Positions 1 through 64,000 of a stretch of 64,000 nt of DNA are shown one piece after another. Positions within the stretch are counted from its first letter, which is position 1; the number at the start of each line of letters is the position of its first letter. Source of the DNA: Minwuia sp. (GTDB taxonomy: Bacteria; Pseudomonadota; Alphaproteobacteria; Minwuiales; Minwuiaceae); contig JARGPL010000003.1 in assembly GCA_029210175.1 (NCBI GenBank), forward strand, positions 62,001-126,000, in the 5' to 3' direction. The position numbers were made by a program, and so were the translations under genes. The notes below the pieces were generated by a model. That model did no database searches and was not told the origin of the DNA. It saw only the letters and a list, made by a program, of their open reading frames with translations.

Positions 1-160
1 GACCGCCCGACATCGCGTCACGGGTCATGGCGAGATAGCGCGGTTCGAAGATATTCAGGGGCAGCCGTCCGCCAGGCAGCAGGATCGCGCCACGCAGGGG
101 AAAGATCGCGATACGCTCCGGCAGGTTCTCAGGTCCGGTCGGTCGATCCGGATTGGGCAT
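1..160 (-). CDS. LON peptidase substrate-binding domain protein (3' part outside window)
   Basis: Reading the minus strand from the ATG at 160 gives an open frame that runs off the window edge. It contains IFPLRGAILLPGG followed by LPLNIFEPRYLAM, the N-terminal signature of the LON substrate-binding (PUA-like) domain. Stand-alone proteins of this family, about 200 residues long, lack the ATPase and protease parts of Lon; their exact role is unknown. Only about 53 residues are visible. The start lies 19 bases after the stop of the thioredoxin-TPR gene on the same strand, so the two are probably cotranscribed, an arrangement that fits a shared proteostasis role (inference). Confidence 0.8.
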   Translation of the reverse strand, partial: MPNPDRPTGPENLPERIAIFPLRGAILLPGGRLPLNIFEPRYLAMTRDAMSGG

Positions 161-179
161 GCGTGCTGCCTCCGCCGCG

Positions 180-1106
180 TCAGCTGAACATCAGGGTTGA
201 AAGCCGTCGCCGGGCCTTCAGGGTCAGGGGATCCTTGTTGCCCCAGGCTTCGAACAGCTGAACCAGTTTCTTGCGCGCGGCCTGCTCTTCCCAGTCGCTG
301 TCGCGACGGAAGCATTCCAGCAGGGCCTCGACCGCTTCCTCGCGCTGATCGGCGGCCAGCAGGGCGTTGGCATGATCGAACCGGACCTGCATGTCATCGG
401 GGGCAGCCGCCAGAGCGGTGGCCAGACGCTCAGCCTCTGCCATCGCAGCCGGGTCACCTGACTGTTGCGCCAGTTCCAGCGCGGCCTTGGCCCCGGCAAT
501 CTCCGCATGGGTGGAGATGGCGACAGGCACCTGTTCGAGAATTTCCTGCGCCCCATCCAGGTCACCCAGCAGCACATAGGCACGCACCAGACCGGCGAAT
601 GCCTGCGGGCTTTCGGGGTTGGCCTGGATCATCTGGGCAAATGCACCGGCAGCAGTCTCGCCATCGCCTGCTTCCAGCGCGGCGGTGCCAGCCTCCAGAA
701 ACTGCTCTTCCGGGCTGGGGCCGATGTCACCGGCAACCTTGCTGATGAATTCCCGGATCTGGCTTTCAGGCAGCGCCCCCATGAAACCGTCGACCGGCTG
801 GCCGCCCTTGAACGCGAACACGGCGGGAATTGACTGGATACGCATCTGCTGTGCGATTTCCTGATTCTCGTCGATGTTGACCTTCACCAGCCGGATCTTG
901 CCAGCCGCTTCCGTCACGACCTTTTCCAGAACAGGTGTCAGCTGCTTGCAGGGCTCGCACCATGGTGCCCAGAAATCCACCAGTACCGGCACTTCCTGCG
1001 ACGCCTGGATCACGTCTTCCATGAAGGTGGCGATGGAGCTGTCCTTGATCAGGTCGGCTGCGGGCTGCCCCGCCGCACCTTGCGGCTGTCCAATGATGGT
1101 TTCCAT
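180..1106 (-). CDS. cnoX: CnoX-like thioredoxin domain-TPR protein
   Basis: A 308-residue cytoplasmic protein (no signal peptide) with an N-terminal thioredoxin fold at about residues 20-125 and C-terminal TPR-like helices at about 130-305. The redox motif is WAPWCEPC with Cys50 and Cys53, and the cis-proline loop SIPAVFAF carries Pro94. This is the architecture of CnoX (YbbN), a holdase that hands oxidised or unfolded clients to GroEL or DnaK. E. coli CnoX lacks a working CxxC, whereas this protein keeps one and so could also act as a reductase. It sits in a minus-strand run downstream of proX and just before a LON-domain gene. Length fits the family. Confidence 0.87.
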   Translation of the reverse strand: METIIGQPQGAAGQPAADLIKDSSIATFMEDVIQASQEVPVLVDFWAPWCEPCKQLTPVLEKVVTEAAGKIRLVKVNIDENQEIAQQMRIQSIPAVFAFKGGQPVDGFMGALPESQIREFISKVAGDIGPSPEEQFLEAGTAALEAGDGETAAGAFAQMIQANPESPQAFAGLVRAYVLLGDLDGAQEILEQVPVAISTHAEIAGAKAALELAQQSGDPAAMAEAERLATALAAAPDDMQVRFDHANALLAADQREEAVEALLECFRRDSDWEEQAARKKLVQLFEAWGNKDPLTLKARRRLSTLMFS

Positions 1107-1219
1107 GTTTCTTGTATCCTCAGGCGTCGTTGACGATCCCCTTCACGGGGGTGGTGCGGGCTTGTGCCCGGATGCTGGCAAAGATGTAGGGGGTTCAGCG
1201 CCTCAGGGCAATGCGCCCT

Positions 1220-1735
1220 TCAGTCCTGACGCTCGTCAATCGTGCTGATGATCGGTTCATGCCCCGTGGCGCGACAGAAACGCAGCAACGCGTCAGGCGC
1301 GATGCGGGTTGTCGCTGTATTGACCAGCGGATGGCAGTTCACCGGGTCATGGTTCAGCAATTCCTCATCCAGAACCAGCGTCACACGGGGGACGCTGTCG
1401 TCCGCCCCGTCATTGATCACCGCGAAGGGGGTGACAGACCCCGGCTCCACACCCAGCACATCCATCAGCAGTTCGGGCTTGCCGAAACTGAACCGGGGCG
1501 CGCCAAGGCGTTTGGACAGGGCATTCATGTCGACCCGGCGGTCCTCCATGCAGACCACCAGCCACAGGCCACCCTTCTTGTCCTTCAGGAACAGGTTCTT
1601 GATGTGCCCGCCGGAAAGATCGCCGCGATGGACCTTGGCCTCTTCCACCGTGAATACCGGCGCATGATCAATGGTTTCGGTCGCCAGTCCCAGATCTTCC
1701 AGTCGGGCCAGCAGGTCGGCGCGTGTTGCAGGCAT
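1220..1735 (-). CDS. proX: prolyl-tRNA editing protein, YbaK/ProX family
   Basis: A 171-residue single-domain protein of the YbaK/EbsC fold. It has the HAPVFTVEEA start of the family, the lysine segment HIKNLFLKDKKG expected to contact the tRNA acceptor end, and the GSVTPFAVIND core. Stand-alone proteins of this group (ProX/PrdX) hydrolyse Ala-tRNA(Pro) formed by mischarging, in trans to prolyl-tRNA synthetase. It lies 11 bases after the enoyl-CoA hydratase stop and upstream of the cnoX-like gene on the same strand, so it is probably in a short operon. Full length; the ATG at 1735 is the natural start. Confidence 0.85.
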   Translation of the reverse strand: MPATRADLLARLEDLGLATETIDHAPVFTVEEAKVHRGDLSGGHIKNLFLKDKKGGLWLVVCMEDRRVDMNALSKRLGAPRFSFGKPELLMDVLGVEPGSVTPFAVINDGADDSVPRVTLVLDEELLNHDPVNCHPLVNTATTRIAPDALLRFCRATGHEPIISTIDERQD

Positions 1736-1746
1736 GCGGTTTCCCC

Positions 1747-2505
1747 TTACTTGCCCTGGAATACCGGCTTGCGCTTTCCGGCGATGGCAGCACCGCCTTC
1801 AGCGAAGTCTGCCGACGTGAAACATTCCCTGACCCCCACCATGGCCCGCGCATAATCCAGATTGCCGCGTGCGCTGGCGTTCAGGACGTACTTCATGCCG
1901 CGGACCGACAGGGGTGCCATGCCGGCGAGTTCGGCCACATAGTCTGCCACGAACTGCTCGTACGCCTCCGGCGCGACGACATGATCCAGAAAGGCACAAT
2001 GCTTCATCTCATCAGCATCGAACGTCTCACCTGCCAGATACAGCCGCTTGGCCGCCCCGAGACCGATGCGTTCCTGCGCCCGGCGCAACCCGTTGACCTG
2101 ATAATGGATGCCGAATCGCGCAGGCGGGATGAACATCCGCTGCCCGGTCTGGCCGATGCGGAAATCGCACGCCAGCGCCAGGTCGGTGCCACCGCCATAG
2201 ACCGAACCGTTCAGCGCACAGACCGTCGCGAAGGGCAGCCCCTCAAGCCGCGTACACACGGTATCCAGCGGATTTTCCCACCAGGGATAGGTGCCATCGA
2301 CACCGGTCAGGTCCGCCCCGGCACAGAACGTCTTCCTGCCTGTGCCGGTCAGCACCATCACCCGGACACCGGGGTCGTTTTCCAGTTCGCCCAGGGCGTC
2401 GGCCAAGCGGTGCATGGACGTGATATCCAGTGCATTGTGCTTTTCCGGCTGGTTCAGCCGCAGGGTGACAACACCCCCGTCACGCGTGATCAGCAAGGGA
2501 TCCAC
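1747..2505 (-). CDS. enoyl-CoA hydratase/isomerase family protein
   Basis: A 252-residue crotonase-fold protein starting at a GTG (2505) that has a strong AGGGGAGGA ribosome site; the open frame continues upstream but without support. The motif KTFCAGADL forms the first oxyanion-hole segment, and GSVYGGGTDLALACDF is the second, with the FRIG stretch following. Known family members hydrate or isomerise 2-enoyl-CoA thioesters in fatty-acid or aromatic catabolism. The position usually holding a second catalytic Glu is not obvious (RFGIHYQVNG region), so the precise reaction is open. First gene of the minus-strand run leading into proX. Confidence 0.82.
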   Translation of the reverse strand: MDPLLITRDGGVVTLRLNQPEKHNALDITSMHRLADALGELENDPGVRVMVLTGTGRKTFCAGADLTGVDGTYPWWENPLDTVCTRLEGLPFATVCALNGSVYGGGTDLALACDFRIGQTGQRMFIPPARFGIHYQVNGLRRAQERIGLGAAKRLYLAGETFDADEMKHCAFLDHVVAPEAYEQFVADYVAELAGMAPLSVRGMKYVLNASARGNLDYARAMVGVRECFTSADFAEGGAAIAGKRKPVFQGK

Positions 2506-2543
2506 GTCGTATCCTCCCCTTGTAAGTCGGAAATTCCGGCATT

Positions 2544-2592
2544 CTGTGCCGTCCATCGCAGGCTTATTGGCTTTTCCTGTCCGACGGCACAG
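2544..2592. promoter_or_regulatory. perfect 10-bp inverted repeat in a divergent intergenic region
   Basis: CTGTGCCGTC at 2544-2553 is matched exactly in reverse complement by GACGGCACAG at 2583-2592, with a 29-base spacer. It lies in the 176-base gap between the leftward enoyl-CoA hydratase and the rightward MBL-fold gene, so it could be an operator or part of a leader hairpin. No regulator can be named. Confidence 0.3.
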
Positions 2593-2681
2593 TATACGTA
2601 GTCGATGGGCAGGCGCACTGTCCACGGGCGGCGCGAAACCTCAGTACATTTGGTGCCGTCTGTTTTGATCGGGGGTCCTAC

Positions 2682-3515
2682 TTGGCCGACACAAACGAAT
2701 TTTCGGTACGGTTCTGGGGCGTCAGAGGCTCCATCGCCTGCTCCGCACAAGATGTGATCCGATATGGTGGCAACACGTCATCGCTGGAGGTCACGGCTGG
2801 CGACCGAACGCTGCTGTTTGATGCCGGTTCCGGAATCCGCTACCTCGGCAAGAAGATGGTGCAGCAGAAACCGCATCAGGCGGACCTGTTCCTGACCCAC
2901 ACGCATTTCGACCACGTCTGTGGCCTGCCGTTCTTCGTGCCGTTCTTCGTGCCCGGCTGGTCGTTCCGTGTCTGGGCCGGGCACCTGTTGCCCGATCACA
3001 CGCTGGCCAGCGTTCTCGAAGACATGATGATCGCGCCGCTGTTCCCCGTGCCGCCCGCGATCTTCAACGCCAATATCGACTATGTGGATTTCCGGTCAGG
3101 TGACACGCTGGACCTGGGTGACGGCATCACGGTGCAGACATCGCCGCTGATCCACCCGAACAACGCCAGCGGATACCGGGTGGAGTTCGAGGGCAAATCC
3201 ATTTGCTACATCACCGACACGGAACATCCCGTCGAGGGCAATGATCCCGTCCTGGTCGCGTTCCTGCACGACGCGGATATCGTGATCTATGACGCAAGCT
3301 ACAACGAGGAAGAATACAAGACCCGCGTCGGCTGGGGCCACAGCACGTGGGAGGCCGGGGCGCGTCTGTGTGATGCGGCCGGAGTGAAGACCTACGTCGT
3401 GTTCCACCATGACCCTGAACATGACGACACCTTCATGGATGGCGTGGCCGATGATGTGGAAGTCGCCCGTCCGGGTTCCGTCGTGGCCCGCGAAGGCATG
3501 GTGCTGACCCCCTGA
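2682..3515 (+). CDS. MBL-fold metallo-hydrolase (PhnP / cyclic-phosphodiesterase-like)
   Basis: A 277-residue metallo-beta-lactamase-fold protein starting at TTG 2682 after GGGGGTCC. The N-terminus WGVRGSIAC plus RYGGNTSS is typical of the subgroup related to PhnP and class III cyclic-nucleotide phosphodiesterases. The metal ligands are visible in LTHTHFDH (HxHxDH), a later His in LIHPNNASG, the Asp in CYITDTEHP and a His in VVFHHDPEH. No signal peptide. It is followed by a methyltransferase on the same strand, and the pair could form one unit. The substrate cannot be named; a phosphodiester is most likely from the family. Confidence 0.8.
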   Translation: MADTNEFSVRFWGVRGSIACSAQDVIRYGGNTSSLEVTAGDRTLLFDAGSGIRYLGKKMVQQKPHQADLFLTHTHFDHVCGLPFFVPFFVPGWSFRVWAGHLLPDHTLASVLEDMMIAPLFPVPPAIFNANIDYVDFRSGDTLDLGDGITVQTSPLIHPNNASGYRVEFEGKSICYITDTEHPVEGNDPVLVAFLHDADIVIYDASYNEEEYKTRVGWGHSTWEAGARLCDAAGVKTYVVFHHDPEHDDTFMDGVADDVEVARPGSVVAREGMVLTP

Positions 3516-3571
3516 GCGACCACCGCAAAGACCCGCGCACCAGGCCATCCTTTGCATCCCGCGTCCGTGCG

Positions 3572-4390
3572 ATGGCGGAGGCAACGCTGAACGGCACGCC
3601 GCAGGGCTGGTTCATCCCCTACCGACATGCTGCCGAGGTCGTTGCGCCGCCCGCCGCCCCCGCCGTGGCCTATCCGGCGCTTGCCGCCCTGCTGGATGCA
3701 GCGCGCGAGGACAGTCTGGCCACGTTGGCGATGATAAACGCCTGTCGCGACGACCTGCTGGCCATATCCGCCACCGACGACACGGCGCGCCCGCGCTGGC
3801 TCCAGGACTGGTTTGGCGGGTTGGATGCGGCCACCGCCTACAGCATGGTGCGCCACCACCGGCCAGCCCGGATCGTGGAAGTCGGATCGGGCCATTCCAC
3901 CCGCTTCATGAAACGTGCCGCAGATGATGGCGGGTTCACGACCGATATCCTGGCGATTGATCCGGCCCCGCGTGCAGATATCCGCGACCTGGGCATCCGT
4001 ATCCAGCAGACCGTGGTGCAGGATGCCCCGGCAGACAGTTTCGCGCATCTGGTCGCGGGCGATATCCTCGCCATCGATTCCAGCCACATCCTGATGCCGG
4101 GCAGCGACGTGGACCATCTGCTGAACACTGTCATTCCTGGTCTGCCTGCCGGTGTCATCGTCCATATCCACGATATCTTCCTGCCCGGCGGATATCCGGA
4201 AAGCTGGTTGCTGCGCGGATACAACGAACAGAACGGCGTTGCGGCGCTGCTCGCCGGGGGGCGGCTGCGGCCCCTGCTCGGATGCCGCCATGCACTGGAC
4301 CACATGACCGACGACGTGGCCCGACTGGCCGGTTTCATTCCACGCCCGGTGCCAGTGCTGGAAAGCAGTCTCTGGTCGGTCACGACCTGA
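3572..4390 (+). CDS. class I SAM-dependent methyltransferase
   Basis: About 272 residues with the Rossmann SAM-binding motif IVEVGSGHSTRF (motif I, around residue 98), an acidic loop LAIDPAP after strand 2 and a later D-S-S-H segment with VHIHDIFLPGGYP. This arrangement is common in class I methyltransferases acting on glycans or small molecules. The start is uncertain: ATG 3572 is used here, but the open frame reaches back to the end of the MBL gene without a clear ribosome site. The substrate is unknown. Likely cotranscribed with the MBL-fold gene upstream and the enolase-superfamily gene downstream. Confidence 0.75.
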   Translation: MAEATLNGTPQGWFIPYRHAAEVVAPPAAPAVAYPALAALLDAAREDSLATLAMINACRDDLLAISATDDTARPRWLQDWFGGLDAATAYSMVRHHRPARIVEVGSGHSTRFMKRAADDGGFTTDILAIDPAPRADIRDLGIRIQQTVVQDAPADSFAHLVAGDILAIDSSHILMPGSDVDHLLNTVIPGLPAGVIVHIHDIFLPGGYPESWLLRGYNEQNGVAALLAGGRLRPLLGCRHALDHMTDDVARLAGFIPRPVPVLESSLWSVTT

Positions 4391-4411
4391 TCACCAAAGG
4401 ATGCCTTGCCG

Positions 4412-5521
4412 ATGAAGATCACAGGAATCGAGATCACCCACCATCGCCTGCCGCTGGACCCACCCTTCAACGCCAGTTGGGACACGCGCCCCCGCACCCA
4501 CTTCGACGCAACAGTCACCCGCGTGCATACCGACGCCGGTCTGACAGGTGTGGCATCCGGCGACATGATGGTTGGTTTTGCCGGGCATGAGCATCTGTTC
4601 ATCGGCCAGGACCCGCTGGCGATCGAGCGGCATTTCCGGGTGCTGGAGAACATCGATTTCCACTATGGCCGCTGCTGGCCAATGGATCTGGCGCTCTGGG
4701 ATCTGGCAGGCAAGATCGCCGGATTGCCGGTCTGGCAGATGCTCGGCGGGCGCAACGACCGGGTCGCGGCCTATGCCTCCTCAGGTACCCTGCGCACACC
4801 GTCGGAGATGGCAGCCGCCGCCCAGCGGTTCCTCGACCTTGGCTACAGGGCCATGAAGGTGCGGTTTCATCGCGGCGACTGGCGCGACGACATCCGCGCG
4901 CTGGAGGCGGTGCGGAAGGCCGTGGGCAGCCGCCTGACGCTGATGGTCGACTGCAATCAGGGCTGGCGCATGCCCTGGGACACGGCTGCACCCTGGACCT
5001 GGAAGGAAGCGCTGACCGTCGGTCGGGCGCTGGAGCCGCTGGACATATTCTGGATGGAAGAGCCGCTGCACCGTGGCGACCGGGACGGCATGCGGCGCCT
5101 GTCCGACAGCCTGAACCTGCGCATCGCCGGGGGCGAGATGACCCGCGAACTGTCGGCATTCCGTGACCTGATCATCGACGGCGCACTCGACGTGGTGCAA
5201 CCGGATGCGGCGCTGGTCGGCGGCATCACCGGACTGCGCCGCGTGGCACAGATGGCAGAGGCACACGGACGGATCTTCACGCCACATACCTGGACCAATG
5301 GCCTGGGCGTCGTGGCCAACGCCCACCTGACCGCAGGTGTCGCTGCTGCGCCGTTCCTGGAATTCCCGTTCGATCCGCCGGAATGGTCCCTCGACGCCCG
5401 CGACTACATGATGGCGGAACCGTTCACAGCAGACAGCGATGGCATGCTGGTGCTGTCCGACAGGCCCGGCTTCGGCATCGAACTGGACGAGGACCGGCTG
5501 GCGTCAACCCGGATCGACTGA
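4412..5521 (+). CDS. mandelate racemase/muconate lactonizing enzyme family protein
   Basis: A 369-residue enolase-superfamily enzyme. The ATG at 4412 is preferred over a TTG at 4406 because AAAGG lies 11 bases upstream. It has the capping domain (about 1-125) and the barrel with a K-x-R catalytic strand (MKVRF), three metal ligands in LMVDCNQGW, WMEEPL and IAGGEM, and the general-base His in TPHTWTNG. These residues are intact, so the protein should abstract a proton alpha to a carboxylate, as a racemase or sugar-acid dehydratase. Substrate specificity cannot be read from sequence. It is 21 bases downstream of the methyltransferase. Confidence 0.85.
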   Translation: MKITGIEITHHRLPLDPPFNASWDTRPRTHFDATVTRVHTDAGLTGVASGDMMVGFAGHEHLFIGQDPLAIERHFRVLENIDFHYGRCWPMDLALWDLAGKIAGLPVWQMLGGRNDRVAAYASSGTLRTPSEMAAAAQRFLDLGYRAMKVRFHRGDWRDDIRALEAVRKAVGSRLTLMVDCNQGWRMPWDTAAPWTWKEALTVGRALEPLDIFWMEEPLHRGDRDGMRRLSDSLNLRIAGGEMTRELSAFRDLIIDGALDVVQPDAALVGGITGLRRVAQMAEAHGRIFTPHTWTNGLGVVANAHLTAGVAAAPFLEFPFDPPEWSLDARDYMMAEPFTADSDGMLVLSDRPGFGIELDEDRLASTRID

Positions 5522-5550
5522 CCGGCGCACCAACCAGCTCCCGCCCGACC

Positions 5551-5646
5551 ACTGTCATACCGGCCTTGAGCCGGCATCCACGCCTTGCGGCTTCTGGCCA
5601 TTCGTCAAGACCTGGTCCCCGGGTCTCACGCCCGGGGTGACGATCA
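5551..5646. repeat. palindromic repeat element (dispersed-repeat type)
   Basis: The 169-base gap between the enolase-superfamily gene and the AEC transporter holds two short palindromes. The first is ACCGGCCTTGAGCCGGCAT with arms CCGGC/GCCGG. The second is CCCCGGGTCTCACGCCCGGGG, with arms CCCCGGG and CCCGGGG. The composition (TCATACCGGCCTTGAGCCGG, then a 'cccgggtctcacgcccgggg' unit) resembles the short palindromic repeats scattered through many alphaproteobacterial genomes. Only one copy is visible here. It may act as a bidirectional terminator for the two convergent genes. Confidence 0.45.
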
Positions 5647-5690
5647 TCGCGCCCGGCATGTCCTGGCAGACAACCGGCGTGCCCCTGCCC

Positions 5691-6632
5691 TCAGCCGCCG
5701 GGCGGGAAGAAGATGAAGAACACCGAAATCGTGGCGACCGACAGCACGGTGCTGGTCAGAATGACCGACGACGTGCGCAGGACATAGACGCCATAAGCCT
5801 GCGCCAGCACGAAACTGCCCGCCCCCGTCGGCAGCGCGGCCATCAGGATCGCCACCTTGGCCCACAGTTCGCCGACCGGGAACAGCATCAGCACCATCAC
5901 GGCGGTCAGCAACGGCTGGGCAAGCAGTTTCGTCAGGGTCATGACACTGACTTCCACCCGCCCCTCGCTGCGCGGCTTGCCGACCATGAACAGGCCAATG
6001 GCGAACAGGGCGCAGGGTCCGGCCGCGGCCCCCAGGATACCGGTGAAGGATTCGACCGGAACGGGCAGATCGTAACCGACTGCCGCCCAGCACAGCCCCA
6101 GCATCGGCGCGACCAGCATGGGGTTGCGCCCCATGGCACTGACCACATTGCCCATCACCCGCAACGGATTGCTGCCACGCTGGGTACCGAACTCGATCAG
6201 GATGATCGCCGTGCCCACGACCAGCGCGGTGTTGATGACGGTCGCAACGATCGCAGGCAGTGCCGCAGCCTCCCCATAAGCGGTGATGGCCAGCGGGATA
6301 CCCATGTAGCCGGAGTTGCCATAGACCCCGTTCATGGCATGGATCGCCGCCTCTGCCAGGCTGCGCCGGAACAGCAGGCGTGCGGCAACCACAGCCACGA
6401 TACCGATCAGCAGCACTGCGCCCAGAAAACCGAGGATGAAATCCGGGTTGTAGACCCGTTCCAGGTCCACCGTCGCCATGGCCCGAAACAGCATCGCCGG
6501 CAGGGCCACCCAGTAGACAAAGCGGTTCAGGGCAACGCTGCTGTCCTCCCCCAGCAGGCCCCGGGCACCGCAGAGGTATCCGGCAGCCACGATGGCGAAC
6601 ACCGGCAGGACAATATTGATGATCGGTTCCAT
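5691..6632 (-). CDS. AEC family (auxin efflux carrier-like) transporter
   Basis: A 313-residue integral membrane protein with about ten hydrophobic helices in two inverted halves. It begins MEPIINIVLPVFAIVAAGYL and has the typical N-terminal LNRFVYWVALPAMLF and the conserved MNGVYGNSGYMGIPLA segment (the family's broken-helix crossover). AEC carriers export or exchange organic anions such as malate in bacteria; the substrate here is unknown. It is convergent with the preceding gene and divergent from argC. Length is standard for the family. Confidence 0.88.
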   Translation of the reverse strand: MEPIINIVLPVFAIVAAGYLCGARGLLGEDSSVALNRFVYWVALPAMLFRAMATVDLERVYNPDFILGFLGAVLLIGIVAVVAARLLFRRSLAEAAIHAMNGVYGNSGYMGIPLAITAYGEAAALPAIVATVINTALVVGTAIILIEFGTQRGSNPLRVMGNVVSAMGRNPMLVAPMLGLCWAAVGYDLPVPVESFTGILGAAAGPCALFAIGLFMVGKPRSEGRVEVSVMTLTKLLAQPLLTAVMVLMLFPVGELWAKVAILMAALPTGAGSFVLAQAYGVYVLRTSSVILTSTVLSVATISVFFIFFPPGG

Positions 6633-6789
6633 CGGAACTCCGCTGGGTCTGGCCTGAAAACGCGCGGACAGTAGCGCCCAGGACCGCTTCGGTCATCGGC
6701 CACGAGACATGGTTGCTTGCAACACAGCCCTGCAGTCCCGTAAAAACCCGGCGGCTGCAATGACGCAGCGCAAAATCAGGACAGGACCA

Positions 6790-7851
6790 ATGACCAAGCT
6801 GATCAAGGCGGGAATTCTGGGTGCAAGCGGTTACACGGGCGGTGATCTGGTCCGACTGCTCGTCCGCCATCCCAATGTCCGGATCAGCTTCATGACCGCT
6901 GACCGTCACGCGGGCAAACCCATTGCGGAGGTCTTTCCGCATCTGCTGGGTCTGGACCTGCCGCCGCTGGTCAGCGTGGATGACATCGACTGGCCAACAG
7001 CCGATGTGGATGTGGTGTTCTGTGGCCTGCCGCACGGCACCACCCAGAATATCGTCCGGAAGATCCTGACCGAGAACGACAGCATTCGTGTCGTCGACCT
7101 TTCGGCAGACTTTCGCCTCGGCGACCCCGCAGTCTATGCCGAATGGTACGGGCACGAGCATTACGCGCCGGAAATCCAGCCAATGGCGGTCTATGGCCTG
7201 CCGGAATTCTATCGTGACGGCATCCGGACGTCCCGGCTGATCGCCAACCCCGGCTGCTACCCCACGGCGGCGCTGCTGGCACTGGTGCCGCTGGCCGCCG
7301 CTGGTCAGGTGGATGTGGCCGACGTTATCATCGATGCGAAATCAGGCGTGTCCGGTGCCGGGCGCGGTCTGAAGGAAAACCTGCTGTTCTGTGAAGTGGG
7401 TGAAGGCATTCATCCCTATGCCGTCGGCACCCACCGCCACGCGCCGGAGATCGAACAGGAAATCGCCAAGGCCGCCGGGGGCGCGGACACGCATGTGAAC
7501 TTCACGCCGCACCTGATGCCAATGAACCGCGGCGAGCTGTGCACCTGCTACGTCCGCATGATCGGCGGCGCGACGGTTGCCGACCTGCGCCAGACCTTCG
7601 CCACCCGTTACGCCGACGAGCCGTTCGTTCACCTGGTGCCGGAAGGTGTCGCCCCGGCAACCCGCAACGTCAGGGGATCGAACTATTGCCAGGTCGGTCT
7701 GTACCCGGACCGGATTCCGGGCCGCGCCATCGTCGTCGCGGTGATCGACAATCTGGTGAAGGGATCATCGGGTGAGGCGATCCAGAACATGAACCTGATG
7801 TTCGGCCTGGCCGAGACCACCGGCATCGAACAGATCGCCCTGTTCCCCTGA
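6790..7851 (+). CDS. argC: N-acetyl-gamma-glutamyl-phosphate reductase
   Basis: A 353-residue enzyme of arginine biosynthesis that reduces N-acetylglutamyl-5-phosphate to the semialdehyde with NADPH. The nucleotide-binding loop GILGASGYTGGDLVRLL is at the N-terminus, the catalytic Cys is in NPGCYPTAALLAL (about residue 156), and FTPHLMPMNRG is the conserved substrate segment. The ATG at 6790 with AGGA eight bases upstream is preferred over an upstream GTG/TTG extension. No other arg genes are nearby. A strong hairpin follows the stop codon. Confidence 0.95.
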   Translation: MTKLIKAGILGASGYTGGDLVRLLVRHPNVRISFMTADRHAGKPIAEVFPHLLGLDLPPLVSVDDIDWPTADVDVVFCGLPHGTTQNIVRKILTENDSIRVVDLSADFRLGDPAVYAEWYGHEHYAPEIQPMAVYGLPEFYRDGIRTSRLIANPGCYPTAALLALVPLAAAGQVDVADVIIDAKSGVSGAGRGLKENLLFCEVGEGIHPYAVGTHRHAPEIEQEIAKAAGGADTHVNFTPHLMPMNRGELCTCYVRMIGGATVADLRQTFATRYADEPFVHLVPEGVAPATRNVRGSNYCQVGLYPDRIPGRAIVVAVIDNLVKGSSGEAIQNMNLMFGLAETTGIEQIALFP

Positions 7852-7863
7852 ACACTGCGAAAC

Positions 7864-7911
7864 GCATCTCCCCCTCCTGCAGAGCACAAGGCACGCAGGA
7901 GGGGGAAATGC
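7864..7911. terminator. bidirectional hairpin between convergent genes
   Basis: TCCCCCTCCTGC at 7869-7880 pairs perfectly with GCAGGAGGGGGA at 7895-7906 around a 14-base loop, and outer arms GCAT/ATGC (7864-7867 and 7908-7911) extend it past one mismatch. It lies between argC and the oppositely oriented DUF169 gene, so it can terminate both. There is no clear T-tract on either side. Confidence 0.6.
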
Positions 7912-7949
7912 ATCTACCGCAATCGCAACATAACGATGATCGGGTGGTC

Positions 7950-8747
7950 CTACCGGTCGCCGTATGACGCGGACATGCCCGCGCGGACATCCATCTGGAT
8001 GCCGTACTGCGGGATGGGATAGCGCAGTCCGTTGCCGGACAGATGCGCCAGCCCGTCGATGACCTTCGGCAGGAACCTCGGCGGAATGGCCATCAGCAAC
8101 TCATCCTCCATGACGCCGCCATATCGCCGCTCGGCGAAGCAGGGGATCGACAGGCTCGGCTCGTCCGTGCTCAACGCCCGGCCCCAGCTGTCAGCGCATG
8201 AGCTTTCGCCGACGCAGCCCCACTGCAGATTCTTGTATCCGGCCCACTGCAGGCCATTGATGAACAGGATCATCTGCGCCGGTGTGGCATAGATCATGGC
8301 GATGTCAGGCGGGTCCAGGCGACCGGCGACCAGCGGCGAAACGGCCATCGCCTCATACTTGCCTGCGGGCACGACCTTCATGGCTTCCTGATGGGCGCGG
8401 GTATCGGTCTCGGTCTCGTACCAGACACCGACCATGCCGCGACCGGATTTCCAGTCATCGTCCTGTGGCCGCAATCCGATGACCGCGCCACACTGGGCAC
8501 CGACCAGATCCGCCATGGTGATGCCCACTGTCCAGCCCAGCCGGGACGCCTGGCCGACGATCTGATCCGTGGTGTGGATGGAGCGCGGACGACGGATGCG
8601 CGGTATCGCCTCCATCTCCGCCGCCGTCTCGAACAGCTTCATGCCGATCGGTGTGGTGCGCAGCCTGAGATACTGGTTCAGGCCAGCAACGATGCCCTTC
8701 CAGTCATAGGTATCAGGCTCCGTGACGTTCCATGCCGTGTCTGCCAT
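7950..8747 (-). CDS. DUF169 domain-containing protein
   Basis: A 265-residue protein of the DUF169 family (COG2043). Recognisable parts are the N-terminal TTPIGMKLFE, the Cys-containing CGAVIGL, the central LFINGLQWAGYKNL and the CVGESSCAD motif with two Cys residues. Conserved cysteines in this family have led to suggestions of metal or Fe-S binding, but no activity is established. It has no signal peptide or membrane segment. It is convergent with argC and transcribed away from the NicO gene, so neighbours give no functional hint. Confidence 0.8.
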   Translation of the reverse strand: MADTAWNVTEPDTYDWKGIVAGLNQYLRLRTTPIGMKLFETAAEMEAIPRIRRPRSIHTTDQIVGQASRLGWTVGITMADLVGAQCGAVIGLRPQDDDWKSGRGMVGVWYETETDTRAHQEAMKVVPAGKYEAMAVSPLVAGRLDPPDIAMIYATPAQMILFINGLQWAGYKNLQWGCVGESSCADSWGRALSTDEPSLSIPCFAERRYGGVMEDELLMAIPPRFLPKVIDGLAHLSGNGLRYPIPQYGIQMDVRAGMSASYGDR

Positions 8748-8848
8748 CGATCATATCCTCCCCGAAAGTGAAACGAAGGACAGTATGACGGTGTGGAACT
8801 GCCTGCGGCAAGCGCAGGGGGCGGGGGGCAGGTTGCGCCCAGAACAGG

Positions 8849-9868
8849 TCAGATGCCGAAGGGTGAGCGTGGTGCCCCGATGCTGGCGAGCAGGAACAGG
8901 CTGCCAAAGGCGATCAGAGCCAGCGCGCCGAAGACCCGCAATCCGGTTTCCAGCCGACCGGCCCAGCGCATGTCGCGGTTGGCCAGGCGCATCGCGAACC
9001 GCTTCGACGTCAGTGTCAGGATGGCCAGCACCGATACCGTGGCGCCGGTGCCAAGCGACATGGCGAAGGTCGCGCCTATTCCTGCGGCAACCAGGCCATT
9101 GGCCAGGGCGAAGACCAGCACGATGAGTGCCCCGCCACAGGGCCGTATGCCGACCGCCAGGATGATCGGCACGGCCCGCCGGAGCGTCAGCCGCCCGCCG
9201 TCCTGTCCTGTCGGCGGCAGCGCGACATGCCCATGGTCATGGCCACGGTGTTCGTGTCCGTGTCCGTGGTCATGGGCGTGGTCTGCATGGTCATGGCCGT
9301 GATCATCATGGTGATGATGATGCCCTCGCCCCGTCAGCGCCTGCCAGAGCAGGTACAGGCCAACCGCCGCGATCAGGCCGAAGCTGAACTTTTCAAGCGA
9401 CCAGGCGCTGTCGAGCAGCTGGTTTCCGGCCAGATCGAACAGCCATGCGCCGCCGAGCACCAGCACGACCGCCGTCACCCCCTGCGCCAGCGATGACAGC
9501 AGCGACAGTGCAATGCCCTGCCGGACCGCGCGTTCATTGGCCAGCAGATATGACGTGATGACGGCCTTGCCGTGCCCCGGCCCGACAGCATGAAAGATGC
9601 CGTAGAGCAGGCTGATGAGGATCAGCCCCCATGCGGTGGACAGGCTGTAGTCATCCTTCAGCGCACGCACGGCCAGTGACAGCTTGCGATAGAGTTGCGA
9701 CTGGATCTGGCGCACCTCGTTCATGACGCTTTCGTAGAGGCTGAGGTCAGCAGGCTCGGCCGCCGCCGTGCCGGGGCGCTGGAAGGGAGAGGCCGTCTGC
9801 GCGCTGACCGGCAGAACCGAAAGGCTCAACAGCGCGGCGAGCAGCAGTCCGCAGATCAGCCGCCACAT
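8849..9868 (-). CDS. NicO/RcnA-type nickel-cobalt (or zinc) transporter with His-rich loop
   Basis: A 339-residue membrane protein with a signal-like first helix, six or so membrane helices and a long cytoplasmic or periplasmic loop of alternating His and Asp (roughly residues 182-213). The motif VGPGHGKAVITSYLL is the HxGxxH-like metal signature of the NicO family, and a later GIRPCGGALIVLVFAL repeats the family's second signature. RcnA members export Ni/Co; others import. Its start overlaps the DUF1007 gene by 13 bases, and both follow znuC and znuB, so a role in zinc or nickel handling at the inner membrane is inferred. Metal and direction are not determined by sequence. Confidence 0.83.
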   Translation of the reverse strand: MWRLICGLLLAALLSLSVLPVSAQTASPFQRPGTAAAEPADLSLYESVMNEVRQIQSQLYRKLSLAVRALKDDYSLSTAWGLILISLLYGIFHAVGPGHGKAVITSYLLANERAVRQGIALSLLSSLAQGVTAVVLVLGGAWLFDLAGNQLLDSAWSLEKFSFGLIAAVGLYLLWQALTGRGHHHHHDDHGHDHADHAHDHGHGHEHRGHDHGHVALPPTGQDGGRLTLRRAVPIILAVGIRPCGGALIVLVFALANGLVAAGIGATFAMSLGTGATVSVLAILTLTSKRFAMRLANRDMRWAGRLETGLRVFGALALIAFGSLFLLASIGAPRSPFGI

Positions 9869-10497
9869 TCAACCGTGACCTTTGGTGCGAATCCGGCGGC
9901 CCAGTCCTGGTCCGCGGCGAGACTGGCCGCGAGGGAATCACTCACGGTCTTCGGTGTTTCATCGGGACCGTAGGTGAAGACGCCGCAGCCTTCCGGCACC
10001 GGGCCAGACGCGACCGCGGGGCGGGATGAGTCCACTTCGAACGCCACGTAGTAGCTGGGGTCGAAGCTGGCCATCCGCAAACGATGCTTCTTCGGGTCCA
10101 CGGGATAGGTGAACGGCAGGGTGAAGCTGAATTCCAGCACGCCATCGTCTTCACGATTGTCGAAGGCGGAGACATCCCCCACTTCCAAAGGAGTTCCGTC
10201 GATGCGCAGATCGGTGAAGTAGTTCCATTCCTTCAGGAACTTGACGTTCTCGCCCCCCAGGGCAACCAGCTCCGCGTGGGTCGTGACCCCGTCCTTGTCG
10301 GCATCCGCCCCCTGGATCGCGAAGGTGGAATAGAGATCATCGAACCGCCAGATCACGGTGACACCGGTCACCAGGCCAGCGGCATCGAACTGGAACTCTG
10401 CCGACGTGCCGACCCAGACATGCGGGTGTGCGCTGGTTTCGACGCTGCCGAGACCAACGGTCAGGGCAAGCGCGGCGGCCAGGGTTTTCAGTTTCAT
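9856..10497 (-). CDS. DUF1007 family secreted protein
   Basis: A 213-residue exported protein: the first 23 residues form a signal peptide ending SVETSAHPH, so the mature protein would start with a potential metal-binding His-Pro-His. The family hallmarks HPHVWVGTSAEF, WRFDDLYST and NYFTDLRIDG are present, and two Cys residues near the C-terminus could form a disulfide. DUF1007 proteins are regularly encoded beside NicO/RcnA-like transporters; their job is not established, but a periplasmic metal chaperone or sensor is plausible. It overlaps the transporter gene by 13 bases and lies 52 bases after znuB. Confidence 0.82.
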   Translation of the reverse strand: MKLKTLAAALALTVGLGSVETSAHPHVWVGTSAEFQFDAAGLVTGVTVIWRFDDLYSTFAIQGADADKDGVTTHAELVALGGENVKFLKEWNYFTDLRIDGTPLEVGDVSAFDNREDDGVLEFSFTLPFTYPVDPKKHRLRMASFDPSYYVAFEVDSSRPAVASGPVPEGCGVFTYGPDETPKTVSDSLAASLAADQDWAAGFAPKVTVECGG

Positions 10498-10549
10498 GGG
10501 TACGTCACCGTTTCAGTCGAACAGAAGCGAACTCTAACCGTGTTCGCGA

Positions 10550-11356
10550 TCACGCGGCAGCTTTCTTTGCCCTGAATGTGGTGATCAGCAGCACCAGCAG
10601 GAATGCGACAATTGCGGCCAGCACGATGCTCGGGCCTGACGGAGAGTCCAGCCAGAGCGACAGGCCCAGCCCACCGGACACCGCAACACAGCCAACCGCA
10701 CCAGCCCAGACGGCCATGGCTTCGGGCGAGCCACTCAGACGACGTGCGGTGGCCGCAGGAGTGATCAGCAACGCCGTGACCAGCAGGATGCCGACGATCT
10801 TCATCGCGGCTGCAATCAGCAGGGCGACCAGCAGCGCGAAGATCAGACGGACACGCGCCACCGGCACGCCCTCCGCCTGCGCCAGATCGGTCTGCACCGT
10901 GGCAGCCAGCAGATCGCGCCAGATGAAGGCAAGGACAGACAGGGCAACGATGCCGCCAGCCCCGATCCAGATCAGATCTGTCCTGCCGATTGCCAGAATG
11001 TCGCCGAACAGATAGCTCATCAGATCGATGCGCAGACCGGGGACTGTCGCCGCGACCACCAGCCCGACCGCGAGGCTGCCGTGCGCCAGCATGCCCAGCG
11101 CCGTGTCACTGGCCAGCCAGCGAAACCGTTCCAGCCAGAACAGCGCCAGCGCGGCAAGCACCACGACAATGGCAACGCCGATGATCGGCTGCACCGACAA
11201 CAGCAGGCCCATCGACACCCCCAGCAGACCGGAATGCGCCATCGTGTCACCGAAATAGGCCATGCGCCGCCAGACCACGAAACAACCGAGCGGACCTGCC
11301 ACCAGCGCGACCATGATGCCCCCCAGCAGGGCGCGAACCAGAAAGTCGTCAAGCAT
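10550..11356 (-). CDS. znuB: zinc/manganese ABC transporter permease
   Basis: A 268-residue ABC-3 family permease with about eight membrane helices. The opening ALLGGIMVALVAGPLGCFVV and WRRMAYFGDTMAHSGLLG are characteristic of ZnuB, the inner-membrane channel of high-affinity zinc uptake. It starts 11 bases after the stop of the ATPase gene znuC, with which it forms the transporter core. The C-terminus is short and Lys/Ala rich. No periplasmic binding-protein gene (znuA) and no zur regulator lie in the window, so these must be elsewhere, or the DUF1007 protein fills part of that role (inference). Confidence 0.9.
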   Translation of the reverse strand: MLDDFLVRALLGGIMVALVAGPLGCFVVWRRMAYFGDTMAHSGLLGVSMGLLLSVQPIIGVAIVVVLAALALFWLERFRWLASDTALGMLAHGSLAVGLVVAATVPGLRIDLMSYLFGDILAIGRTDLIWIGAGGIVALSVLAFIWRDLLAATVQTDLAQAEGVPVARVRLIFALLVALLIAAAMKIVGILLVTALLITPAATARRLSGSPEAMAVWAGAVGCVAVSGGLGLSLWLDSPSGPSIVLAAIVAFLLVLLITTFRAKKAAA

Positions 11357-11367
11357 GTGCGGATCCG

Positions 11368-12195
11368 TCAGTGCGTGTGGTCATGGCTGTTTTCATGACT
11401 GTGGTCATGACTGTGGTCATGATCGGAAACGACCTCTCCGTGCAGGTCATGATCATGGTCGTGATCATGGCGGTAGACGGCAAGCGTCGCCGCCGCCTGA
11501 CGCCCGAACAACCTGAGGAATTCCGGATGTCGCGATACGTCCGACGGGACGCCCGCACAGCAGATGTGGCCGTTCAGGCAGAGCACCTGATCCGTTGCAG
11601 CCATCACCACATGCAGGTCGTGGGACACCATCAACACCCCCAGCCCCATCTCGTCGCGCAATTCACCGATCAGGGCATAGAGCGCTGCCTCACCAGCAAA
11701 ATCCACCCCCTGTACCGGTTCGTCCAGCACCAGCAGGTCCGGTTGCCGCAACAGCGCCCGCGCCAGCAGCACACGCTGGGTCTCGCCGCCGGAAAGGCTG
11801 GCCACGTCTGCGCGCCGCAGATGCCCGACGCCGACGCGGTCAAGGGCGGTGGCAATGGCCCGATTGTCCGCCCTTGCGGTCAGGGTCATGAGGCGATTGA
11901 CGCTGAGCGGCAACACCGTATCCACGGCAAACCGCTGCGGCACGTACCCGATGCGGGTGCCCTTTGCCAGGCCAGCCGCCCCTTCGGTCACGGGCACCAG
12001 ACCCAGCAGCGCCTTCACCAGGGTCGTCTTGCCTGACCCGTTGGGGCCGATGATGGTCACGATCTCACCCGCCGCAATATCCATATCGACACCGCTCAAC
12101 ACGGTGCGGCCACCGAAGGCGACGGCCAGCGCCTGCGCCGAGGCGAGCACGCGCCTGTCTGGCAGCGGTGCAAGCCTGTCCGGTCCCGTGTCCAT
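11368..12195 (-). CDS. znuC: zinc ABC transporter ATP-binding protein with His-rich tail
   Basis: About 275 residues. Walker A is [16 protein letters not shown], the ABC signature is [17 protein letters not shown], Walker B is [12 protein letters not shown] and the switch His is in [12 protein letters not shown] 12195 is chosen because AGGACG lies nine bases upstream; ATGs at 12216 and 12255 are possible. The last 30 or so residues are almost all His and Asp, a tail often seen in zinc ATPases of alphaproteobacteria that may sense or buffer cytosolic zinc. It is the first gene of the znuC-znuB-DUF1007-NicO operon. No clear Zur box was found upstream. Confidence 0.9.
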
Positions 12196-12419
12196 TTTCG
12201 TCAGCGTCCTGTTCATCCAACCATCATGCCTGCGGTGGCCGCTGCTGCGAAACACATAGTTTACGCAATGGAAACATCAAATATTTCAGCATCTTGCCAG
12301 TCATTTCCCGGCTCAACCGGTTGGCGCGGAGCGCTTTCAGCACCGCCACGCCTGCCATTCCTCCACACCGCGACCAGATGGTGAAACACCGACAAACACA
12401 TATGCAAGGAACAGATCAG

Positions 12420-13022
12420 ATGACCAAGGTACTGGTGCTCTACTACAGCTCATACGGCCACATCGAAAGCATGGCCGCCGCCGCAGCCAAGGGTGCGCGC
12501 TCCGTCGAGGGCACTGAAGTCGCCCTCAAGCGGGTACCTGAACTGGTGCCGGAGGATGCGGCAAGGAAGGCTGGCATCAAGCTGGATCAGGATGCCCCCG
12601 TCGCCGACCCGGCGGAACTGGCGGACTATGACGCCATCATCTTCGGCACCCCGACCCGTTTCGGCATGATGGCGGCACAGATGCGCAATTTCCTCGATCA
12701 GACCGGCGGCCTGTGGGCGCAGGGGAAGCTGGTCGGCAAGGTCGGCAGCGTCTTTGTTTCCTCGGCGACGCAGCACGGCGGCCAGGAAAGCACCATCCTG
12801 TCTTTCCACACCAGTCTGCTGCATCAGGGCATGGTCATCGTCGGGCTGCCCTATGCGTTTCAGGGCCAGATGGGCGTTGAAGAGATTAAGGGCGGCACAC
12901 CCTACGGTGCCAGCACGATTGCGGACGGCGACGGGTCACGTCAGCCATCGGCAGTCGAACTGGACGGCGCCCGGTTCCAGGGCGCCCACGTGGCGCGTAT
13001 CGCGTCGAAACTGATCGCCTGA
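12420..13022 (+). CDS. wrbA: NAD(P)H:quinone oxidoreductase, WrbA type
   Basis: A 200-residue flavodoxin-like protein. The FMN phosphate loop is [12 protein letters not shown] at the N-terminus, [24 protein letters not shown] is the conserved WrbA FMN-binding segment, and [10 protein letters not shown] with [13 protein letters not shown] near the end completes the type IV signature. It reduces quinones by two electrons and protects against redox stress. ATG 12420 with AAGGA nine bases upstream is preferred to an in-frame extension to 12168. It is divergent from the znu operon across a 220-base gap. Confidence 0.93.
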
Positions 13023-13322
13023 CAGCATTGCGATCCACGTTTCGGTGAACCGATCAGCGGGGACCGGTCACGCAGCCATGCGCGGCTGGTCCTCCGGCGG
13101 TCTGCGCGCCGTCTTTCTGCATGCCCGACTTGCCGAACGTCATGCAAATATTGCAAGAAAGGACCGACCGCTTCGTCTATGATCGGCGAAAGCGACTGTT
13201 GTGGTACGGCACCGCGGACATGACCGTCCTGCGCCACCTGCCCAATGGGGGGTCGCCCGTCGTTGGATTTGCCCGTCGAGGTTCGCGGGTTTCACGTTTT
13301 TTTTGAAAAGAGGAGCTGGCTT
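13023..13322. other. non-coding gap upstream of acnA with a small inverted repeat
   Basis: This 300-base stretch between wrbA and the acnA start has no convincing gene. It contains the inverted repeat TGCAA-ATA-TTGCA at 13143-13155, a run of eight T at about 13296-13303 and the acnA ribosome site GAAAAGAGGAG at 13305-13315. A 61-codon open frame at 13121-13306 is discussed among the rejected items. Confidence 0.5.
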
Positions 13323-15995
<2,673 letters not shown>

Positions 15996-16020
15996 TCAGG
16001 GCGCTGTAACGATACCGCGA

Positions 16021-16058
16021 GGGGGCGACATTTCACCGACACGTGACTCGTCGCCCCC
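16021..16058 (+). terminator. GC-rich hairpin after acnA
   Basis: GGGGGCGAC at 16021-16029 is the exact reverse complement of GTCGCCCCC at 16050-16058, with a 20-base loop, 26 bases after the acnA stop. There is no T-tract, so a terminator role is likely rather than certain; the hairpin could also stabilise the mRNA end. Confidence 0.45.
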
Positions 16059-16083
16059 AAGCGTGCCGCCTACGTTCACCTGC

Positions 16084-16878
16084 ATGCGAACTCCAGTACT
16101 CCCATCGATACCCGATCGTGCGCTGACCGCTTCCCGGTTCAGGGGCACGTTCATGGCTGCTGCACTGGCTGCGACAGCCGCCATCGGCATGCTTGTCGTC
16201 CCCCTTACCGTCGCTGCAGCGGACAAGCCGATTGTGGTGGTCGAACTGTTCACCAGCCAGGGCTGCAATTCCTGCCCGCCTGCCGATGAATTGCTCGGCG
16301 AACTGATCAAGCGCGATGACGTGCTGGGTTTCAGCTTTCACGTGGATTACTGGGACTACATTGGCTGGCATGACACCTTCGCCATGCCGGAGTCCGGGCT
16401 GCGGCAGCGCAGTTACGTCAACCGTGTCGGCGGTCGCTATGTCTACACACCGCAACTGGTGATCGGCGGCAAGGAACAGGTCGTCGGACACGACAGGCGC
16501 GCGGTCGATGACGCGATCAAGGCGACAGCGGCGCGTCCGATGGTCAACGTCAGCGCCCGCAAGGGCGATGCCAAGGGCCAGTGGGTCGTGGAACTGGATC
16601 CGGCGAACCTGTCAGGTCCGGCAACCGTCTGGCTGGTGACCTATGACAATCGCCACGACGTGGACATCCAGCGCGGCGAGAACCAGGGCAAGAAACTCGC
16701 CTACCACAACGTCGTCCGCCAGATGGACCGTATTGCCACCTGGGACGGCACGTCCGCGCTCAGTCTGCCCGTCGACATGGCGGCGGTCTGGGCGGATGGC
16801 CGCGACGGGTGTGCGGTCATCGTCCAGGAAGCGGGTTTCGGCCCGATCCTCGGCGCCGTCCGCGTTGCAGGCAACTGA
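16084..16878 (+). CDS. DUF1223 domain-containing exported protein
   Basis: A 264-residue protein from ATG 16084 (a later ATG at 16153 is also possible). The N-terminus holds a hydrophobic export signal ending VPLTVAAADK. The mature part begins VVVELFTSQGCNSCPPADELL, shown here as ELFTSQGCNSCPPAD, with a thioredoxin-like CxxC pair, then HVDYWDYIGWHD and YVYTPQLVIGG. These are the hallmarks of DUF1223, a thioredoxin-fold family in the periplasm. A thiol-disulfide role is plausible but not demonstrated. It is convergent with the LLM oxidoreductase three bases away. Confidence 0.85.
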   Translation: MRTPVLPSIPDRALTASRFRGTFMAAALAATAAIGMLVVPLTVAAADKPIVVVELFTSQGCNSCPPADELLGELIKRDDVLGFSFHVDYWDYIGWHDTFAMPESGLRQRSYVNRVGGRYVYTPQLVIGGKEQVVGHDRRAVDDAIKATAARPMVNVSARKGDAKGQWVVELDPANLSGPATVWLVTYDNRHDVDIQRGENQGKKLAYHNVVRQMDRIATWDGTSALSLPVDMAAVWADGRDGCAVIVQEAGFGPILGAVRVAGN

Positions 16879-16881
16879 GCT

Positions 16882-17826
16882 TCAGAGCAGATCGGCGATC
16901 AGCGGCCTGACGTCCCTGGCGAAACGTGCCAGCTGTGCATTGCTCTCATCCAGCGGCCCTGTCGGATCCAGGACCAGATGGCGAACGCCAGCGGCATGGA
17001 ATGCCCGGACGCTTTCCGCCACCTGTGCCGGCGTGCCGAGGGCCGCATAACGCTTCGCGGGCTTGCGGAAGTCCATGGCATAGCGGGTCGAGAGGTGATC
17101 GGTCGCCTTGTCCCAGGCCGTGTCGAAGTCATCATCGATGCGGAAGAAAAGCAGGTGGCCCGTTCCGAAGCCTTCCACGTCCCTGCCCGCGTCCCGCATG
17201 TTGGCGTCAATGGTGGCCAGCGACTCGGCAAACATCTCCGGTGTCACGACGTAGGAAATCCAGCCGTCCGACAATGTCGCCGCCCGGCGCAGCGCCGCCG
17301 GGGATCGGCCACCCACCCAGATCGGCGGCCCGCCCGGCTGCACCGGCTTGGGCAGCATGCGTGTCGGTGGCAACTGGAAATGCTTGCCGTCATGGCTGAT
17401 CTCTTCGCCCGACCAGAGCTTGCGGATCACCTCGATCGCTTCCGACGTGCGCGCACCGCGCTGATTGTGTGGCACACCGGCGGCGGCAAACTCCCCGGGG
17501 AATTCGCCACCCACGCCCGTCCCGAAGATGAAATTGCCGCCGGAGATATGGTCCAGGGTTGCCGCCATCTTGGCGGTCGCCGTCGGATGGCGCAGCGGCA
17601 GCAGGTAGACACCGGTCGCCACCGTCAGCTTGTCCGAAAGGGCCGCCGCCTGGGCCAGCTGCAACATCGGGTCGAGGATCGGGACCGCGAAGACCAGGTG
17701 ATCCCCCAGCCAGAGTGAATCGAAATCATTGGCCTCCGCCAGGTCCACGATGGTGCGCGCCTCATCGCGGTTGCGCATGCGGGCCATGAACCCGAGTTTC
17801 AGCGTGTCGTCGAGCGTCATTACCAT
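16882..17826 (-). CDS. LLM class flavin-dependent oxidoreductase
   Basis: A 314-residue bacterial luciferase-like (TIM barrel) protein. The start is probably the second ATG at 17826, since GGGGAGGG lies six bases before it; ATGs at 17832 and 17820 flank it. Family features are DSLWLGDHLVF, LTVATGVYLLPLRHP, GVGGEFPGEFAAAGVP and PIWVGGRSPAALRRAA. Such enzymes use FMN or F420 with a reductase to oxidise diverse compounds. I cannot name a substrate. It is divergent from glnD by about 60 bases, so the two share a small promoter region. Confidence 0.85.
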   Translation of the reverse strand: MVMTLDDTLKLGFMARMRNRDEARTIVDLAEANDFDSLWLGDHLVFAVPILDPMLQLAQAAALSDKLTVATGVYLLPLRHPTATAKMAATLDHISGGNFIFGTGVGGEFPGEFAAAGVPHNQRGARTSEAIEVIRKLWSGEEISHDGKHFQLPPTRMLPKPVQPGGPPIWVGGRSPAALRRAATLSDGWISYVVTPEMFAESLATIDANMRDAGRDVEGFGTGHLLFFRIDDDFDTAWDKATDHLSTRYAMDFRKPAKRYAALGTPAQVAESVRAFHAAGVRHLVLDPTGPLDESNAQLARFARDVRPLIADLL

Positions 17827-17891
17827 GATCATCCCTCCCCAGGATCGCCAGCAATTGTGCAGCAGTAATTGGCTGTTCGCATAGTTGCTGT

Positions 17892-20648
17892 ATGTTGCGG
17901 CGCATGGAACAGGTTCGCAATCGTCGCCAGATCATCGACCGCCGTGCCGTTGGCACGCGCATCGCCGCACTTTCCGACAAGAGTGACGGCGATTTGCGCA
18001 ATGCGGTCTTCGCAGAGCTGAAGCAGGCCATGGAGGAAGGGCGCACTGCCATCGAGCAGCGATTCCGCGATGGCGAAGCCGGTGATGTTTCGGCAAGCGC
18101 CATGGCCTTCCTGGTCGATCAGATCATCCGCCTGCTCTACGAACATGCGCTGGATGACGTGTTTCACGCTGCCAATCCGACGGACGGGGAACAGATGTCG
18201 ATCATCGCCGTCGGCGGCTATGGCCGGGGCCAGATGGCCCCGCAGTCGGACGTCGACCTGCTGTTCCTGCTGCCTTACAAGCAGACCGCCTGGTCGGAGA
18301 GCATGATCGAATACATGCTCTACATGTTGTGGGACCTGAAGCTGAAGGTCGGCCATTCGACGCGGACAATCGATGACTGCATCCGCCTGTCGAAGCAGGA
18401 CACGACGATCCGCACGGCCCTGCTGGAATCCCGTTTCATCTTTGGCGATCAGCAGCTTTTCCTGGAGATGCAGCGCAGGTTCGATCGCGATGTGGTGCAG
18501 GGCACCGGCAACGATTACGTCGAGATGAAACTGGCGGAGCGCGATGAGCGCCATCAGCGCTTCGGTGATTCCCGCTATGTGAACGAGCCGAACCTGAAAG
18601 AGGGCAAGGGCGGGATGCGCGACCTGCATACCCTGACCTGGATCGCCAAGTACGTGTACCGGGTGCGCGATGTCGGCGATCTGGTGGAACTGGGCATCAT
18701 GACGGCCGCAGAATACCGCCGGTTCGTGAAGGCAGAACGCTTTCTCTGGTCCGTGCGGTTTCACCTGCATCTGCTGACCAACAGGGCAGAGGAACGCCTG
18801 ACCTTCGACGTGCAGACCGAACTCGCCAAACGCCTTGGCTATACGGATCGCGCCGGGGCACAGGCCATCGAGCGGTTCATGAAGCACTATTATCTGGTCG
18901 CCCGCGACATCGGTGACCTGACCCGCGTCATCTGTTCCTCCATCGAGGCGGAAAATCAGAAGAAGCCCCTGTTCCGACTGCCGCGTTTCGGCCTGCGCAC
19001 ACAACAGGTCGAAGGCTTTGTGGCACAGGGCGGCTGGCTGAACGCACCCGATGAGAACATGTTCGCCGAAGACCCCGTTGCCATGCTGCGCATCTTTCAG
19101 GTGGCGCAGCGCAATGACCTGAACATCCATCCGGACGCGCATCGGCTGCTGCGCCGTCACCGCAAGAAGATCAATCGCGCTGTCCGGGCAGACCCGGTCG
19201 CGAACCGCTGCTTCCTTGACATCATGACGTCCGACAAGGAACCGGAACTGCATCTGCGACGGATGAACGAGGCCGGAATCCTTGGCCAGTTCATCCCGGA
19301 CTTCGGGCGGGTGGTGGCCCAGACGCAGCATGACATGTACCACCATTATACCGTCGACGAGCATACCCTGCGTGCCGTCGGACTGGTCTGGCAGATCGAG
19401 AAGGGCAGCCTGGCGGAGGACCATCCGCTGAGCCACGAGATCGTGCATCAGGTGCTGTCGCGCGAAGTGCTCTACATGGCTGTATTCCTGCACGACATTG
19501 CCAAGGGGCGCGGCGGCGACCATTCCGTTCTGGGCGAGAAGGTTGCCAAGAAGCTCTGCAAGCGCATGGGCTTCAGCGCGGGTGAGACGGGAATGGTGGC
19601 CTGGCTCGTCCGCTGCCATCTGCTGATGTCGGCCACGGCCTTCAAGCGGGATCTGTCCGACGCCAAGACCATCACCGATTTCGTCGGCATCGTGCAAAGC
19701 CCGGAACGGCTGCGGCTGCTGCTGATCCTGACCGTTGCCGACATTCGGGCTGTCGGTCCCGGGGTCTGGAATGGCTGGAAGGGCCAGCTGCTGCGCGACC
19801 TCTATTACCGCGCCGAGGAAGCGCTTTCCGGCGACATGCGCGGCAAGGGACCGAAGCAGCGCGTCGAAGCCGCCCGTACCGCTCTGGCGGAGGTGCTCGA
19901 CAGCTGGCCGACTGCGGAACTGCAGGCCCATACCGAACGGTTCTACGACGGCTACTGGCTCGGCATCGATACCGACACCCAGGCTTGGCACGCCGGGGTG
20001 ATGCGTGATGCCGACAGCCAGGATGAACAGCTGGCCATCGCAGCGCGCTCCGACCAGTTCAAGGCCATGACGGAGATCCTGGTCTATGCCGCAGACCATC
20101 CCGGACTGTTCAGCCGCATCGCCGGGGCCATGGCCGTCGCCCGCGTGAACATCGTCGATGCCCGAATTGCAACGACCCACGACGGTATGGCGGTGGATAC
20201 GTTCATCGTTCAGGACATGGATGAGAACGCCCTGTCCGACCCGCAGCGCCTGGACAAGATACGCGATGCAATTGCCCAGACGCTGGCCGGTGAAGTGCGT
20301 CCCAAACGGGTGATCGCCGACCGGAAAGTCGGATATGCGGAGCGCACGCGCGTGTTCAAGGTCGAACCGGTGGTGCTGATCGACAACAACATTTCCAACA
20401 CCTGGACCGTGATCGAAGTGAATGGCCGCGACCGCCCCGGCTTTGTACATGACGTCGCCTGGGCCATGTTCGACCTGTCCCTGAACGTCGGTCGTGCCCG
20501 TATCGCCACTTACGGCGAGCGCGCCGTCGATGTGTTCTACGTGCGTGACATGTTCGGCCTGAAGATCGACGATCCCAACCGCCATGAACGGATCCGTCAA
20601 CGCCTGATCGAGGCAATACAGTCGACGGCGAAGCCGAAGAAGGGTTAG
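17892..20648 (+). CDS. glnD: [protein-PII] uridylyltransferase / uridylyl-removing enzyme
   Basis: A 918-residue bifunctional nitrogen sensor that uridylylates PII proteins when glutamine is low and removes UMP when it is high. The nucleotidyltransferase domain has VGGYGRGQMAPQSDVD with catalytic Asp120 and Asp122. The HD phosphohydrolase domain has AVFLHDIAKGRGGDH at about residues 530-545. Two ACT domains lie at about 725-805 and 835-915 and should bind glutamine. All key residues are present. No glnB/glnK gene is in the immediate neighbourhood, but a PII-like SbtB-type gene is at 40.4 kb. Confidence 0.96.
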   Translation: MLRRMEQVRNRRQIIDRRAVGTRIAALSDKSDGDLRNAVFAELKQAMEEGRTAIEQRFRDGEAGDVSASAMAFLVDQIIRLLYEHALDDVFHAANPTDGEQMSIIAVGGYGRGQMAPQSDVDLLFLLPYKQTAWSESMIEYMLYMLWDLKLKVGHSTRTIDDCIRLSKQDTTIRTALLESRFIFGDQQLFLEMQRRFDRDVVQGTGNDYVEMKLAERDERHQRFGDSRYVNEPNLKEGKGGMRDLHTLTWIAKYVYRVRDVGDLVELGIMTAAEYRRFVKAERFLWSVRFHLHLLTNRAEERLTFDVQTELAKRLGYTDRAGAQAIERFMKHYYLVARDIGDLTRVICSSIEAENQKKPLFRLPRFGLRTQQVEGFVAQGGWLNAPDENMFAEDPVAMLRIFQVAQRNDLNIHPDAHRLLRRHRKKINRAVRADPVANRCFLDIMTSDKEPELHLRRMNEAGILGQFIPDFGRVVAQTQHDMYHHYTVDEHTLRAVGLVWQIEKGSLAEDHPLSHEIVHQVLSREVLYMAVFLHDIAKGRGGDHSVLGEKVAKKLCKRMGFSAGETGMVAWLVRCHLLMSATAFKRDLSDAKTITDFVGIVQSPERLRLLLILTVADIRAVGPGVWNGWKGQLLRDLYYRAEEALSGDMRGKGPKQRVEAARTALAEVLDSWPTAELQAHTERFYDGYWLGIDTDTQAWHAGVMRDADSQDEQLAIAARSDQFKAMTEILVYAADHPGLFSRIAGAMAVARVNIVDARIATTHDGMAVDTFIVQDMDENALSDPQRLDKIRDAIAQTLAGEVRPKRVIADRKVGYAERTRVFKVEPVVLIDNNISNTWTVIEVNGRDRPGFVHDVAWAMFDLSLNVGRARIATYGERAVDVFYVRDMFGLKIDDPNRHERIRQRLIEAIQSTAKPKKG

Positions 20649-20815
20649 ACCGGTCTGGCCCGAAGTGCCGCACGGTCCCGGCCTGCTCCGCATGGCCGAG
20701 ATGCCGGGTCACTGATCTTGCGCAGCTGTATCGGGCAACAGGCCGAACGGCACGCGTTCCAGGCCACATGTGTTGCATGTTGATACTGTCGGAATATTGG
20801 ACGTAAATACGTCGG

Positions 20816-21984
20816 TTGATCAAATATTTGACGGATGTTGGCGTGGTGGGCACCAGATTGGGTTTCAGCGTCCGTGGGCGGGAAAAGCTCATCGAAGCCG
20901 CGGCAATGCTGCGGGAGGCGGAGAAACCGGTGCGGATGTTGCGTAGCGTCGCCTGGCCCGAAGACGCCTATGCGGTCTTCATGAAGGCCAAGGCCCGCGC
21001 GCTGCCGGTGATCGAGTACACACCGTCCGATCCCGGACCGACGCACGAACATACCCGGGCCGCGCGGAAGCTGATCGACGGCTCCTCACCGGTCCACCAA
21101 TGGTTGTCCAGGACCGCCGATGTCGTCGATGTGGGCGCGGAAATGGTGGGCACGGTCGGAACCAGGGCGTTTCATGACCATTCATGCACCCTTTACGGCA
21201 GCCCCTCGTCGACCCTGACAGACAACCTGACCCGGCCGATCGATCTCGCCCATTCGCTCGACAAGGTGCGCGCGGGATTCTCGCACGAGGAACTGCACCT
21301 GATTGAAGTGCCGGTGACCTACACGGCCGAAGAACTGGTCGAACAGATGCGGCCGCTGATCCACTCACAATTCGGCGATTCAGCCCCGCGACCGGAAATC
21401 GTCGATCACCTGTCATCGAAGGCCATCGCGGGTGGGCGATATATCCGGTTCCGCAAGGACGCCGCCTTCTCTGACCGTGACAGCATGCAACTGCTGCAGC
21501 ATGAAGCCTATGTGCATATCGGCACGACCCTGAACGGACACCGCAGAAGCAGATGCGGTTGCTCGCGGCGGGTCATCCGGGGACGACGCGGACACAGGAA
21601 GGGCTTGCGGTGTTCGCGGAGATCATCAGCGGCTCGATGGACCCCAGCCGGATGCGGCGTCTTGCGGATCGCGTGATCGCCATCCAGATGACGATGGATG
21701 GCGCCGATTTCATCGAGATCTATGGCTTCTTCATGGGCCGGTCTGGCGACACGCGCCAGTCCTTCGGGAATGCGCGCCGGGTCGTTCGTGGCGGACTGGC
21801 ATCCGGCGGCGCACCCTTCACCAAGGACATCGTCAATCTGGAAGGATTGTTGCGGGTGCATAATTTCCTGCGAGTGGCAGTACAGCTCGATCGCCTGGAT
21901 TGCTTGCGGCTGCTGTTCTGCGGAAAGCTGGATATCGAGGATGTGTTGCGTCACGCTCCAGTCGTCTCGGTGCCGGTGAGTTGA
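20816..21984 (+). pseudogene. DUF1704 / QEGLA-motif protein, frameshifted
   Basis: The first frame carries the N-terminal two thirds of a DUF1704 protein, including KPVRMLRSVAWP and the HExxxH motif HEAYVH at 21500-21517, and then loses homology after GTTLNG. The homology resumes in another frame at about 21541 with QKQMRLLAAGHPG and the family's name-giving TRTQEGLAVF, continuing through LLRVHNFLRVAV to 21984. A one-base deletion near 21538 explains the switch. After the TGA at 21982 the same frame goes on for ten sense codons, YMPPPFPAPS, to a second TGA at 22015, suggesting an extra nonsense change. The family includes the tyrosine carboxypeptidase MATCAP, so a metallopeptidase origin is likely. 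The start (TTG 20816) is uncertain. Confidence 0.75.
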
Positions 21985-22137
21985 TACATGCCACCGCCAT
22001 TTCCCGCGCCGTCCTGAACACCGCATCCAGGTGATCAGCACAGCCCGATCACAGCGTGTCATCTGCCCACCATTGCGCCAACGCCCGTTCCTGCGGCAGA
22101 ACTTGCGCCATCGGTTCACTGATGCGGGGAATGCCTG

Positions 22138-22592
22138 ATGACGACTTCACCTGAATTCGGGAATGGCAATATTCCCTGGCGGCCCTTCGCGGGGTTGGAC
22201 GGGCTCCATTTTCACCTGTTGTCGGTCGATGATGCGACCAGCGTGGTGGCATGCTGATGAAGTTCGACCCGCATGCCGAATGCGTGCCGCACCGGCATGT
22301 CGGCCCCACCAGGACGCTGGTGATCGAGGGGGAGCACCGGTTGTTCGAGCCCGTGGCAGATCATGGCGACCCGCACACGGCCCGCATCTCCGGCGGTTTC
22401 GGGCGCAACAATGGCGACGAGACGCATATAGAGGGCGGCGGCGAACATGGCGCTACCATCCTGCTGCAGATGACCGCCGTCGACGGCGTGGTCTACGAGA
22501 TCCTGGATCAGGACGGCAGGATCGACCGGGTCATCACCCTCGACGACTTCCGCCGGGGCCTGGCAAAGCAGCAGGCGCGCGCAGCATCCTGA
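22138..22592 (+). pseudogene. cupin-domain protein, frameshifted
   Basis: ATG 22138 with GGGGA eight bases upstream opens a frame reading IPWRPFAGLDGLHFHLLSVD that stops at a double TGA at 22255-22260. The neighbouring frame continues without a break as LMKFDPHAECVPHRH (cupin motif 1 with His ligands) and THIEGGGEHGATILL to 22592. One missing base near 22253 (for example a C in a TGCCTG run) restores a single protein of about 151 residues. An in-frame ATG at 22251 could still give a 113-residue cupin core, so partial function is possible. It follows the broken DUF1704 gene by 120 bases. Confidence 0.65.
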
Positions 22593-22627
22593 CAAGACCG
22601 GCCCGGCGACCAGGTCCCGGGCAGGAC

Positions 22628-22692
22628 AATCAGGACTGTTTCGGTCTTGATTTCATGGTAGCTTCGGCTAGATAGAGGACCAACAAGGTCCT
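22628..22692 (+). promoter_or_regulatory. putative promoter and operator of the suf operon
   Basis: TTGATT (22647-22652) and TAGATA (22669-22674) are 16 bases apart and resemble -35 and -10 boxes. An imperfect inverted repeat AATCAGGAC/GTCTTGATT (22628-22636 and 22644-22652) overlaps the -35 box. A perfect repeat AGGACC-AACAA-GGTCCT (22676-22692) sits just after the -10 box. Both are suitably placed for control by the Rrf2 regulator encoded next. Confidence 0.45.
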
Positions 22693-22719
22693 GTTTCAAT
22701 CCTGAGGCAATCCAGACTG

Positions 22720-23223
22720 ATGATGCGGCTGAGCAAACTGACAGACTATGCGGTCGTCATGATGGTCCATATGGGCCAGGTGCGCGACGCGGCGCGTGAG
22801 GATGTCATCTTCACCACCGGGCGCCTGTCCGAAGACACCGGCGTGCCCCAACCAACCGTGGCCAAGGTCCTGAAGGGTCTGGTTCGTGCTGGCCTGCTGC
22901 GGTCCGTGCGCGGTGCACAGGGCGGATACGTTGTGGAACGGACGCCGGACGAAATCTCCATCGCCGAGATCATCCAGGCACTCGACGGGCCCATCGCCCT
23001 GACCGCCTGTGTTGATGGGGCGGACGACAGTTGCAACGTGGAGAACCTGTGCGGCATGCGCGGCAACTGGAACCAGGTGAATGATGCAATCCAGACCGCA
23101 CTGGGCCGGGTGACCCTGGCCGACATGGCGCTGACGCCCATGGAATTCCCGATGCCGACTGCGCCGGTGGCAGAGATGCCGGCTGCCCGCATCGAAACGC
23201 TTCGCACTTCAAGGGGGGCCTGA
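22720..23223 (+). CDS. sufR: SUF system Fe-S assembly regulator, Rrf2 family
   Basis: A 167-residue Rrf2-type regulator, related to IscR. The winged-helix segment includes [35 protein letters not shown] and [11 protein letters not shown]. Three cysteines in [18 protein letters not shown] (about residues 92-106) match the Fe-S cluster ligands of the family, so the protein should sense cluster status and tune the operon behind it. ATGs at 22720 and 22723 are adjacent; family proteins usually begin MRLSKLTDY. It is four bases upstream of sufB, consistent with autoregulation of the whole suf operon. Confidence 0.9.
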
Positions 23224-23227
23224 ACAC

Positions 23228-24697
23228 ATGGCTGCAACTGCCGAGACCATCCAGCAGGTCAAGGAACTGGGCGACCGCTACAAGTACGGTTTCTCAACCG
23301 ATATCGAATCCGACATGGCCCCGAAGGGATTGAGCGAAGACATCGTCCGCTTCATCTCCGCCAAGAAGGAAGAGCCGGAATGGCTGCTGGAGTGGCGGCT
23401 GAAAGCCTACCGGCACTGGCTGACCATGCCGGAACCGGAATGGGCCTTCGTCGACTTCCCGCAGATCGACTACCAGGATGCGTACTATTACGCGGCACCC
23501 AAGACCGGCGACAAGCCGAAGAGCCTGGATGAGGTCGATCCCAAGCTGCTGGAAACCTACGCCAAGCTGGGCATCCCCCTCCGCGAGCAGGAAGTGCTGG
23601 CCGGTGTCGAAGGCGCGCCGAAGGTGGCCGTCGATGCGGTGTTCGACAGCGTATCCGTCGGCACCACGTACAAGAAGCAACTGGAAGCCAAGGGCATCAT
23701 CTTCTGCGCCATCTCGGAAGCGGTCCAGACCCATCCGGAACTGGTGCAGAAGTATCTCGGCTCTGTCGTGCCTGCCGCCGACAACAAGCATTCGTGCCTG
23801 AATTCGGCGGTCTTCACGGATGGAAGCTTTGTCTACATTCCGAAGGGCGTGCGTTGCCCGATGGAGCTGTCGACCTATTTCCGCATCAATCAGGAAAACA
23901 CCGGGCAGTTCGAACGCACCCTGATCATCGCCGATGAAGGGTCCTACGTCAGTTATCTGGAAGGCTGCACCGCGCCGATGCGCGACGAGAACCAGCTGCA
24001 TGCCGCCGTGGTCGAACTGATCGCGATGGACGATGCGGAGATCAAGTACTCGACCGTTCAGAACTGGTATCCGGGCGACGAGAACGGCAAGGGCGGCATC
24101 TACAACTTCGTCACCAAGCGCGGGGCCTGCCGTGGCCGCAACTCAAAGATCTCCTGGACGCAGGTGGAGACCGGTTCGTCGATCACCTGGAAGTATCCGA
24201 GCTGCATCCTGCAGGGCGACAATTCGGTGGGCGAGTTCTACTCCGTTGCCATCACCAACAACTGCCAGCAGGCCGATACCGGCACCAAGATGATCCACAT
24301 CGGCAAGAACACCCGGTCAACGATCATCTCCAAGGGTATCTCCGCCGGGCGGGCCAACCAGACCTATCGCGGACTGGTCCGAATTCAGCCCGGGGCCGAG
24401 GGCGCACGCAATTACACCCAGTGTGACTCCCTGCTGATCGGTGATCGCTGTGGCGCACATACCGTGCCCTACATCGAAACCAAGAATTCCGGCGCGCGGG
24501 TGGAACATGAAGCCACCACGTCGAAGATATCCGATGAGCAGCTGTTCTATTGCCGTCAGCGTGGCCTGTCCGATGAAGAAGCGGTGGCGCTGATCGTCAA
24601 CGGCTTCTGTCGGGAAGTCATGCGGGAGCTGCCGATGGAATTCGCGGTGGAAGCAACCAAACTGGTGGGCATCAGCCTGGAAGGCAGTGTCGGCTGA
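23228..24697 (+). CDS. sufB: Fe-S cluster assembly protein SufB
   Basis: A 489-residue scaffold subunit of the SufBC2D complex on which [Fe-S] clusters are built. It has the N-terminal helical part, [40 protein letters not shown], the beta-helix core and the conserved [20 protein letters not shown]-terminal segment. A ribosome site AAGGGGGG precedes ATG 23228. It overlaps no neighbour but directly follows sufR. Length is normal for SufB. Expressed with sufC, sufD and sufS in one operon. Confidence 0.97.
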
Positions 24698-24746
24698 CGC
24701 TGACCACTGCCCGCACAAACGAACACGCAGAGCCGAAGGCGACATC

Positions 24747-25499
24747 ATGCTGAAAATCGAGAACCTGCACGTCAACGTGGATGGCAAGGAAATCATCCGG
24801 GGTCTGGACCTGGAAGTCCCGAAGGGCGAGGTCCATGCCATCATGGGCCCGAACGGCGCGGGCAAGTCCACACTGTCCTATACCCTGGCGGGACGTGACG
24901 GATATGAGGTCACGGACGGCAAGGTGACATTTCAGGGCCGCGACCTGCTGGACCGCAAACCGGAAGAACGTGCCGCAGACGGTCTGTTCCTCGGGTTCCA
25001 GTATCCGGTCGAGATTCCGGGTGTCGCCACCCTGACATTCCTGAAGACCGCGGTGAATGCAGTACGTCGCCAGCGCGGGCTGGAGGAATTCGACGCCATG
25101 CAGTTCATGAAACTGGTGCGTGGCAAGGCGAAGGACCTGAACATCTCCGATGAAATGTTGAAGCGTCCCGTCAACGTCGGCTTCTCCGGTGGCGAGAAAA
25201 AGCGCAACGAGATCCTGCAGATGGTCGTGCTGGATCCTGCATTCTGCCTGCTGGACGAGACTGATTCCGGTCTGGACATCGACGCCATGAAGGTCGTCGC
25301 CGATGGCGTAAATGCGCTGCGCGGGCCGGAACGCGGCATGCTGATCATCACCCATTACCAGCGCCTGCTGGACCATATCGTGCCGGACCGGGTGCACATC
25401 CTGGCAGAGGGTCGGATTATCGAAAGTGGCGACAAGGACCTGGCGCTGGAACTGGAAAAGAAGGGCTATGCGTCCTTCGGCACGGACCGGGCGGCCTGA
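24747..25499 (+). CDS. sufC: Fe-S cluster assembly ATPase SufC
   Basis: A 250-residue ABC-type ATPase that drives SufB-SufD conformational change. Walker A is MGPNGAGKSTLSYTLAGR, the signature is VGFSGGEKKRNEILQM, Walker B is FCLLDETDSGLDIDAM and the switch His is in IITHYQRLL. ATG 24747 (GAAGG upstream) matches the family start MLKIENLHV; the open frame extends upstream to 24687 without support. It lies between sufB and sufD. Confidence 0.96.
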   Translation: MLKIENLHVNVDGKEIIRGLDLEVPKGEVHAIMGPNGAGKSTLSYTLAGRDGYEVTDGKVTFQGRDLLDRKPEERAADGLFLGFQYPVEIPGVATLTFLKTAVNAVRRQRGLEEFDAMQFMKLVRGKAKDLNISDEMLKRPVNVGFSGGEKKRNEILQMVVLDPAFCLLDETDSGLDIDAMKVVADGVNALRGPERGMLIITHYQRLLDHIVPDRVHILAEGRIIESGDKDLALELEKKGYASFGTDRAA

Positions 25500-25507
25500 G
25501 AGCAGAC

Positions 25508-26737
25508 ATGAACACTTCAGCCGATACCCTGTTGCAGACATTCCCCGCCGACGCGGACGCGGAACGTGTCGCCGCGCGCGACCGGTTCCGCCTGCTGGGC
25601 CTGCCGACACCAAAGCAGGAAGCATGGAAATTCACCAACCTGCGCCCGTTGGAACAGTTCATCGCCGCTGCGGGAAAACCAGCCAATGATGCCGCACCGG
25701 ATATTCCAGCACCCCTGATCGACGATTCCAGGCGCATTCTGATCATTGATGGGCGGGTTGATGGCGACATATCCGTCGCGGACCCTGCTGGACTGAGCAT
25801 CGAACAGGGCAGCCATCTGATGCCGGAAATGGGTGGCAAGCGTGCCGTCCGTGATCTGGCCATTGCCATGTCGGAAGACGGGCTGCGGATTACCGTTGCC
25901 GCTGATGCCACTGTCGGACAGGCCCTCGAACTGGTCTTTGTCGGCACGGGCCATCGCGCAGGCGGGCATCATTTCACGCTGGAGCTGTCCCTGGCGGCCA
26001 ATGCCGACCTGACTGTTGTGGAACGCCATTGCGGCACCCAGGCCTATGCCGCGACAATCGCCAGCGCCATCCGGCTCGGCGACGGCGCACGGTTGCGCCA
26101 CGTAAAGGTGCAGGACGAGAGCCAGGAAGCCTTTCATCTGGCCGACAGCGCGGTGGAGATCGGGCGCGACGGCACCTATGAACGCTTCATCCTGTCCGTC
26201 GGTGCCCGCCTGGCCCGCGACGAGGTGCATACCTCGCTGAACGGTCAGGGCAGTTCGGTGCGCCTGCTGGGCGCCTATGCCGGGCGGGGCCAGCAGCACC
26301 TGGACCACACCACCCACATCGACCATGCCGTGCCCAACACGACGAGTCACGAGGTCTACAAGGGTGTGCTGGATGACCGGTCACGCGGCGTGTTCCAGGG
26401 CGGCATCAAGGTCATGAAGGACGCGCAGAAGACCGCCGGACATCAGTTGAACAAGGCATTGCTGCTGTCACCCCGGGCGGAGATCGATTCCAAACCGGCA
26501 CTGGAAATCTATGCCGACGATGTGGTCTGCAGCCATGGCGCGACCGCCGGTGAGATCGACGAGGACGCGCTGTTCTATCTGCGTGCCCGCGGCATCGATG
26601 CGGTTACGGCCAAGAACCTGATGGTGCAGGCGTTCCTGGACGAGATCTTTGACGGTATCGCAGACGAGACCCTGCGGGACCGGTTGAAGGACCGGGTACA
26701 TGCGGCACTGCAGCCGGGGGACAACCAGGATGCCTGA
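25508..26737 (+). CDS. sufD: Fe-S cluster assembly protein SufD
   Basis: A 409-residue partner of SufB in the SufBC2D scaffold. The N-terminus has PTPKQEAWKFTNLRPL, and the conserved beta-helix end carries DHTTHIDHAVPNTTSHEVYKG, shown by HIDHAVPNTTS, then GVFQGGIKVMKDAQKT and ADDVVCSHGATAGEID with the His implicated in cluster assembly. It starts eight bases after sufC and its last codons overlap the start of sufS by eight bases, indicating translational coupling. Confidence 0.95.
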   Translation: MNTSADTLLQTFPADADAERVAARDRFRLLGLPTPKQEAWKFTNLRPLEQFIAAAGKPANDAAPDIPAPLIDDSRRILIIDGRVDGDISVADPAGLSIEQGSHLMPEMGGKRAVRDLAIAMSEDGLRITVAADATVGQALELVFVGTGHRAGGHHFTLELSLAANADLTVVERHCGTQAYAATIASAIRLGDGARLRHVKVQDESQEAFHLADSAVEIGRDGTYERFILSVGARLARDEVHTSLNGQGSSVRLLGAYAGRGQQHLDHTTHIDHAVPNTTSHEVYKGVLDDRSRGVFQGGIKVMKDAQKTAGHQLNKALLLSPRAEIDSKPALEIYADDVVCSHGATAGEIDEDALFYLRARGIDAVTAKNLMVQAFLDEIFDGIADETLRDRLKDRVHAALQPGDNQDA

Positions 26738-27983
26738 TACCGTGCCCGACAGGGCCAACAGTTCGGTGCTGGATGTGGAGGCGGTGCGCCGCGATTTCCC
26801 CATCCTGTCGGAAACCGTCTATGGCAAGCCGCTGGTGTTCATGGATTCCGGTGCCAGCGCGCAGAAGCCGCGCCAGGTCATCGACGCCATGAAGAACTGC
26901 ATGGAACACCAGTATTCCAACGTGCATCGCGGCGCGCATTACATGTCCGCGGCCACGACGGACGCGTTCGAACAGGCCCGCGACCGGGTTGCCCGGTTCC
27001 TGAACGCCGCGACACCTGACGAGATCATCTTCACCCCGAACGTCACGGCGGCGATGAATCTTGTCGCCCACGCCTATGGCCGCGCGTTCCTGAAGGCCGG
27101 TGACGAGGTCGTGGTGTCGGAGATGGAGCACCATGCCAACATCGTGCCCTGGCAGATGCTGGCAGAGGCGACGGGCGTCGTGCTGCGGGTGGCACCGGTG
27201 GAGGACGACGGCAGTTTCCGAATCGACCGCTTTGCCGAACTGCTGAACGACCGCACCAAACTGGTCTCGATCACCCATTGCTCCAACGTGCTCGGCACCA
27301 ATGTGCCTGCGAAGGAAGTCGCCCGCCTGGCGCATGCCGCCGGGGCCAAGGTGATGTTCGATGGCGCACAGGCCGTCGTGCATGGCCCGGTCGACGTGCA
27401 GGATATCGATGCGGATTTCTATGGCTTCACGGCGCACAAGCTCTACGGGCCAAGCGGTCTCGGTGTGCTGTATGGCAAACTGGATATCCTCAACAGCATG
27501 CCGCCATTCCTGGGCGGTGGTGACATGATCGACAAGGTGTCGTTCAGCGGCTCCACCTACAAGGATGCCCCGCACCGTTTCGAGGCGGGAACACCGGCAA
27601 TCGTGGAGGCCATTGGCCTGCATGCCGCCATCGACTATGTCGCTGACCTCGGCTTCGACGCCATTCAGGCGCATGAGGCCAGTCTGCGCGACCACGCCCA
27701 CGAACGGCTTGGCGCGATCGACGGCGTACGGCTGATCGGGACCGCCCCTGGCAAGGCCGCCATCATCTCGTTCCTCGTCGACGGGCTGCACCCGTATGAT
27801 GTGGCGGCGGTGCTGGACCGTCAGGGCGTGGCATGCCGCGTCGGGCACCATTGCGCCGAACCGCTGATGGACCGGCTGGGGGTGATCGGCACCGTCCGGG
27901 CGTCCATGGCGCTCTACAACACCATTGCCGAAGTCGATGCGCTCGCCGCAGCCATCGAGAAGGCAAAGAAGATGCTGGCCTGA
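26730..27983 (+). CDS. sufS: cysteine desulfurase SufS
   Basis: A 417-residue PLP enzyme that takes sulfur from cysteine as an enzyme persulfide. The PLP lysine is in GFTAHKLYGPSGLGVLYG, the PLP-stacking His in VSEMEHHANIVPWQ and the catalytic Cys in RVGHHCAEPLMDRLG. This is the group II (SufS/CsdA) pattern. ATG 26730 overlaps the sufD stop. Sulfur would be passed to the SufE protein encoded immediately downstream. Confidence 0.96.
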   Translation: MPDTVPDRANSSVLDVEAVRRDFPILSETVYGKPLVFMDSGASAQKPRQVIDAMKNCMEHQYSNVHRGAHYMSAATTDAFEQARDRVARFLNAATPDEIIFTPNVTAAMNLVAHAYGRAFLKAGDEVVVSEMEHHANIVPWQMLAEATGVVLRVAPVEDDGSFRIDRFAELLNDRTKLVSITHCSNVLGTNVPAKEVARLAHAAGAKVMFDGAQAVVHGPVDVQDIDADFYGFTAHKLYGPSGLGVLYGKLDILNSMPPFLGGGDMIDKVSFSGSTYKDAPHRFEAGTPAIVEAIGLHAAIDYVADLGFDAIQAHEASLRDHAHERLGAIDGVRLIGTAPGKAAIISFLVDGLHPYDVAAVLDRQGVACRVGHHCAEPLMDRLGVIGTVRASMALYNTIAEVDALAAAIEKAKKMLA

Positions 27984-28010
27984 AACAACGACTGGCCGGA
28001 AGGGAACAGA

Positions 28011-28442
28011 ATGGCACGCGCGGAGTATGAGGATTTTGCAGAAACGCTGGAGGCGCTGGACGATGATATGCGCTTCGAGTTCCTGCTCGACCTCGCCAAG
28101 AAACAGGACGCCGAGGACTTTCCCGATGAGCTTCGGACGGACGCCAACCTGATGCACGGCTGCATGTCGAAAGTCTGGCTGGTGCATGAGGAAAGGGACG
28201 GTCTGCACTATTTCCGTGGCGCGTCCGAGGCTGCAATCGTCAAGGGTCTCGTCCACATGATGGTGCAGTCGTTCAGCGGCCTGACATCGGAAGAGGTCCG
28301 CGCCATCACGCTGGACGAGGTCCGCAGGCTGAACCTGGGTGCGCTGACGTTCCAGCGCCAGGTCGGCATGATGGCGATGCTGAAACAGATCCAGAAACTT
28401 GCCGGGCAGCCGGTGGCGCGCGAAGCCGCGGCAGACGCCTGA
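28011..28442 (+). CDS. sufE: sulfur acceptor protein SufE
   Basis: A 143-residue SufE-family protein. The active Cys is in LMHGCMSKVWLVHE (about residue 50), and the C-terminal LNLGALTFQRQVGMMAML is typical. It accepts the persulfide sulfur from SufS and delivers it to SufB. It begins 27 bases after sufS, with AAGGGAAC upstream, and its stop overlaps the region before sufT. Confidence 0.93.
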   Translation: MARAEYEDFAETLEALDDDMRFEFLLDLAKKQDAEDFPDELRTDANLMHGCMSKVWLVHEERDGLHYFRGASEAAIVKGLVHMMVQSFSGLTSEEVRAITLDEVRRLNLGALTFQRQVGMMAMLKQIQKLAGQPVAREAAADA

Positions 28443-28465
28443 TGGCCGAGAGAGGAACAGATGCG

Positions 28466-28882
28466 ATGACAGCGAGCACTGAATCCGGTGCAGCCAGCAC
28501 CGGCGGCCCCGGCCTGCTTGATTTCATGGATGTCCCGGACGTGGTTGCCTACGCCGGGGAAGCCCGCGATGGCCTGTCCGAAACCCCGGCAGAGCCGCTG
28601 ATTGCAGCCATGAAGACTGTCTATGATCCGGAAATCCCCGTGGACATCTACGAACTCGGCCTTATCTACAGACTTGAATCAAAGCCGAATGGCGATGTCG
28701 AGGTGGACATGACCCTGACAGCGCCAGCCTGCCCGGTTGCCGGCGAACTGCCCCAGTGGGTGGCGGACGCGCTGGCCACGGTGGAAGGCACGGGCCTGGT
28801 GACGGTGCAGCTTGTGTTCGAACCGATGTGGACACAGGAACGCATGTCGGATGAGGCGCGTCTTGCCCTGGACATGTTCTGA
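28466..28882 (+). CDS. sufT: SufT, MIP18/DUF59-family Fe-S maturation factor
   Basis: A 138-residue MIP18-type protein. The core VYDPEIPVDIYELGLIY and TLTAPACPVAGELPQWV contain the conserved D-P-E and the reactive Cys. SufT acts in Fe-S cluster carriage or maturation under high demand. ATG 28466 has AGAGGA about ten bases upstream; ATG 28442, overlapping the sufE stop, is an alternative. Its place in the suf operon supports the name. Confidence 0.88.
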   Translation: MTASTESGAASTGGPGLLDFMDVPDVVAYAGEARDGLSETPAEPLIAAMKTVYDPEIPVDIYELGLIYRLESKPNGDVEVDMTLTAPACPVAGELPQWVADALATVEGTGLVTVQLVFEPMWTQERMSDEARLALDMF

Positions 28883-28923
28883 GCGACGGCCAAGCACGAC
28901 CAACCTGATGACGAGGTGAAACG

Positions 28924-29316
28924 ATGTTTCAGACTGAAGGCGGCAAACCGATCCTGACCGTCACGCCGCGCGCCGCAGAGCAGGTGCAGCGGCTGATGCA
29001 GAAAGCGACGGCCAAGGGTGACACGGCGCTGGGTGTGCGTGTCGGCGTGAAGACCGGCGGCTGTTCGGGCATGACCTACAATGTCGAATACGCCACGGAG
29101 ATGAAGAAATTCGAGGAAGTGGTGGAATCGGAGGGTGCGAAGGTATTCGTCGACCCGATGGCGACCATGTTCCTGCTGGGTGCCGAGATGGATTACGAGG
29201 AAACCCAGTTCCGGTCCGGCTTCACCTTCACCAACCCGAACGAGGCTGAACGCTGTGGCTGCGGCGAGAGCTTCTCGGTCCAGCCGGCCGTGGGCGAGGC
29301 GGCAAAGAAGCCCTGA
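28924..29316 (+). CDS. sufA: A-type Fe-S carrier protein SufA
   Basis: A 130-residue HesB/IscA-family protein with the three cluster-binding cysteines in GGCSGMTYNVEY and ERCGCGESFSV. It carries assembled clusters to target proteins. It is the last gene of the operon, preceded by GACGAGGTGAAACG, and is followed by a small hairpin. The C-terminus is slightly longer than typical. Confidence 0.92.
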   Translation: MFQTEGGKPILTVTPRAAEQVQRLMQKATAKGDTALGVRVGVKTGGCSGMTYNVEYATEMKKFEEVVESEGAKVFVDPMATMFLLGAEMDYEETQFRSGFTFTNPNEAERCGCGESFSVQPAVGEAAKKP

Positions 29317-29333
29317 CCTGGGCACGGAGCTTA

Positions 29334-29354
29334 GCCGGAGATTCGGCCTCCGGC
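29334..29354 (+). terminator. hairpin after the suf operon
   Basis: GCCGGAG (29334-29340) and CTCCGGC (29348-29354) pair perfectly across a seven-base loop, 18 bases past the sufA stop. No T-tract follows, so it is only a probable terminator. Confidence 0.4.
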
Positions 29355-29674
29355 CTCAGCCATACCGACGGATCACCCAGCGTCCCGCATGTGAATCCTG
29401 CTTTCAGCTACTGTTCTCCAAACAGACTGACGAAATGCTTGACGCTTTGTCGTCAACCATGGCATCAGACGGAGCACGCGATCAAAGTCGAGATATCGGT
29501 TGGTAATTCGTTGAGACAGGCTGGAACATCAAGAGAATTAGATCCTATTATCTTGGGGCATTAAGCTCTGCCTGTTGTAATTCTTCAAGTTTCTAACAAT
29601 AGTGCTTAAAATATCCTGCGCACAGCGATATTTCGTGCGTGCGATCGGCAACATGTCTAAATTGGACAAGTTTA
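29355..29674. other. non-coding transition into AT-rich DNA
   Basis: About 320 bases with no gene that I can support. The composition changes from GC-rich at 29,400 to clearly AT-rich by 29,520, marking the left edge of the acyltransferase cassette. No tRNA, direct repeat or integrase fragment was recognised at the edge. Confidence 0.55.
29584..29612 (+). promoter_or_regulatory. putative promoter of the MBOAT cassette
   Basis: TTCAAG (29584-29589) and TAAAAT (29607-29612) are exactly 17 bases apart and lie about 63 bases before the MBOAT start. This fits a sigma-70 promoter but AT-rich sequence makes chance matches common. Confidence 0.35.
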
Positions 29675-31141
29675 ATGCTATTTTTTGAAACGAAATTCTT
29701 TTGGCTCTTTTTTGCATTTCTAATTTTTTATTTTTCGGTTGGAAAAAAATACCGACCAATTGTTATCATCGTTACCAGCTATATATTCTATGGCACTTGG
29801 GATTGGCGATTCCTCTCACTCCTCATTGCCTCGACCAGCGTTGACTATTTCAGCGGTCTACGCATCGAAAATTCAAAAAACGAGCATGTTCGAAAAAGAT
29901 GGCTACTTACGAGTATAATATTTAATATCGGCCTATTGGGCATATTCAAGTATTTTGATTTCTTTGCATCAGAAATACAGTCGTTGTTTGGAGTTTCAGG
30001 GGAAAACTATCTTCTACTTAATGTCATTTTGCCAGCAGGTATTTCATTTTACACATTCCAAACCCTCGGATATGTGATCGACGTTTATAGACGACAGCAG
30101 AAGGCGGAAACTTCTTACTGGAACTTCGCTGCATTTGTGAGTTTTTTCCCACAGTTGATCGCAGGACCGATCGAGCGTGCCCATGTCCTGCTTGAGCAGA
30201 TTAAGAACCCGCTTCCACCAAAATTGAGCAACTTTTACCTCGGTACGCGACTGTTTCTGTTCGGCATGGCTAAGAAGATCGTTATTGCAGACAACCTCGC
30301 GAAATTCGTTGATCCGGCATTCGCAGATCCTGCGGCCCAAGACCCGGTCACGTTGTTATTGGCAGCATATTGCTTCTCGTTTCAGATTTACTGTGATTTC
30401 TCAGGCTATACAGACATGGCACGGGGCGTCGCAAAGATAATCGGCATTGACCTCTCGATAAACTTCAACTTTCCCTACTTCGCACAGAGTATCCGATCTT
30501 TCTGGCAACGATGGCATATTACGCTCTATAGTTGGTTCCGCGACTACATCTACCGTCCGCTCGGGGGAAGCAGAGTCAGTTCGGGCCAAACAATTCGCAA
30601 TATTCTCATCATTTTCGCGATCTCCGGCCTTTGGCATGGGGCGGGCTGGCAATTTATTGTCTGGGGACTGATCCATGGGACATACATCTGCATCGAACGT
30701 GCGTTGGAAGAAACCATTGTTGGACGCTTCTTCAGGCACCTGCCAGCATTCGTCAAATGCATCATGATCTTCCATTTTGTCACGTTCGCCTGGATATTCT
30801 TTCGTTCGCCGGACCTGTCGAGTGCGTTGGCCTACTTAAACGGAATAGGCGGAATTTTCACACAGGACTGGACCATCTCCTGGATCACGGTACCGCTCGA
30901 GTATGCAACGTATACGCTACCTGCGATTGGCCAGAGTACGGCCATGCCGTTTTATTTCGCGGCCCTTCTGGTGCTTGTCGCGCCGCTGGTTGTCTGTGAA
31001 TATTTTGCGAAGTCTCGCCCCGTTGGATTCGATCGAACATGGCCCGTCGATGCTAGAGTGATCCTTTACGCCACACTTGCATTGGTAATGTTCTGGTTCA
31101 ACGCCGAAGGTAATCCGGCGTTCATCTACTTCCAGTTCTAG
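29675..31141 (+). CDS. MBOAT family O-acyltransferase (AlgI-like)
   Basis: A 488-residue polytopic membrane protein of the MBOAT family, DltB/AlgI branch. Diagnostic parts are GISFYTFQTLGYVIDVYR, FFPQLIAGPIERA, FCDFSGYTDMARG-like YCDFSGYTDMARG, FWQRWHITLYSWFRDYIYRP and the catalytic His in SGLWHGAGWQFIVWG (about residue 322). Such proteins move acetyl groups across the inner membrane onto an exopolysaccharide. ATG 29675 gives the normal hydrophobic start. Codon use and base composition are much more AT-rich than in neighbours, suggesting recent transfer. It abuts the SGNH-like gene, its probable periplasmic partner. Confidence 0.92.
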   Translation: MLFFETKFFWLFFAFLIFYFSVGKKYRPIVIIVTSYIFYGTWDWRFLSLLIASTSVDYFSGLRIENSKNEHVRKRWLLTSIIFNIGLLGIFKYFDFFASEIQSLFGVSGENYLLLNVILPAGISFYTFQTLGYVIDVYRRQQKAETSYWNFAAFVSFFPQLIAGPIERAHVLLEQIKNPLPPKLSNFYLGTRLFLFGMAKKIVIADNLAKFVDPAFADPAAQDPVTLLLAAYCFSFQIYCDFSGYTDMARGVAKIIGIDLSINFNFPYFAQSIRSFWQRWHITLYSWFRDYIYRPLGGSRVSSGQTIRNILIIFAISGLWHGAGWQFIVWGLIHGTYICIERALEETIVGRFFRHLPAFVKCIMIFHFVTFAWIFFRSPDLSSALAYLNGIGGIFTQDWTISWITVPLEYATYTLPAIGQSTAMPFYFAALLVLVAPLVVCEYFAKSRPVGFDRTWPVDARVILYATLALVMFWFNAEGNPAFIYFQF

Positions 31142-31150
31142 GTGAATAGC

Positions 31151-32170
31151 ATGACCCTGATACGCATCGCGCTTGTTTTCGCCGGGCTTTTCCTTGCCAA
31201 TTCAGGCATCAACTGGCTAGACCAGAACGTCAACGTCAATCGAGTCTACGGAAACGCCTTGAGTGCCCACATGGCAAAGAACGACCTGACGAGCGAAGTC
31301 ATTTTCATCGGCGACAGCCGAACGCATCAAGGCGTCATTCCGACGGAATTTACGGGGGCCATTCAAGAGCGCACGGGCAGAAATGTGCCTGCCTGGAACT
31401 TCGGTCGCCCCGGCATGCAGATTCCATTCTTCTATTTTACGATCGAGGAATTCGCTAAGGCCTCCGGGAAGTGGCCCCGAGCAGTCATCATGAATGCGAG
31501 CTATTACCTGCTTTGCCGCAAGGACTGGATGAACCGGGTCTATCTACCCTATTTTGAACTGGAACCGGAACAATTCGATACCGCTGCGGATCTCGGCGTG
31601 ATCTGGCCCTGGGAGAAGTGGTACTGGCAAGCCCGACAGGACATTCCGCTGCTAGGCAGTTTTCACATGGTGAACACGCTGTTCGGCATGCTCGCAAAAT
31701 CTGCACCCGTTGCAACGCTGAATTCATTTGAGTCTTACTCAAAGCATGTCTACAGCGCCTATTCCGACGAATTGCGCGGATACTACCCTAGGGGCAACAT
31801 CCACATCGGACCAAACGACCGCCGCAAGACCCGCACCTTTCGCGACGACCTAGCTTGCGATAATTTTCTCCAATTCTTGGACAAGCTGATCGTAGATGCG
31901 AAGCAACATGGAACCATGGTCATCATTTATGAATTTCCCTGGGCGAAAGCTCAAGAATCACCTCTTGATAATGCTATGATCGCTTATTATCAAACTAAAG
32001 TGAAGAACATCACCAAGAGACATGAAAACTCTTTGTTTATTGAATATGATCATTTCTGGGATTACAGAAATTTCGTGGACACACTACATCTTAATAATAG
32101 AGGTGCTAGCAAATTAACAAATTTGATAGCTGAATGGTATATTGAGGAAATCGGCATTATTGATAATTAG
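31151..32170 (+). CDS. SGNH-hydrolase-like exported protein (AlgJ/AlgX-like partner of MBOAT)
   Basis: About 339 residues starting at ATG 31151 (AGGTGA six bases upstream; GTG 31142 directly after the MBOAT stop is possible). One N-terminal hydrophobic segment acts as signal anchor. IFIGDSRTHQG is the block I nucleophile Ser motif and VDTLHLNNRGA near the end is the D-x-x-H block, so the Ser-His-Asp triad of SGNH enzymes is complete. Proteins like this complete polysaccharide O-acetylation begun by MBOAT. Similarity to a named family is weak. The 3' third is strongly AT-rich. Confidence 0.7.
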   Translation: MTLIRIALVFAGLFLANSGINWLDQNVNVNRVYGNALSAHMAKNDLTSEVIFIGDSRTHQGVIPTEFTGAIQERTGRNVPAWNFGRPGMQIPFFYFTIEEFAKASGKWPRAVIMNASYYLLCRKDWMNRVYLPYFELEPEQFDTAADLGVIWPWEKWYWQARQDIPLLGSFHMVNTLFGMLAKSAPVATLNSFESYSKHVYSAYSDELRGYYPRGNIHIGPNDRRKTRTFRDDLACDNFLQFLDKLIVDAKQHGTMVIIYEFPWAKAQESPLDNAMIAYYQTKVKNITKRHENSLFIEYDHFWDYRNFVDTLHLNNRGASKLTNLIAEWYIEEIGIIDN

Positions 32171-32355
32171 GGTCGCATCGGGTCGTCATCTGGACCCGCT
32201 GTCAAAAATGGTAGTGTCAAGCCTTCTATCTTCTTTGCTCAACGTCAATATTGCAGGGAGGGTTTCTGCTCGTATACAAACGAAGAGGGACACCCGAACC
32301 CATCGAATGCCCCTTTTCCGTTATCCAGACAATTCCATCACAAGATGGAGTCTGT

Positions 32356-32427
32356 ACCGGCCCTCTTCCCCACCCGGCCCCCATTCAGGATGATCCGGTG
32401 GGTGGCCGGGTGGAGGAGAGGGCCGGT
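32356..32427. repeat. very long hairpin between convergent genes
   Basis: The arm at 32356-32379 pairs with that at 32404-32427: 24 positions, of which only two inside are not Watson-Crick and these are G-T compatible. A further CCCA/TGGG pair closes inside, leaving a small loop. The rest of the 32171-32470 gap holds no gene. It probably terminates both the acyltransferase cassette and the nitronate monooxygenase, but its length is unusual and it may be a repeat-element end. Confidence 0.6.
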
Positions 32428-32470
32428 GATGCAATCCAGAAAAGGCGCCTTCAAGAGCCGTTAATCGCCG

Positions 32471-34098
<1,628 letters not shown>

Positions 34099-34132
34099 CT
34101 GAAATCCTCATTGTCCTGGGTCAAAGGCCGCC

Positions 34133-34366
34133 TCAGGCCAGCATCTGCGCAATCTGATCCTTCAGGTGCAGCCGTTCCTTGCGCATCCGCTCTTCCGTGA
34201 ACTGATCGGTCGGCTCCACATTGGTCTCCGCGCGGTGAATGTCGCGGTTCACGGTGTGATACTTCTCGGCCAGTTTCCTGAAATGCGCATCCGATGCGTT
34301 CAGGTCATGGATCTTCTGGACCTTGTCGGGAAATTCCTCGGCCAGTTCGTGCGGTGTGTGGGACAT
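34133..34366 (-). CDS. DUF465 (YdcH) family small protein
   Basis: A 77-residue helical protein with FRKLAEKYHTVNRDIHRAE and a C-terminal RMRKERLHLKDQIAQML, the signature of DUF465. Family members are short coiled-coil proteins of unknown function, common in alphaproteobacteria. A GGAGG-like AACAGGAGGTTCC ribosome site precedes ATG 34366. The DksA-like gene follows after 34 bases, so the two are likely cotranscribed. Confidence 0.85.
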   Translation of the reverse strand: MSHTPHELAEEFPDKVQKIHDLNASDAHFRKLAEKYHTVNRDIHRAETNVEPTDQFTEERMRKERLHLKDQIAQMLA

Positions 34367-34477
34367 GGAACCTCCTGTTGCTCTGCCCGGGCGACGACGC
34401 CGCGCCCACGCATCAGCCTAGGCCGTCGCGACGGCACATCCTTGATCTGGGTCAATCCCCTGCGAAACCTTGCACGG

Positions 34478-34518
34478 CGGCACAAGGCACAGCGGCACAA
34501 GGCACAGCGGCACAAGGC
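34478..34518. repeat. 15-base tandem repeat, 2.7 copies
   Basis: CGGCACAAGGCACAG is repeated exactly at 34478-34492 and 34493-34507, with an 11-base partial third copy to 34518. It is in the 5' region upstream of the small basic protein gene, not in a supported coding frame. Confidence 0.7.
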
Positions 34519-34608
34519 CCGGCAAGGGCTCGCCCATGGCCACCCCCGCCGCAACGGACCCCGCCAGCACCCCTGGCCCGGCCCTGCCGCAAACCCGAAG
34601 GAACCGAC

Positions 34609-34740
34609 ATGGGCAAAGGCAACAATGCGCGCGGCAACAAGGAAGCCAAGAAGCCGAAACAGGAAAAGCCGAAGGTCCACGCTACCGCCAACTCCAACGC
34701 CGGCAAGCCGCTGATCTCTCCGGGGAAGAAGGGGAAGTAG
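34609..34740 (+). CDS. small basic conserved-looking protein, 43 residues
   Basis: ATG 34609 has GAAGGA six bases upstream and opens a 43-codon frame beginning MGKGNNARGNKEAKKPKQEK and ending PGKKGK. It is very rich in Lys, Gly and Asn, with no hydrophobic segment. Short proteins with this kind of MGKGNNxRGNKEAKKPK start are found across proteobacteria and have no known role; a nucleic-acid-binding or ribosome-related part is only a guess from its charge. It stands alone between the tandem repeat and tRNA-Met. Confidence 0.7.
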   Translation: MGKGNNARGNKEAKKPKQEKPKVHATANSNAGKPLISPGKKGK

Positions 34741-34870
34741 GGGCGATAGCGATCTGCGCGGTCAATGGTGCGTCCAATACAGTATTGATACCCAAGCGGT
34801 ATCCGTAAACGGATGACCATCATTCACGGCGATTAGCCAATTTTGACCGCACTCGAAAACATAGGAAAAA

Positions 34871-34947
34871 TGGTAGCGGGAGAGGGACTTGAACCCCCGA
34901 CACGCGGATTATGATTCCGCTGCTCTAACCAGCTGAGCTACCCCGCC
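34871..34947 (-). tRNA. tRNA-Met (CAT), elongator type
   Basis: On the minus strand the sequence folds into a full cloverleaf: acceptor GGCGGGG/ with the matching 3' strand ending in an encoded CCA, D-loop AGCTCAGCTGGTTAGAGC, anticodon stem GCGGA/TCCGC around loop ATCATAA (anticodon CAT), and T-arm GGGGGTTCAAGTCCC. The first acceptor pair is intact, so it is an elongator Met or Ile(CAU) species rather than initiator; elongator Met fits best. Confidence 0.92.
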
Positions 34948-35153
34948 ACGACGGCGCGGATACTGGTCAGGGCGGGGCGGGTTGTCAAGCGATGGCGTGG
35001 GGGTTTTTTCGCGACCGCGAGATGATGGCCTGGCGAACGTCTGGTCGGGCGTTTCGCTGCTGCCGGAATGGCCCCTGCGGCGGTGCCGTGAACCCGGCAC
35101 GCCCCGGCGTCACTCTCTGCACAGCCGGGCGCTGGCCCGGTGCCGAGCGGACT

Positions 35154-36482
35154 TCAGAGACATTCCTGGAAGCGGACGGGCTGGCCGGGTTTCGTGCCGG
35201 TCAGGGCACCGTCGCGCATCACCGCTTGGCCGCGCACCAGCGTCATGACGGGCCAGCCGGTGACGGACTTGCCGTCGAACGGGGTCCAGCCGGAGACATT
35301 GGCCATCTGGGCGTGGGTGATGGTTTCGGTGCGTTGCATGTCCACCAGGGTGAAGTCGGCGTCGAAGCCACTGGCCAGACGCCCCTTCCCCGCGATGCCG
35401 AAGACACGGGCCGGACCAGCGCTGGTCAGGTCCATGAAACGGGTGAGGCTGAGACGGCCGGCGTTCACATGGTCCAGCAGGACCGGCACCAGGGTCTGCA
35501 CACCGGGCATGCCGGAGGGACTGGCCGGATACGGCTTCGCCTTTTCCTCGCGCGTGTGGGGGGCATGGTCGGAGCCGATGACATCCACCACACCCTGGGC
35601 CAGACCGCGCCAGAGACCGGCACGGTGGGCGGCGTCGCGGATCGGCGGGTTCATCTGCGCCAGGGTACCGAGCGCCGGGTAGGCGTCCTCCGCCGCCAGG
35701 GTCAGATGTTGCGGTGTTGCCTCCACCGTCGCGATGTCCTTGTTGGCGGCGAGCAGGATCATTTCCTCCGCCGTGGTCACATGCAGCACATGGATGCGCC
35801 GCCCGGCCTTGCGCGCCAGGGCGAGCAGACGCTGCGTGGCGCGGATGGCGCTCTCCGCATCGCGCCAGACGGGGTGGCTGGACGGATCCCCGGTGACACG
35901 CAGGTTCTCGCGCGCGTTCATCCGCGGCTCATCCTCGCAATGGACCGCCACGCGGCGGCGGCCATTCTGCAGCACCGCCAAGATGGACGGGTCGTCGGAG
36001 ACCAGCAGGGAACCGGTGGAGGCCCCCATGAAGATCTTCACCCCCGCCACACCGGGCATCAGTTCCAGCTGCGCAAGCTCCGGCGTGTTCTCCGCCGCCG
36101 CGCCGACATAGAACGCGTGGTCGACGGCGGCGCGGCCCCGGGCGCGATCCAGCTTGTCCTGAATGGCGGCGACGGTGGTGGTGGACGGGTTGGTGTTCGG
36201 CATCTCGAAGATCGCCGTGACGCCGCCCAGCGCCGCACCGGCCATGCCAGCTTCCAGGTTTTCCTTGTGCTCCGCCCCCGGTTCGCGGAAATGCACCTGG
36301 CTGTCGATGACACCGGGCAGGACATGCAGGCCGGTGGCGTCGATCACCTCCCCCGCGTCCGCCTTGGCCAGATCACCGATGAAGGCCGTATGCCCGTCGC
36401 GCACGCCGATGTCCGCCACGCCAGTGCCATCATGATTGACGATCGTGCCGCCACGGATGATCAGGTCATAGGTCTCAGCCAT
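35154..36482 (-). CDS. pyrC: dihydroorotase (class I-like)
   Basis: A 442-residue amidohydrolase. Key sites: GVIDSQVHFREPG near residue 58, the carboxylated Lys in GVKIFMGASTG, HCEDEP, the metal His in HVLHVTTAEE, and IGSDHAPHT with the catalytic Asp. These mark a dihydroorotase closing carbamoyl-aspartate to dihydroorotate in pyrimidine synthesis; allantoinase is a less likely alternative. The first His of the usual HxH is Gln, as in a known subset of these enzymes. No other pyr gene is adjacent, so a salvage or paralogous role is possible. ATG 36482 is the natural start. Confidence 0.82.
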   Translation of the reverse strand: MAETYDLIIRGGTIVNHDGTGVADIGVRDGHTAFIGDLAKADAGEVIDATGLHVLPGVIDSQVHFREPGAEHKENLEAGMAGAALGGVTAIFEMPNTNPSTTTVAAIQDKLDRARGRAAVDHAFYVGAAAENTPELAQLELMPGVAGVKIFMGASTGSLLVSDDPSILAVLQNGRRRVAVHCEDEPRMNARENLRVTGDPSSHPVWRDAESAIRATQRLLALARKAGRRIHVLHVTTAEEMILLAANKDIATVEATPQHLTLAAEDAYPALGTLAQMNPPIRDAAHRAGLWRGLAQGVVDVIGSDHAPHTREEKAKPYPASPSGMPGVQTLVPVLLDHVNAGRLSLTRFMDLTSAGPARVFGIAGKGRLASGFDADFTLVDMQRTETITHAQMANVSGWTPFDGKSVTGWPVMTLVRGQAVMRDGALTGTKPGQPVRFQECL

Positions 36483-36569
36483 CGGGATCGGGTCTCCGGG
36501 TCGGTTGGTAAATGGTGGTCGGTGGATAGTCGTTCGTCCGGGCGCGGCGGCGGTGCGGGTGCCGCGCCG

Positions 36570-36887
36570 TCAGCGCGACATGAAATGGGCGGCGACCAGC
36601 ACCTGATTGCGCTGCGCGGTGATGTAGCCGCTTTCACGGGACTTCTTCAGAAAACTGATCCAGTCCGGATCGGCCTGCATGGCGGCGCGCCTGGTTTCAC
36701 GGTCCGCGTGGCTGTCATAGGCCCAGACGTGGACGTAGGTATTCAGTTCCCCCACTTCCGGCGCACCGTACATGACGGGTTCGCCCAGATGCTTCTTCTG
36801 CACGGCCATGCCGTGTTCCTCCCAGATATTCATCTGCAGCGGAACGGTGCCTGGCAGGCAGGTATAGGTACGCATGTCGTAGATCAT
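36570..36887 (-). CDS. NIPSNAP family protein
   Basis: A 105-residue dimeric alpha-beta barrel (ferredoxin-like) protein. IYDMRTYTCLPGTVP at the N-terminus and YVHVWAYDSHADRETRRAAMQADPDW, seen as VHVWAYDSHADR, are typical of NIPSNAP-like proteins. ATG 36887 has GGGGGAGAGA just upstream and is preferred over a 21-residue extension. Function in bacteria is unknown; related proteins sit in degradation operons. It lies between dihydroorotase and nhaA on the same strand. Confidence 0.83.
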   Translation of the reverse strand: MIYDMRTYTCLPGTVPLQMNIWEEHGMAVQKKHLGEPVMYGAPEVGELNTYVHVWAYDSHADRETRRAAMQADPDWISFLKKSRESGYITAQRNQVLVAAHFMSR

Positions 36888-36983
36888 CGGTCTCTCCCCC
36901 AAAAAAGTGTCGGCGGCGGTCCGGATTCTGCGACCCGGGACCACCGCCACACTATGAAGCCAATCAGGTCAGAGGGGAACCGT

Positions 36984-38222
36984 TCAGAACCCCGCGTGCG
37001 CCTTGGTTGCAGCCCCCGGGCCGTTACCCTGATCCGTGGCCGACACCGGCCCCTGCAGCCGCAGGACGATGATGCCCATGATGGCGGAGGTGATGGAGCC
37101 GAGCAGCACGCCCAGGCGCACCGCATCCATCTGCGCCGGATCGGCGAAGGCGAGGGAGCCGATGAACAGGCTCATGGTGAAACCGATACCGGTCAGGCAG
37201 GCGACACCGTAGATGTGCAGCCAGTTGACCCCCTGCGGCAGGCGCCCGAGGCCGAACTTCACCAGCAACCAGACGAAGCTGAACACGCCCACCTGCTTGC
37301 CGATGAACAGGCCAAGCGCGATGCCGAGCGGCAGGGGTGCGAGCAGGTCGGCGAAGGAAATCCCGGCCAGCGACACGCCTGCATTGGCGAAGGCAAACAG
37401 AGGCAGGACGAGGAACGCGACCCAGGGCTTCAGACCGTGTTCCATGTTCAACAGCGGCCCATGGTCATCCTGCGGTGCACCCTTTGGCGCCCCCATCGGG
37501 ATGGTCAGGGCGATCATGACACCGGCCAGCGTGGCATGGACACCGGACTTCAGCACCGCAACCCAGATCACCAGTCCGATCAGCAGATAGGGCGCGGTTC
37601 GCGTCACCCCCATCATGTTGAACAACAGCAGCAAAGCGAAGCCGCCAAGGCCGATCAGCAGGGAGATCACGGACAGGTCCGCCGTGTAGAACAGGGCAAT
37701 GATGACGATTGCGGCAAGATCATCGATGATGGCAATGGCCAGCAGTAGGATCTTCAGCGCCACGGGCACCCGTGACCCCAGCAGGGCGAGGATACCCAGC
37801 GCGAAGGCAATGTCCGTCGCCGCCGGAATCGCCCAGCCGTCCAGGTTCACCGGCGTGCCGAGATTGATCATGACAAAGACAAGCGCGGGCAGGGTGATGC
37901 CGCCGATCGCGGCGACCACCGGCAGGATGGCGCGGTCCAGGCTGGACAGTTCGCCCTCCACCACCTCGCGCTTGATCTCGAGCCCGACAAGGAAGAAGAA
38001 GATGGCCATCAGACCGTCATTGACCCAGAGCAGCAGCGGCTTGGCGATCTCCAGCGCGCCGATCTTGACCTCGATCGGCACCGAAAGAAACGCGCTGTAG
38101 AATGGCGACAGGGGCGAGTTGTTGACGATCAGGGCCAGCAAGGCGGCGATCATCAGGGTGATACCCGGCGCAGCCTCCTGCCCCGCAAAGCGTTCCACCC
38201 GTCCCCAAAGTCCCTGTGCCAT
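36984..38222 (-). CDS. nhaA: Na+/H+ antiporter NhaA
   Basis: A 412-residue inner-membrane antiporter with about twelve helices. VNDGLMAIFFFLVGLEIKRE, the ion-site segments IPAATDIAFALGILALLG and LLAIAIIDDLAAIVIIALFY (paired Asp as in the E. coli D163-D164 region), and GIGFTMSLFIGSLAF are present. It exports sodium in exchange for protons and controls pH and salt tolerance, in keeping with a saline habitat. It is divergent from the OxyR-like regulator across a 193-base region full of ATAG/CTAT half-sites. Confidence 0.94.
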   Translation of the reverse strand: MAQGLWGRVERFAGQEAAPGITLMIAALLALIVNNSPLSPFYSAFLSVPIEVKIGALEIAKPLLLWVNDGLMAIFFFLVGLEIKREVVEGELSSLDRAILPVVAAIGGITLPALVFVMINLGTPVNLDGWAIPAATDIAFALGILALLGSRVPVALKILLLAIAIIDDLAAIVIIALFYTADLSVISLLIGLGGFALLLLFNMMGVTRTAPYLLIGLVIWVAVLKSGVHATLAGVMIALTIPMGAPKGAPQDDHGPLLNMEHGLKPWVAFLVLPLFAFANAGVSLAGISFADLLAPLPLGIALGLFIGKQVGVFSFVWLLVKFGLGRLPQGVNWLHIYGVACLTGIGFTMSLFIGSLAFADPAQMDAVRLGVLLGSITSAIMGIIVLRLQGPVSATDQGNGPGAATKAHAGF

Positions 38223-38299
38223 CCTGCTGTGCCCCTTCCATAGACAATCGGAGCGCTTCCTTAGCGCCCTTCCCCCAATAAGTGGTCAATTTGGTTTGC

Positions 38300-38381
38300 C
38301 TATCCAATTGATAGGCTGGACACGTTTAATAGTCTTTGACTATTGATATGGCGTCCAATGCCAGCCTACCTATGTTGATAG
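38300..38381. promoter_or_regulatory. array of ATAG/CTAT half-sites between nhaA and the OxyR-like gene
   Basis: CTAT occurs at 38300, 38340 and 38370, ATAG at 38311, 38329 and 38378. Two perfect inverted repeats result: CCTATC-CAATT-GATAGG (38299-38315) and AATAGTC-TTT-GACTATT (38328-38344). The second fits the 15-base OxyR half-element ATAG-N7-CTAT. The array lies immediately upstream of the LysR-type gene and is a good candidate for its binding site. Confidence 0.6.
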
Positions 38382-38415
38382 AGCAGCCGTGGGTCGCTGC
38401 ATAGGGGATCAGACC

Positions 38416-39333
38416 ATGCCTAGCCTGAGACAGCTCGAATATCTCGTCGCCCTGTCGGACATGCGCCACTTCCGGAAGGCAGCGGAGAAGACAGGCGTCA
38501 GCCAGCCGACGCTCAGCGCCCAGATCAGCGCCCTGGAACAGCGCCTGGGCGTGCAGCTGGTGGAACGCAGCCGCAGCGCCATCCTGTTGACCGACGCGGG
38601 CCGGCGAATCGAACAGATTGCCCGCCAGATGCTGCGGCAGGCCCAGGAGATACGGGACGTAGCGACCATTTCGCAGGGGCGAATGGGGGGCACGATCCGC
38701 ATGGGGCTGCCGCCGACCATCGGCCCGTTCCTGCTGCCGCGACTGCTGCCCGGTCTGCATGCCGAACACCCCGACTTCAAGATGTACGTGCGCGAGGACG
38801 TGCCTGACGCCCTGGCTCCGGCCCTGGCGGACGGGGTGCACGACGTCATCATTGCGCCCCTGCCCCTGCGCGGTCATGACATCGACAGCCGCCCCATCTT
38901 CCGCGAACCGCTGTTCGTGGTCGTGGCGGAGGATCATCCGCTGGCTCGGAAGGGCAGCCTGGACCGCATGGATCTGCGTGGTGAGGACGTGCTGGCGCTG
39001 GAACGCGGCCATCAGCTGCATGAACAGGTGGAACAGCTCTGTTCGGAATTCGGTGCGCGGCTGCAATTCGATTTCGAAGGCACCAGCCTCGATACCCTGC
39101 GCCAGATGGTGGCGCTGGGCATGGGCATCTCTTTCCTGCCCGGCCTGTATGTGCAGACCATCCTGACCCAGGAAAGCGGCGTGGTGGCGCTGCCCCTGAC
39201 CGGTCGCGGCCTGTTCCGCACCATCGGCATGGCCTGGCGGCGCACCTCCCCCCGCATTCAGGACTTCGGCGTGCTGGGCGACTTGGTGCAGGCAACTGTG
39301 GCGCGTGACTTCCCGGGCTTCCCGCGCCTTTGA
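38416..39333 (+). CDS. OxyR-like LysR-family regulator lacking the peroxidatic cysteine
   Basis: A 305-residue LysR-type regulator starting at ATG 38416 after AGGGG. The N-terminal helix-turn-helix reads MRHFRKAAEKTGVSQPTLSA and the whole effector domain follows OxyR, with SLDTLRQMVALGMGISFLP. However, the segment GHQLHEQVEQLC has Gln200 where E. coli OxyR has Cys199; only the resolving Cys (Cys209) remains. It therefore cannot form the canonical disulfide switch. A different signal is inferred. Divergent from nhaA and upstream of the bicarbonate transport pair, either of which could be a target. Confidence 0.87.
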   Translation: MPSLRQLEYLVALSDMRHFRKAAEKTGVSQPTLSAQISALEQRLGVQLVERSRSAILLTDAGRRIEQIARQMLRQAQEIRDVATISQGRMGGTIRMGLPPTIGPFLLPRLLPGLHAEHPDFKMYVREDVPDALAPALADGVHDVIIAPLPLRGHDIDSRPIFREPLFVVVAEDHPLARKGSLDRMDLRGEDVLALERGHQLHEQVEQLCSEFGARLQFDFEGTSLDTLRQMVALGMGISFLPGLYVQTILTQESGVVALPLTGRGLFRTIGMAWRRTSPRIQDFGVLGDLVQATVARDFPGFPRL

Positions 39334-39469
39334 CAACCTGATACCTGACTTGCGCGATAGCTGATCTGCGCAATGGTGGACATCCGCCTGCGCGCGACAG
39401 ATGGGCCGACCTGCCTGAGGGGGCGTCGGATACCGACAGGACTGCTTGAGACGAAGGGGCAGGGGAAGA

Positions 39470-40441
39470 ATGGATTTCCTGACAATTGCGGGTTCGAATC
39501 TGACGTCGCCCATGGTGCTTTGCTTCGTGCTGGGGGTCGGGGCCGCCATGCTGCGGTCCGAACTCTCCATCCCGGAAGCGGCCGCAAAGATGATGTCGCT
39601 CTATCTGCTGTTCGCCATCGGCTTCAAGGGCGGGGCGGAGGTGGCGCGGCATGGTCTGGGACCGGATATCATCTTCGCGGTGCTGGCGGGCATAGCCCTC
39701 AGCGCACTGTTGCCGGTGATTGCCTATCTGCTGATGCGGGTGGGGACGAGACTTTCCGGCGTCGATGCGGCGGCGGTGGCCGCACACTACGGATCCATCA
39801 GCATCGTGACCTTCGTTGCGGCGACCCAGGCACTGGAAGGTGCGGGACTGATCTATGACGGCTACATGGTGGCGGTCGCAGCATCCATGGAGGCTCCGGC
39901 GATCATCGTCGGTCTGGTGCTCGCCAGCCGTCACCTGGGCAAGTCCGACCGGTCTTCCGGTGAACTGGGCCGGGAAATCCTGCTGAACGGTTCCATCGTG
40001 TTGCTGGTCGGTGCCTTCATCATCGGCTGGATCTCCGGCGACACCGGCTTCAAGACCATTGCCGGCTTCATCGACACCCCGTTCAAGGGCGTGCTCTGCC
40101 TGTTCCTACTCGACATGGGTCTGCTGGCCGGGCGGCACCTGCGGGGCAGCGCGGGCAAGCTGGGCCCGGCAACCCTGGCCGTCGGCATCTACATGCCGCT
40201 TGTCGGGGCGGCGGTGGCCCTGCCCATCGGGCTGCTGATCGGCCTGACGCCGGGCAGCCTCGCCCTGTTGCTGACCCTGGCCGCCAGCGGGTCGTACATC
40301 GCGGCCCCGGCGGCCTTGCGGATTGCCTTGCCGCAGGCAAATCCTGCAATCTACCTGACCCTGTCACTCGGCATGACCTTCCCCTTCAACCTGACCCTAG
40401 GCGTGCCGCTGTATATCGCCGTGGCAGAGGCCCTGGCATGA
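39470..40441 (+). CDS. sbtA: SbtA-type sodium-dependent bicarbonate transporter
   Basis: A 323-residue membrane protein of the SbtA family with about ten helices in two inverted halves. MDFLTIAGSNLTSPMVLCF, LLFAIGFKGGAEVARHG, VAAHYGSISIVTFVAA and LLAGRHLRG are recognisable. In cyanobacteria SbtA imports bicarbonate for carbon concentration; in heterotrophs it may feed carboxylases. ATG 39470 with AGGGGAAG is preferred over an 8-residue extension. It overlaps the next gene by four bases, as expected for the SbtA-SbtB pair. Confidence 0.88.
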   Translation: MDFLTIAGSNLTSPMVLCFVLGVGAAMLRSELSIPEAAAKMMSLYLLFAIGFKGGAEVARHGLGPDIIFAVLAGIALSALLPVIAYLLMRVGTRLSGVDAAAVAAHYGSISIVTFVAATQALEGAGLIYDGYMVAVAASMEAPAIIVGLVLASRHLGKSDRSSGELGREILLNGSIVLLVGAFIIGWISGDTGFKTIAGFIDTPFKGVLCLFLLDMGLLAGRHLRGSAGKLGPATLAVGIYMPLVGAAVALPIGLLIGLTPGSLALLLTLAASGSYIAAPAALRIALPQANPAIYLTLSLGMTFPFNLTLGVPLYIAVAEALA

Positions 40442-40770
40442 GGTACGAGACAATGATGGAGACCTTCACGCGCATCCGCATGGACATCCTGGTCGAGGCC
40501 CCGTTGAAGGCCCGCATCGCGCGGCTGCTGGATGAGGAAGGCGTGTCCGGCTACACGATCTTCTCGGCCCTCGGCGGGCGCGGGGCGGATGCGCTGTGGG
40601 CGCGCGCGGGTCACATCACGGAAGTGGGACAGATGCTGATGTTCGTCTGCATCGTCGACCAGGACCGCCGGGAACCCATTCTGGATGTCCTGATCGAGAA
40701 ATATGCCGACCAGATCGGTTTCGTGACCACGTCCGAAGTTCAGGTTATCCGCCCGACCAAGTTCAACTGA
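40438..40770 (+). CDS. SbtB-like PII-family regulator
   Basis: A 110-residue small protein of the PII superfamily: ferredoxin-like strands with MDILVEAPLKARIARLLDEE, the loop SGYTIFSALGGRGADALW and IVDQDRREPILDVLIEKY. It overlaps sbtA by ATGA, so the two are translated together. Cyanobacterial SbtB binds SbtA and cAMP/ATP to gate uptake; the C-terminal Cys pair seen there is absent here. A shorter start at 40453 (MMETFTRI) is possible. Confidence 0.8.
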   Translation: MRYETMMETFTRIRMDILVEAPLKARIARLLDEEGVSGYTIFSALGGRGADALWARAGHITEVGQMLMFVCIVDQDRREPILDVLIEKYADQIGFVTTSEVQVIRPTKFN

Positions 40771-40851
40771 TCATCGCGGGCGCTGCCGTGGCCATTTACT
40801 TGGCCCCGCGCATGTACGATGAAAGGGCATTGCTTTGAGGGAGGAACAGGC

Positions 40852-42027
40852 ATGATCGACTTCGCACTGACGGATGAACAGCAGGAACTGAAGGACCGGG
40901 TCACCCGTTTCATCGCAGACAAGATCATCCCCTTCGAACAGGATGAGCGCCGTGGCTCCCATGGTCCGTCCGACAGCCTGCGCGATGAACTGGTGGCGCT
41001 GGCCAAGTCCGAAGGGCTGTTGAGCTCTCACGTGTCCACCGAATGGGGTGGCATGGGTGCCGACCATCGCACCAAGGCCGTCATCTTCGAGGCCGCTGGC
41101 TATTCCATGCTCGGCCCCGTGGCGCTGAACATCGCCGCGCCGGACGAAGGCAACATGCACCTGCTGGATCATGTGGGCACGGAGGCGCAGAAGACACAGT
41201 ACCTGAAGCCGCTGGCTGACGGCTCCGCACGATCCATCTTCCTGATGACCGAACCGGCACCAGGTGCCGGGTCTGACCCGTCTGCCATGCAGACCATCGC
41301 CCGACCTGATGGAAACGGCTGGCGCATTTCGGGCCGGAAGTGGCTGATCACCGGGGCGGAAGGCGCGACGATCGGCATCGTCATGGCGAATACGGTCGAC
41401 GAGAAGGGCGAGAACATCGGTGCATCCATGTTCATGACCCCGCTGCCCAACCCTGCCGTGAAGGTGGTGCGGGTGCTGGACACGCTGGATTCGAGCTTCA
41501 CCGGTGGCCATGCGGAGGTCGATATCGATGACCTGCGCGTTGACGGGGATGCAGTACTGGGCGAAATCGGCAAGGGCTTCCGCTACGCGCAGGTCCGCCT
41601 GGCCCCCGCCCGCCTGACCCATTGCATGCGCTGGCTGGGCGCCGCCACGCGCGCCCATGACATTGCCACGGAATACGCCCGCGAACGGATGGCCTTCGGC
41701 AAACCGCTGATCGACCATGAAGGGGTCGGATTTCAGCTTGCCGACAATGAATTGGACATCCTGCAATCCCGACTGACGATCTGGCATACCGCATGGGTGC
41801 TGGATCAGGGGGAACGCGGTGGCCGCGAGAGCTCCATGGCCAAGGTCATCTGTTCGGAAGCGATCTACCGCACGGTGGACCGGTCGCTGCAGGTCCTGGG
41901 TGGCCGTGGCATGACCCGCGATACGGAGGTGGAGCGCATCTTCCGCGATGTGCGCGGCTTCCGCATCTATGACGGTCCGTCAGAGGTGCATCGCTGGTCG
42001 CTGGCAAAACAGCTGAAGCGCGGCTGA
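40852..42027 (+). CDS. acyl-CoA dehydrogenase
   Basis: A 391-residue flavoprotein with the three-part acyl-CoA dehydrogenase fold: N-terminal helices MIDFALTDEQQELKDRV, FAD segments FLMTEPAPGAGSDPS and ISGRKWLITGAE, and C-terminal VLGGRGMTRDTEVERIFRD with IYDGPSEVHRWSLAK. It oxidises acyl-CoA to enoyl-CoA, passing electrons to ETF. ATG 40852 has GGGAGGAAC upstream. Substrate chain length is unclear. It is convergent, with no gap, with the HCCA isomerase gene. Confidence 0.9.
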   Translation: MIDFALTDEQQELKDRVTRFIADKIIPFEQDERRGSHGPSDSLRDELVALAKSEGLLSSHVSTEWGGMGADHRTKAVIFEAAGYSMLGPVALNIAAPDEGNMHLLDHVGTEAQKTQYLKPLADGSARSIFLMTEPAPGAGSDPSAMQTIARPDGNGWRISGRKWLITGAEGATIGIVMANTVDEKGENIGASMFMTPLPNPAVKVVRVLDTLDSSFTGGHAEVDIDDLRVDGDAVLGEIGKGFRYAQVRLAPARLTHCMRWLGAATRAHDIATEYARERMAFGKPLIDHEGVGFQLADNELDILQSRLTIWHTAWVLDQGERGGRESSMAKVICSEAIYRTVDRSLQVLGGRGMTRDTEVERIFRDVRGFRIYDGPSEVHRWSLAKQLKRG

Positions 42028-42633
42028 TCACCAGCCCCCCCGCGACAGCCACTGGTCCAGCATGTCCAGCCGGTCTGCGCCCCAGAACATCTCCCCATCG
42101 ACGTCCATGGTCGGGGCACCGAAAACGCCCCGATCACCGACCGCTTCCTGGGTGAGTTCGCGCAAACGCGCCTTGATCTTCGCATCGGTCATGGCTGCCT
42201 CAGCGGCGGCTACGTCAATCCCGCATTCGGAGGCGATGGCCAGGACCACGTCCCTGTCGCCAATGAACCGGTTGTCCCTGAAATAGGCGCGGTAGGTGGC
42301 GTGCAGGAAAGTGACCGCCGCTTCCGGGTCATTGGCCTGCAGCCAGATGAAGAGCCGCGTTGCATCCAGGGCGGCGGCAGGGAACGGATCCGGCATCTCG
42401 AACGGGATGTTCCAGAGACGCGCGGAGCGGGCAAAATCGTGCACCGAATAGCGCCCCTTCGCATCATAGTGCGTCAGCGGCTTGGTCCCCTCCGCCTTGA
42501 AGGCGATGCCCAGCAGGAACGGTCGCCAGACGACGGTTCGATCATGCCGGGCGGCGAGGTCCTCGATCCGCTCGGACGCGAGGTAGGCGTAGGGGGAAGA
42601 AAAGTCGAACCAGAACCCGATCTCGGCAGCCAT
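42028..42633 (-). CDS. 2-hydroxychromene-2-carboxylate isomerase (DsbA-like, kappa GST)
   Basis: A 201-residue thioredoxin-fold protein of the DsbA/GST-kappa group. FWFDFSSPYAYLASERI holds the active-site Ser, WRPFLLGIAFKAEG is the glutathione-contact loop and DRGVFGAPTMDVDGEMFWGADRL the conserved cis-Pro region (GVFGAPTM). Family members isomerise hydroxychromene carboxylates in naphthalene breakdown or act on other ring compounds. ATG 42633 has AGGAG nine bases upstream. No aromatic pathway genes adjoin. Confidence 0.87.
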   Translation of the reverse strand: MAAEIGFWFDFSSPYAYLASERIEDLAARHDRTVVWRPFLLGIAFKAEGTKPLTHYDAKGRYSVHDFARSARLWNIPFEMPDPFPAAALDATRLFIWLQANDPEAAVTFLHATYRAYFRDNRFIGDRDVVLAIASECGIDVAAAEAAMTDAKIKARLRELTQEAVGDRGVFGAPTMDVDGEMFWGADRLDMLDQWLSRGGW

Positions 42634-42752
42634 GATCATGTACTCCTGCGCGTGGATGCGATCCCACATAGCGGAAACCTGGCGGCGGTCAATGTCGTCG
42701 CGGCTGGCGCGAAGCGGTTGCGCCTGCCCTGCCGCGCTGAAATGCTGGGCGC

Positions 42753-43445
42753 ATGAGCACCCGGTTTTCCATGATCCTTGCGGCATCGCTGTCAGCGCTG
42801 GCACTTCTGCTCGCCATCGTCCCTGCAGCCGAAGCGAAGGACTGCCCTGTTGCCGCGGAACCCGACTTCAGCGCCAGCATCGAATGGCTGGAACCGGAAC
42901 TGATCACGGATATGGCGTCCGCTGACCTGCCGGCATCACGGCGCGGCAAGCGGGGCTTTCCAGGTGCCGATCAGCGCAAGCTCGGATCCACCGAATCTTC
43001 GCTGCGGGTGCGCACCAACCTGATCGTTTCGGAACTGGAGGCCGATCGCGGCTGCTTCGCCCTGACCGAACTGGACGTGCAGATCATTGCCGGGCCGGTG
43101 AAGGTCTATGTCGCCAGCGAACTGGACAGCGATTCCTGCCCCTACGACGTGACCATGGCGCATGAGGACAAGCACGTGGAAGTCTTCCGCGACGCCGCTG
43201 ATGCGCTGCTGGCCCAGTTGCAGGACGACATGACCGCCCCGTCGCTGCAGCAGTCAATTCCCGGTCAGGACATCAATGTGGCGGTCGAACTGTTCCGGCA
43301 GGCCATCAGCGTCGTGGTCGGTGATGCACGACAGAAGGTGGATGCAGAGGCCAAACGGCGCAATGCCCGGCTGGACAGCCGCAGTGCCTATCGCGCCGAA
43401 CAGGACAAGTGCCCGATCCGCGACTGGCGCATTCCGTTCGAATGA
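42753..43445 (+). CDS. secreted protein with HExxH motif, function unknown
   Basis: A 230-residue protein with a clear Sec signal peptide (first 28 residues, ending PAAEAKDC). The mature part has four or so Cys residues and the sequence VTMAHEDKHVEVFRDAAD, in which HEDKH fits the zinc-metallopeptidase HExxH pattern. A downstream Glu that might be the third ligand is seen in AHEDKHVEVF. The overall layout recalls DUF922-type putative proteases, but I cannot assign a family with certainty. It is divergent from the HCCA isomerase gene, whose start lies 120 bases away. Confidence 0.65.
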   Translation: MSTRFSMILAASLSALALLLAIVPAAEAKDCPVAAEPDFSASIEWLEPELITDMASADLPASRRGKRGFPGADQRKLGSTESSLRVRTNLIVSELEADRGCFALTELDVQIIAGPVKVYVASELDSDSCPYDVTMAHEDKHVEVFRDAADALLAQLQDDMTAPSLQQSIPGQDINVAVELFRQAISVVVGDARQKVDAEAKRRNARLDSRSAYRAEQDKCPIRDWRIPFE

Positions 43446-43487
43446 GGGCAAGCGCGCCTGCTGCCGAGCATTCGGTCGCTTCGCCGT

Positions 43488-44510
43488 TCAGCCGTTCTCG
43501 AACCCGTCCAGAAAAGCCACCAGGTTGGCCCCCAGCTCATCACAGAGGTATCCGCCTTCCTGAATGATGGCGACAGGGCCATCGAAGCTGGAAATCGCAG
43601 CACCGGCGCGGCGGAACCCTTCCGTCGTGATCTTCAGCACGCCCAGCGGGTCGTTTTCCTGCGCGTCCAGGCCGAGCGAAAGCAGCAGTACATCCGTGCC
43701 ATTGCGGCGCAGTTCCACCAGCGAGTGATCAATCGCCTCCAGCCAGGCCTCGTCATCCGTGCCCGGAGCCTGCGGCAGGTTCAGGTTGAAACCCAGCCCC
43801 TCGCCCGCACCCCTTTCCCCCGCATAGCCAGCGAAGAAGGGATAGAAGTTGCTCGGGTCCGCATGGATCGACACGAAATAGATGTCCTTGCGGTGATAGA
43901 AGATGCCCTGGGTGCCATTGCCATGGTGTACGTCGATATCCAGTATCGCCGCCCGGTGACCGTCGCGCCGGACCCAGTCTGCGGCGATGGCAACATTGTT
44001 CAGGAAACAGAATCCGCCCGCCTGATCATGGTAGGCGTGATGCCCCGGCGGACGGCAGAGCGCATAGGCAGACGGGCTGGACTGCAGCACATCCTGTACC
44101 GCCGTGATCGCACAATCGGCAGCGACCCGCGCCGCCTCCCACGTGCCCGCACCGATGGGGCAGGCGGTGTCGGCCATGTGGTAACCGGCCTGACCGATGA
44201 TATGTTCCGGGTAATGGCCCATGTGGCGGCCCGGATGCACATTCGCGATGACTTCGGGCGAAGGGGTTGGCAGACCCTGCCAGCGACTGTGTGCGGTTTC
44301 CAGAAACCGCAGGTAGTCGATGCTGTGAATTGCCGAAATGGCGCTGTCCGGGGCCGGTTCAGGGGCCACGATCTCGTGACCTTCGGCCCGCACTGCGGCA
44401 AAAAGCCGGTCGGCCCGTTCTGGACATTCGGGGCTGGGCAAGACACGTCCGCTGGAGATGAATGACTCCGGCGCGTGCAGTTCCTGTTTCGGACTGTAGA
44501 TGACTTTCAT
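43488..44510 (-). CDS. histone deacetylase / acetylpolyamine amidohydrolase family protein
   Basis: A 340-residue arginase-fold deacetylase. CRPPGHHAYHDQAGGFCFLNN and ILDIDVHHGNGTQGIF carry the zinc ligands and catalytic His pair, and SLGLDAQENDPLG and IQEGGY complete the active site. In bacteria these enzymes remove acetyl groups from polyamines or small amides. Convergent with the HExxH protein gene (42-base gap) and divergent from a D-amino-acid dehydrogenase gene. Confidence 0.9.
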   Translation of the reverse strand: MKVIYSPKQELHAPESFISSGRVLPSPECPERADRLFAAVRAEGHEIVAPEPAPDSAISAIHSIDYLRFLETAHSRWQGLPTPSPEVIANVHPGRHMGHYPEHIIGQAGYHMADTACPIGAGTWEAARVAADCAITAVQDVLQSSPSAYALCRPPGHHAYHDQAGGFCFLNNVAIAADWVRRDGHRAAILDIDVHHGNGTQGIFYHRKDIYFVSIHADPSNFYPFFAGYAGERGAGEGLGFNLNLPQAPGTDDEAWLEAIDHSLVELRRNGTDVLLLSLGLDAQENDPLGVLKITTEGFRRAGAAISSFDGPVAIIQEGGYLCDELGANLVAFLDGFENG

Positions 44511-44533
44511 GCGCGGATGGTGGACCAGTCAGC

Positions 44534-44572
44534 AGACTCGGGCAAGAGGCTCGGGCAACAGGCTCGGGCGAG
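44534..44572. repeat. 13-base tandem repeat, three imperfect copies
   Basis: Three units AGACTCGGGCAAG, AGGCTCGGGCAAC and AGGCTCGGGCGAG lie back to back in the 74-base gap between the divergent deacetylase and dehydrogenase genes, just before the ribosome site AGGGAGACAGG of the latter. Confidence 0.6.
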
Positions 44573-44584
44573 GGAGACAGGCAG

Positions 44585-45835
44585 ATGCGGATTGTCGTGC
44601 TGGGTGCCGGTGTGATCGGCGTGACCACAGCCCATGCCCTCGCCGTGCGCGGCCATGATGTGGTTGTGATCGAGGCGGAGTCCGGCCCGGCCCTGGGCAC
44701 CAGCTTCGCCAACGGCGCACAGATCAGCCCGTCTGAGGCTGTTCCCTGGGCCTCACCGGCTGCGCTGCGTCTCGCCATGGGCTGGATGAGAAGCGGCAAT
44801 GCCCCGTTCCGGCTGAACCTGCGGGCGGAGCCGCATCAATGGGCCTGGCTGACAGAATTCGTGCGCAACTGCACTGACGCCCGCTGGCAGAGGAATGCCC
44901 CGGCCATGGTCGCGCTGGCGACCCACAGCCGTCATTGCCTGCTGGAACTGAATGACCGCTACGACATCGACTATGCCCGCGAACAGTGTGGCATCCTGCG
45001 CATCTTTCAGCGGATGGAGCAGGCGCACGCCGAACAGGCCCACATCGGTGGTGTCATGGCAGCGCACGATGTACCGCTGGAAATACTGGACGCGGATGCC
45101 TGCGTGGCCCTGGAACCGGCGCTGGCAGATGCCGTCGCCGCTGGCCGGGTCGGCGCAGGCCTGCTGGCCCCGGAGGACGAGACCGGTGACGCCCAGGCAT
45201 TCAGTGTCGGACTGGCAAGGGAAGCGGTCGCCGCGGGCGTCACATTCCGTTTTGGCGAGCAGGTGCGCCGCATCAACGCGTTCTGTGACCACGTCACCGG
45301 TGTCGTGACAGACACACGCGAGGTCCGGGCCGACCGGGTGGTGGTGGCATTGGGTACGGCATCCGTGGATCTGATGCGCAGCATCGGCGTGTCCCTGCCG
45401 ATCTATCCCGTGAAGGGTTATTCGGCGACGCTGCCCGTCAGGGGCTCCAACAGCGCCCCCCGGGTCAGCATCACCGACCAGTCCGGGCGCTTCGTCGTCA
45501 GCCGGCTGGGTGACCGGGTGCGGGTGGCTGGCAAGGCTGACATCATCGGCCACGGGCGCGACATCGATCCCGCGCGGGCTGCGAACGTGCTCGATAACCT
45601 GTTCGGCCTGTTCCCCAACGTTGGCAACCGCCACGACGCCACCGTCTGGTCCGGCCTGCGCCCGATGACGCCGAGCGGTATCCCCCTGATCGGCGAATCC
45701 GACATGCAGGGGCTGTATCTCAACACCGGCCACGGCTCCCTCGGCTGGACCATGGCCGCCGGTTCTGCCGATCTGCTGGCCGACCTGATCAGCGGCACCC
45801 GACCAAGGATCGACCCTGCGCCCTATGCGCCTTGA
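44585..45835 (+). CDS. dadA: D-amino-acid dehydrogenase small subunit (DadA-like FAD oxidoreductase)
   Basis: A 416-residue FAD-dependent oxidoreductase beginning [19 protein letters not shown] (dinucleotide loop GxGxxG). [21 protein letters not shown]-type segment ([14 protein letters not shown]), [29 protein letters not shown] and [13 protein letters not shown] are hallmarks of DadA, which oxidises D-amino acids to 2-oxo acids. Related sarcosine/glycine oxidases are the alternative. AGGGAGACAGG precedes ATG 44585. Its last 13 bases overlap the convergent panB gene. Confidence 0.9.
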
Positions 45836-46641
45836 GGCATCCCGAAACAATGCTCCGGACCGGGGAAGCGGCGGGCGCGGACATCTTCGGCATAGGCGGT
45901 GACGGCAGCGCGGATGGTGTCGGAGCTTTCGGCGTAGCGTTTCACGAACTTCGGCATGTAGTCGCTGGCCAGACCGATCATGTCGTTCACCACCAGGATC
46001 TGGCCGTCGCAGGCGGGCGACGCACCGATGCCGATGGTGGGGATCGCGATGGTTTCGGTGATTTCCCGCGCCAGCGGCTCCACCGTGCCCTCGATGACGG
46101 CGGCGAAGGCACCGGCGTCGGTCACGGCCTTTGCGTCGGCCATCACCTTGATCGCCATCTCGGACTTGCGGCCCTGGGTCTTGAAGCCCCCCATCATGGC
46201 AACCTTCTGCGGCATCAGACCAACATGCGCCAGCACCGGAATCCCGCGCTCCACCATGAACCGGATGGTTTCGGCCATTTCCTGACCACCTTCCAGCTTC
46301 ACCGCCGCACAGCCCGTCTCCTTCATCAGGCGGACAGCGTTGCGGCAGGCCAGTTCCCGGCTTTCCTCGAAGGATCCAAAGGGCATGTCGACAACCACCA
46401 GGGCCCGCCGCGCCCCGCGCATCACGGCCTGCCCGTGCATGATCATCATGTCCATCGTCACGCCCTGCGTGGTCGGCAGGCCATGCACAACCATCCCCAG
46501 ACTGTCACCGACCAGCATGAAATCGACCAGGTCGTCGATGGCATTCGCGGTGGGATAGTCATAGGCGGTCAGCGACACGATCGGCGTACCGCCCTTGCGT
46601 GCCTTGATGCCGGGCACGGTCATCGGCTTTGTCGCAGCCAT
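45823..46641 (-). CDS. panB: 3-methyl-2-oxobutanoate hydroxymethyltransferase
   Basis: A 272-residue TIM-barrel enzyme, first step of pantothenate synthesis: transfers a one-carbon group from methylene-THF to ketoisovalerate. Motifs: [28 protein letters not shown] (metal Asp), [27 protein letters not shown] and [18 protein letters not shown] with catalytic Glu in [11 protein letters not shown]. Start at 46641 overlaps by one base the stop of the carboxymuconolactone decarboxylase-family gene, so the two are coupled. panC is not in the window. Confidence 0.95.
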
Positions 46642-47057
46642 CAGTCTTCTGAGCCCCCTGCTTTCATCGCGACATCCGGATCGATGCCTTCTTCATCCAG
46701 TACCTGCCTGGCCAGGCGAAACGCCTCTACCCCTGCCGGGATTCCGCAATAGACCGCGACCTGCAACAACACCTCCCTGATCTCCAGCAGCGACGCACCG
46801 TTCTTCAGGGCGCCCTTGAAGTGCAGCTTGAATTCCTGTGGCCGGTTCAGCGCCGACAGCATCGCGAGGTTCAGCAGGCTGCGGTCGCGATGGCTCAGGC
46901 CCTCCCGCCCCCAGGCGCCGCCCCAGCAATACTCCGTCACCATGTTCTGGAAATCCTGATTGAACGCATCCGCTGCGGCCATGGCGCGGTCGACATACTC
47001 CGCACCAACAACCGACTTGCGGATCCCCAGGCCGGTATCGAAAAGGTCCTTGTCCAT
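46641..47057 (-). CDS. carboxymuconolactone decarboxylase family protein
   Basis: A 138-residue all-helical AhpD/PcaC-like protein. [35 protein letters not shown]-type [14 protein letters not shown] and [20 protein letters not shown] match 4-carboxymuconolactone decarboxylase-like proteins. It lacks the AhpD CxxC pair, so a peroxidase role is unlikely. The adjacency to panB is unusual for a ring-cleavage enzyme, and no other protocatechuate genes are near, so a different lactone or acid substrate is likely. Confidence 0.85.
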
Positions 47058-47103
47058 CGTGTCTCTCCTCTTCGGATTCAGGTCGACAGTTTGTCAGGTC
47101 GGG

Positions 47104-48291
47104 TCAGCGCCGCCGTTCTTCCAGTGTGATGCCAGCGGCATAGAGCTTGTCGATGGTGTCATCGTCCAGGCCGGCTTCGCGCAGGATGGCCCGGCCATCG
47201 GCACCGAAATCAGGCGGCGTCGTGCGGACACTGCCCGGCGTCCGCGACAGTTTCACGGGGATGCCGGTGCCCTGATAGTTTCCCTTTGACACGACCATTT
47301 CCCGGGCGATCGTATGCGGATGCACGGCGACATCCGGCACGGTCAGCGCTGCCCCTGCAGGTACGCCGGAACTGAGGAGCTTCGTGGCCAGTTCCATGCC
47401 GTCCCATTCGGCGCAGAGCGGCTCCAGGATCGCGTCCAGTTCATCGCGGTTCACGCTGCGGTCGGCATTGTGCAGGAAGCGCGGGTCCTTGCCCACTTCC
47501 GGCCTGCCGAGGATTTCCATCAGGCGCTGGAACTGCCGGTCGTTGCCGACCGCCAGAAACACATCCCGCCCCTTTGTGGCGAACAGGTCATAGGGATAGA
47601 TGTTGGGATGGGCGTTGCCGGTCAGCTTCGGGGCCTTGTCGGACTGGAAGAAGTTGGGCGCGTGCGGATGCTGCATGGCGATGCCGCAATCGAACAGACT
47701 GACATCCACATACTGGCCCTTGCCCGAACGCCCACGCTCCTGCAGCGCAGCCAGGATACCGATGGCGGAATAGAGGCCGGTGCCCAGATCAACCAGCGGA
47801 ATGCCGAGCCGCACCGCGCCGCTTTCAGGCGAACCGTTCACGGATATCAAACCGGTCCAGGCCTGGATCGCCGCGTCATAGCCCGGCAGGCCGCCGAACG
47901 GACCATCCCCGCCAAAGCCGGAAATGCGGCAATGCACCAGCCTGGGGAAGCGCTTCGACAGGACTTCCTCATAGCCGATGCCCCACTTTTCCAGCGTGCC
48001 GGGCTTGAAGTTCTCCATCAGCACGTCGGCGCCTTCCAGCAGCGTCATCAGCAGATCACGGCCCTCTTCCTTCGCGAGGTCGAGACCGAGAGAGCGCTTG
48101 TTGCGGTTGACGCCGGAGAAATAGGCGGACAGGCCGTCCTGGAACGGCGGTCCCCAATCGCGCACCTCATCACCCTGCGGCGGTTCCAGCTTCACCACAT
48201 CCGCACCGTGGTCCGCCAGGATCTGGGCACAGTACGGCCCGCCGAGAACCCGCGTCAGGTCAATGATCCGAAGACCGTCAAGTGCGCCCAT
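47104..48291 (-). CDS. CaiB/BaiF family CoA-transferase
   Basis: A 395-residue class III CoA-transferase. MGALDGLRIIDLTRVLGGPY, FSGVNRNKRSLGLDLAKEEG, FKPGTLEKWGIGYE and IPLVDLGTGLYSAIGILAAL are diagnostic, the last with the catalytic Asp that forms the acyl anhydride. It moves CoA between carboxylic acids, here probably succinyl- or acetyl-CoA and an unknown acid. It precedes the carboxymuconolactone decarboxylase-family and panB genes on the same strand, 46 bases away. ATG 48291 is well placed. Confidence 0.92.
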   Translation of the reverse strand: MGALDGLRIIDLTRVLGGPYCAQILADHGADVVKLEPPQGDEVRDWGPPFQDGLSAYFSGVNRNKRSLGLDLAKEEGRDLLMTLLEGADVLMENFKPGTLEKWGIGYEEVLSKRFPRLVHCRISGFGGDGPFGGLPGYDAAIQAWTGLISVNGSPESGAVRLGIPLVDLGTGLYSAIGILAALQERGRSGKGQYVDVSLFDCGIAMQHPHAPNFFQSDKAPKLTGNAHPNIYPYDLFATKGRDVFLAVGNDRQFQRLMEILGRPEVGKDPRFLHNADRSVNRDELDAILEPLCAEWDGMELATKLLSSGVPAGAALTVPDVAVHPHTIAREMVVSKGNYQGTGIPVKLSRTPGSVRTTPPDFGADGRAILREAGLDDDTIDKLYAAGITLEERRR

Positions 48292-48446
48292 GGGATGGTT
48301 TCCTCCTCAAGATTTACGCTCCGCCAGCCTGCGTCAGCCGCCCGTCCAGCGATAGGCGATGGTCAAAGGGCTTGCAAGGGGCAGACGGCTGGTGACGATG
48401 TGCCCTGCAGGGGACGGGAACGTTGAAACGAAGGGGGAGCGAGCGC

Positions 48447-49247
48447 ATGTCGGATCCAGTGCCATTCGAGGTCTATGCCATCAAGTACGCGGAGCGCGAA
48501 GCCCGGCGCGGCGATCATTTCATTGGCGGTGACCCGCACGATGCGCCGATGGACATGGACTATTTCATCTGGGCACTGGTCCGTCCGGGCAAGATCTGGA
48601 TCGTTGATACGGGCTTCGATGTGCTGGACGCGGAGCGCCGCAACCGTCGCCTCGTCAGGACGGTACGCGAAGGCCTCGCCCTGATCGGCATCGAAAGTCA
48701 TGATGTGGAAGATGTCATCATCACGCATCTGCATTACGACCACATCGGCGGGCATGCACACTTCCCGAAGGCCCGGTTTCATCTGCAGGACAGTGAAATG
48801 TCCTACGCCACGGGCCGCCAGATGACCCGACCCGCCATCAGCCATGCCTATACGGCAGATCATATCGCAGACCTGGTGCATCACGTGTTCGAAGGCCGGG
48901 TGGAGTTTCACGACGGTGCGGTGGAACTGGAGCCGGGACTGTCGATCCATCATGTCGGCGGTCACACCCAGGGTCTGCAGATCGTCCGGGCCTGGACCCA
49001 GATCGGCTGGATCGTGCTCGCGTCCGATGCCAGCCACTACTACGAGAACATGGATGCCGACCGGCCCTTCGTCATTGTCTGGAACCAGGGCGAGATGCTT
49101 GACGCGTTCCGCACCATGCGTCGCCTGGCAGATGACCCGGACTGCATTGTCCCCGGCCACGACCCGCAGGTCTTCGACCGCTATCCGACGGTCGATGGGC
49201 ACGACGGCGCGGTGATCAGACTGGATGTGAAGCCGAAGATCGGTTGA
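48447..49247 (+). CDS. MBL-fold hydrolase, N-acyl-homoserine-lactonase family
   Basis: A 266-residue metallo-beta-lactamase-fold protein. VIITHLHYDHIGGHAHFP supplies HxHxDH, IHHVGGHTQGLQIVRA another His, LASDASHYYENM the bridging Asp, and VPGHDPQVF the last His. The arrangement is that of AttM/AiiB-like lactonases, and the family name is generic: quorum quenching is not shown and other lactones or esters are equally likely. ATG 48447 with GGGGGAGCG is preferred over an 8-residue extension. It is divergent from the CaiB gene. Confidence 0.85.
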   Translation: MSDPVPFEVYAIKYAEREARRGDHFIGGDPHDAPMDMDYFIWALVRPGKIWIVDTGFDVLDAERRNRRLVRTVREGLALIGIESHDVEDVIITHLHYDHIGGHAHFPKARFHLQDSEMSYATGRQMTRPAISHAYTADHIADLVHHVFEGRVEFHDGAVELEPGLSIHHVGGHTQGLQIVRAWTQIGWIVLASDASHYYENMDADRPFVIVWNQGEMLDAFRTMRRLADDPDCIVPGHDPQVFDRYPTVDGHDGAVIRLDVKPKIG

Positions 49248-49255
49248 TCGGCGGA

Positions 49256-49876
49256 TCAGCTCCCGCCCGAGACGCGCAGACCATGGGCAAAGCCTCGGGC
49301 GACCGCGTCAGTACGGGTCGCCACGACGTCATTGCCGGATTCAGGCACGGTTATCAGTGACGACCCGACCATCAGCCGTGCAAGGTTCAGGATCGCCGCC
49401 ATGCTGACCGTCTCGTCCTGCTTGCCACGTATCAGGGTGGTGCGGGCCTGGATTTGGGCCAGCCGGTGTTCCATCCCCTCTCCCGATATCGGGCGCTGTT
49501 CGGCGTTCATGCCAACCGGCGCGATCATGAACAGGTGACTGAAGCCGATCGGGGCCATGGCAGCCATCTCCGCTGCCACCGCAGCACCCGCGCCATGGCC
49601 GGCAAGCATGGGACGATCCAGCCCGAGCCGCGTGATGAGCTCGCTGCATTGCCGTTGCACCAGCGGGACATCTTCCATGCTGGCGAACGATCTGAAGACA
49701 GGCGCATGCACGGTCGCATCCTCGGAAAGCGCTTCCAGCAGCCCGAGATCCGGATCCAGCCCCGCGAAATCATGGACATAGACGAGCACAGGCGCATCCG
49801 CCGCGCCGGTGTGCGACAGCACATCCAGCGCCGTTCCATCGGCGAGGGTGACAGCGGATCGTTGAAGGTCAGCCAT
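49256..49876 (-). CDS. alpha/beta-hydrolase fold protein with altered nucleophile elbow
   Basis: A 206-residue protein with an alpha/beta-hydrolase layout: VLVYVHDFAGLDPD oxyanion region, then LAGHGAGAAVAAEM where the nucleophile elbow should be GxSxG. The middle residue is Gly95, not Ser, Asp or Cys, so ordinary ester hydrolysis is not expected. The cap region is short and HGLRVSGGS ends the protein. ATG 49876 follows GGGAG three bases upstream; a longer frame to 49927 exists. It is convergent with the lactonase-like gene. Confidence 0.6.
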   Translation of the reverse strand: MADLQRSAVTLADGTALDVLSHTGAADAPVLVYVHDFAGLDPDLGLLEALSEDATVHAPVFRSFASMEDVPLVQRQCSELITRLGLDRPMLAGHGAGAAVAAEMAAMAPIGFSHLFMIAPVGMNAEQRPISGEGMEHRLAQIQARTTLIRGKQDETVSMAAILNLARLMVGSSLITVPESGNDVVATRTDAVARGFAHGLRVSGGS

Positions 49877-50027
49877 GCACTCCCTTTCGGCGCTCTCCGC
49901 CCAGTCCAGACTGGTAACAGCGGGCACGGTATCTCATGCCGCGATGAAGCCGGGGACATTGTTGGATGCAGCCGCGGTCCGCGTCAACGGTGCTTGCCTG
50001 ACGTGCAGATCGGGGTAGGATCGAAAG

Positions 50028-50513
50028 ATGAGCAATTCCGAGCCCTTGCATATCCTTGATGCAACCGTCCTGACTGACTGGATCGACTACAACGGTCACA
50101 TGAACGTCGGCTATTACAATGTCGCCTTCGACAAGGCGACCGATGCGCTGTTCGACGAGTTGGGGATCGGCGTTGCGTACGTGCGCACCACCAACCGGTC
50201 GTTCTTCACGCTGGAAACCCACGTTCACTATGTGGGTGAGGTGCTGGAGGGCGCGCCGCTGCGCTATGATGTGCAGCTGCTGGATCATGATCCGAAGCGC
50301 ATTCATGCGTTCTTCCGCATGTTTCATGCGACGGAAGGGTTCCTGTCCGCCACATCGGAGCAGATGTGTCTGCATGTCGATCTGGAAACACGTCGATCGG
50401 CCGAGATGCCCGCCGAGGTGCTGGCCAATGTGGACCGTCTGGCGGCGAGCCAGAAGGATCTGGCGTGGCCGGAACAGGCCGGGCAAGGCATGCGCATTCG
50501 TCGCAAGTCCTGA
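50028..50513 (+). CDS. hotdog-fold acyl-CoA thioesterase
   Basis: A 161-residue 4HBT-type hotdog protein. WIDYNGHMNVGYYNVAFDKATD has the catalytic Asp/Asn pair (DYNGHMN) and SFFTLETHVHYVGEVLEG the second strand. This branch resembles betainyl-CoA and other short-chain thioesterases of carnitine or betaine breakdown. Substrate not determined. ATG 50028 (AGGATCG upstream). It stands before the ClC gene with a 45-base gap. Confidence 0.85.
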   Translation: MSNSEPLHILDATVLTDWIDYNGHMNVGYYNVAFDKATDALFDELGIGVAYVRTTNRSFFTLETHVHYVGEVLEGAPLRYDVQLLDHDPKRIHAFFRMFHATEGFLSATSEQMCLHVDLETRRSAEMPAEVLANVDRLAASQKDLAWPEQAGQGMRIRRKS

Positions 50514-50558
50514 CGGGCGGGTCGACAGGATGCAGCCCCGCGGCAGGGATAACCACTG

Positions 50559-52331
50559 ATGCTGGCGCGGCTTTTCCGGAATTCCTTTCGCGATTTCCGG
50601 CCTTTCCGGGATTTCGTGCCGCGGCATCAGTTCTATCTGATCGCGATTGCCGTGCTTGTCGGCCTGGCCGTTGGTTATGCCGCCATCCTGTTCCGTCTGG
50701 CTCTGGGGGCGGTGCAGTATCTTTTCTATGGCGAGGATTCAGAATATCTGGTTGCCGCCGTGCTCGCGCTGCCGTGGTGGCACGTTGTCGCCGCGCCGGC
50801 CGTTGGCGGGCTGATCCTGGCACTGTTCCTGCGCTACATCATGCCCGGCGGCCGCCCGCAAGGCGTGCCGGATGTTATCGAAGCCGGAATCTACAATGAC
50901 GGGCGCATGTCGTTCCGCACCGGCATTGCGGCGGCATTTGCCAATGTGATCTCCATCGGTGCCGGGGCATCGACGGGGCGGGAGGGACCGCTGGTCCATC
51001 TTGGCGGCGCGATTTCCGGCTCCATCGGCAAGTTGCTGAAGATGGACCGCCTTGACGGCCACACCTTGCTGGCCTGCGGCGTCGCCACCGGCGTTGCCGC
51101 GTCGTTCAATGCCCCCATCGCCGGCGTGATCTTCGCCCATGAGGTCGTGCTGGGCCACTATGCACTGAGGGCGCTGGCACCGGTCGTGGTGGCCGCCGTG
51201 ATCGGCACCGTGGTCACACGCATCCATATCGGCGACTTTCCCGCGTTCCTGATCCCGCACTACGAGATCCTGAGTTTCTGGGAATTCCCCGCATTCATGC
51301 TGCTCGGTATCGTGTGCGGTCTGATGGCACTGGTCTTCTTCTGGTCGGTCGCATTCACCAAGGATGTCATCGAGGACGTGATCAAGATCTCCGGTTTCTG
51401 GCGCCCCCCGGTCGCGGGCCTGGCCATCGGTGTCATCGCGCTGCTGTTTCCCGAGATCCTGGGGGTCGGGTACGAAGCCACGGACAATGCGCTGAAACAG
51501 CTCTACCCGCTGCATGTCCTGATCCTGCTGGTCGCGGCCAAGATGGCAGCAACATCGATCACCGTCGCGGGTGGCTTTGGCGGCGGGGTATTTTCCCCCG
51601 CACTGTTCATCGGCGCCATGACCGGCGGTGCATTCGGCATCATCGCCGCACGAATTTTTCCGGAACTGGCAGCAGAGCACGGACTCTACGCGATGGTCGG
51701 CATGGGCGCCGTGGCAGCGGCAGTGCTGGGGGCACCGATCTCCACCACCCTCATCGTCTTCGAACTGACCGGCGATTATCGTGTCACCATTGCCCTGATG
51801 GTTGGCGTGGTGCTGTCGACCGTGGTCGCCCGGCAATTCCGCTATGTCAGCTTCTTCCACTGGCAGCTGGCCCGCCGGGCCATCGACCTGGTGCATGCGG
51901 ACGAGGTGCTGTTGCATGCCCAGACAGTGCGCCGGGTGATCCAGGACGACTTTCTGGCTGTCACGCCGGAAACATCCTTCGCCAACCTGAGGGAGATGTA
52001 TCGGGAAAGCGAGGCGCGGGCGCATTTCCTGATCGACAAGGCAGGGTCGCTGAAAGGCTGTCTGCAGCCCAACGACATCAAGTATGCCCTGCTGGACCCA
52101 CATCTGGCAGACCTGGGGCGGGCCGTGGATATTGCCACACCGATCAAGTCAGTGCTCTATCCGGACATGCCGCTCGACGATGCCCTGAAGGCATTTCGCG
52201 GCACGTCATTTCGCTTCCTGCCCGTCGTGCGCAGTGCGACCGACCAGTATCTTGTAGGTGTCGTCTACTTCAGGGACCTGCTTGAGGCGCATAACCAGGC
52301 CCTGAAGGACGCACAGGACGAAACGCACTGA
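50559..52331 (+). CDS. ClC-type chloride channel/transporter with C-terminal CBS domains
   Basis: A 590-residue ClC protein: about 18 membrane helices to residue 440, then two CBS domains (about 455-580). The selectivity motifs GAGASTGREGP (gating Glu142), GGGVFSPALFIG and the inner region are clear. In the segment FNAPIAGVIFAHEV, Val196 occupies the position of the proton glutamate E203 of the E. coli antiporter. That is the residue type found in animal ClC channels, so the protein may be an uncoupled channel. Starts 45 bases after the thioesterase gene. Confidence 0.93.
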   Translation: MLARLFRNSFRDFRPFRDFVPRHQFYLIAIAVLVGLAVGYAAILFRLALGAVQYLFYGEDSEYLVAAVLALPWWHVVAAPAVGGLILALFLRYIMPGGRPQGVPDVIEAGIYNDGRMSFRTGIAAAFANVISIGAGASTGREGPLVHLGGAISGSIGKLLKMDRLDGHTLLACGVATGVAASFNAPIAGVIFAHEVVLGHYALRALAPVVVAAVIGTVVTRIHIGDFPAFLIPHYEILSFWEFPAFMLLGIVCGLMALVFFWSVAFTKDVIEDVIKISGFWRPPVAGLAIGVIALLFPEILGVGYEATDNALKQLYPLHVLILLVAAKMAATSITVAGGFGGGVFSPALFIGAMTGGAFGIIAARIFPELAAEHGLYAMVGMGAVAAAVLGAPISTTLIVFELTGDYRVTIALMVGVVLSTVVARQFRYVSFFHWQLARRAIDLVHADEVLLHAQTVRRVIQDDFLAVTPETSFANLREMYRESEARAHFLIDKAGSLKGCLQPNDIKYALLDPHLADLGRAVDIATPIKSVLYPDMPLDDALKAFRGTSFRFLPVVRSATDQYLVGVVYFRDLLEAHNQALKDAQDETH

Positions 52332-52354
52332 CCACATACGGGGGTTGTGGGCCC

Positions 52355-52765
52355 CTACCGCTTGCCGAGACCGCTGTTGCGGGCAAATTCGGACCGTCGC
52401 CGGGCATATTCAGGGGCGACCATGGGATAGTCCTCCGGCAGGCCCCATTTGCGCCGGTATGCGTCCGGCGTCAGGCCGTAAACCTGACTGAGGTGCCGCC
52501 GCAGCATCTTGAATTTCTTCCCGTTTTCGAGACAGATGATGTGGTCCGGCGTCACCGACTCACTGATGGGGACAGCGGGTTCCTGCGCAGCCTCGGCGCC
52601 TGGCGCTTCGCCGCGCGCAAGGCTTGAAAGGATCGCGCCAGTCCGCCCGATCAGGCTCTCGATCCCGTCTGCACCGACCTGATTCTTGGTCACGTACGCC
52701 GAAACGATCTCGACCGTCATGCTGACGATCCTGGCCGCACTGTCTGTTCGAGAACTGTTTCTCAC
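52355..52765 (-). CDS. mucR: MucR family transcriptional regulator
   Basis: A 136-residue MucR/Ros-type regulator. VSAYVTKNQVG near the N-terminus, DHIICLENGKKFKMLRRHL and YGLTPDAYRRKWGLPEDYPMVAP with the zinc-finger Cys and His residues, and YARRRSEFARNSGLGK are textbook. These H-NS-like proteins bind AT-rich promoters and govern exopolysaccharide, motility and cell-surface genes in alphaproteobacteria. GTG 52765 is chosen because CGGAGG lies six bases upstream; ATG 52771 and longer starts are possible. It may silence the AT-rich MBOAT cassette (inference). Confidence 0.92.
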   Translation of the reverse strand: MRNSSRTDSAARIVSMTVEIVSAYVTKNQVGADGIESLIGRTGAILSSLARGEAPGAEAAQEPAVPISESVTPDHIICLENGKKFKMLRRHLSQVYGLTPDAYRRKWGLPEDYPMVAPEYARRRSEFARNSGLGKR

Positions 52766-52820
52766 AACCATCCTCCGTCCAAATATCATGCATCCTGGCG
52801 GCAAGCCCAAAAAAGATGCT

Positions 52821-52842
52821 CAAGCATTAACTGCTTGCAGTT
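52821..52842. promoter_or_regulatory. two overlapping palindromes upstream of mucR
   Basis: CAAGCA-TTAAC-TGCTTG (52821-52837) and AACTGC-TT-GCAGTT (52829-52842) are each perfect inverted repeats sharing nine bases, so only one can pair at a time. They lie about 60 bases before the mucR start in AT-rich sequence, a plausible operator for autoregulation. The rest of the 52766-53010 gap shows no gene. Confidence 0.4.
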
Positions 52843-53010
52843 AAAAGGGATATTGGAAGCAATTGCCTCATCATGCAACCCCGCAATGCCGGGATGCAGC
52901 AATGCACCAGCGGAAGTAGCGAAGTGCATTAGGACCGGCCGAAGGCTTGACGACCGACAATTCTCGATCAGGGATCAGGGTCGCAGACGTCACCCATGTC
53001 CGTGGACTTC

Positions 53011-53613
53011 TCAGACAAATGTGGCGATGACCTGATCGACCGTCCTGACCTCCGCCCTGACGGACATGGCCGTCAGCGCGTTGGCATGCCGGGCCTTCGT
53101 GCCAGTGGAGCAGGCGTCCGCCGCGATGGTCACGCCATAGCCAATGTCCGTGGCATGCCGGACCGTTGCCTCAACCGCATAGGCGGTGGACACACCGCAG
53201 CAGATGAGGTCCCTGGCCTGCAACGAGAACAGGACTTCCTCCAATGTCGAATTGTGGAAGCCGCTGTTGCGCGTATGGGTCACCACCGCCTCGCCATCGA
53301 CCGGACCAAGATCTTCCATGAACGCCACGCCCCAGGTCCCTTCCCGCCAGGCACCCAGCGCCACCCATTCCCGTATCAGTTGCGTATTGACCACCACACC
53401 CCTGTAGTCCGGCGGGACGGCGAGCCTGACGTGGACAATGGGTATGCCGGACGCACGTGCGGCACCGAAAAGCCGCCGCGCATTCTCCAGCCGCTGCCAG
53501 CGGGTTTCACTGTCCGCGGCAATGCCCACCTTGATCTTGCCATCGGGGTGGCCGTTCTCGTTCTGATAGTGGTTGGCCACGATGACGGGGCGCGAAGTCG
53601 TCGAGGTTCCCAA
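53011..53613 (-). CDS. isochorismatase-fold protein with replaced catalytic triad
   Basis: A 200-residue cysteine-hydrolase-like (isochorismatase) fold. The strand PVIVANHYQNEN has His15 at the usual Asp, VVTHTRNSGFHNS has His113 at the usual Lys, and GVSTAYAVEATVRHA has Ala146 at the usual nucleophile Cys. The cis-peptide strand CCGVSTA and YGVTIAADACST are otherwise normal. All three catalytic residues are therefore missing, so hydrolysis of amides is unlikely; the two His suggest a metal or other site. The neighbour is a nitroreductase on the same strand, 68 bases upstream. Confidence 0.8.
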   Translation of the reverse strand: MGTSTTSRPVIVANHYQNENGHPDGKIKVGIAADSETRWQRLENARRLFGAARASGIPIVHVRLAVPPDYRGVVVNTQLIREWVALGAWREGTWGVAFMEDLGPVDGEAVVTHTRNSGFHNSTLEEVLFSLQARDLICCGVSTAYAVEATVRHATDIGYGVTIAADACSTGTKARHANALTAMSVRAEVRTVDQVIATFV

Positions 53614-53681
53614 GATCGCTCACTCCCCGTTCTTCCGATACCGGGTGATCCGCGGCGCCTGCCACGGGTGCCGCTTTCGGC

Positions 53682-54359
53682 TCAGTCGAAACCGATGAAG
53701 GTCGCGACCTCGCCGATCGGGCGCCGGGTCGATTTCACGGCGTTGGCCTCGAAATCATCGTTCGGATAGCCCATGGCCACACAGGTCATGATCACCTGAT
53801 CTTCCGGGATGCGGGCATGTTCCCGCACCACCGCCGACTGCATGATCCCCTGACCGTTGATGACCGAGCCGAGCCCCCGGGACCAGGCTGCCAGCACCAG
53901 ACCATAGGTCACCGCACCAAGATCAAAATGGGCCACGGTGCCGCCGGGTTCCAGGTTCTTGTCATAGGCGATGACGATGGAAACGGGTGCGTCGAACTGC
54001 CGGAAGCCGCGCATGACCCAGTCCTGGCGGCGTTCCTTGTTGTCGCGCTCTATCCCCATCGCTTCGAACAACTGGATCGCGATCTCGACCTGGCGCTGAC
54101 GGTGTACGCCCTGATATTCGCCATGGGTCGCGATCTCGCGCTGCGGCTTGATGCCGGCCAGCATGCGTTCACTGTTACCCTGACGAATACGATCCAGCGG
54201 CGCGCCGGTGACCACATGCAGATGCCAGGGCTGCGTGTTCATCGACGACGGAGCGCCCGTCGCCAGTTCGATGACTTCCTCGATCAAGGCCTGCGGCACC
54301 GGGTCCGGCTTGTAACCGCGAATGCTCCGTCGCGCGTGCACCAGTTCATCGAAATCCAT
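53682..54359 (-). CDS. nitroreductase family protein
   Basis: A 225-residue FMN-binding nitroreductase. MDFDELVHARRSIRGYKPDPV, ATGAPSSMNTQPWHLHVVTG (FMN segments) and GLGSVINGQGIM with MGYPNDDFEANAV are typical of the NfsB/NfnB-like group. It reduces nitroaromatics, quinones or related compounds with NAD(P)H. ATG 54359 with GAGGGGACG upstream is chosen over a 47-residue extension. Upstream is the divergent histidine kinase; the isochorismatase-fold gene follows. Confidence 0.9.
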   Translation of the reverse strand: MDFDELVHARRSIRGYKPDPVPQALIEEVIELATGAPSSMNTQPWHLHVVTGAPLDRIRQGNSERMLAGIKPQREIATHGEYQGVHRQRQVEIAIQLFEAMGIERDNKERRQDWVMRGFRQFDAPVSIVIAYDKNLEPGGTVAHFDLGAVTYGLVLAAWSRGLGSVINGQGIMQSAVVREHARIPEDQVIMTCVAMGYPNDDFEANAVKSTRRPIGEVATFIGFD

Positions 54360-54610
54360 CAGCGTCCCCTCAACGTCGTTCCCGGACCGCTCATCCTGTC
54401 GGTCCGTCAGGTCGGCAGGTACACCGCCGGTTCGGAAACGTCGATTACCACGGGCACGCGCAGGCACGCAGAGCCAAGCAAGGCAGCCAGCCCCGCGCAC
54501 AGCGCAGACGCCGGTCCCGCCGCCAGAGTAAACGTATCTTTAACAGCCGGTGAACTACTAAGTGCATTACTCGGTGATCACACTGCCAACAGGGGACGCA
54601 TCGGCAATCC

Positions 54611-56017
54611 ATGGTCGACAATTCCACATTGAGAGATTCATCGATCTCGATATGGTCCGGAGAATTCCGCGACCCGGACCTGGAGCACGCATTCCGTCTG
54701 TCGTTTCTGGCCGCGCAGCGTCGACATGTCACGATCATGGGTGCGATCCTGCTGGTCATCACCATTCCCATCGTGCTGTCGGATCAGGTGCAGCTCTCGC
54801 AGCATTCATTGGGCTTCTGGGCGGTGATCACCGGGCTGTCAGGCATGACGCTGCCTGCATCCTGGCTCATCGCTGTCCGGCTGAAGGCATCCTATCGCGT
54901 CATCGATGTCCTGCTGTTCCTCTATGTCTGCTTCATCATGACCGAGACGATCCTGCTCGCCCACATCCTGCAGGATGATGTGGTTGGTCTGGCGTCACGC
55001 CTGCCGCTCTACGTCATGATCGGCAATGTCATGTTCCCCATGGCCGCCAGGTTGCGTCACCTGATGAACGGATTCGGCGCCCTGGTGCTGACCGGCTCAC
55101 TCTGGGTGCTGACGAACGCGCCTGTCGACACGCTCGCCTCTGTCACCAGCACGCTGGCGACGGCCTATCTGCTGGGGATATGTGCCAGCAACTGGCTTTC
55201 ACGGCTGCGGCGGGCGGAGTATCTGCGCACCACCCAGCTGGAACAGGCGAACGACGCGCTGATCATCGCCAATCAGCAGATGCAGGAAGCGAACGCCGCG
55301 AAGAACATCTTCCTTTCCAACGTCAGCCATGAATTGCGCACACCGCTGAATGCCATCATCGGCTTCGGTGAGATGCTGCAGTATCAGGTGTTCGGCCCGA
55401 TCAGGAACACGAAGTACGAGAGTTATGCCGCCGACATCGTCAACAGCGGAAAGTACCTGCTGGACATGATCAATGACCTGCTTGACCTCAACAAGATCGA
55501 GGCGGGCAAGGTCGATCTGCAACCGGAATGGATCGGCCTGCGCGGGGCTGCCCGGGAGTGGATGAAGATGATCACCATGGCCGCCCGCATGCAGGGTGCC
55601 GAACGCATCCACGTGGAGGAAATGCCTGATCTGGCCCTTCATGCAGACCGGGGTTCGGTGCAGCAGATCATCGCCAACCTGATCAACAATGCCCTGAAGT
55701 ATGCCGGGGAGGAGGCGGAAATCATCCTGTCCGCCCATGTCGATCGAAGCGGACGCCTGAAAGTGACAGTTTCAGACAGCGGCGTCGGCATGACCCGCGA
55801 GGCGGTCAGTCGCCTGATGCGCCCGTTCGAACAAGCCGACGCCAGCACGGCGCGAAAGGAAGAGGGCTGGGGGCTGGGCCTGCCCCTGGCAGACGCTCTG
55901 GCGAAAACCAACGGCCTCTGCCTGACCGTCGACAGCAAACCTGGTGATGGGACCACCGCCACCCTGACCATTCCGGCATCCAAGGTACGCAAGAACACGG
56001 CTTCCATCGCCGCTTGA
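54611..56017 (+). CDS. orphan membrane histidine kinase
   Basis: A 468-residue sensor kinase. Residues 40-195 form about six membrane helices (MASE-like sensor), followed by a coiled coil (QLEQANDALIIANQQMQEAN), the HisKA H-box FLSNVSHELRTPLNAIIGFGEML and the ATPase domain with N-box (IIANLINNALKYAG), G1 box (DSGVGM), F-box (RPFEQAD) and G2 box (GWGLGLPLAD). No receiver domain and no response-regulator gene next to it. A degraded tandem copy follows at once, showing a local duplication. Confidence 0.92.
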   Translation: MVDNSTLRDSSISIWSGEFRDPDLEHAFRLSFLAAQRRHVTIMGAILLVITIPIVLSDQVQLSQHSLGFWAVITGLSGMTLPASWLIAVRLKASYRVIDVLLFLYVCFIMTETILLAHILQDDVVGLASRLPLYVMIGNVMFPMAARLRHLMNGFGALVLTGSLWVLTNAPVDTLASVTSTLATAYLLGICASNWLSRLRRAEYLRTTQLEQANDALIIANQQMQEANAAKNIFLSNVSHELRTPLNAIIGFGEMLQYQVFGPIRNTKYESYAADIVNSGKYLLDMINDLLDLNKIEAGKVDLQPEWIGLRGAAREWMKMITMAARMQGAERIHVEEMPDLALHADRGSVQQIIANLINNALKYAGEEAEIILSAHVDRSGRLKVTVSDSGVGMTREAVSRLMRPFEQADASTARKEEGWGLGLPLADALAKTNGLCLTVDSKPGDGTTATLTIPASKVRKNTASIAA

Positions 56018-56210
56018 ATCCAGTCCCCCTGCCAGTCGGTGAAATGGTGCCGACAGCAAGACGAAAATGGCGCATGCAAGAGACATGCAGAATGGCTCAA
56101 TGCCAAGGCCTGCCTCGCATGACAGTCTTCGTGAAGAGGCAGACCTTTCGTTGACTGCCATATGGGCATATGCGCGAACGGCGGCACACCTCCACGATTT
56201 CCCGGAATAC

Positions 56211-57389
56211 ATGAAGAGTTTGATGTTGATGCTTGGCGACAGATCGGCTTCCGGACAGACGTACTGGAAAGGCGTTCAGCGACCGGGCGCAGGAACATTG
56301 CTTCCGCAAGGCCCACCATGCGACCCAACTGGGGCAAACGACCCTGTTGACGGTGGTGATCCTGATCCCTTCCTTGCCGCTCATCATCTTCGACTACCTG
56401 ATGGCCCAGGATGAACCCGGCATCGTCTATCTGAGTCTTGTGCGGGCGGTGTTGGCCACGTTGCCCGTTATCCTGTTGCTTCCGTTGAAACGCATTGCTT
56501 CGTACCGCAAGCTGGACTGGTTGATGTTCGGGTACTCGATATACATCTGCTTCGAATCTGTGTTTCTGATCAAACTGTTCCACGCCGAACCAGGCATCAT
56601 GGCCGCACGTGTCCCCCTCTACATCGTCTCCGCAAACGTCATGTTTTCCATCGCGGCGTGGCAACGGATTTCAACAAATCTGATCGCCATGCCGCTGTTC
56701 ATCGGCGCATTCTGGTTGTTTTCTGACGCATCGGTTCAAGTGCTCGTCGCCATTACCAGCATGATCGTCATTGCTCACGCCTTCGGCTTCGCCGCCGGAT
56801 CATGGCTATCCTGTCTGAGGCGGGCGGAATTCACCCGTTCCACGGAACTGGAAGAGTCGAATCTCGCGTTGATCCGGTCCAGCCACCAGTTGGAAGAGGC
56901 CAATGCTGCAAAGAGCATCTTCCTGTCGAACGTCAGCCACGAACTGCGCACCCCGCTGAATGCGATCATCGGATTTTCGGAGATGCTGCAGCACCGGATA
57001 TTCGCCCCCCTGGGCGACAGACGCTATGACGGTTACGCTGAAGACATTGCGCAGAGTGGGCGGACGCTGCTCAACCTCATTGACGACCTGCTGGATCTCA
57101 ACAAGGTCGAGGCAGGCAAGCTGGACATGCAGGCGACGATGTCAGAATCATACTGACGGGGGAGATCGATGATCAGGGCCAGCTCATCTTGAGCGTTGTC
57201 GACAATGGCATCGGCATGTCCGCCGAAACCCTTGCCAACCTTCTGCGTCCGTTCGAGCAGGCGGACGCACTTGCAACTGCGATTGGCGGTACCTTGTCCA
57301 TCCACAGCACGCTGGGTGCCGGCACCCGAGCCATGGTGATCCTGCCTGCATCCCTGGTCAGACCTGCCAGCCAGGCTGAGGCCGCCTGA
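56211..57389 (+). pseudogene. decayed tandem copy of the histidine kinase
   Basis: This stretch aligns end to end with the intact kinase before it but has three lesions. First, the N-terminal homology (TYWK) and the rest (AFSDRAQEHCFRKA) are in different frames near 56270. Second, after the H-box and LLDLNKVEAGKLDMQ, about 60 residues including the N-box are missing, and the frame breaks at 57157. Homology resumes at about 57132 with DDVRIILTGEIDD and VVDNGIGM. Third, RPFEQADA joins LATAIGGTLSI directly, losing the G2 box (about 18 residues). The sensor, coiled coil and H-box remain, so a truncated 56233-57156 product is possible, but it cannot bind ATP. Probably inactive. Confidence 0.82.
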
Positions 57390-57534
57390 CGCACATTCAG
57401 CGGATGAGCGGGAAATTTGCCAGTCCGGGAGGGAGAAGGTGTGAACACCCGAACAGACTGCTGCGGCAGTCCGGCGACCGTTCACCGCCCTGCCGGAGCA
57501 CGTGAGCGCAACGAACCGAGCGTGAGACAGGAAA

Positions 57535-57610
<76 letters not shown>

Positions 57611-57744
57611 ACCGAGGTCGTTGCCGGGCAGGCTTTGACACACGCCCCGCGACGGAGGCGGAAACTAGGCAAAGCCGGTTCGGATTGCAAGCGCTCAATC
57701 ACGTCATCCGAACCGGCATCTGACCGGCTTGCCAAACGCCCCGT

Positions 57745-59184
57745 TCAGCGCGTGATCTCTGCCCTTGATAGTCCGCGCATGGTGCACCACCCCAGCATCA
57801 GGACAGGCACGAAGCCTGCGAAGATCCAGAAGCCGACGGTCCCGACCTCGGCAGCATCGATTCCATCCGCGAACCCTGACAGGTTGGCGAACAGACCGGC
57901 CAGTGCCGCCCCCAGACCATAGCCCACCATCTGCATGGTCGGCACGGCAGCAGACGCCCGCGCACGATCCGCCGGATGGGCGGAGGCAATGATGCGCCTC
58001 AGCACGAACGGCCAGGCCGCACCGAACCCTGCCCCCAGACAGAACGCAAAGGGCAGCAACATCCAGATGCTGCCCTGCGGCAGGGCGAAGGCCATGCCCA
58101 GCACCCCCAAGGTCATCAACCCGGCACCCACGCGGATGATCCGCATTTCATGGCGTTGGCCGAGGCCGGACACGACCAGCGCCGCAAAAGTCCAGGCCAC
58201 GGATTCTGCCGCGACCAGATAACCGCCCACCAGGGGTGAAACCCCGAAACGCAACTGCGCCAGCAAGGGGCCGTAGAGCGTGAAGGAAATCGTCGCCGTG
58301 GCGAAGCAGAGCACGAAGAAGATTCCACCGCCGACCGGTCGGGTGATGGCCAGGACATCACGGGGGAACAGCCGCACCGCCGCGGCGCGATCAGCGCGAA
58401 AGAACATTACCAGCATGGCCATGCCGGCGCCGATCAGCCCGGACGAAAGCCAGATGGACGCCGCCGTTCCGCCGGCAGCCACGGCAACGATGGCCAGGGT
58501 CAGCAGCAGAAGACGCAGCCACGGTACCGCCCGTGACGCCGCCGCACGCCTGTCTGACCGGTCTGGCCGGTCGCCGCGCAACATCACGAACCCCAGCACG
58601 ACGAGAATGACCGCCTGCACTGCGAAGGCCAGGAAGCCGTAGCGCCACAGACCGGCGTTGGCGAACAGGCCACCGATCAGTGGACCGCAGAAGGCGGATG
58701 CCCCCCAGATCGCGGAAATCAGGGCCATGACCGCGGGCAGCAGATGATCGGGGAACAGTCGGTCGGTGGCCACGAAGACAATCGCAACCAGCGCCCCGCC
58801 ACCCAGTCCCTGCGCCAGCCGCCCGAGCAGCATCGTCGCCATGTCAGGCGCGAACATGCTTGCCAGGCAGCCGAGCGCAAACAGGCTTGCGGCACTGCAC
58901 ATGCCGAACCGCAGTCCGATCCGGACCGCCAGCAGTCCCGTCGCGGCACCGGCAACCACGGACCCGACCTCATAGAGCGCGATCGTCCAGCCCAGCCAGG
59001 GTGCGCCGCCTATATCCAGGACAGCGCTGGGCATCAGGGTCGCGACCATCAGGGAATCCGCTGCATGCAGCCAGACCCCGAGACAAAGCACGATGAAACG
59101 CGGCAGGTTTCCACCCTGCAGCAGTTCCCGCCACGGCGCGTGACGACTGCCACCCGGGCCGGTCTTTGGTGTGGGTATCGACAT
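57745..59184 (-). CDS. major facilitator superfamily transporter
   Basis: A 479-residue MFS protein with about 12-14 helices. LGVWLHAADSLMVATLMPSA opens helix 1, GRLAQGLGGGALVAIVFVATDRLFP is the A/B motif region, and WGASAFCGPLIGGLFANAGLWRYGF is motif C, typical of drug-H+ antiporters with 14 helices (DHA2-like). Substrate unknown. Transcribed leftward toward tRNA-Ala, and divergent from hyuA with about 160 bases between starts. Confidence 0.88.
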   Translation of the reverse strand: MSIPTPKTGPGGSRHAPWRELLQGGNLPRFIVLCLGVWLHAADSLMVATLMPSAVLDIGGAPWLGWTIALYEVGSVVAGAATGLLAVRIGLRFGMCSAASLFALGCLASMFAPDMATMLLGRLAQGLGGGALVAIVFVATDRLFPDHLLPAVMALISAIWGASAFCGPLIGGLFANAGLWRYGFLAFAVQAVILVVLGFVMLRGDRPDRSDRRAAASRAVPWLRLLLLTLAIVAVAAGGTAASIWLSSGLIGAGMAMLVMFFRADRAAAVRLFPRDVLAITRPVGGGIFFVLCFATATISFTLYGPLLAQLRFGVSPLVGGYLVAAESVAWTFAALVVSGLGQRHEMRIIRVGAGLMTLGVLGMAFALPQGSIWMLLPFAFCLGAGFGAAWPFVLRRIIASAHPADRARASAAVPTMQMVGYGLGAALAGLFANLSGFADGIDAAEVGTVGFWIFAGFVPVLMLGWCTMRGLSRAEITR

Positions 59185-59347
59185 GGTCGGGCCAATCTGG
59201 GGCGTCGGCCCGGCAACAGCAAGCGCACCGGGCGCGCCACAGTGGCCCGGAAAGACAATGATTCGTGCGTCTGCGTCGAAGTGGATTCGGGCTGCATTGC
59301 CGTAAGCTTGTCCAATCGCCCGAATGGATGAATGGATGGAGAGCGTC

Positions 59348-61423
59348 TTGGCCTATCGAATTTCAGTGGACACCGGCGGCACATTTACCGACGTGATCGT
59401 GACCGACACCAAGGGGCACATGACCATCGGCAAGGCCCTGACGACGCGCGACCGGATTTCCGTGGGCATGAAGGAAGCCATCTCTGCCGCCGCCGGGGAG
59501 CTTGGTATCAGTCTGGAGGACCTGCTGGGTCAGTCGGACCTGCTGATCTACGGCACCACCCGGGCCACGAATGCCATCGTCACCAAGACCGTCGCCAAGA
59601 CCGCATTCGTCACCACGGAAGGGTTTCCCGACATCCTGCTGCTGAAGGAAGGCGGCAAGTTCAATCCGCACGACTTCACGGAGGAATACCCGGATCCCTA
59701 CATCCCGCGCCGCCATACCTTCGAGATAGCGGAGCGGATCGACGCCCAGGGCCGGGCAACGACGCCGCTGAATGAAGCCCTGGCCCGCCAGACGCTGGAA
59801 ACCATCCGGGATCGCGGTTTCGAGGCCATTGCCGTCTGCCTGATCTGGTCGATCGCCAACCCGGAACACGAACTGAAGATCGGGGCGATGATTCAGGAAA
59901 TCATGCCCGATGTACCCTTCACCCTGTCGCATCAGCTGATTCCCATCGTGCGCGAGTACCGCCGCGCATCCGCCACGGCAATCGATGCGTCGCTGAAGCC
60001 ATTGATGCAGTCGCATCTGCGCGGGCTGGAAACGGATCTGCGGGACACGGGCTATGCCGGCGAGATCCTTGTCAGCACCACCGCAGGCGGGTGCAACCAT
60101 GTCGAGGCGCTGGTCGAAAAGCCGATCTACACCATTGGCTCCGGCCCGGCGATGGCCCCCATTGCGGGCCTGACGTTTTCCGAGGCCGAGGACATGGGCG
60201 ACAACGTCATCATCTGTGACACCGGCGGCACGACGTTCGATGTCGGGCTGGTGCGTGACAGCCGCCTGACATTCAGCCGCGACACCTGGCTGGGCGGCCT
60301 CTACACCGGCGACCTGCTTGGTATCTCCTCTGTCGACATGCGCTCCATCGGTGCCGGCGGCGGTTCCATTGCCTGGGTCGATGAAGGCGGACTGATGCGG
60401 GTCGGACCGCAGTCAGCGGGCGCGGACCCGGGACCCGCCTGCTACGGCAATGGCGGCGAGGACCCGACGGTGTCCGATGCTGCCGTGGTTCTGGGATACT
60501 TCGACCCGGATTACTTCCTGGGCGGGCGCATGACCCTGGACGTGGAGGCCGCGCGCCTTGCGGTGAAGCGCGTCGCCGATCAGGCTGGCTACACGGTCGA
60601 GGAGACAGCCTATCGCATCATGGGTCTGGCCAGCGACCTGATGATGCGGGCGATCAGCGACATCACCATCAACGAAGGCTTCAACCCGCGCGAAAGCACG
60701 ATCGTTGCCGGTGGCGGGGCCGCCGGGGTCAACATCATGACCATCGCCAACGAACTCGGCTGCAACCGGGTGATCCTGCCCAAGGTCGCATCGGCGCTGT
60801 CAGCCGCCGGGATGCAGTTCGCCGATATCGTGGCGGAGGAGGCGACGAGCCTTGTCAGCCTGTCCAACCGCTTCGACATGGATGCGGTGAACGCGACGCT
60901 GGCGGACCTGGAGGACCGGCTGGAAACATTCCGCCGGACGCTGCCTGGCGGCGGCGACCGCTATCGCCTGGAATATGTGGCGGAGGCTCGCTATCTGGCG
61001 CAGGTCTGGGAACTGGATACACCACTGACCGTGCCCCGGTTCAATTCGCAGGCTGATCTGGACGCGCTGGTGGAGGCTTTCCATCAGGTGCATGAGCGGG
61101 TCTTTGCTGTCCGTGACGAGGGCAGCCCCGTCGAGATCGTGACCTGGAAGGTGCGTCTTGTGGTGCAGATCTCCGAACCCCCAGTCGCCACCGGTGCCAT
61201 TGACGCCACGACCGAAGCAAAGTCGGCGACGACAACCCGCGAATGCTACTTCGGCGACGCGACCGCCGTGACCACGCCGATCCACAAGGCATCGGACATC
61301 GTTCCGGGGAACCGCATCATGGGTCCCGCCATCATCGAAGAACCGACAACGACGCTGGTTGTCTATCCTGGCATGTCCGCGACCGTCAGTGCCGCTGGCA
61401 ACTATCGCCTCGACGTGTCCTGA
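59348..61423 (+). CDS. hyuA: hydantoinase/oxoprolinase family protein, subunit A
   Basis: A 691-residue ATP-dependent HyuA-type enzyme. The N-terminus AYRISVDTGGTFTDVIV is the phosphate-1 loop of the actin-like fold, YGTTRATNAIVT follows, and CDTGGTTFDVGLV and GAGGGSIAWVDEGG-type GAGGGSIAWVD mark the second half. These enzymes split hydantoins or 5-oxoproline with ATP. TTG 59348 gives the family's usual start and has GGAG six bases upstream; ATG 59324 or 59336 are alternatives. It is followed 14 bases later by the B subunit gene. Confidence 0.92.
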   Translation: MAYRISVDTGGTFTDVIVTDTKGHMTIGKALTTRDRISVGMKEAISAAAGELGISLEDLLGQSDLLIYGTTRATNAIVTKTVAKTAFVTTEGFPDILLLKEGGKFNPHDFTEEYPDPYIPRRHTFEIAERIDAQGRATTPLNEALARQTLETIRDRGFEAIAVCLIWSIANPEHELKIGAMIQEIMPDVPFTLSHQLIPIVREYRRASATAIDASLKPLMQSHLRGLETDLRDTGYAGEILVSTTAGGCNHVEALVEKPIYTIGSGPAMAPIAGLTFSEAEDMGDNVIICDTGGTTFDVGLVRDSRLTFSRDTWLGGLYTGDLLGISSVDMRSIGAGGGSIAWVDEGGLMRVGPQSAGADPGPACYGNGGEDPTVSDAAVVLGYFDPDYFLGGRMTLDVEAARLAVKRVADQAGYTVEETAYRIMGLASDLMMRAISDITINEGFNPRESTIVAGGGAAGVNIMTIANELGCNRVILPKVASALSAAGMQFADIVAEEATSLVSLSNRFDMDAVNATLADLEDRLETFRRTLPGGGDRYRLEYVAEARYLAQVWELDTPLTVPRFNSQADLDALVEAFHQVHERVFAVRDEGSPVEIVTWKVRLVVQISEPPVATGAIDATTEAKSATTTRECYFGDATAVTTPIHKASDIVPGNRIMGPAIIEEPTTTLVVYPGMSATVSAAGNYRLDVS

Positions 61424-61437
61424 AAGGAGCTTTCCGC

Positions 61438-63228
61438 ATGACCGAAGCAAAGAACGAGAAGTTCGATTCCTACATGACAGCGATCATCGCCAACCGCGTC
61501 GATGGCATCATCCGGGAAATGACCAATACCCTGCTGCGGGCAGCCCGTTCCGCCGTCATCAACAGCGCGCGGGATTTCAGTTGCTCCATCTGCACCGGCG
61601 ACAACAGGCTGCTGGCAGCAGCGGAGGGCCTGCCGATCCACATCTTCGGCAGCCACATGCAGTCGAAGGCCATGACCGACTTCAACGACGATATTCGTGA
61701 AGGCGACTGCTATCTGCACAACGACCCCTATTCCGGCAACACCCACGCCGCCGACCATACGTTCCTGGTGCCGGTGTTCATTGATGGGGAGCACCTGTTC
61801 ACTGCCGTCGCCAAGGCACATCAGGCCGACATCGGCAATTCCCTGCCCACGACCTACATGGCCGGTGCCAAGGACCAGTATGAGGAAGGCGCGCTGATCT
61901 TCCCCGCTGTCCGCATCCAGCGCGATTACACGAACATCGAGGATGTGGTGCGCATGTGCCGTTCGCGCATCCGCGTGCCGGGGCAGTGGTATGGCGATTA
62001 CCTTGCCGGCATCGGTTCCGCCCGCATCGGGGAGCGCCGCCTGAAGGAGCTGTGCGAGAAGTACGGCAAGGACACCATCAAGTCCTTCATCCGCGACTGG
62101 TTCGACTATTCGGAGGAGCGGATGGCCCAGGCCATCTCGAAGCTGCCGAAGTCGACCCTGAAAAACTCCGGTGCCCATGACCCCTATGGCGACCTGTTGC
62201 CCGAAGGCATTCCGCTGAACGTGGAACTGCGTATCGACCCGGAAGAACGCATGATCGACGTGGATCTGACGGACAATATCGACAACGTCGATTGCGGCCT
62301 GAACGAAAGCGAGGCCTGCGCCTCCGCATCCACCATCGCGGGCGTGTTCAATTCCCTCGATCCCACGGTGCCGCGCAACTCCGGCTCCTTCCGGCGGATA
62401 CGCCTGCACCTGAGGGACGGCGCGATTGCTGGGCGGCCCAAGTTCCCCCACTGCTGTTCCGTTTCCACCACCAACGTGGCGGACAGGCTGATCAACATCG
62501 TTCAATCGGCCTTCGCGGAGATCGGTGACGGCTTTGGACTGGCGGAGGGTGGTGTCGGCATGGGCGCGGGCTTTGCGGTGGTATCCGGCAAGGATGACCG
62601 GGCAGAAAACGAGCCTTACGTGAACCAGCTCATCATCGCCAGTTCAGGCGGCCCGGCCAGCCCTGTCGCAGATGGCTGGATCACCTATGGCATCCCGGTC
62701 GTGGCCGGGTTGATGTACCGCGACTCGGTTGAAATCGATGAACTGAAACATCCGCTGCAGTTCCAGTACCTGCGAATCGTGACCGGCAGTGGCGGTGCGG
62801 GCAGGAATCGCGGTGCCCCCGCGATGGAAATCTCCTACGGCCCGACGGAACTGCCAATGGACGTGCTCTGGCCCTGCGACGGGACCATCTATGCGCCGCA
62901 GGGCGTGCGCGGCGGCGACGCCGGTTCCGCCTGCCAGCATTTCAAGGTCAGCGCCAACGGCTTCGAGGAAGAGCTGCCGAGCATCGTCGAAGTGCAGTTG
63001 AAGAAGGGCGAGAAGGTCCGCGGCAACCATTCGGGCGGCGGTGGATATGGTGACCCGCTGGACCGGGATCCCCGCAAGGTGCTGAAGGACGTTCTGGAAC
63101 GCTATGAAACAGCAGAACGGGCGCGGGAAATCTATGGCGTCGTGCTGACCGGTTCCGGCGACGACGAGAGCCTGGCGCTCGATGCAGCAGCGACCAGGAA
63201 ACTCCGCTCGGAACGCGCCGCAGCCTAG
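61438..63228 (+). CDS. hyuB: hydantoinase B/oxoprolinase family protein, subunit B
   Basis: A 596-residue partner of HyuA. VDGIIREMTNTLLRAARSAVI, NDPYSGNTHAADHTFLVPVF, GDGFGLAEGGVGMGAGF and GGGYGDPLDRDPRKVLKDV are the family marks (the last is the glycine-rich C-terminal motif). ATG 61438 has AAGGAGC six or so bases upstream. HyuA and HyuB work together in ATP-dependent ring opening. The natural substrate (hydantoin, oxoproline or N-methylhydantoin) cannot be told. A clear hairpin follows. Confidence 0.93.
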   Translation: MTEAKNEKFDSYMTAIIANRVDGIIREMTNTLLRAARSAVINSARDFSCSICTGDNRLLAAAEGLPIHIFGSHMQSKAMTDFNDDIREGDCYLHNDPYSGNTHAADHTFLVPVFIDGEHLFTAVAKAHQADIGNSLPTTYMAGAKDQYEEGALIFPAVRIQRDYTNIEDVVRMCRSRIRVPGQWYGDYLAGIGSARIGERRLKELCEKYGKDTIKSFIRDWFDYSEERMAQAISKLPKSTLKNSGAHDPYGDLLPEGIPLNVELRIDPEERMIDVDLTDNIDNVDCGLNESEACASASTIAGVFNSLDPTVPRNSGSFRRIRLHLRDGAIAGRPKFPHCCSVSTTNVADRLINIVQSAFAEIGDGFGLAEGGVGMGAGFAVVSGKDDRAENEPYVNQLIIASSGGPASPVADGWITYGIPVVAGLMYRDSVEIDELKHPLQFQYLRIVTGSGGAGRNRGAPAMEISYGPTELPMDVLWPCDGTIYAPQGVRGGDAGSACQHFKVSANGFEEELPSIVEVQLKKGEKVRGNHSGGGGYGDPLDRDPRKVLKDVLERYETAERAREIYGVVLTGSGDDESLALDAAATRKLRSERAAA

Positions 63229-63263
63229 ATCCTTCAACAGCTTGCCTGCATCAGCAACAGTCC

Positions 63264-63293
63264 GCCCACCTGTCCATTGCCCGACAGGTGGGT
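63264..63293 (+). terminator. hairpin after hyuAB
   Basis: CCCACCTGTC (63265-63274) pairs perfectly with GACAGGTGGG (63283-63292) across an eight-base loop, about 36 bases past the hyuB stop. A G-T pair extends it by one. No T-tract follows. Confidence 0.6.
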
Positions 63294-63474
63294 GGGCTCA
63301 GTCATGCTGCATCAAGCATCATTCCGGACCTTTTCGGCAATGATCAGGCCCCTGCAGGCGCAAGGGAACCCATGATCAAAGCGATCATCGATCCGGCAGG
63401 TGTCGAAAAATGGCGCGCCAGATCGACTTGCCCGAACGGCCTGCAGCACCTGAACGGCAAGCCGAGCTGATTGA

Positions 63475-64000
63475 TCAGTTCTGACGGAGAAGCTGGTCCG
63501 CGCGGTCAAAACGTTCGGTCTCGATCAGCATCGCCACGTAGTCCGCCAGCAGTGATCGGTCGGTCGGGCGTTCAGCCACCAGCCCCTCATAGACTTCGAT
63601 GGCTTCCTCATGCGCGCCAATGGCGTTCAGGCCAGTTGCCTGCATGCGGCGGCTTTCAAAATCATCTGCGCTGTTGGTGCGGATGCGCTGCAGCATCTCG
63701 CGATAGGCGGCACGACCTTCCTGCGGGCGGTTCATGCCCGAAAGGGCAAGGCCGTAGTAGTACCAGGGCCGGTGATCGGCCCGCGCTTCGGGCGGCGCAA
63801 CCTGGAAGAACCGGTCCAGCACTTCGACGGCACGTTCGGATCGGCCGGCGAACGTGAAGGAGCGCCCGGCCTGCAACAGCCTGTCCGGATCATCCCCGAT
63901 ACGGGTCAGCAGTTTTTCCCAGACGTCGACCGCCACATCCTGTTTCGACGCCTGCTCGGCCCAGTCCGCCATCCGCAGCAAGGCCTGCTCGTCATCGGTC
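63475..64000 (-). CDS. TPR-repeat protein (5' part outside window)
   Basis: The minus-strand frame is open from the stop at 63475 to the window edge, so only the C-terminal about 175 residues are seen. They are made of degenerate TPR helices: ADWAEQASKQDVAVDVWEKLL, AGRSFTFAGRSERAVEVLDRFF, WYYYGLALSGMNRPQEGRAAYREML and IGAHEEAIEVYEGLVAERP. The likely role is protein-protein contact; no enzyme domain is visible. The gene lies convergent with hyuB beyond a hairpin and a 240-base gap. Confidence 0.72.
   Translation of the reverse strand, partial: TDDEQALLRMADWAEQASKQDVAVDVWEKLLTRIGDDPDRLLQAGRSFTFAGRSERAVEVLDRFFQVAPPEARADHRPWYYYGLALSGMNRPQEGRAAYREMLQRIRTNSADDFESRRMQATGLNAIGAHEEAIEVYEGLVAERPTDRSLLADYVAMLIETERFDRADQLLRQN

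Follow-up and report, generated by a model that had tools for sequence, protein, structure and literature searches.

A candidate MBOAT-SGNH O-acyltransferase gene pair of foreign composition at an inversion junction in Minwuia sp.

Introduction

Beside the suf operon of Minwuia sp., a short A+T-rich segment carries an AlgI-like MBOAT gene followed by a gene outside the named protein families, which raises the questions of what the two genes encode, which polymer their products would act on, and how they came to lie there. The segment was analysed within a window of 64 kb, that is, the whole stretch of DNA under study. Judged from sequence, the two genes very likely form a horizontally acquired MBOAT-SGNH O-acyltransferase, whose probable role is the acetylation of a polysaccharide at the cell surface. 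Franklin, in 2004, reportedly proposed lateral spread for the algI/algJ cassette.

Results

Composition and contents of the insert

Across about 29.5–32.3 kb of the window, G+C falls from about 0.60–0.65 to 0.37–0.54. The interval 29,520–32,250 had a G+C of 0.469, while the mean over 1,108 sliding windows (2,730 bp each) from the rest of the 64 kb was 0.632 (sd 0.0145, minimum 0.583), confirming the originally noted drop between about 29.5 and 32.25 kb. The limits in Table 1 are preferred, as they are the points where homology to the congeners ends and resumes; the insert so defined has a G+C of 0.47 vs. 0.63 in its surroundings. Consistently, the genes of the pair had GC3 values of 0.54 and 0.59, vs. 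0.70–0.82 in the seven suf genes (named by eye, except sufA) and 0.80 in the NMO gene downstream. Low G+C also occurs elsewhere in the genome, as in a BREX island of the same contig (down to 0.475).

As originally noted, the segment encloses only two plausible genes (ORFs of at least 90 aa), encoding the MBOAT protein and a protein with GDSR and DTLH motifs. The leader region ahead of them contained 7 promoter-like matches, compared with 3.6 (sd 1.7) in shuffled sequence, an uninformative difference. None of the ORFs in the insert was recognised as a mobility gene, and a search for direct or inverted repeats at its ends, as a mark of transposition, returned none; only the palindrome on its right side was found, which resembles two places in the congener G003.

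Table 1. Positions of the insert, its features and its flanking genes in the window
Feature	Position	Strand	Remarks
sufA, last suf operon gene, left flank	28924..29316	+	Pfam PF01521, 7.6e-20
Whole insert	29317..32470	.	3,154 bp (3.15 kb); fills one inversion junction
A+T-rich leader	29501..29674	.	G+C 0.40; precedes MBOAT start codon
MBOAT gene, 488 aa	29675..31141	+	Start ATG 29675; ORF as listed starts GTG 29639
C-terminal acyl-shuttle motif FIYFQF (FxYxxF)	31121..31138	+	Tyr485 codon 31127-31129
SGNH-fold gene, 342 aa	31142..32170	+	N-terminal helix 3-30, then SGNH domain
SGNH residues S59, N118, D313, H316	S59 31316-31318; D313 32078-32080; H316 32087-32089	+	From alignments
Palindrome, 27-nt arms	32356..32427	.	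Right side of insert
NMO-family (nitronate monooxygenase-like) gene, right flank	32471..33472	-	Pfam PF03060, 5.1e-57

Enzyme features of the pair

MBOAT-SGNH pairs are marked by an MBOAT domain with a conserved catalytic His, a C-terminal FxYxxF with its Tyr on the MBOAT or on a DltX-like protein, and an adjacent SGNH-fold protein with Ser-His-Asp, and each of these features was found here. The MBOAT protein matched Pfam PF03062 (2e-31; 110 bits vs. a cut-off of 27), and a PDB sequence match to DltB (6bug, 1.2e-27) extended across the catalytic core, with His281 (30515–30517) and His321 (30635–30637) both aligned to DltB. It ends in FIYFQF, and an FxYxxF end was present in 76 of the 79 complete MBOAT ORFs from 80 fetched loci. 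This shuttle motif is defined in passages of PMC12148441, according to which its Tyr is auto-acetylated in PatA.

The SGNH gene lies directly 3′ of the MBOAT gene, and an SGNH gene adjoins the MBOAT gene in at least 56 of the 80 loci, a lower bound counted as jackhmmer hits (E < 1e-5) within 300 bp. The SGNH sequence matched no NCBIfam family, its sole Pfam match was MCM_N at 0.042, below the cut-off, and phmmer against the PDB chains gave no match up to an E of 10. A single-sequence structure prediction gave a pLDDT of only 37 and was replaced by a model from a 30-row alignment (the window protein and 29 of 59 candidate SGNH ORFs), which reached a pLDDT of 81.1 and a pTM of 0.82. In a Foldseek search with this model, ranks 1–3 were DltD and ranks 5, 7 and 8 were PatB. 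The superposition of the whole protein on DltD was poor (TM 0.39–0.41, rmsd 13–16), and in VIA plain esterases and acylhydrolases scored equal to or above DltD and PatB (Z up to 14.9 vs. 12.8). AlgX and AlgJ were not among the 50 matches listed by either program, which excludes neither. These results support, at the level of a model, a confident SGNH fold in a protein outside the named Pfam and NCBIfam families, as the original prediction had it for a divergent partner of the MBOAT.

Residues S59, N118, D313 and H316 are common to the window SGNH protein and its counterpart at the Nitrospinaceae locus L051, described below. In the 30-row alignment (A3), G57, S59 and H316 were invariant, and D313 was not among the near-invariant columns. 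Since a simple DxxH end pattern matched only 18 of the 59 candidate SGNH ORFs, the Asp seems to vary among these more distant sequences.

If the pair works as PatAB and DltBXD do, the MBOAT would take acetyl from acetyl-CoA on the cytoplasmic side and load it on Tyr485, in the FIYFQF peptide at its C-terminus. This peptide would hand the acetyl over to Ser59 of the SGNH partner, a membrane-anchored protein that would transfer it to a glycan hydroxyl in the periplasm. The activity, the acetyl as acyl group and the topology are all predicted from this analogy. Like PatA/PatB, the Gram-negative peptidoglycan O-acetyltransferase, the pair has separate MBOAT and SGNH proteins, an FxYxxF end on the MBOAT and an SGNH fold; it differs in that the SGNH protein is without a PDB match by sequence. 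The likeness to DltB/DltD of teichoic acid D-alanylation lies in the MBOAT core, which aligns to DltB, and in DltD as the top Foldseek match. However, the MBOAT scored far under the DltB equivalog cut-off (NCBIfam TIGR04091; 152.6 vs. 375 bits) and itself carries the shuttle motif, which in Dlt is on DltX, and no DltA- or DltC-like gene was recognised among the ORFs of at least 90 aa in the insert, a limit that a DltX-sized ORF would fall below. AlgI/AlgJ/AlgX of alginate O-acetylation likewise combines an MBOAT with periplasmic SGNH proteins (passages of PMC4148444), but no alginate gene was recognised by eye adjoining the window pair.

Candidate acceptor

No glycan gene was recognised beside the pair (Pfam scan of four proteins; remaining neighbours by eye), and the acceptor is likely to be made elsewhere in the genome, as originally proposed. 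For the target itself we infer only a candidate, a cluster on another contig, C31. The nearest pair among the matches listed was in a Nitrospinaceae MAG (locus L051; MBOAT 45–49% and SGNH 31% identity), where it sits among genes that would make an amidated nonulosonic acid. The homologous C31 cluster is of the NeuB-NeuC-WbuX-HisF-HisH-NeuA type; it also has a flippase-like gene, and one segment of it is likewise low in G+C. Identities between the L051 flanks and this cluster were 69% for WbuX, 60% for HisF/WbuZ, 47% for HisH, 36% for the NeuA-like protein and 33% for the epimerase-2-like protein. Among the 80 MBOAT loci, at least three of these nonulosonate cluster genes occurred at L051 only. 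Against the acceptor link, WbuX matches above cut-off came from 37 of 190 class genomes, and this genome itself has three; moreover, the link comes from this one locus and was noticed after the fact.

Based on these homologies, the product of the C31 cluster may tentatively be taken as the acceptor: a glycan carried on a lipid and containing a sialic- or legionaminic-like, amidated nonulosonic acid. There is a nearly even chance, however, that the same enzyme pair acts on another acceptor, namely peptidoglycan in the manner of PatAB, cellulose or another exopolysaccharide, or the glycan of another cluster. This reading overlaps with the preferred one in its first half, the MBOAT-SGNH enzyme pair. 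The resemblance of the SGNH fold to PatB and DltD, the many polymers modified by MBOAT-SGNH pairs according to PMC12148441, and the presence in this genome of one NeuB gene and two WbuX genes in addition to those of C31 all favor it. Against it stands the nearest related pair, which lies among amidated-nonulosonate genes to which this genome has homologues.

Among the papers searched, none names both MBOAT and nonulosonic acid, and in passages of papers that name both MBOAT and legionaminic acid the two are treated separately. Lag-1 carries out the 8-O-acetylation of legionaminic acid in Legionella (passages of PMC3766260 and PMC9558356); it would do the same job as the window pair if the C31 glycan is the acceptor, but it is an AT3-only protein, from a different membrane acyltransferase family.

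A common donor of the C31 segment and L051 was also considered and is not supported, because the epimerase/glycosyltransferase-like protein of C31 shares 33% identity with its L051 counterpart vs. 37% with that of G003, and the C31 methyltransferase has no match in L051. Less likely than not is a fuller scenario, that of an O-acetyltransferase for an amidated (acetamidino) nonulosonic-acid glycan at the surface, gained as a stand-alone cassette along with a matching replacement in the distant glycan cluster. The lineage would then have remodelled a single surface glycan in trans by acquiring DNA twice, and one of the acquired segments would have become fixed at an inversion breakpoint.

Position at an inversion junction and origin

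In four congeners (G001, G002, G003 and G005), blastn homology ceases at the end of sufA (29,306–29,314). The NMO gene of the right flank adjoins a VOC-like gene (named by eye) in four congeners, in which both junctions of the other gene order are kept, and sufA and the NMO gene were never neighbours in the congener loci read. The reciprocal junction, a DUF gene adjoining the VOC gene, was found without cargo on a separate contig of this genome (L182). These results correct the original picture of a plain insertion beside the suf operon: the insert occupies one junction of a large chromosomal inversion, and the relatives have no simple empty site. Blastn of the insert against the compared congener loci, read at rows of >60 bp and >200 bp, gave no match apart from the hairpin repeat.

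The exact position at the junction, together with the lack of a recognised mobility gene, would also fit passive cargo, that is, a fragment caught in the repair of the inversion break and now functionless. This is improbable, as both frames are open and of full length, the catalytic residues and the C-terminal motif are intact, and the SGNH model folds well.

Apart from the genome itself, 59 relatives, among them six congeners, were searched for the SGNH gene without a match, so that the pair looks foreign, as originally proposed, and its presence at the same locus in relatives, which would have spoken otherwise, was not observed. Among 385 genomes sampled from the class and 398 from the phylum, both sets including this genome, there was one further weak partial match each. 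Six short peptides, a probe that detects close relatives only, confirmed no close SGNH homologue in genome contigs (18 pattern matches, none a relative); nor was one confirmed on plasmids or, with alignment A2, in viral contigs (83 pattern matches, none a relative). The MBOAT by itself says little on origin because such genes are common, with matches in 71 of 190 class genomes (one at 45% identity). On plasmids, 75 of 72,556 records held MBOAT relatives at E up to 1e-40, all at <60% identity, and 6 of the 75 covered at least 80% of the query. In a quick tree of 108 of 110 rows (the window and 109 loci, without two ORFs no longer than 380 aa; 14 rows flagged for odd composition), the MBOAT was sister to that of L051 (SH-aLRT 98). 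The pair thus appears to have been acquired from a distant donor, and we infer that this was recent.

Vertical descent, with an ancestral pair lost in the other congeners, has the general possibility of loss in its favor and is very improbable given the unmatched SGNH gene, the foreign G+C and GC3, the MBOAT sister in Nitrospinota and the other-order junctions of four congeners, which hold no remnant of the pair. A chimeric contig, which the wide separation of the sufA and NMO flanks in the complete congener G003 might suggest, is hardly credible against the reciprocal junction on an independent contig and a genome 99.99% complete with 0 contamination.

Discussion

By its sequence-testable features, the locus would hold an MBOAT-SGNH pair of known kind, and what is notable is its position at an inversion junction. 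Because the cassette coincides exactly with that junction, the order of inversion and acquisition is testable in further strains. The pair offers a compact case of a surface-acetylating module that seemingly moved without its glycan cluster. Since some congeners have the cluster without the pair, the genus allows a direct test of the acceptor, with these congeners as natural controls. If the C31 glycan is the true acceptor, legionaminic-type sugars could be acetylated by two unrelated kinds of enzyme, MBOAT-SGNH as well as AT3.

Composition and Gene Content of the Insert

The G+C content of positions 29,520–32,250 was 0.469, whereas 1,108 equal-length windows elsewhere in the same 64 kb averaged 0.632 (sd 0.0145) and none fell under 0.583, so the compositional drop noted in the original prediction is real, and it encloses the two tandem genes that were described there. 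The GC3 values of these two genes were 0.54 and 0.59, and those of the seven suf genes 0.70–0.82. Low G+C also occurs elsewhere in the genome, in a BREX island on the window's contig (down to 0.475).

Features of the insert, of other loci in its genome and of the Nitrospinaceae MAG contig L051
Feature	Location	Strand	Description
MBOAT gene	window, best start ATG 29675	+	488 aa
SGNH gene	window, directly behind MBOAT gene	+	342 aa, GDSR and DTLH motifs
Palindrome	window 32356-32427; L161 3467-3541; L162 1364-1433		27-nt arms
BREX island	C39:23159-38840 (L184 3159-18840)		~23-39 kb before window; BrxF, BrxC, PglX, an ATPase, BrxHI, PglZ, BrxA (PADLOC models)
Recombinase-like ORF	L184 19458		beside BREX island
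Type IIG restriction-methylation-like gene	L183 5403-8513		
Very long repetitive protein, resembling Ca-binding RTX proteins	L182 11523-17987 (C41)		>2,100 aa, reaches contig end
Segment differing from G003/G005	L188 7040-9656 (C31)		
Short ORF resembling a transposase fragment	L188 58-705		end of C31
NeuB	C31 (L188)		N-acetylneuraminate synthase model, 402.7 bits, cut-off 399.65
NeuC, WbuX, HisH	C31		each over own cut-off
MurJ-like flippase	C31		over Pfam, under NCBIfam cut-off
WbuZ/HisF protein	C31		282.1, below NCBIfam cut-off 299.7
PseF/NeuA-type protein	C31		152.7, below NCBIfam cut-off 205.7
Methyltransferase	C31		below NCBIfam cut-off
Weak glycosyltransferase match	C31		27.2, below cut-off 200
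Genes before the pair	L051		WbuX (cut by locus edge), HisF/WbuZ-type protein, HisH; further, MptE-like protein, radical SAM protein, PseF/NeuA-type cytidylyltransferase
Genes after the pair	L051		unmatched protein, methyltransferase, sulfotransferase, epimerase-2-like protein

The first protein matched the Pfam MBOAT family (2e-31) and, among PDB sequences, DltB (1.2e-27), scoring far under the DltB equivalog cut-off; its His321 and His281 align with the DltB histidines. Its C-terminal end, FIYFQF, is an FxYxxF motif, which was present in 76 of the 79 complete MBOAT ORFs among 80 loci retrieved by sequence. In a 2025 PatAB study, FxYxxF is the DltX motif and the MBOAT counterpart is termed very similar (PMC12148441). 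Related MBOATs are widespread, with matches in 71 of the 190 class genomes sampled (identity ≤45%), and the query had a single match in the window's genome; the complete genome G003 was the one congener with a match in that sample, a distant one (26%).

No curated family matched the second protein over its cut-off, in line with the claim that the SGNH partner falls outside named families. Its structure model, built from an alignment with 29 relatives (pLDDT 81.1, pTM 0.82), comprised a long N-terminal helix and an SGNH domain with a weak middle part (pLDDT under 70), and the predicted SGNH fold was clear, as the motifs had led the first reading to propose. Foldseek placed DltD at ranks 1–3 (8.1e-6 to 2.7e-5) and PatB later (1.7e-4); a designed scaffold and GDSL-type hydrolases also stood among the top rows. 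Whole-chain superposition on DltD was poor (TM about 0.4). Among the best 50 VIA-align matches (Z 12.7–14.9), hydrolases came on top, with sialate O-acetylesterases at 13.1–13.4 and DltD and PatB at 12.8. Whether the protein is read as a transferase or as an esterase depends on the MBOAT partner. S59, N118, D313, and H316 are common to the protein and its nearest relative, from L051; in the 30-row alignment G57, S59, and H316 were invariant and D313 was not.

Distribution and Nearest Relative of the Pair

Besides its own genome, no match to the SGNH gene was found in 59 relatives, a set that included six congeners and two genomes of the same family. The class sample (385 genomes, own included) and the phylum sample (398 genomes, own included, searched with the SGNH alignment profile) each yielded one other match, weak and partial. 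A pattern scan of 84,980 species, one genome each, found no relative of the SGNH protein and confirmed at least 559 of the MBOAT protein, of which the best 80 were kept (827 kb of loci in all, many short). Only L051 among these best 80 carries both the nearest MBOAT and the nearest SGNH protein, in the same order. Its SGNH protein scored 157.7 bits (31% identity; next-best among the 80 loci, 25.7 bits), and its MBOAT, 45% identical in the best segment and 49% over 443 columns, was sister to the insert MBOAT in a quick tree (SH-aLRT 98). The long branches of the two (0.84 and 0.70) rule out L051 as the donor; it is the nearest relative among the best 80 loci kept.

The Insert Fills an Inversion Junction

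Left of the insert (29,317–32,470), window 6.7–29.3 kb is collinear, reversed and with gaps, with 2.714–2.688 Mb of G003, and to the right, 32.47–64 kb is collinear with 1.172–1.205 Mb, with local rearrangements inside. Four congeners (G001, G002, G003, and G005) carry a small DUF gene behind sufA, and in them the NMO gene adjoins a VOC-like gene (DUF and VOC named by eye; sufA of G002 is divided between two contig ends), the convergent gaps in G003 being 12 and 97 bp. In the window's genome the insert separates sufA from the NMO gene, while the DUF and VOC genes face each other on contig C41, 73 bp apart. The two sites are the reciprocal junctions of one inversion, ~1.5 Mb in G003 coordinates or the complement thereof, one filled by the insert and the other clean. 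With four congeners against one genome, the window's order is most simply derived in its own lineage. G005, which keeps the other order, was the closest by two genes (DUF 91% vs. 76–80%; sufA 98% vs. 93–95%), and the loci read in G004 and G006 contained neither gene pair. Thus, the insert does lie directly after sufA, as predicted beside the suf operon, but it is not a plain insertion.

No mobility gene was recognised among the insert ORFs and no terminal repeats were found at its ends. The sole repeat in the insert is the palindrome, with 1 copy in 161 kb of the window's genome, 2 in 116 kb of G003, and 0 in 66 kb of G006. The very long repetitive protein on C41 lies beside the reciprocal junction.

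A Candidate Acceptor

Among the best 80 of at least 559 MBOAT loci, only L051 contained three or more genes of the kind clustered on contig C31, and NeuB occurred in one other; five C31 genes are homologous to L051 genes (69, 60, 47, 36, and 33% identity). In Legionella, legionaminic acid is the sugar of the LPS O-chain (PMC3766260), on which a WbuX-kind amidotransferase makes the C(=NH)CH3 group (PMC10607449). The acceptor of the pair might tentatively be sought in the glycan of the C31 nonulosonate cluster, although this is the less probable outcome. The C31 flippase matters here, since a periplasmic SGNH enzyme would reach only a membrane-crossing glycan. Against this acceptor, the link comes from one locus, 37 of the 190 class genomes have a WbuX gene scoring over the cut-off, and there are three WbuX genes in the window's genome. 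The other two are on C24 (L189), near a second NeuB, and on C43, so amidation may extend beyond a single nonulosonate glycan in this genome.

C31-type WbuX was found in G001, G003, G005, and G004 (90, 89, 90, and 78% identity), with matches of only 29–33% in G002 and G006, a partial one in G007, and none in G008. The C31 segment differing from G003 and G005 is flanked on both sides by sequence collinear with theirs. It carries a methyltransferase gene of low G+C (0.449) as well as an epimerase/glycosyltransferase-like gene (0.523) that is divergent. Together with the insert, one lineage appears to have undergone two foreign, low-G+C, glycan-related changes.

Relation to Known Systems

MBOAT–SGNH pairs are a described kind of system, and lateral spread was reportedly proposed for the algI/algJ cassette (Franklin, 2004). 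The insert pair adds a new member, whose SGNH partner is divergent, as predicted from sequence. The Legionella enzyme for 8-O-acetylation of legionaminic acid, Lag-1, is an AT3 protein (PMC9558356), whereas the insert encodes an MBOAT–SGNH pair. The literature searched contained no publication on MBOAT together with nonulosonic acid, and co-mentions of MBOAT and legionaminic acid, in the portions of text checked, did not link the two.

The core of the original prediction, a foreign MBOAT–SGNH pair, was right, and its site is corrected to an inversion junction. The enzyme system itself is ordinary; its moderate interest lies in the inversion-junction position and in a candidate acceptor that can be tested.
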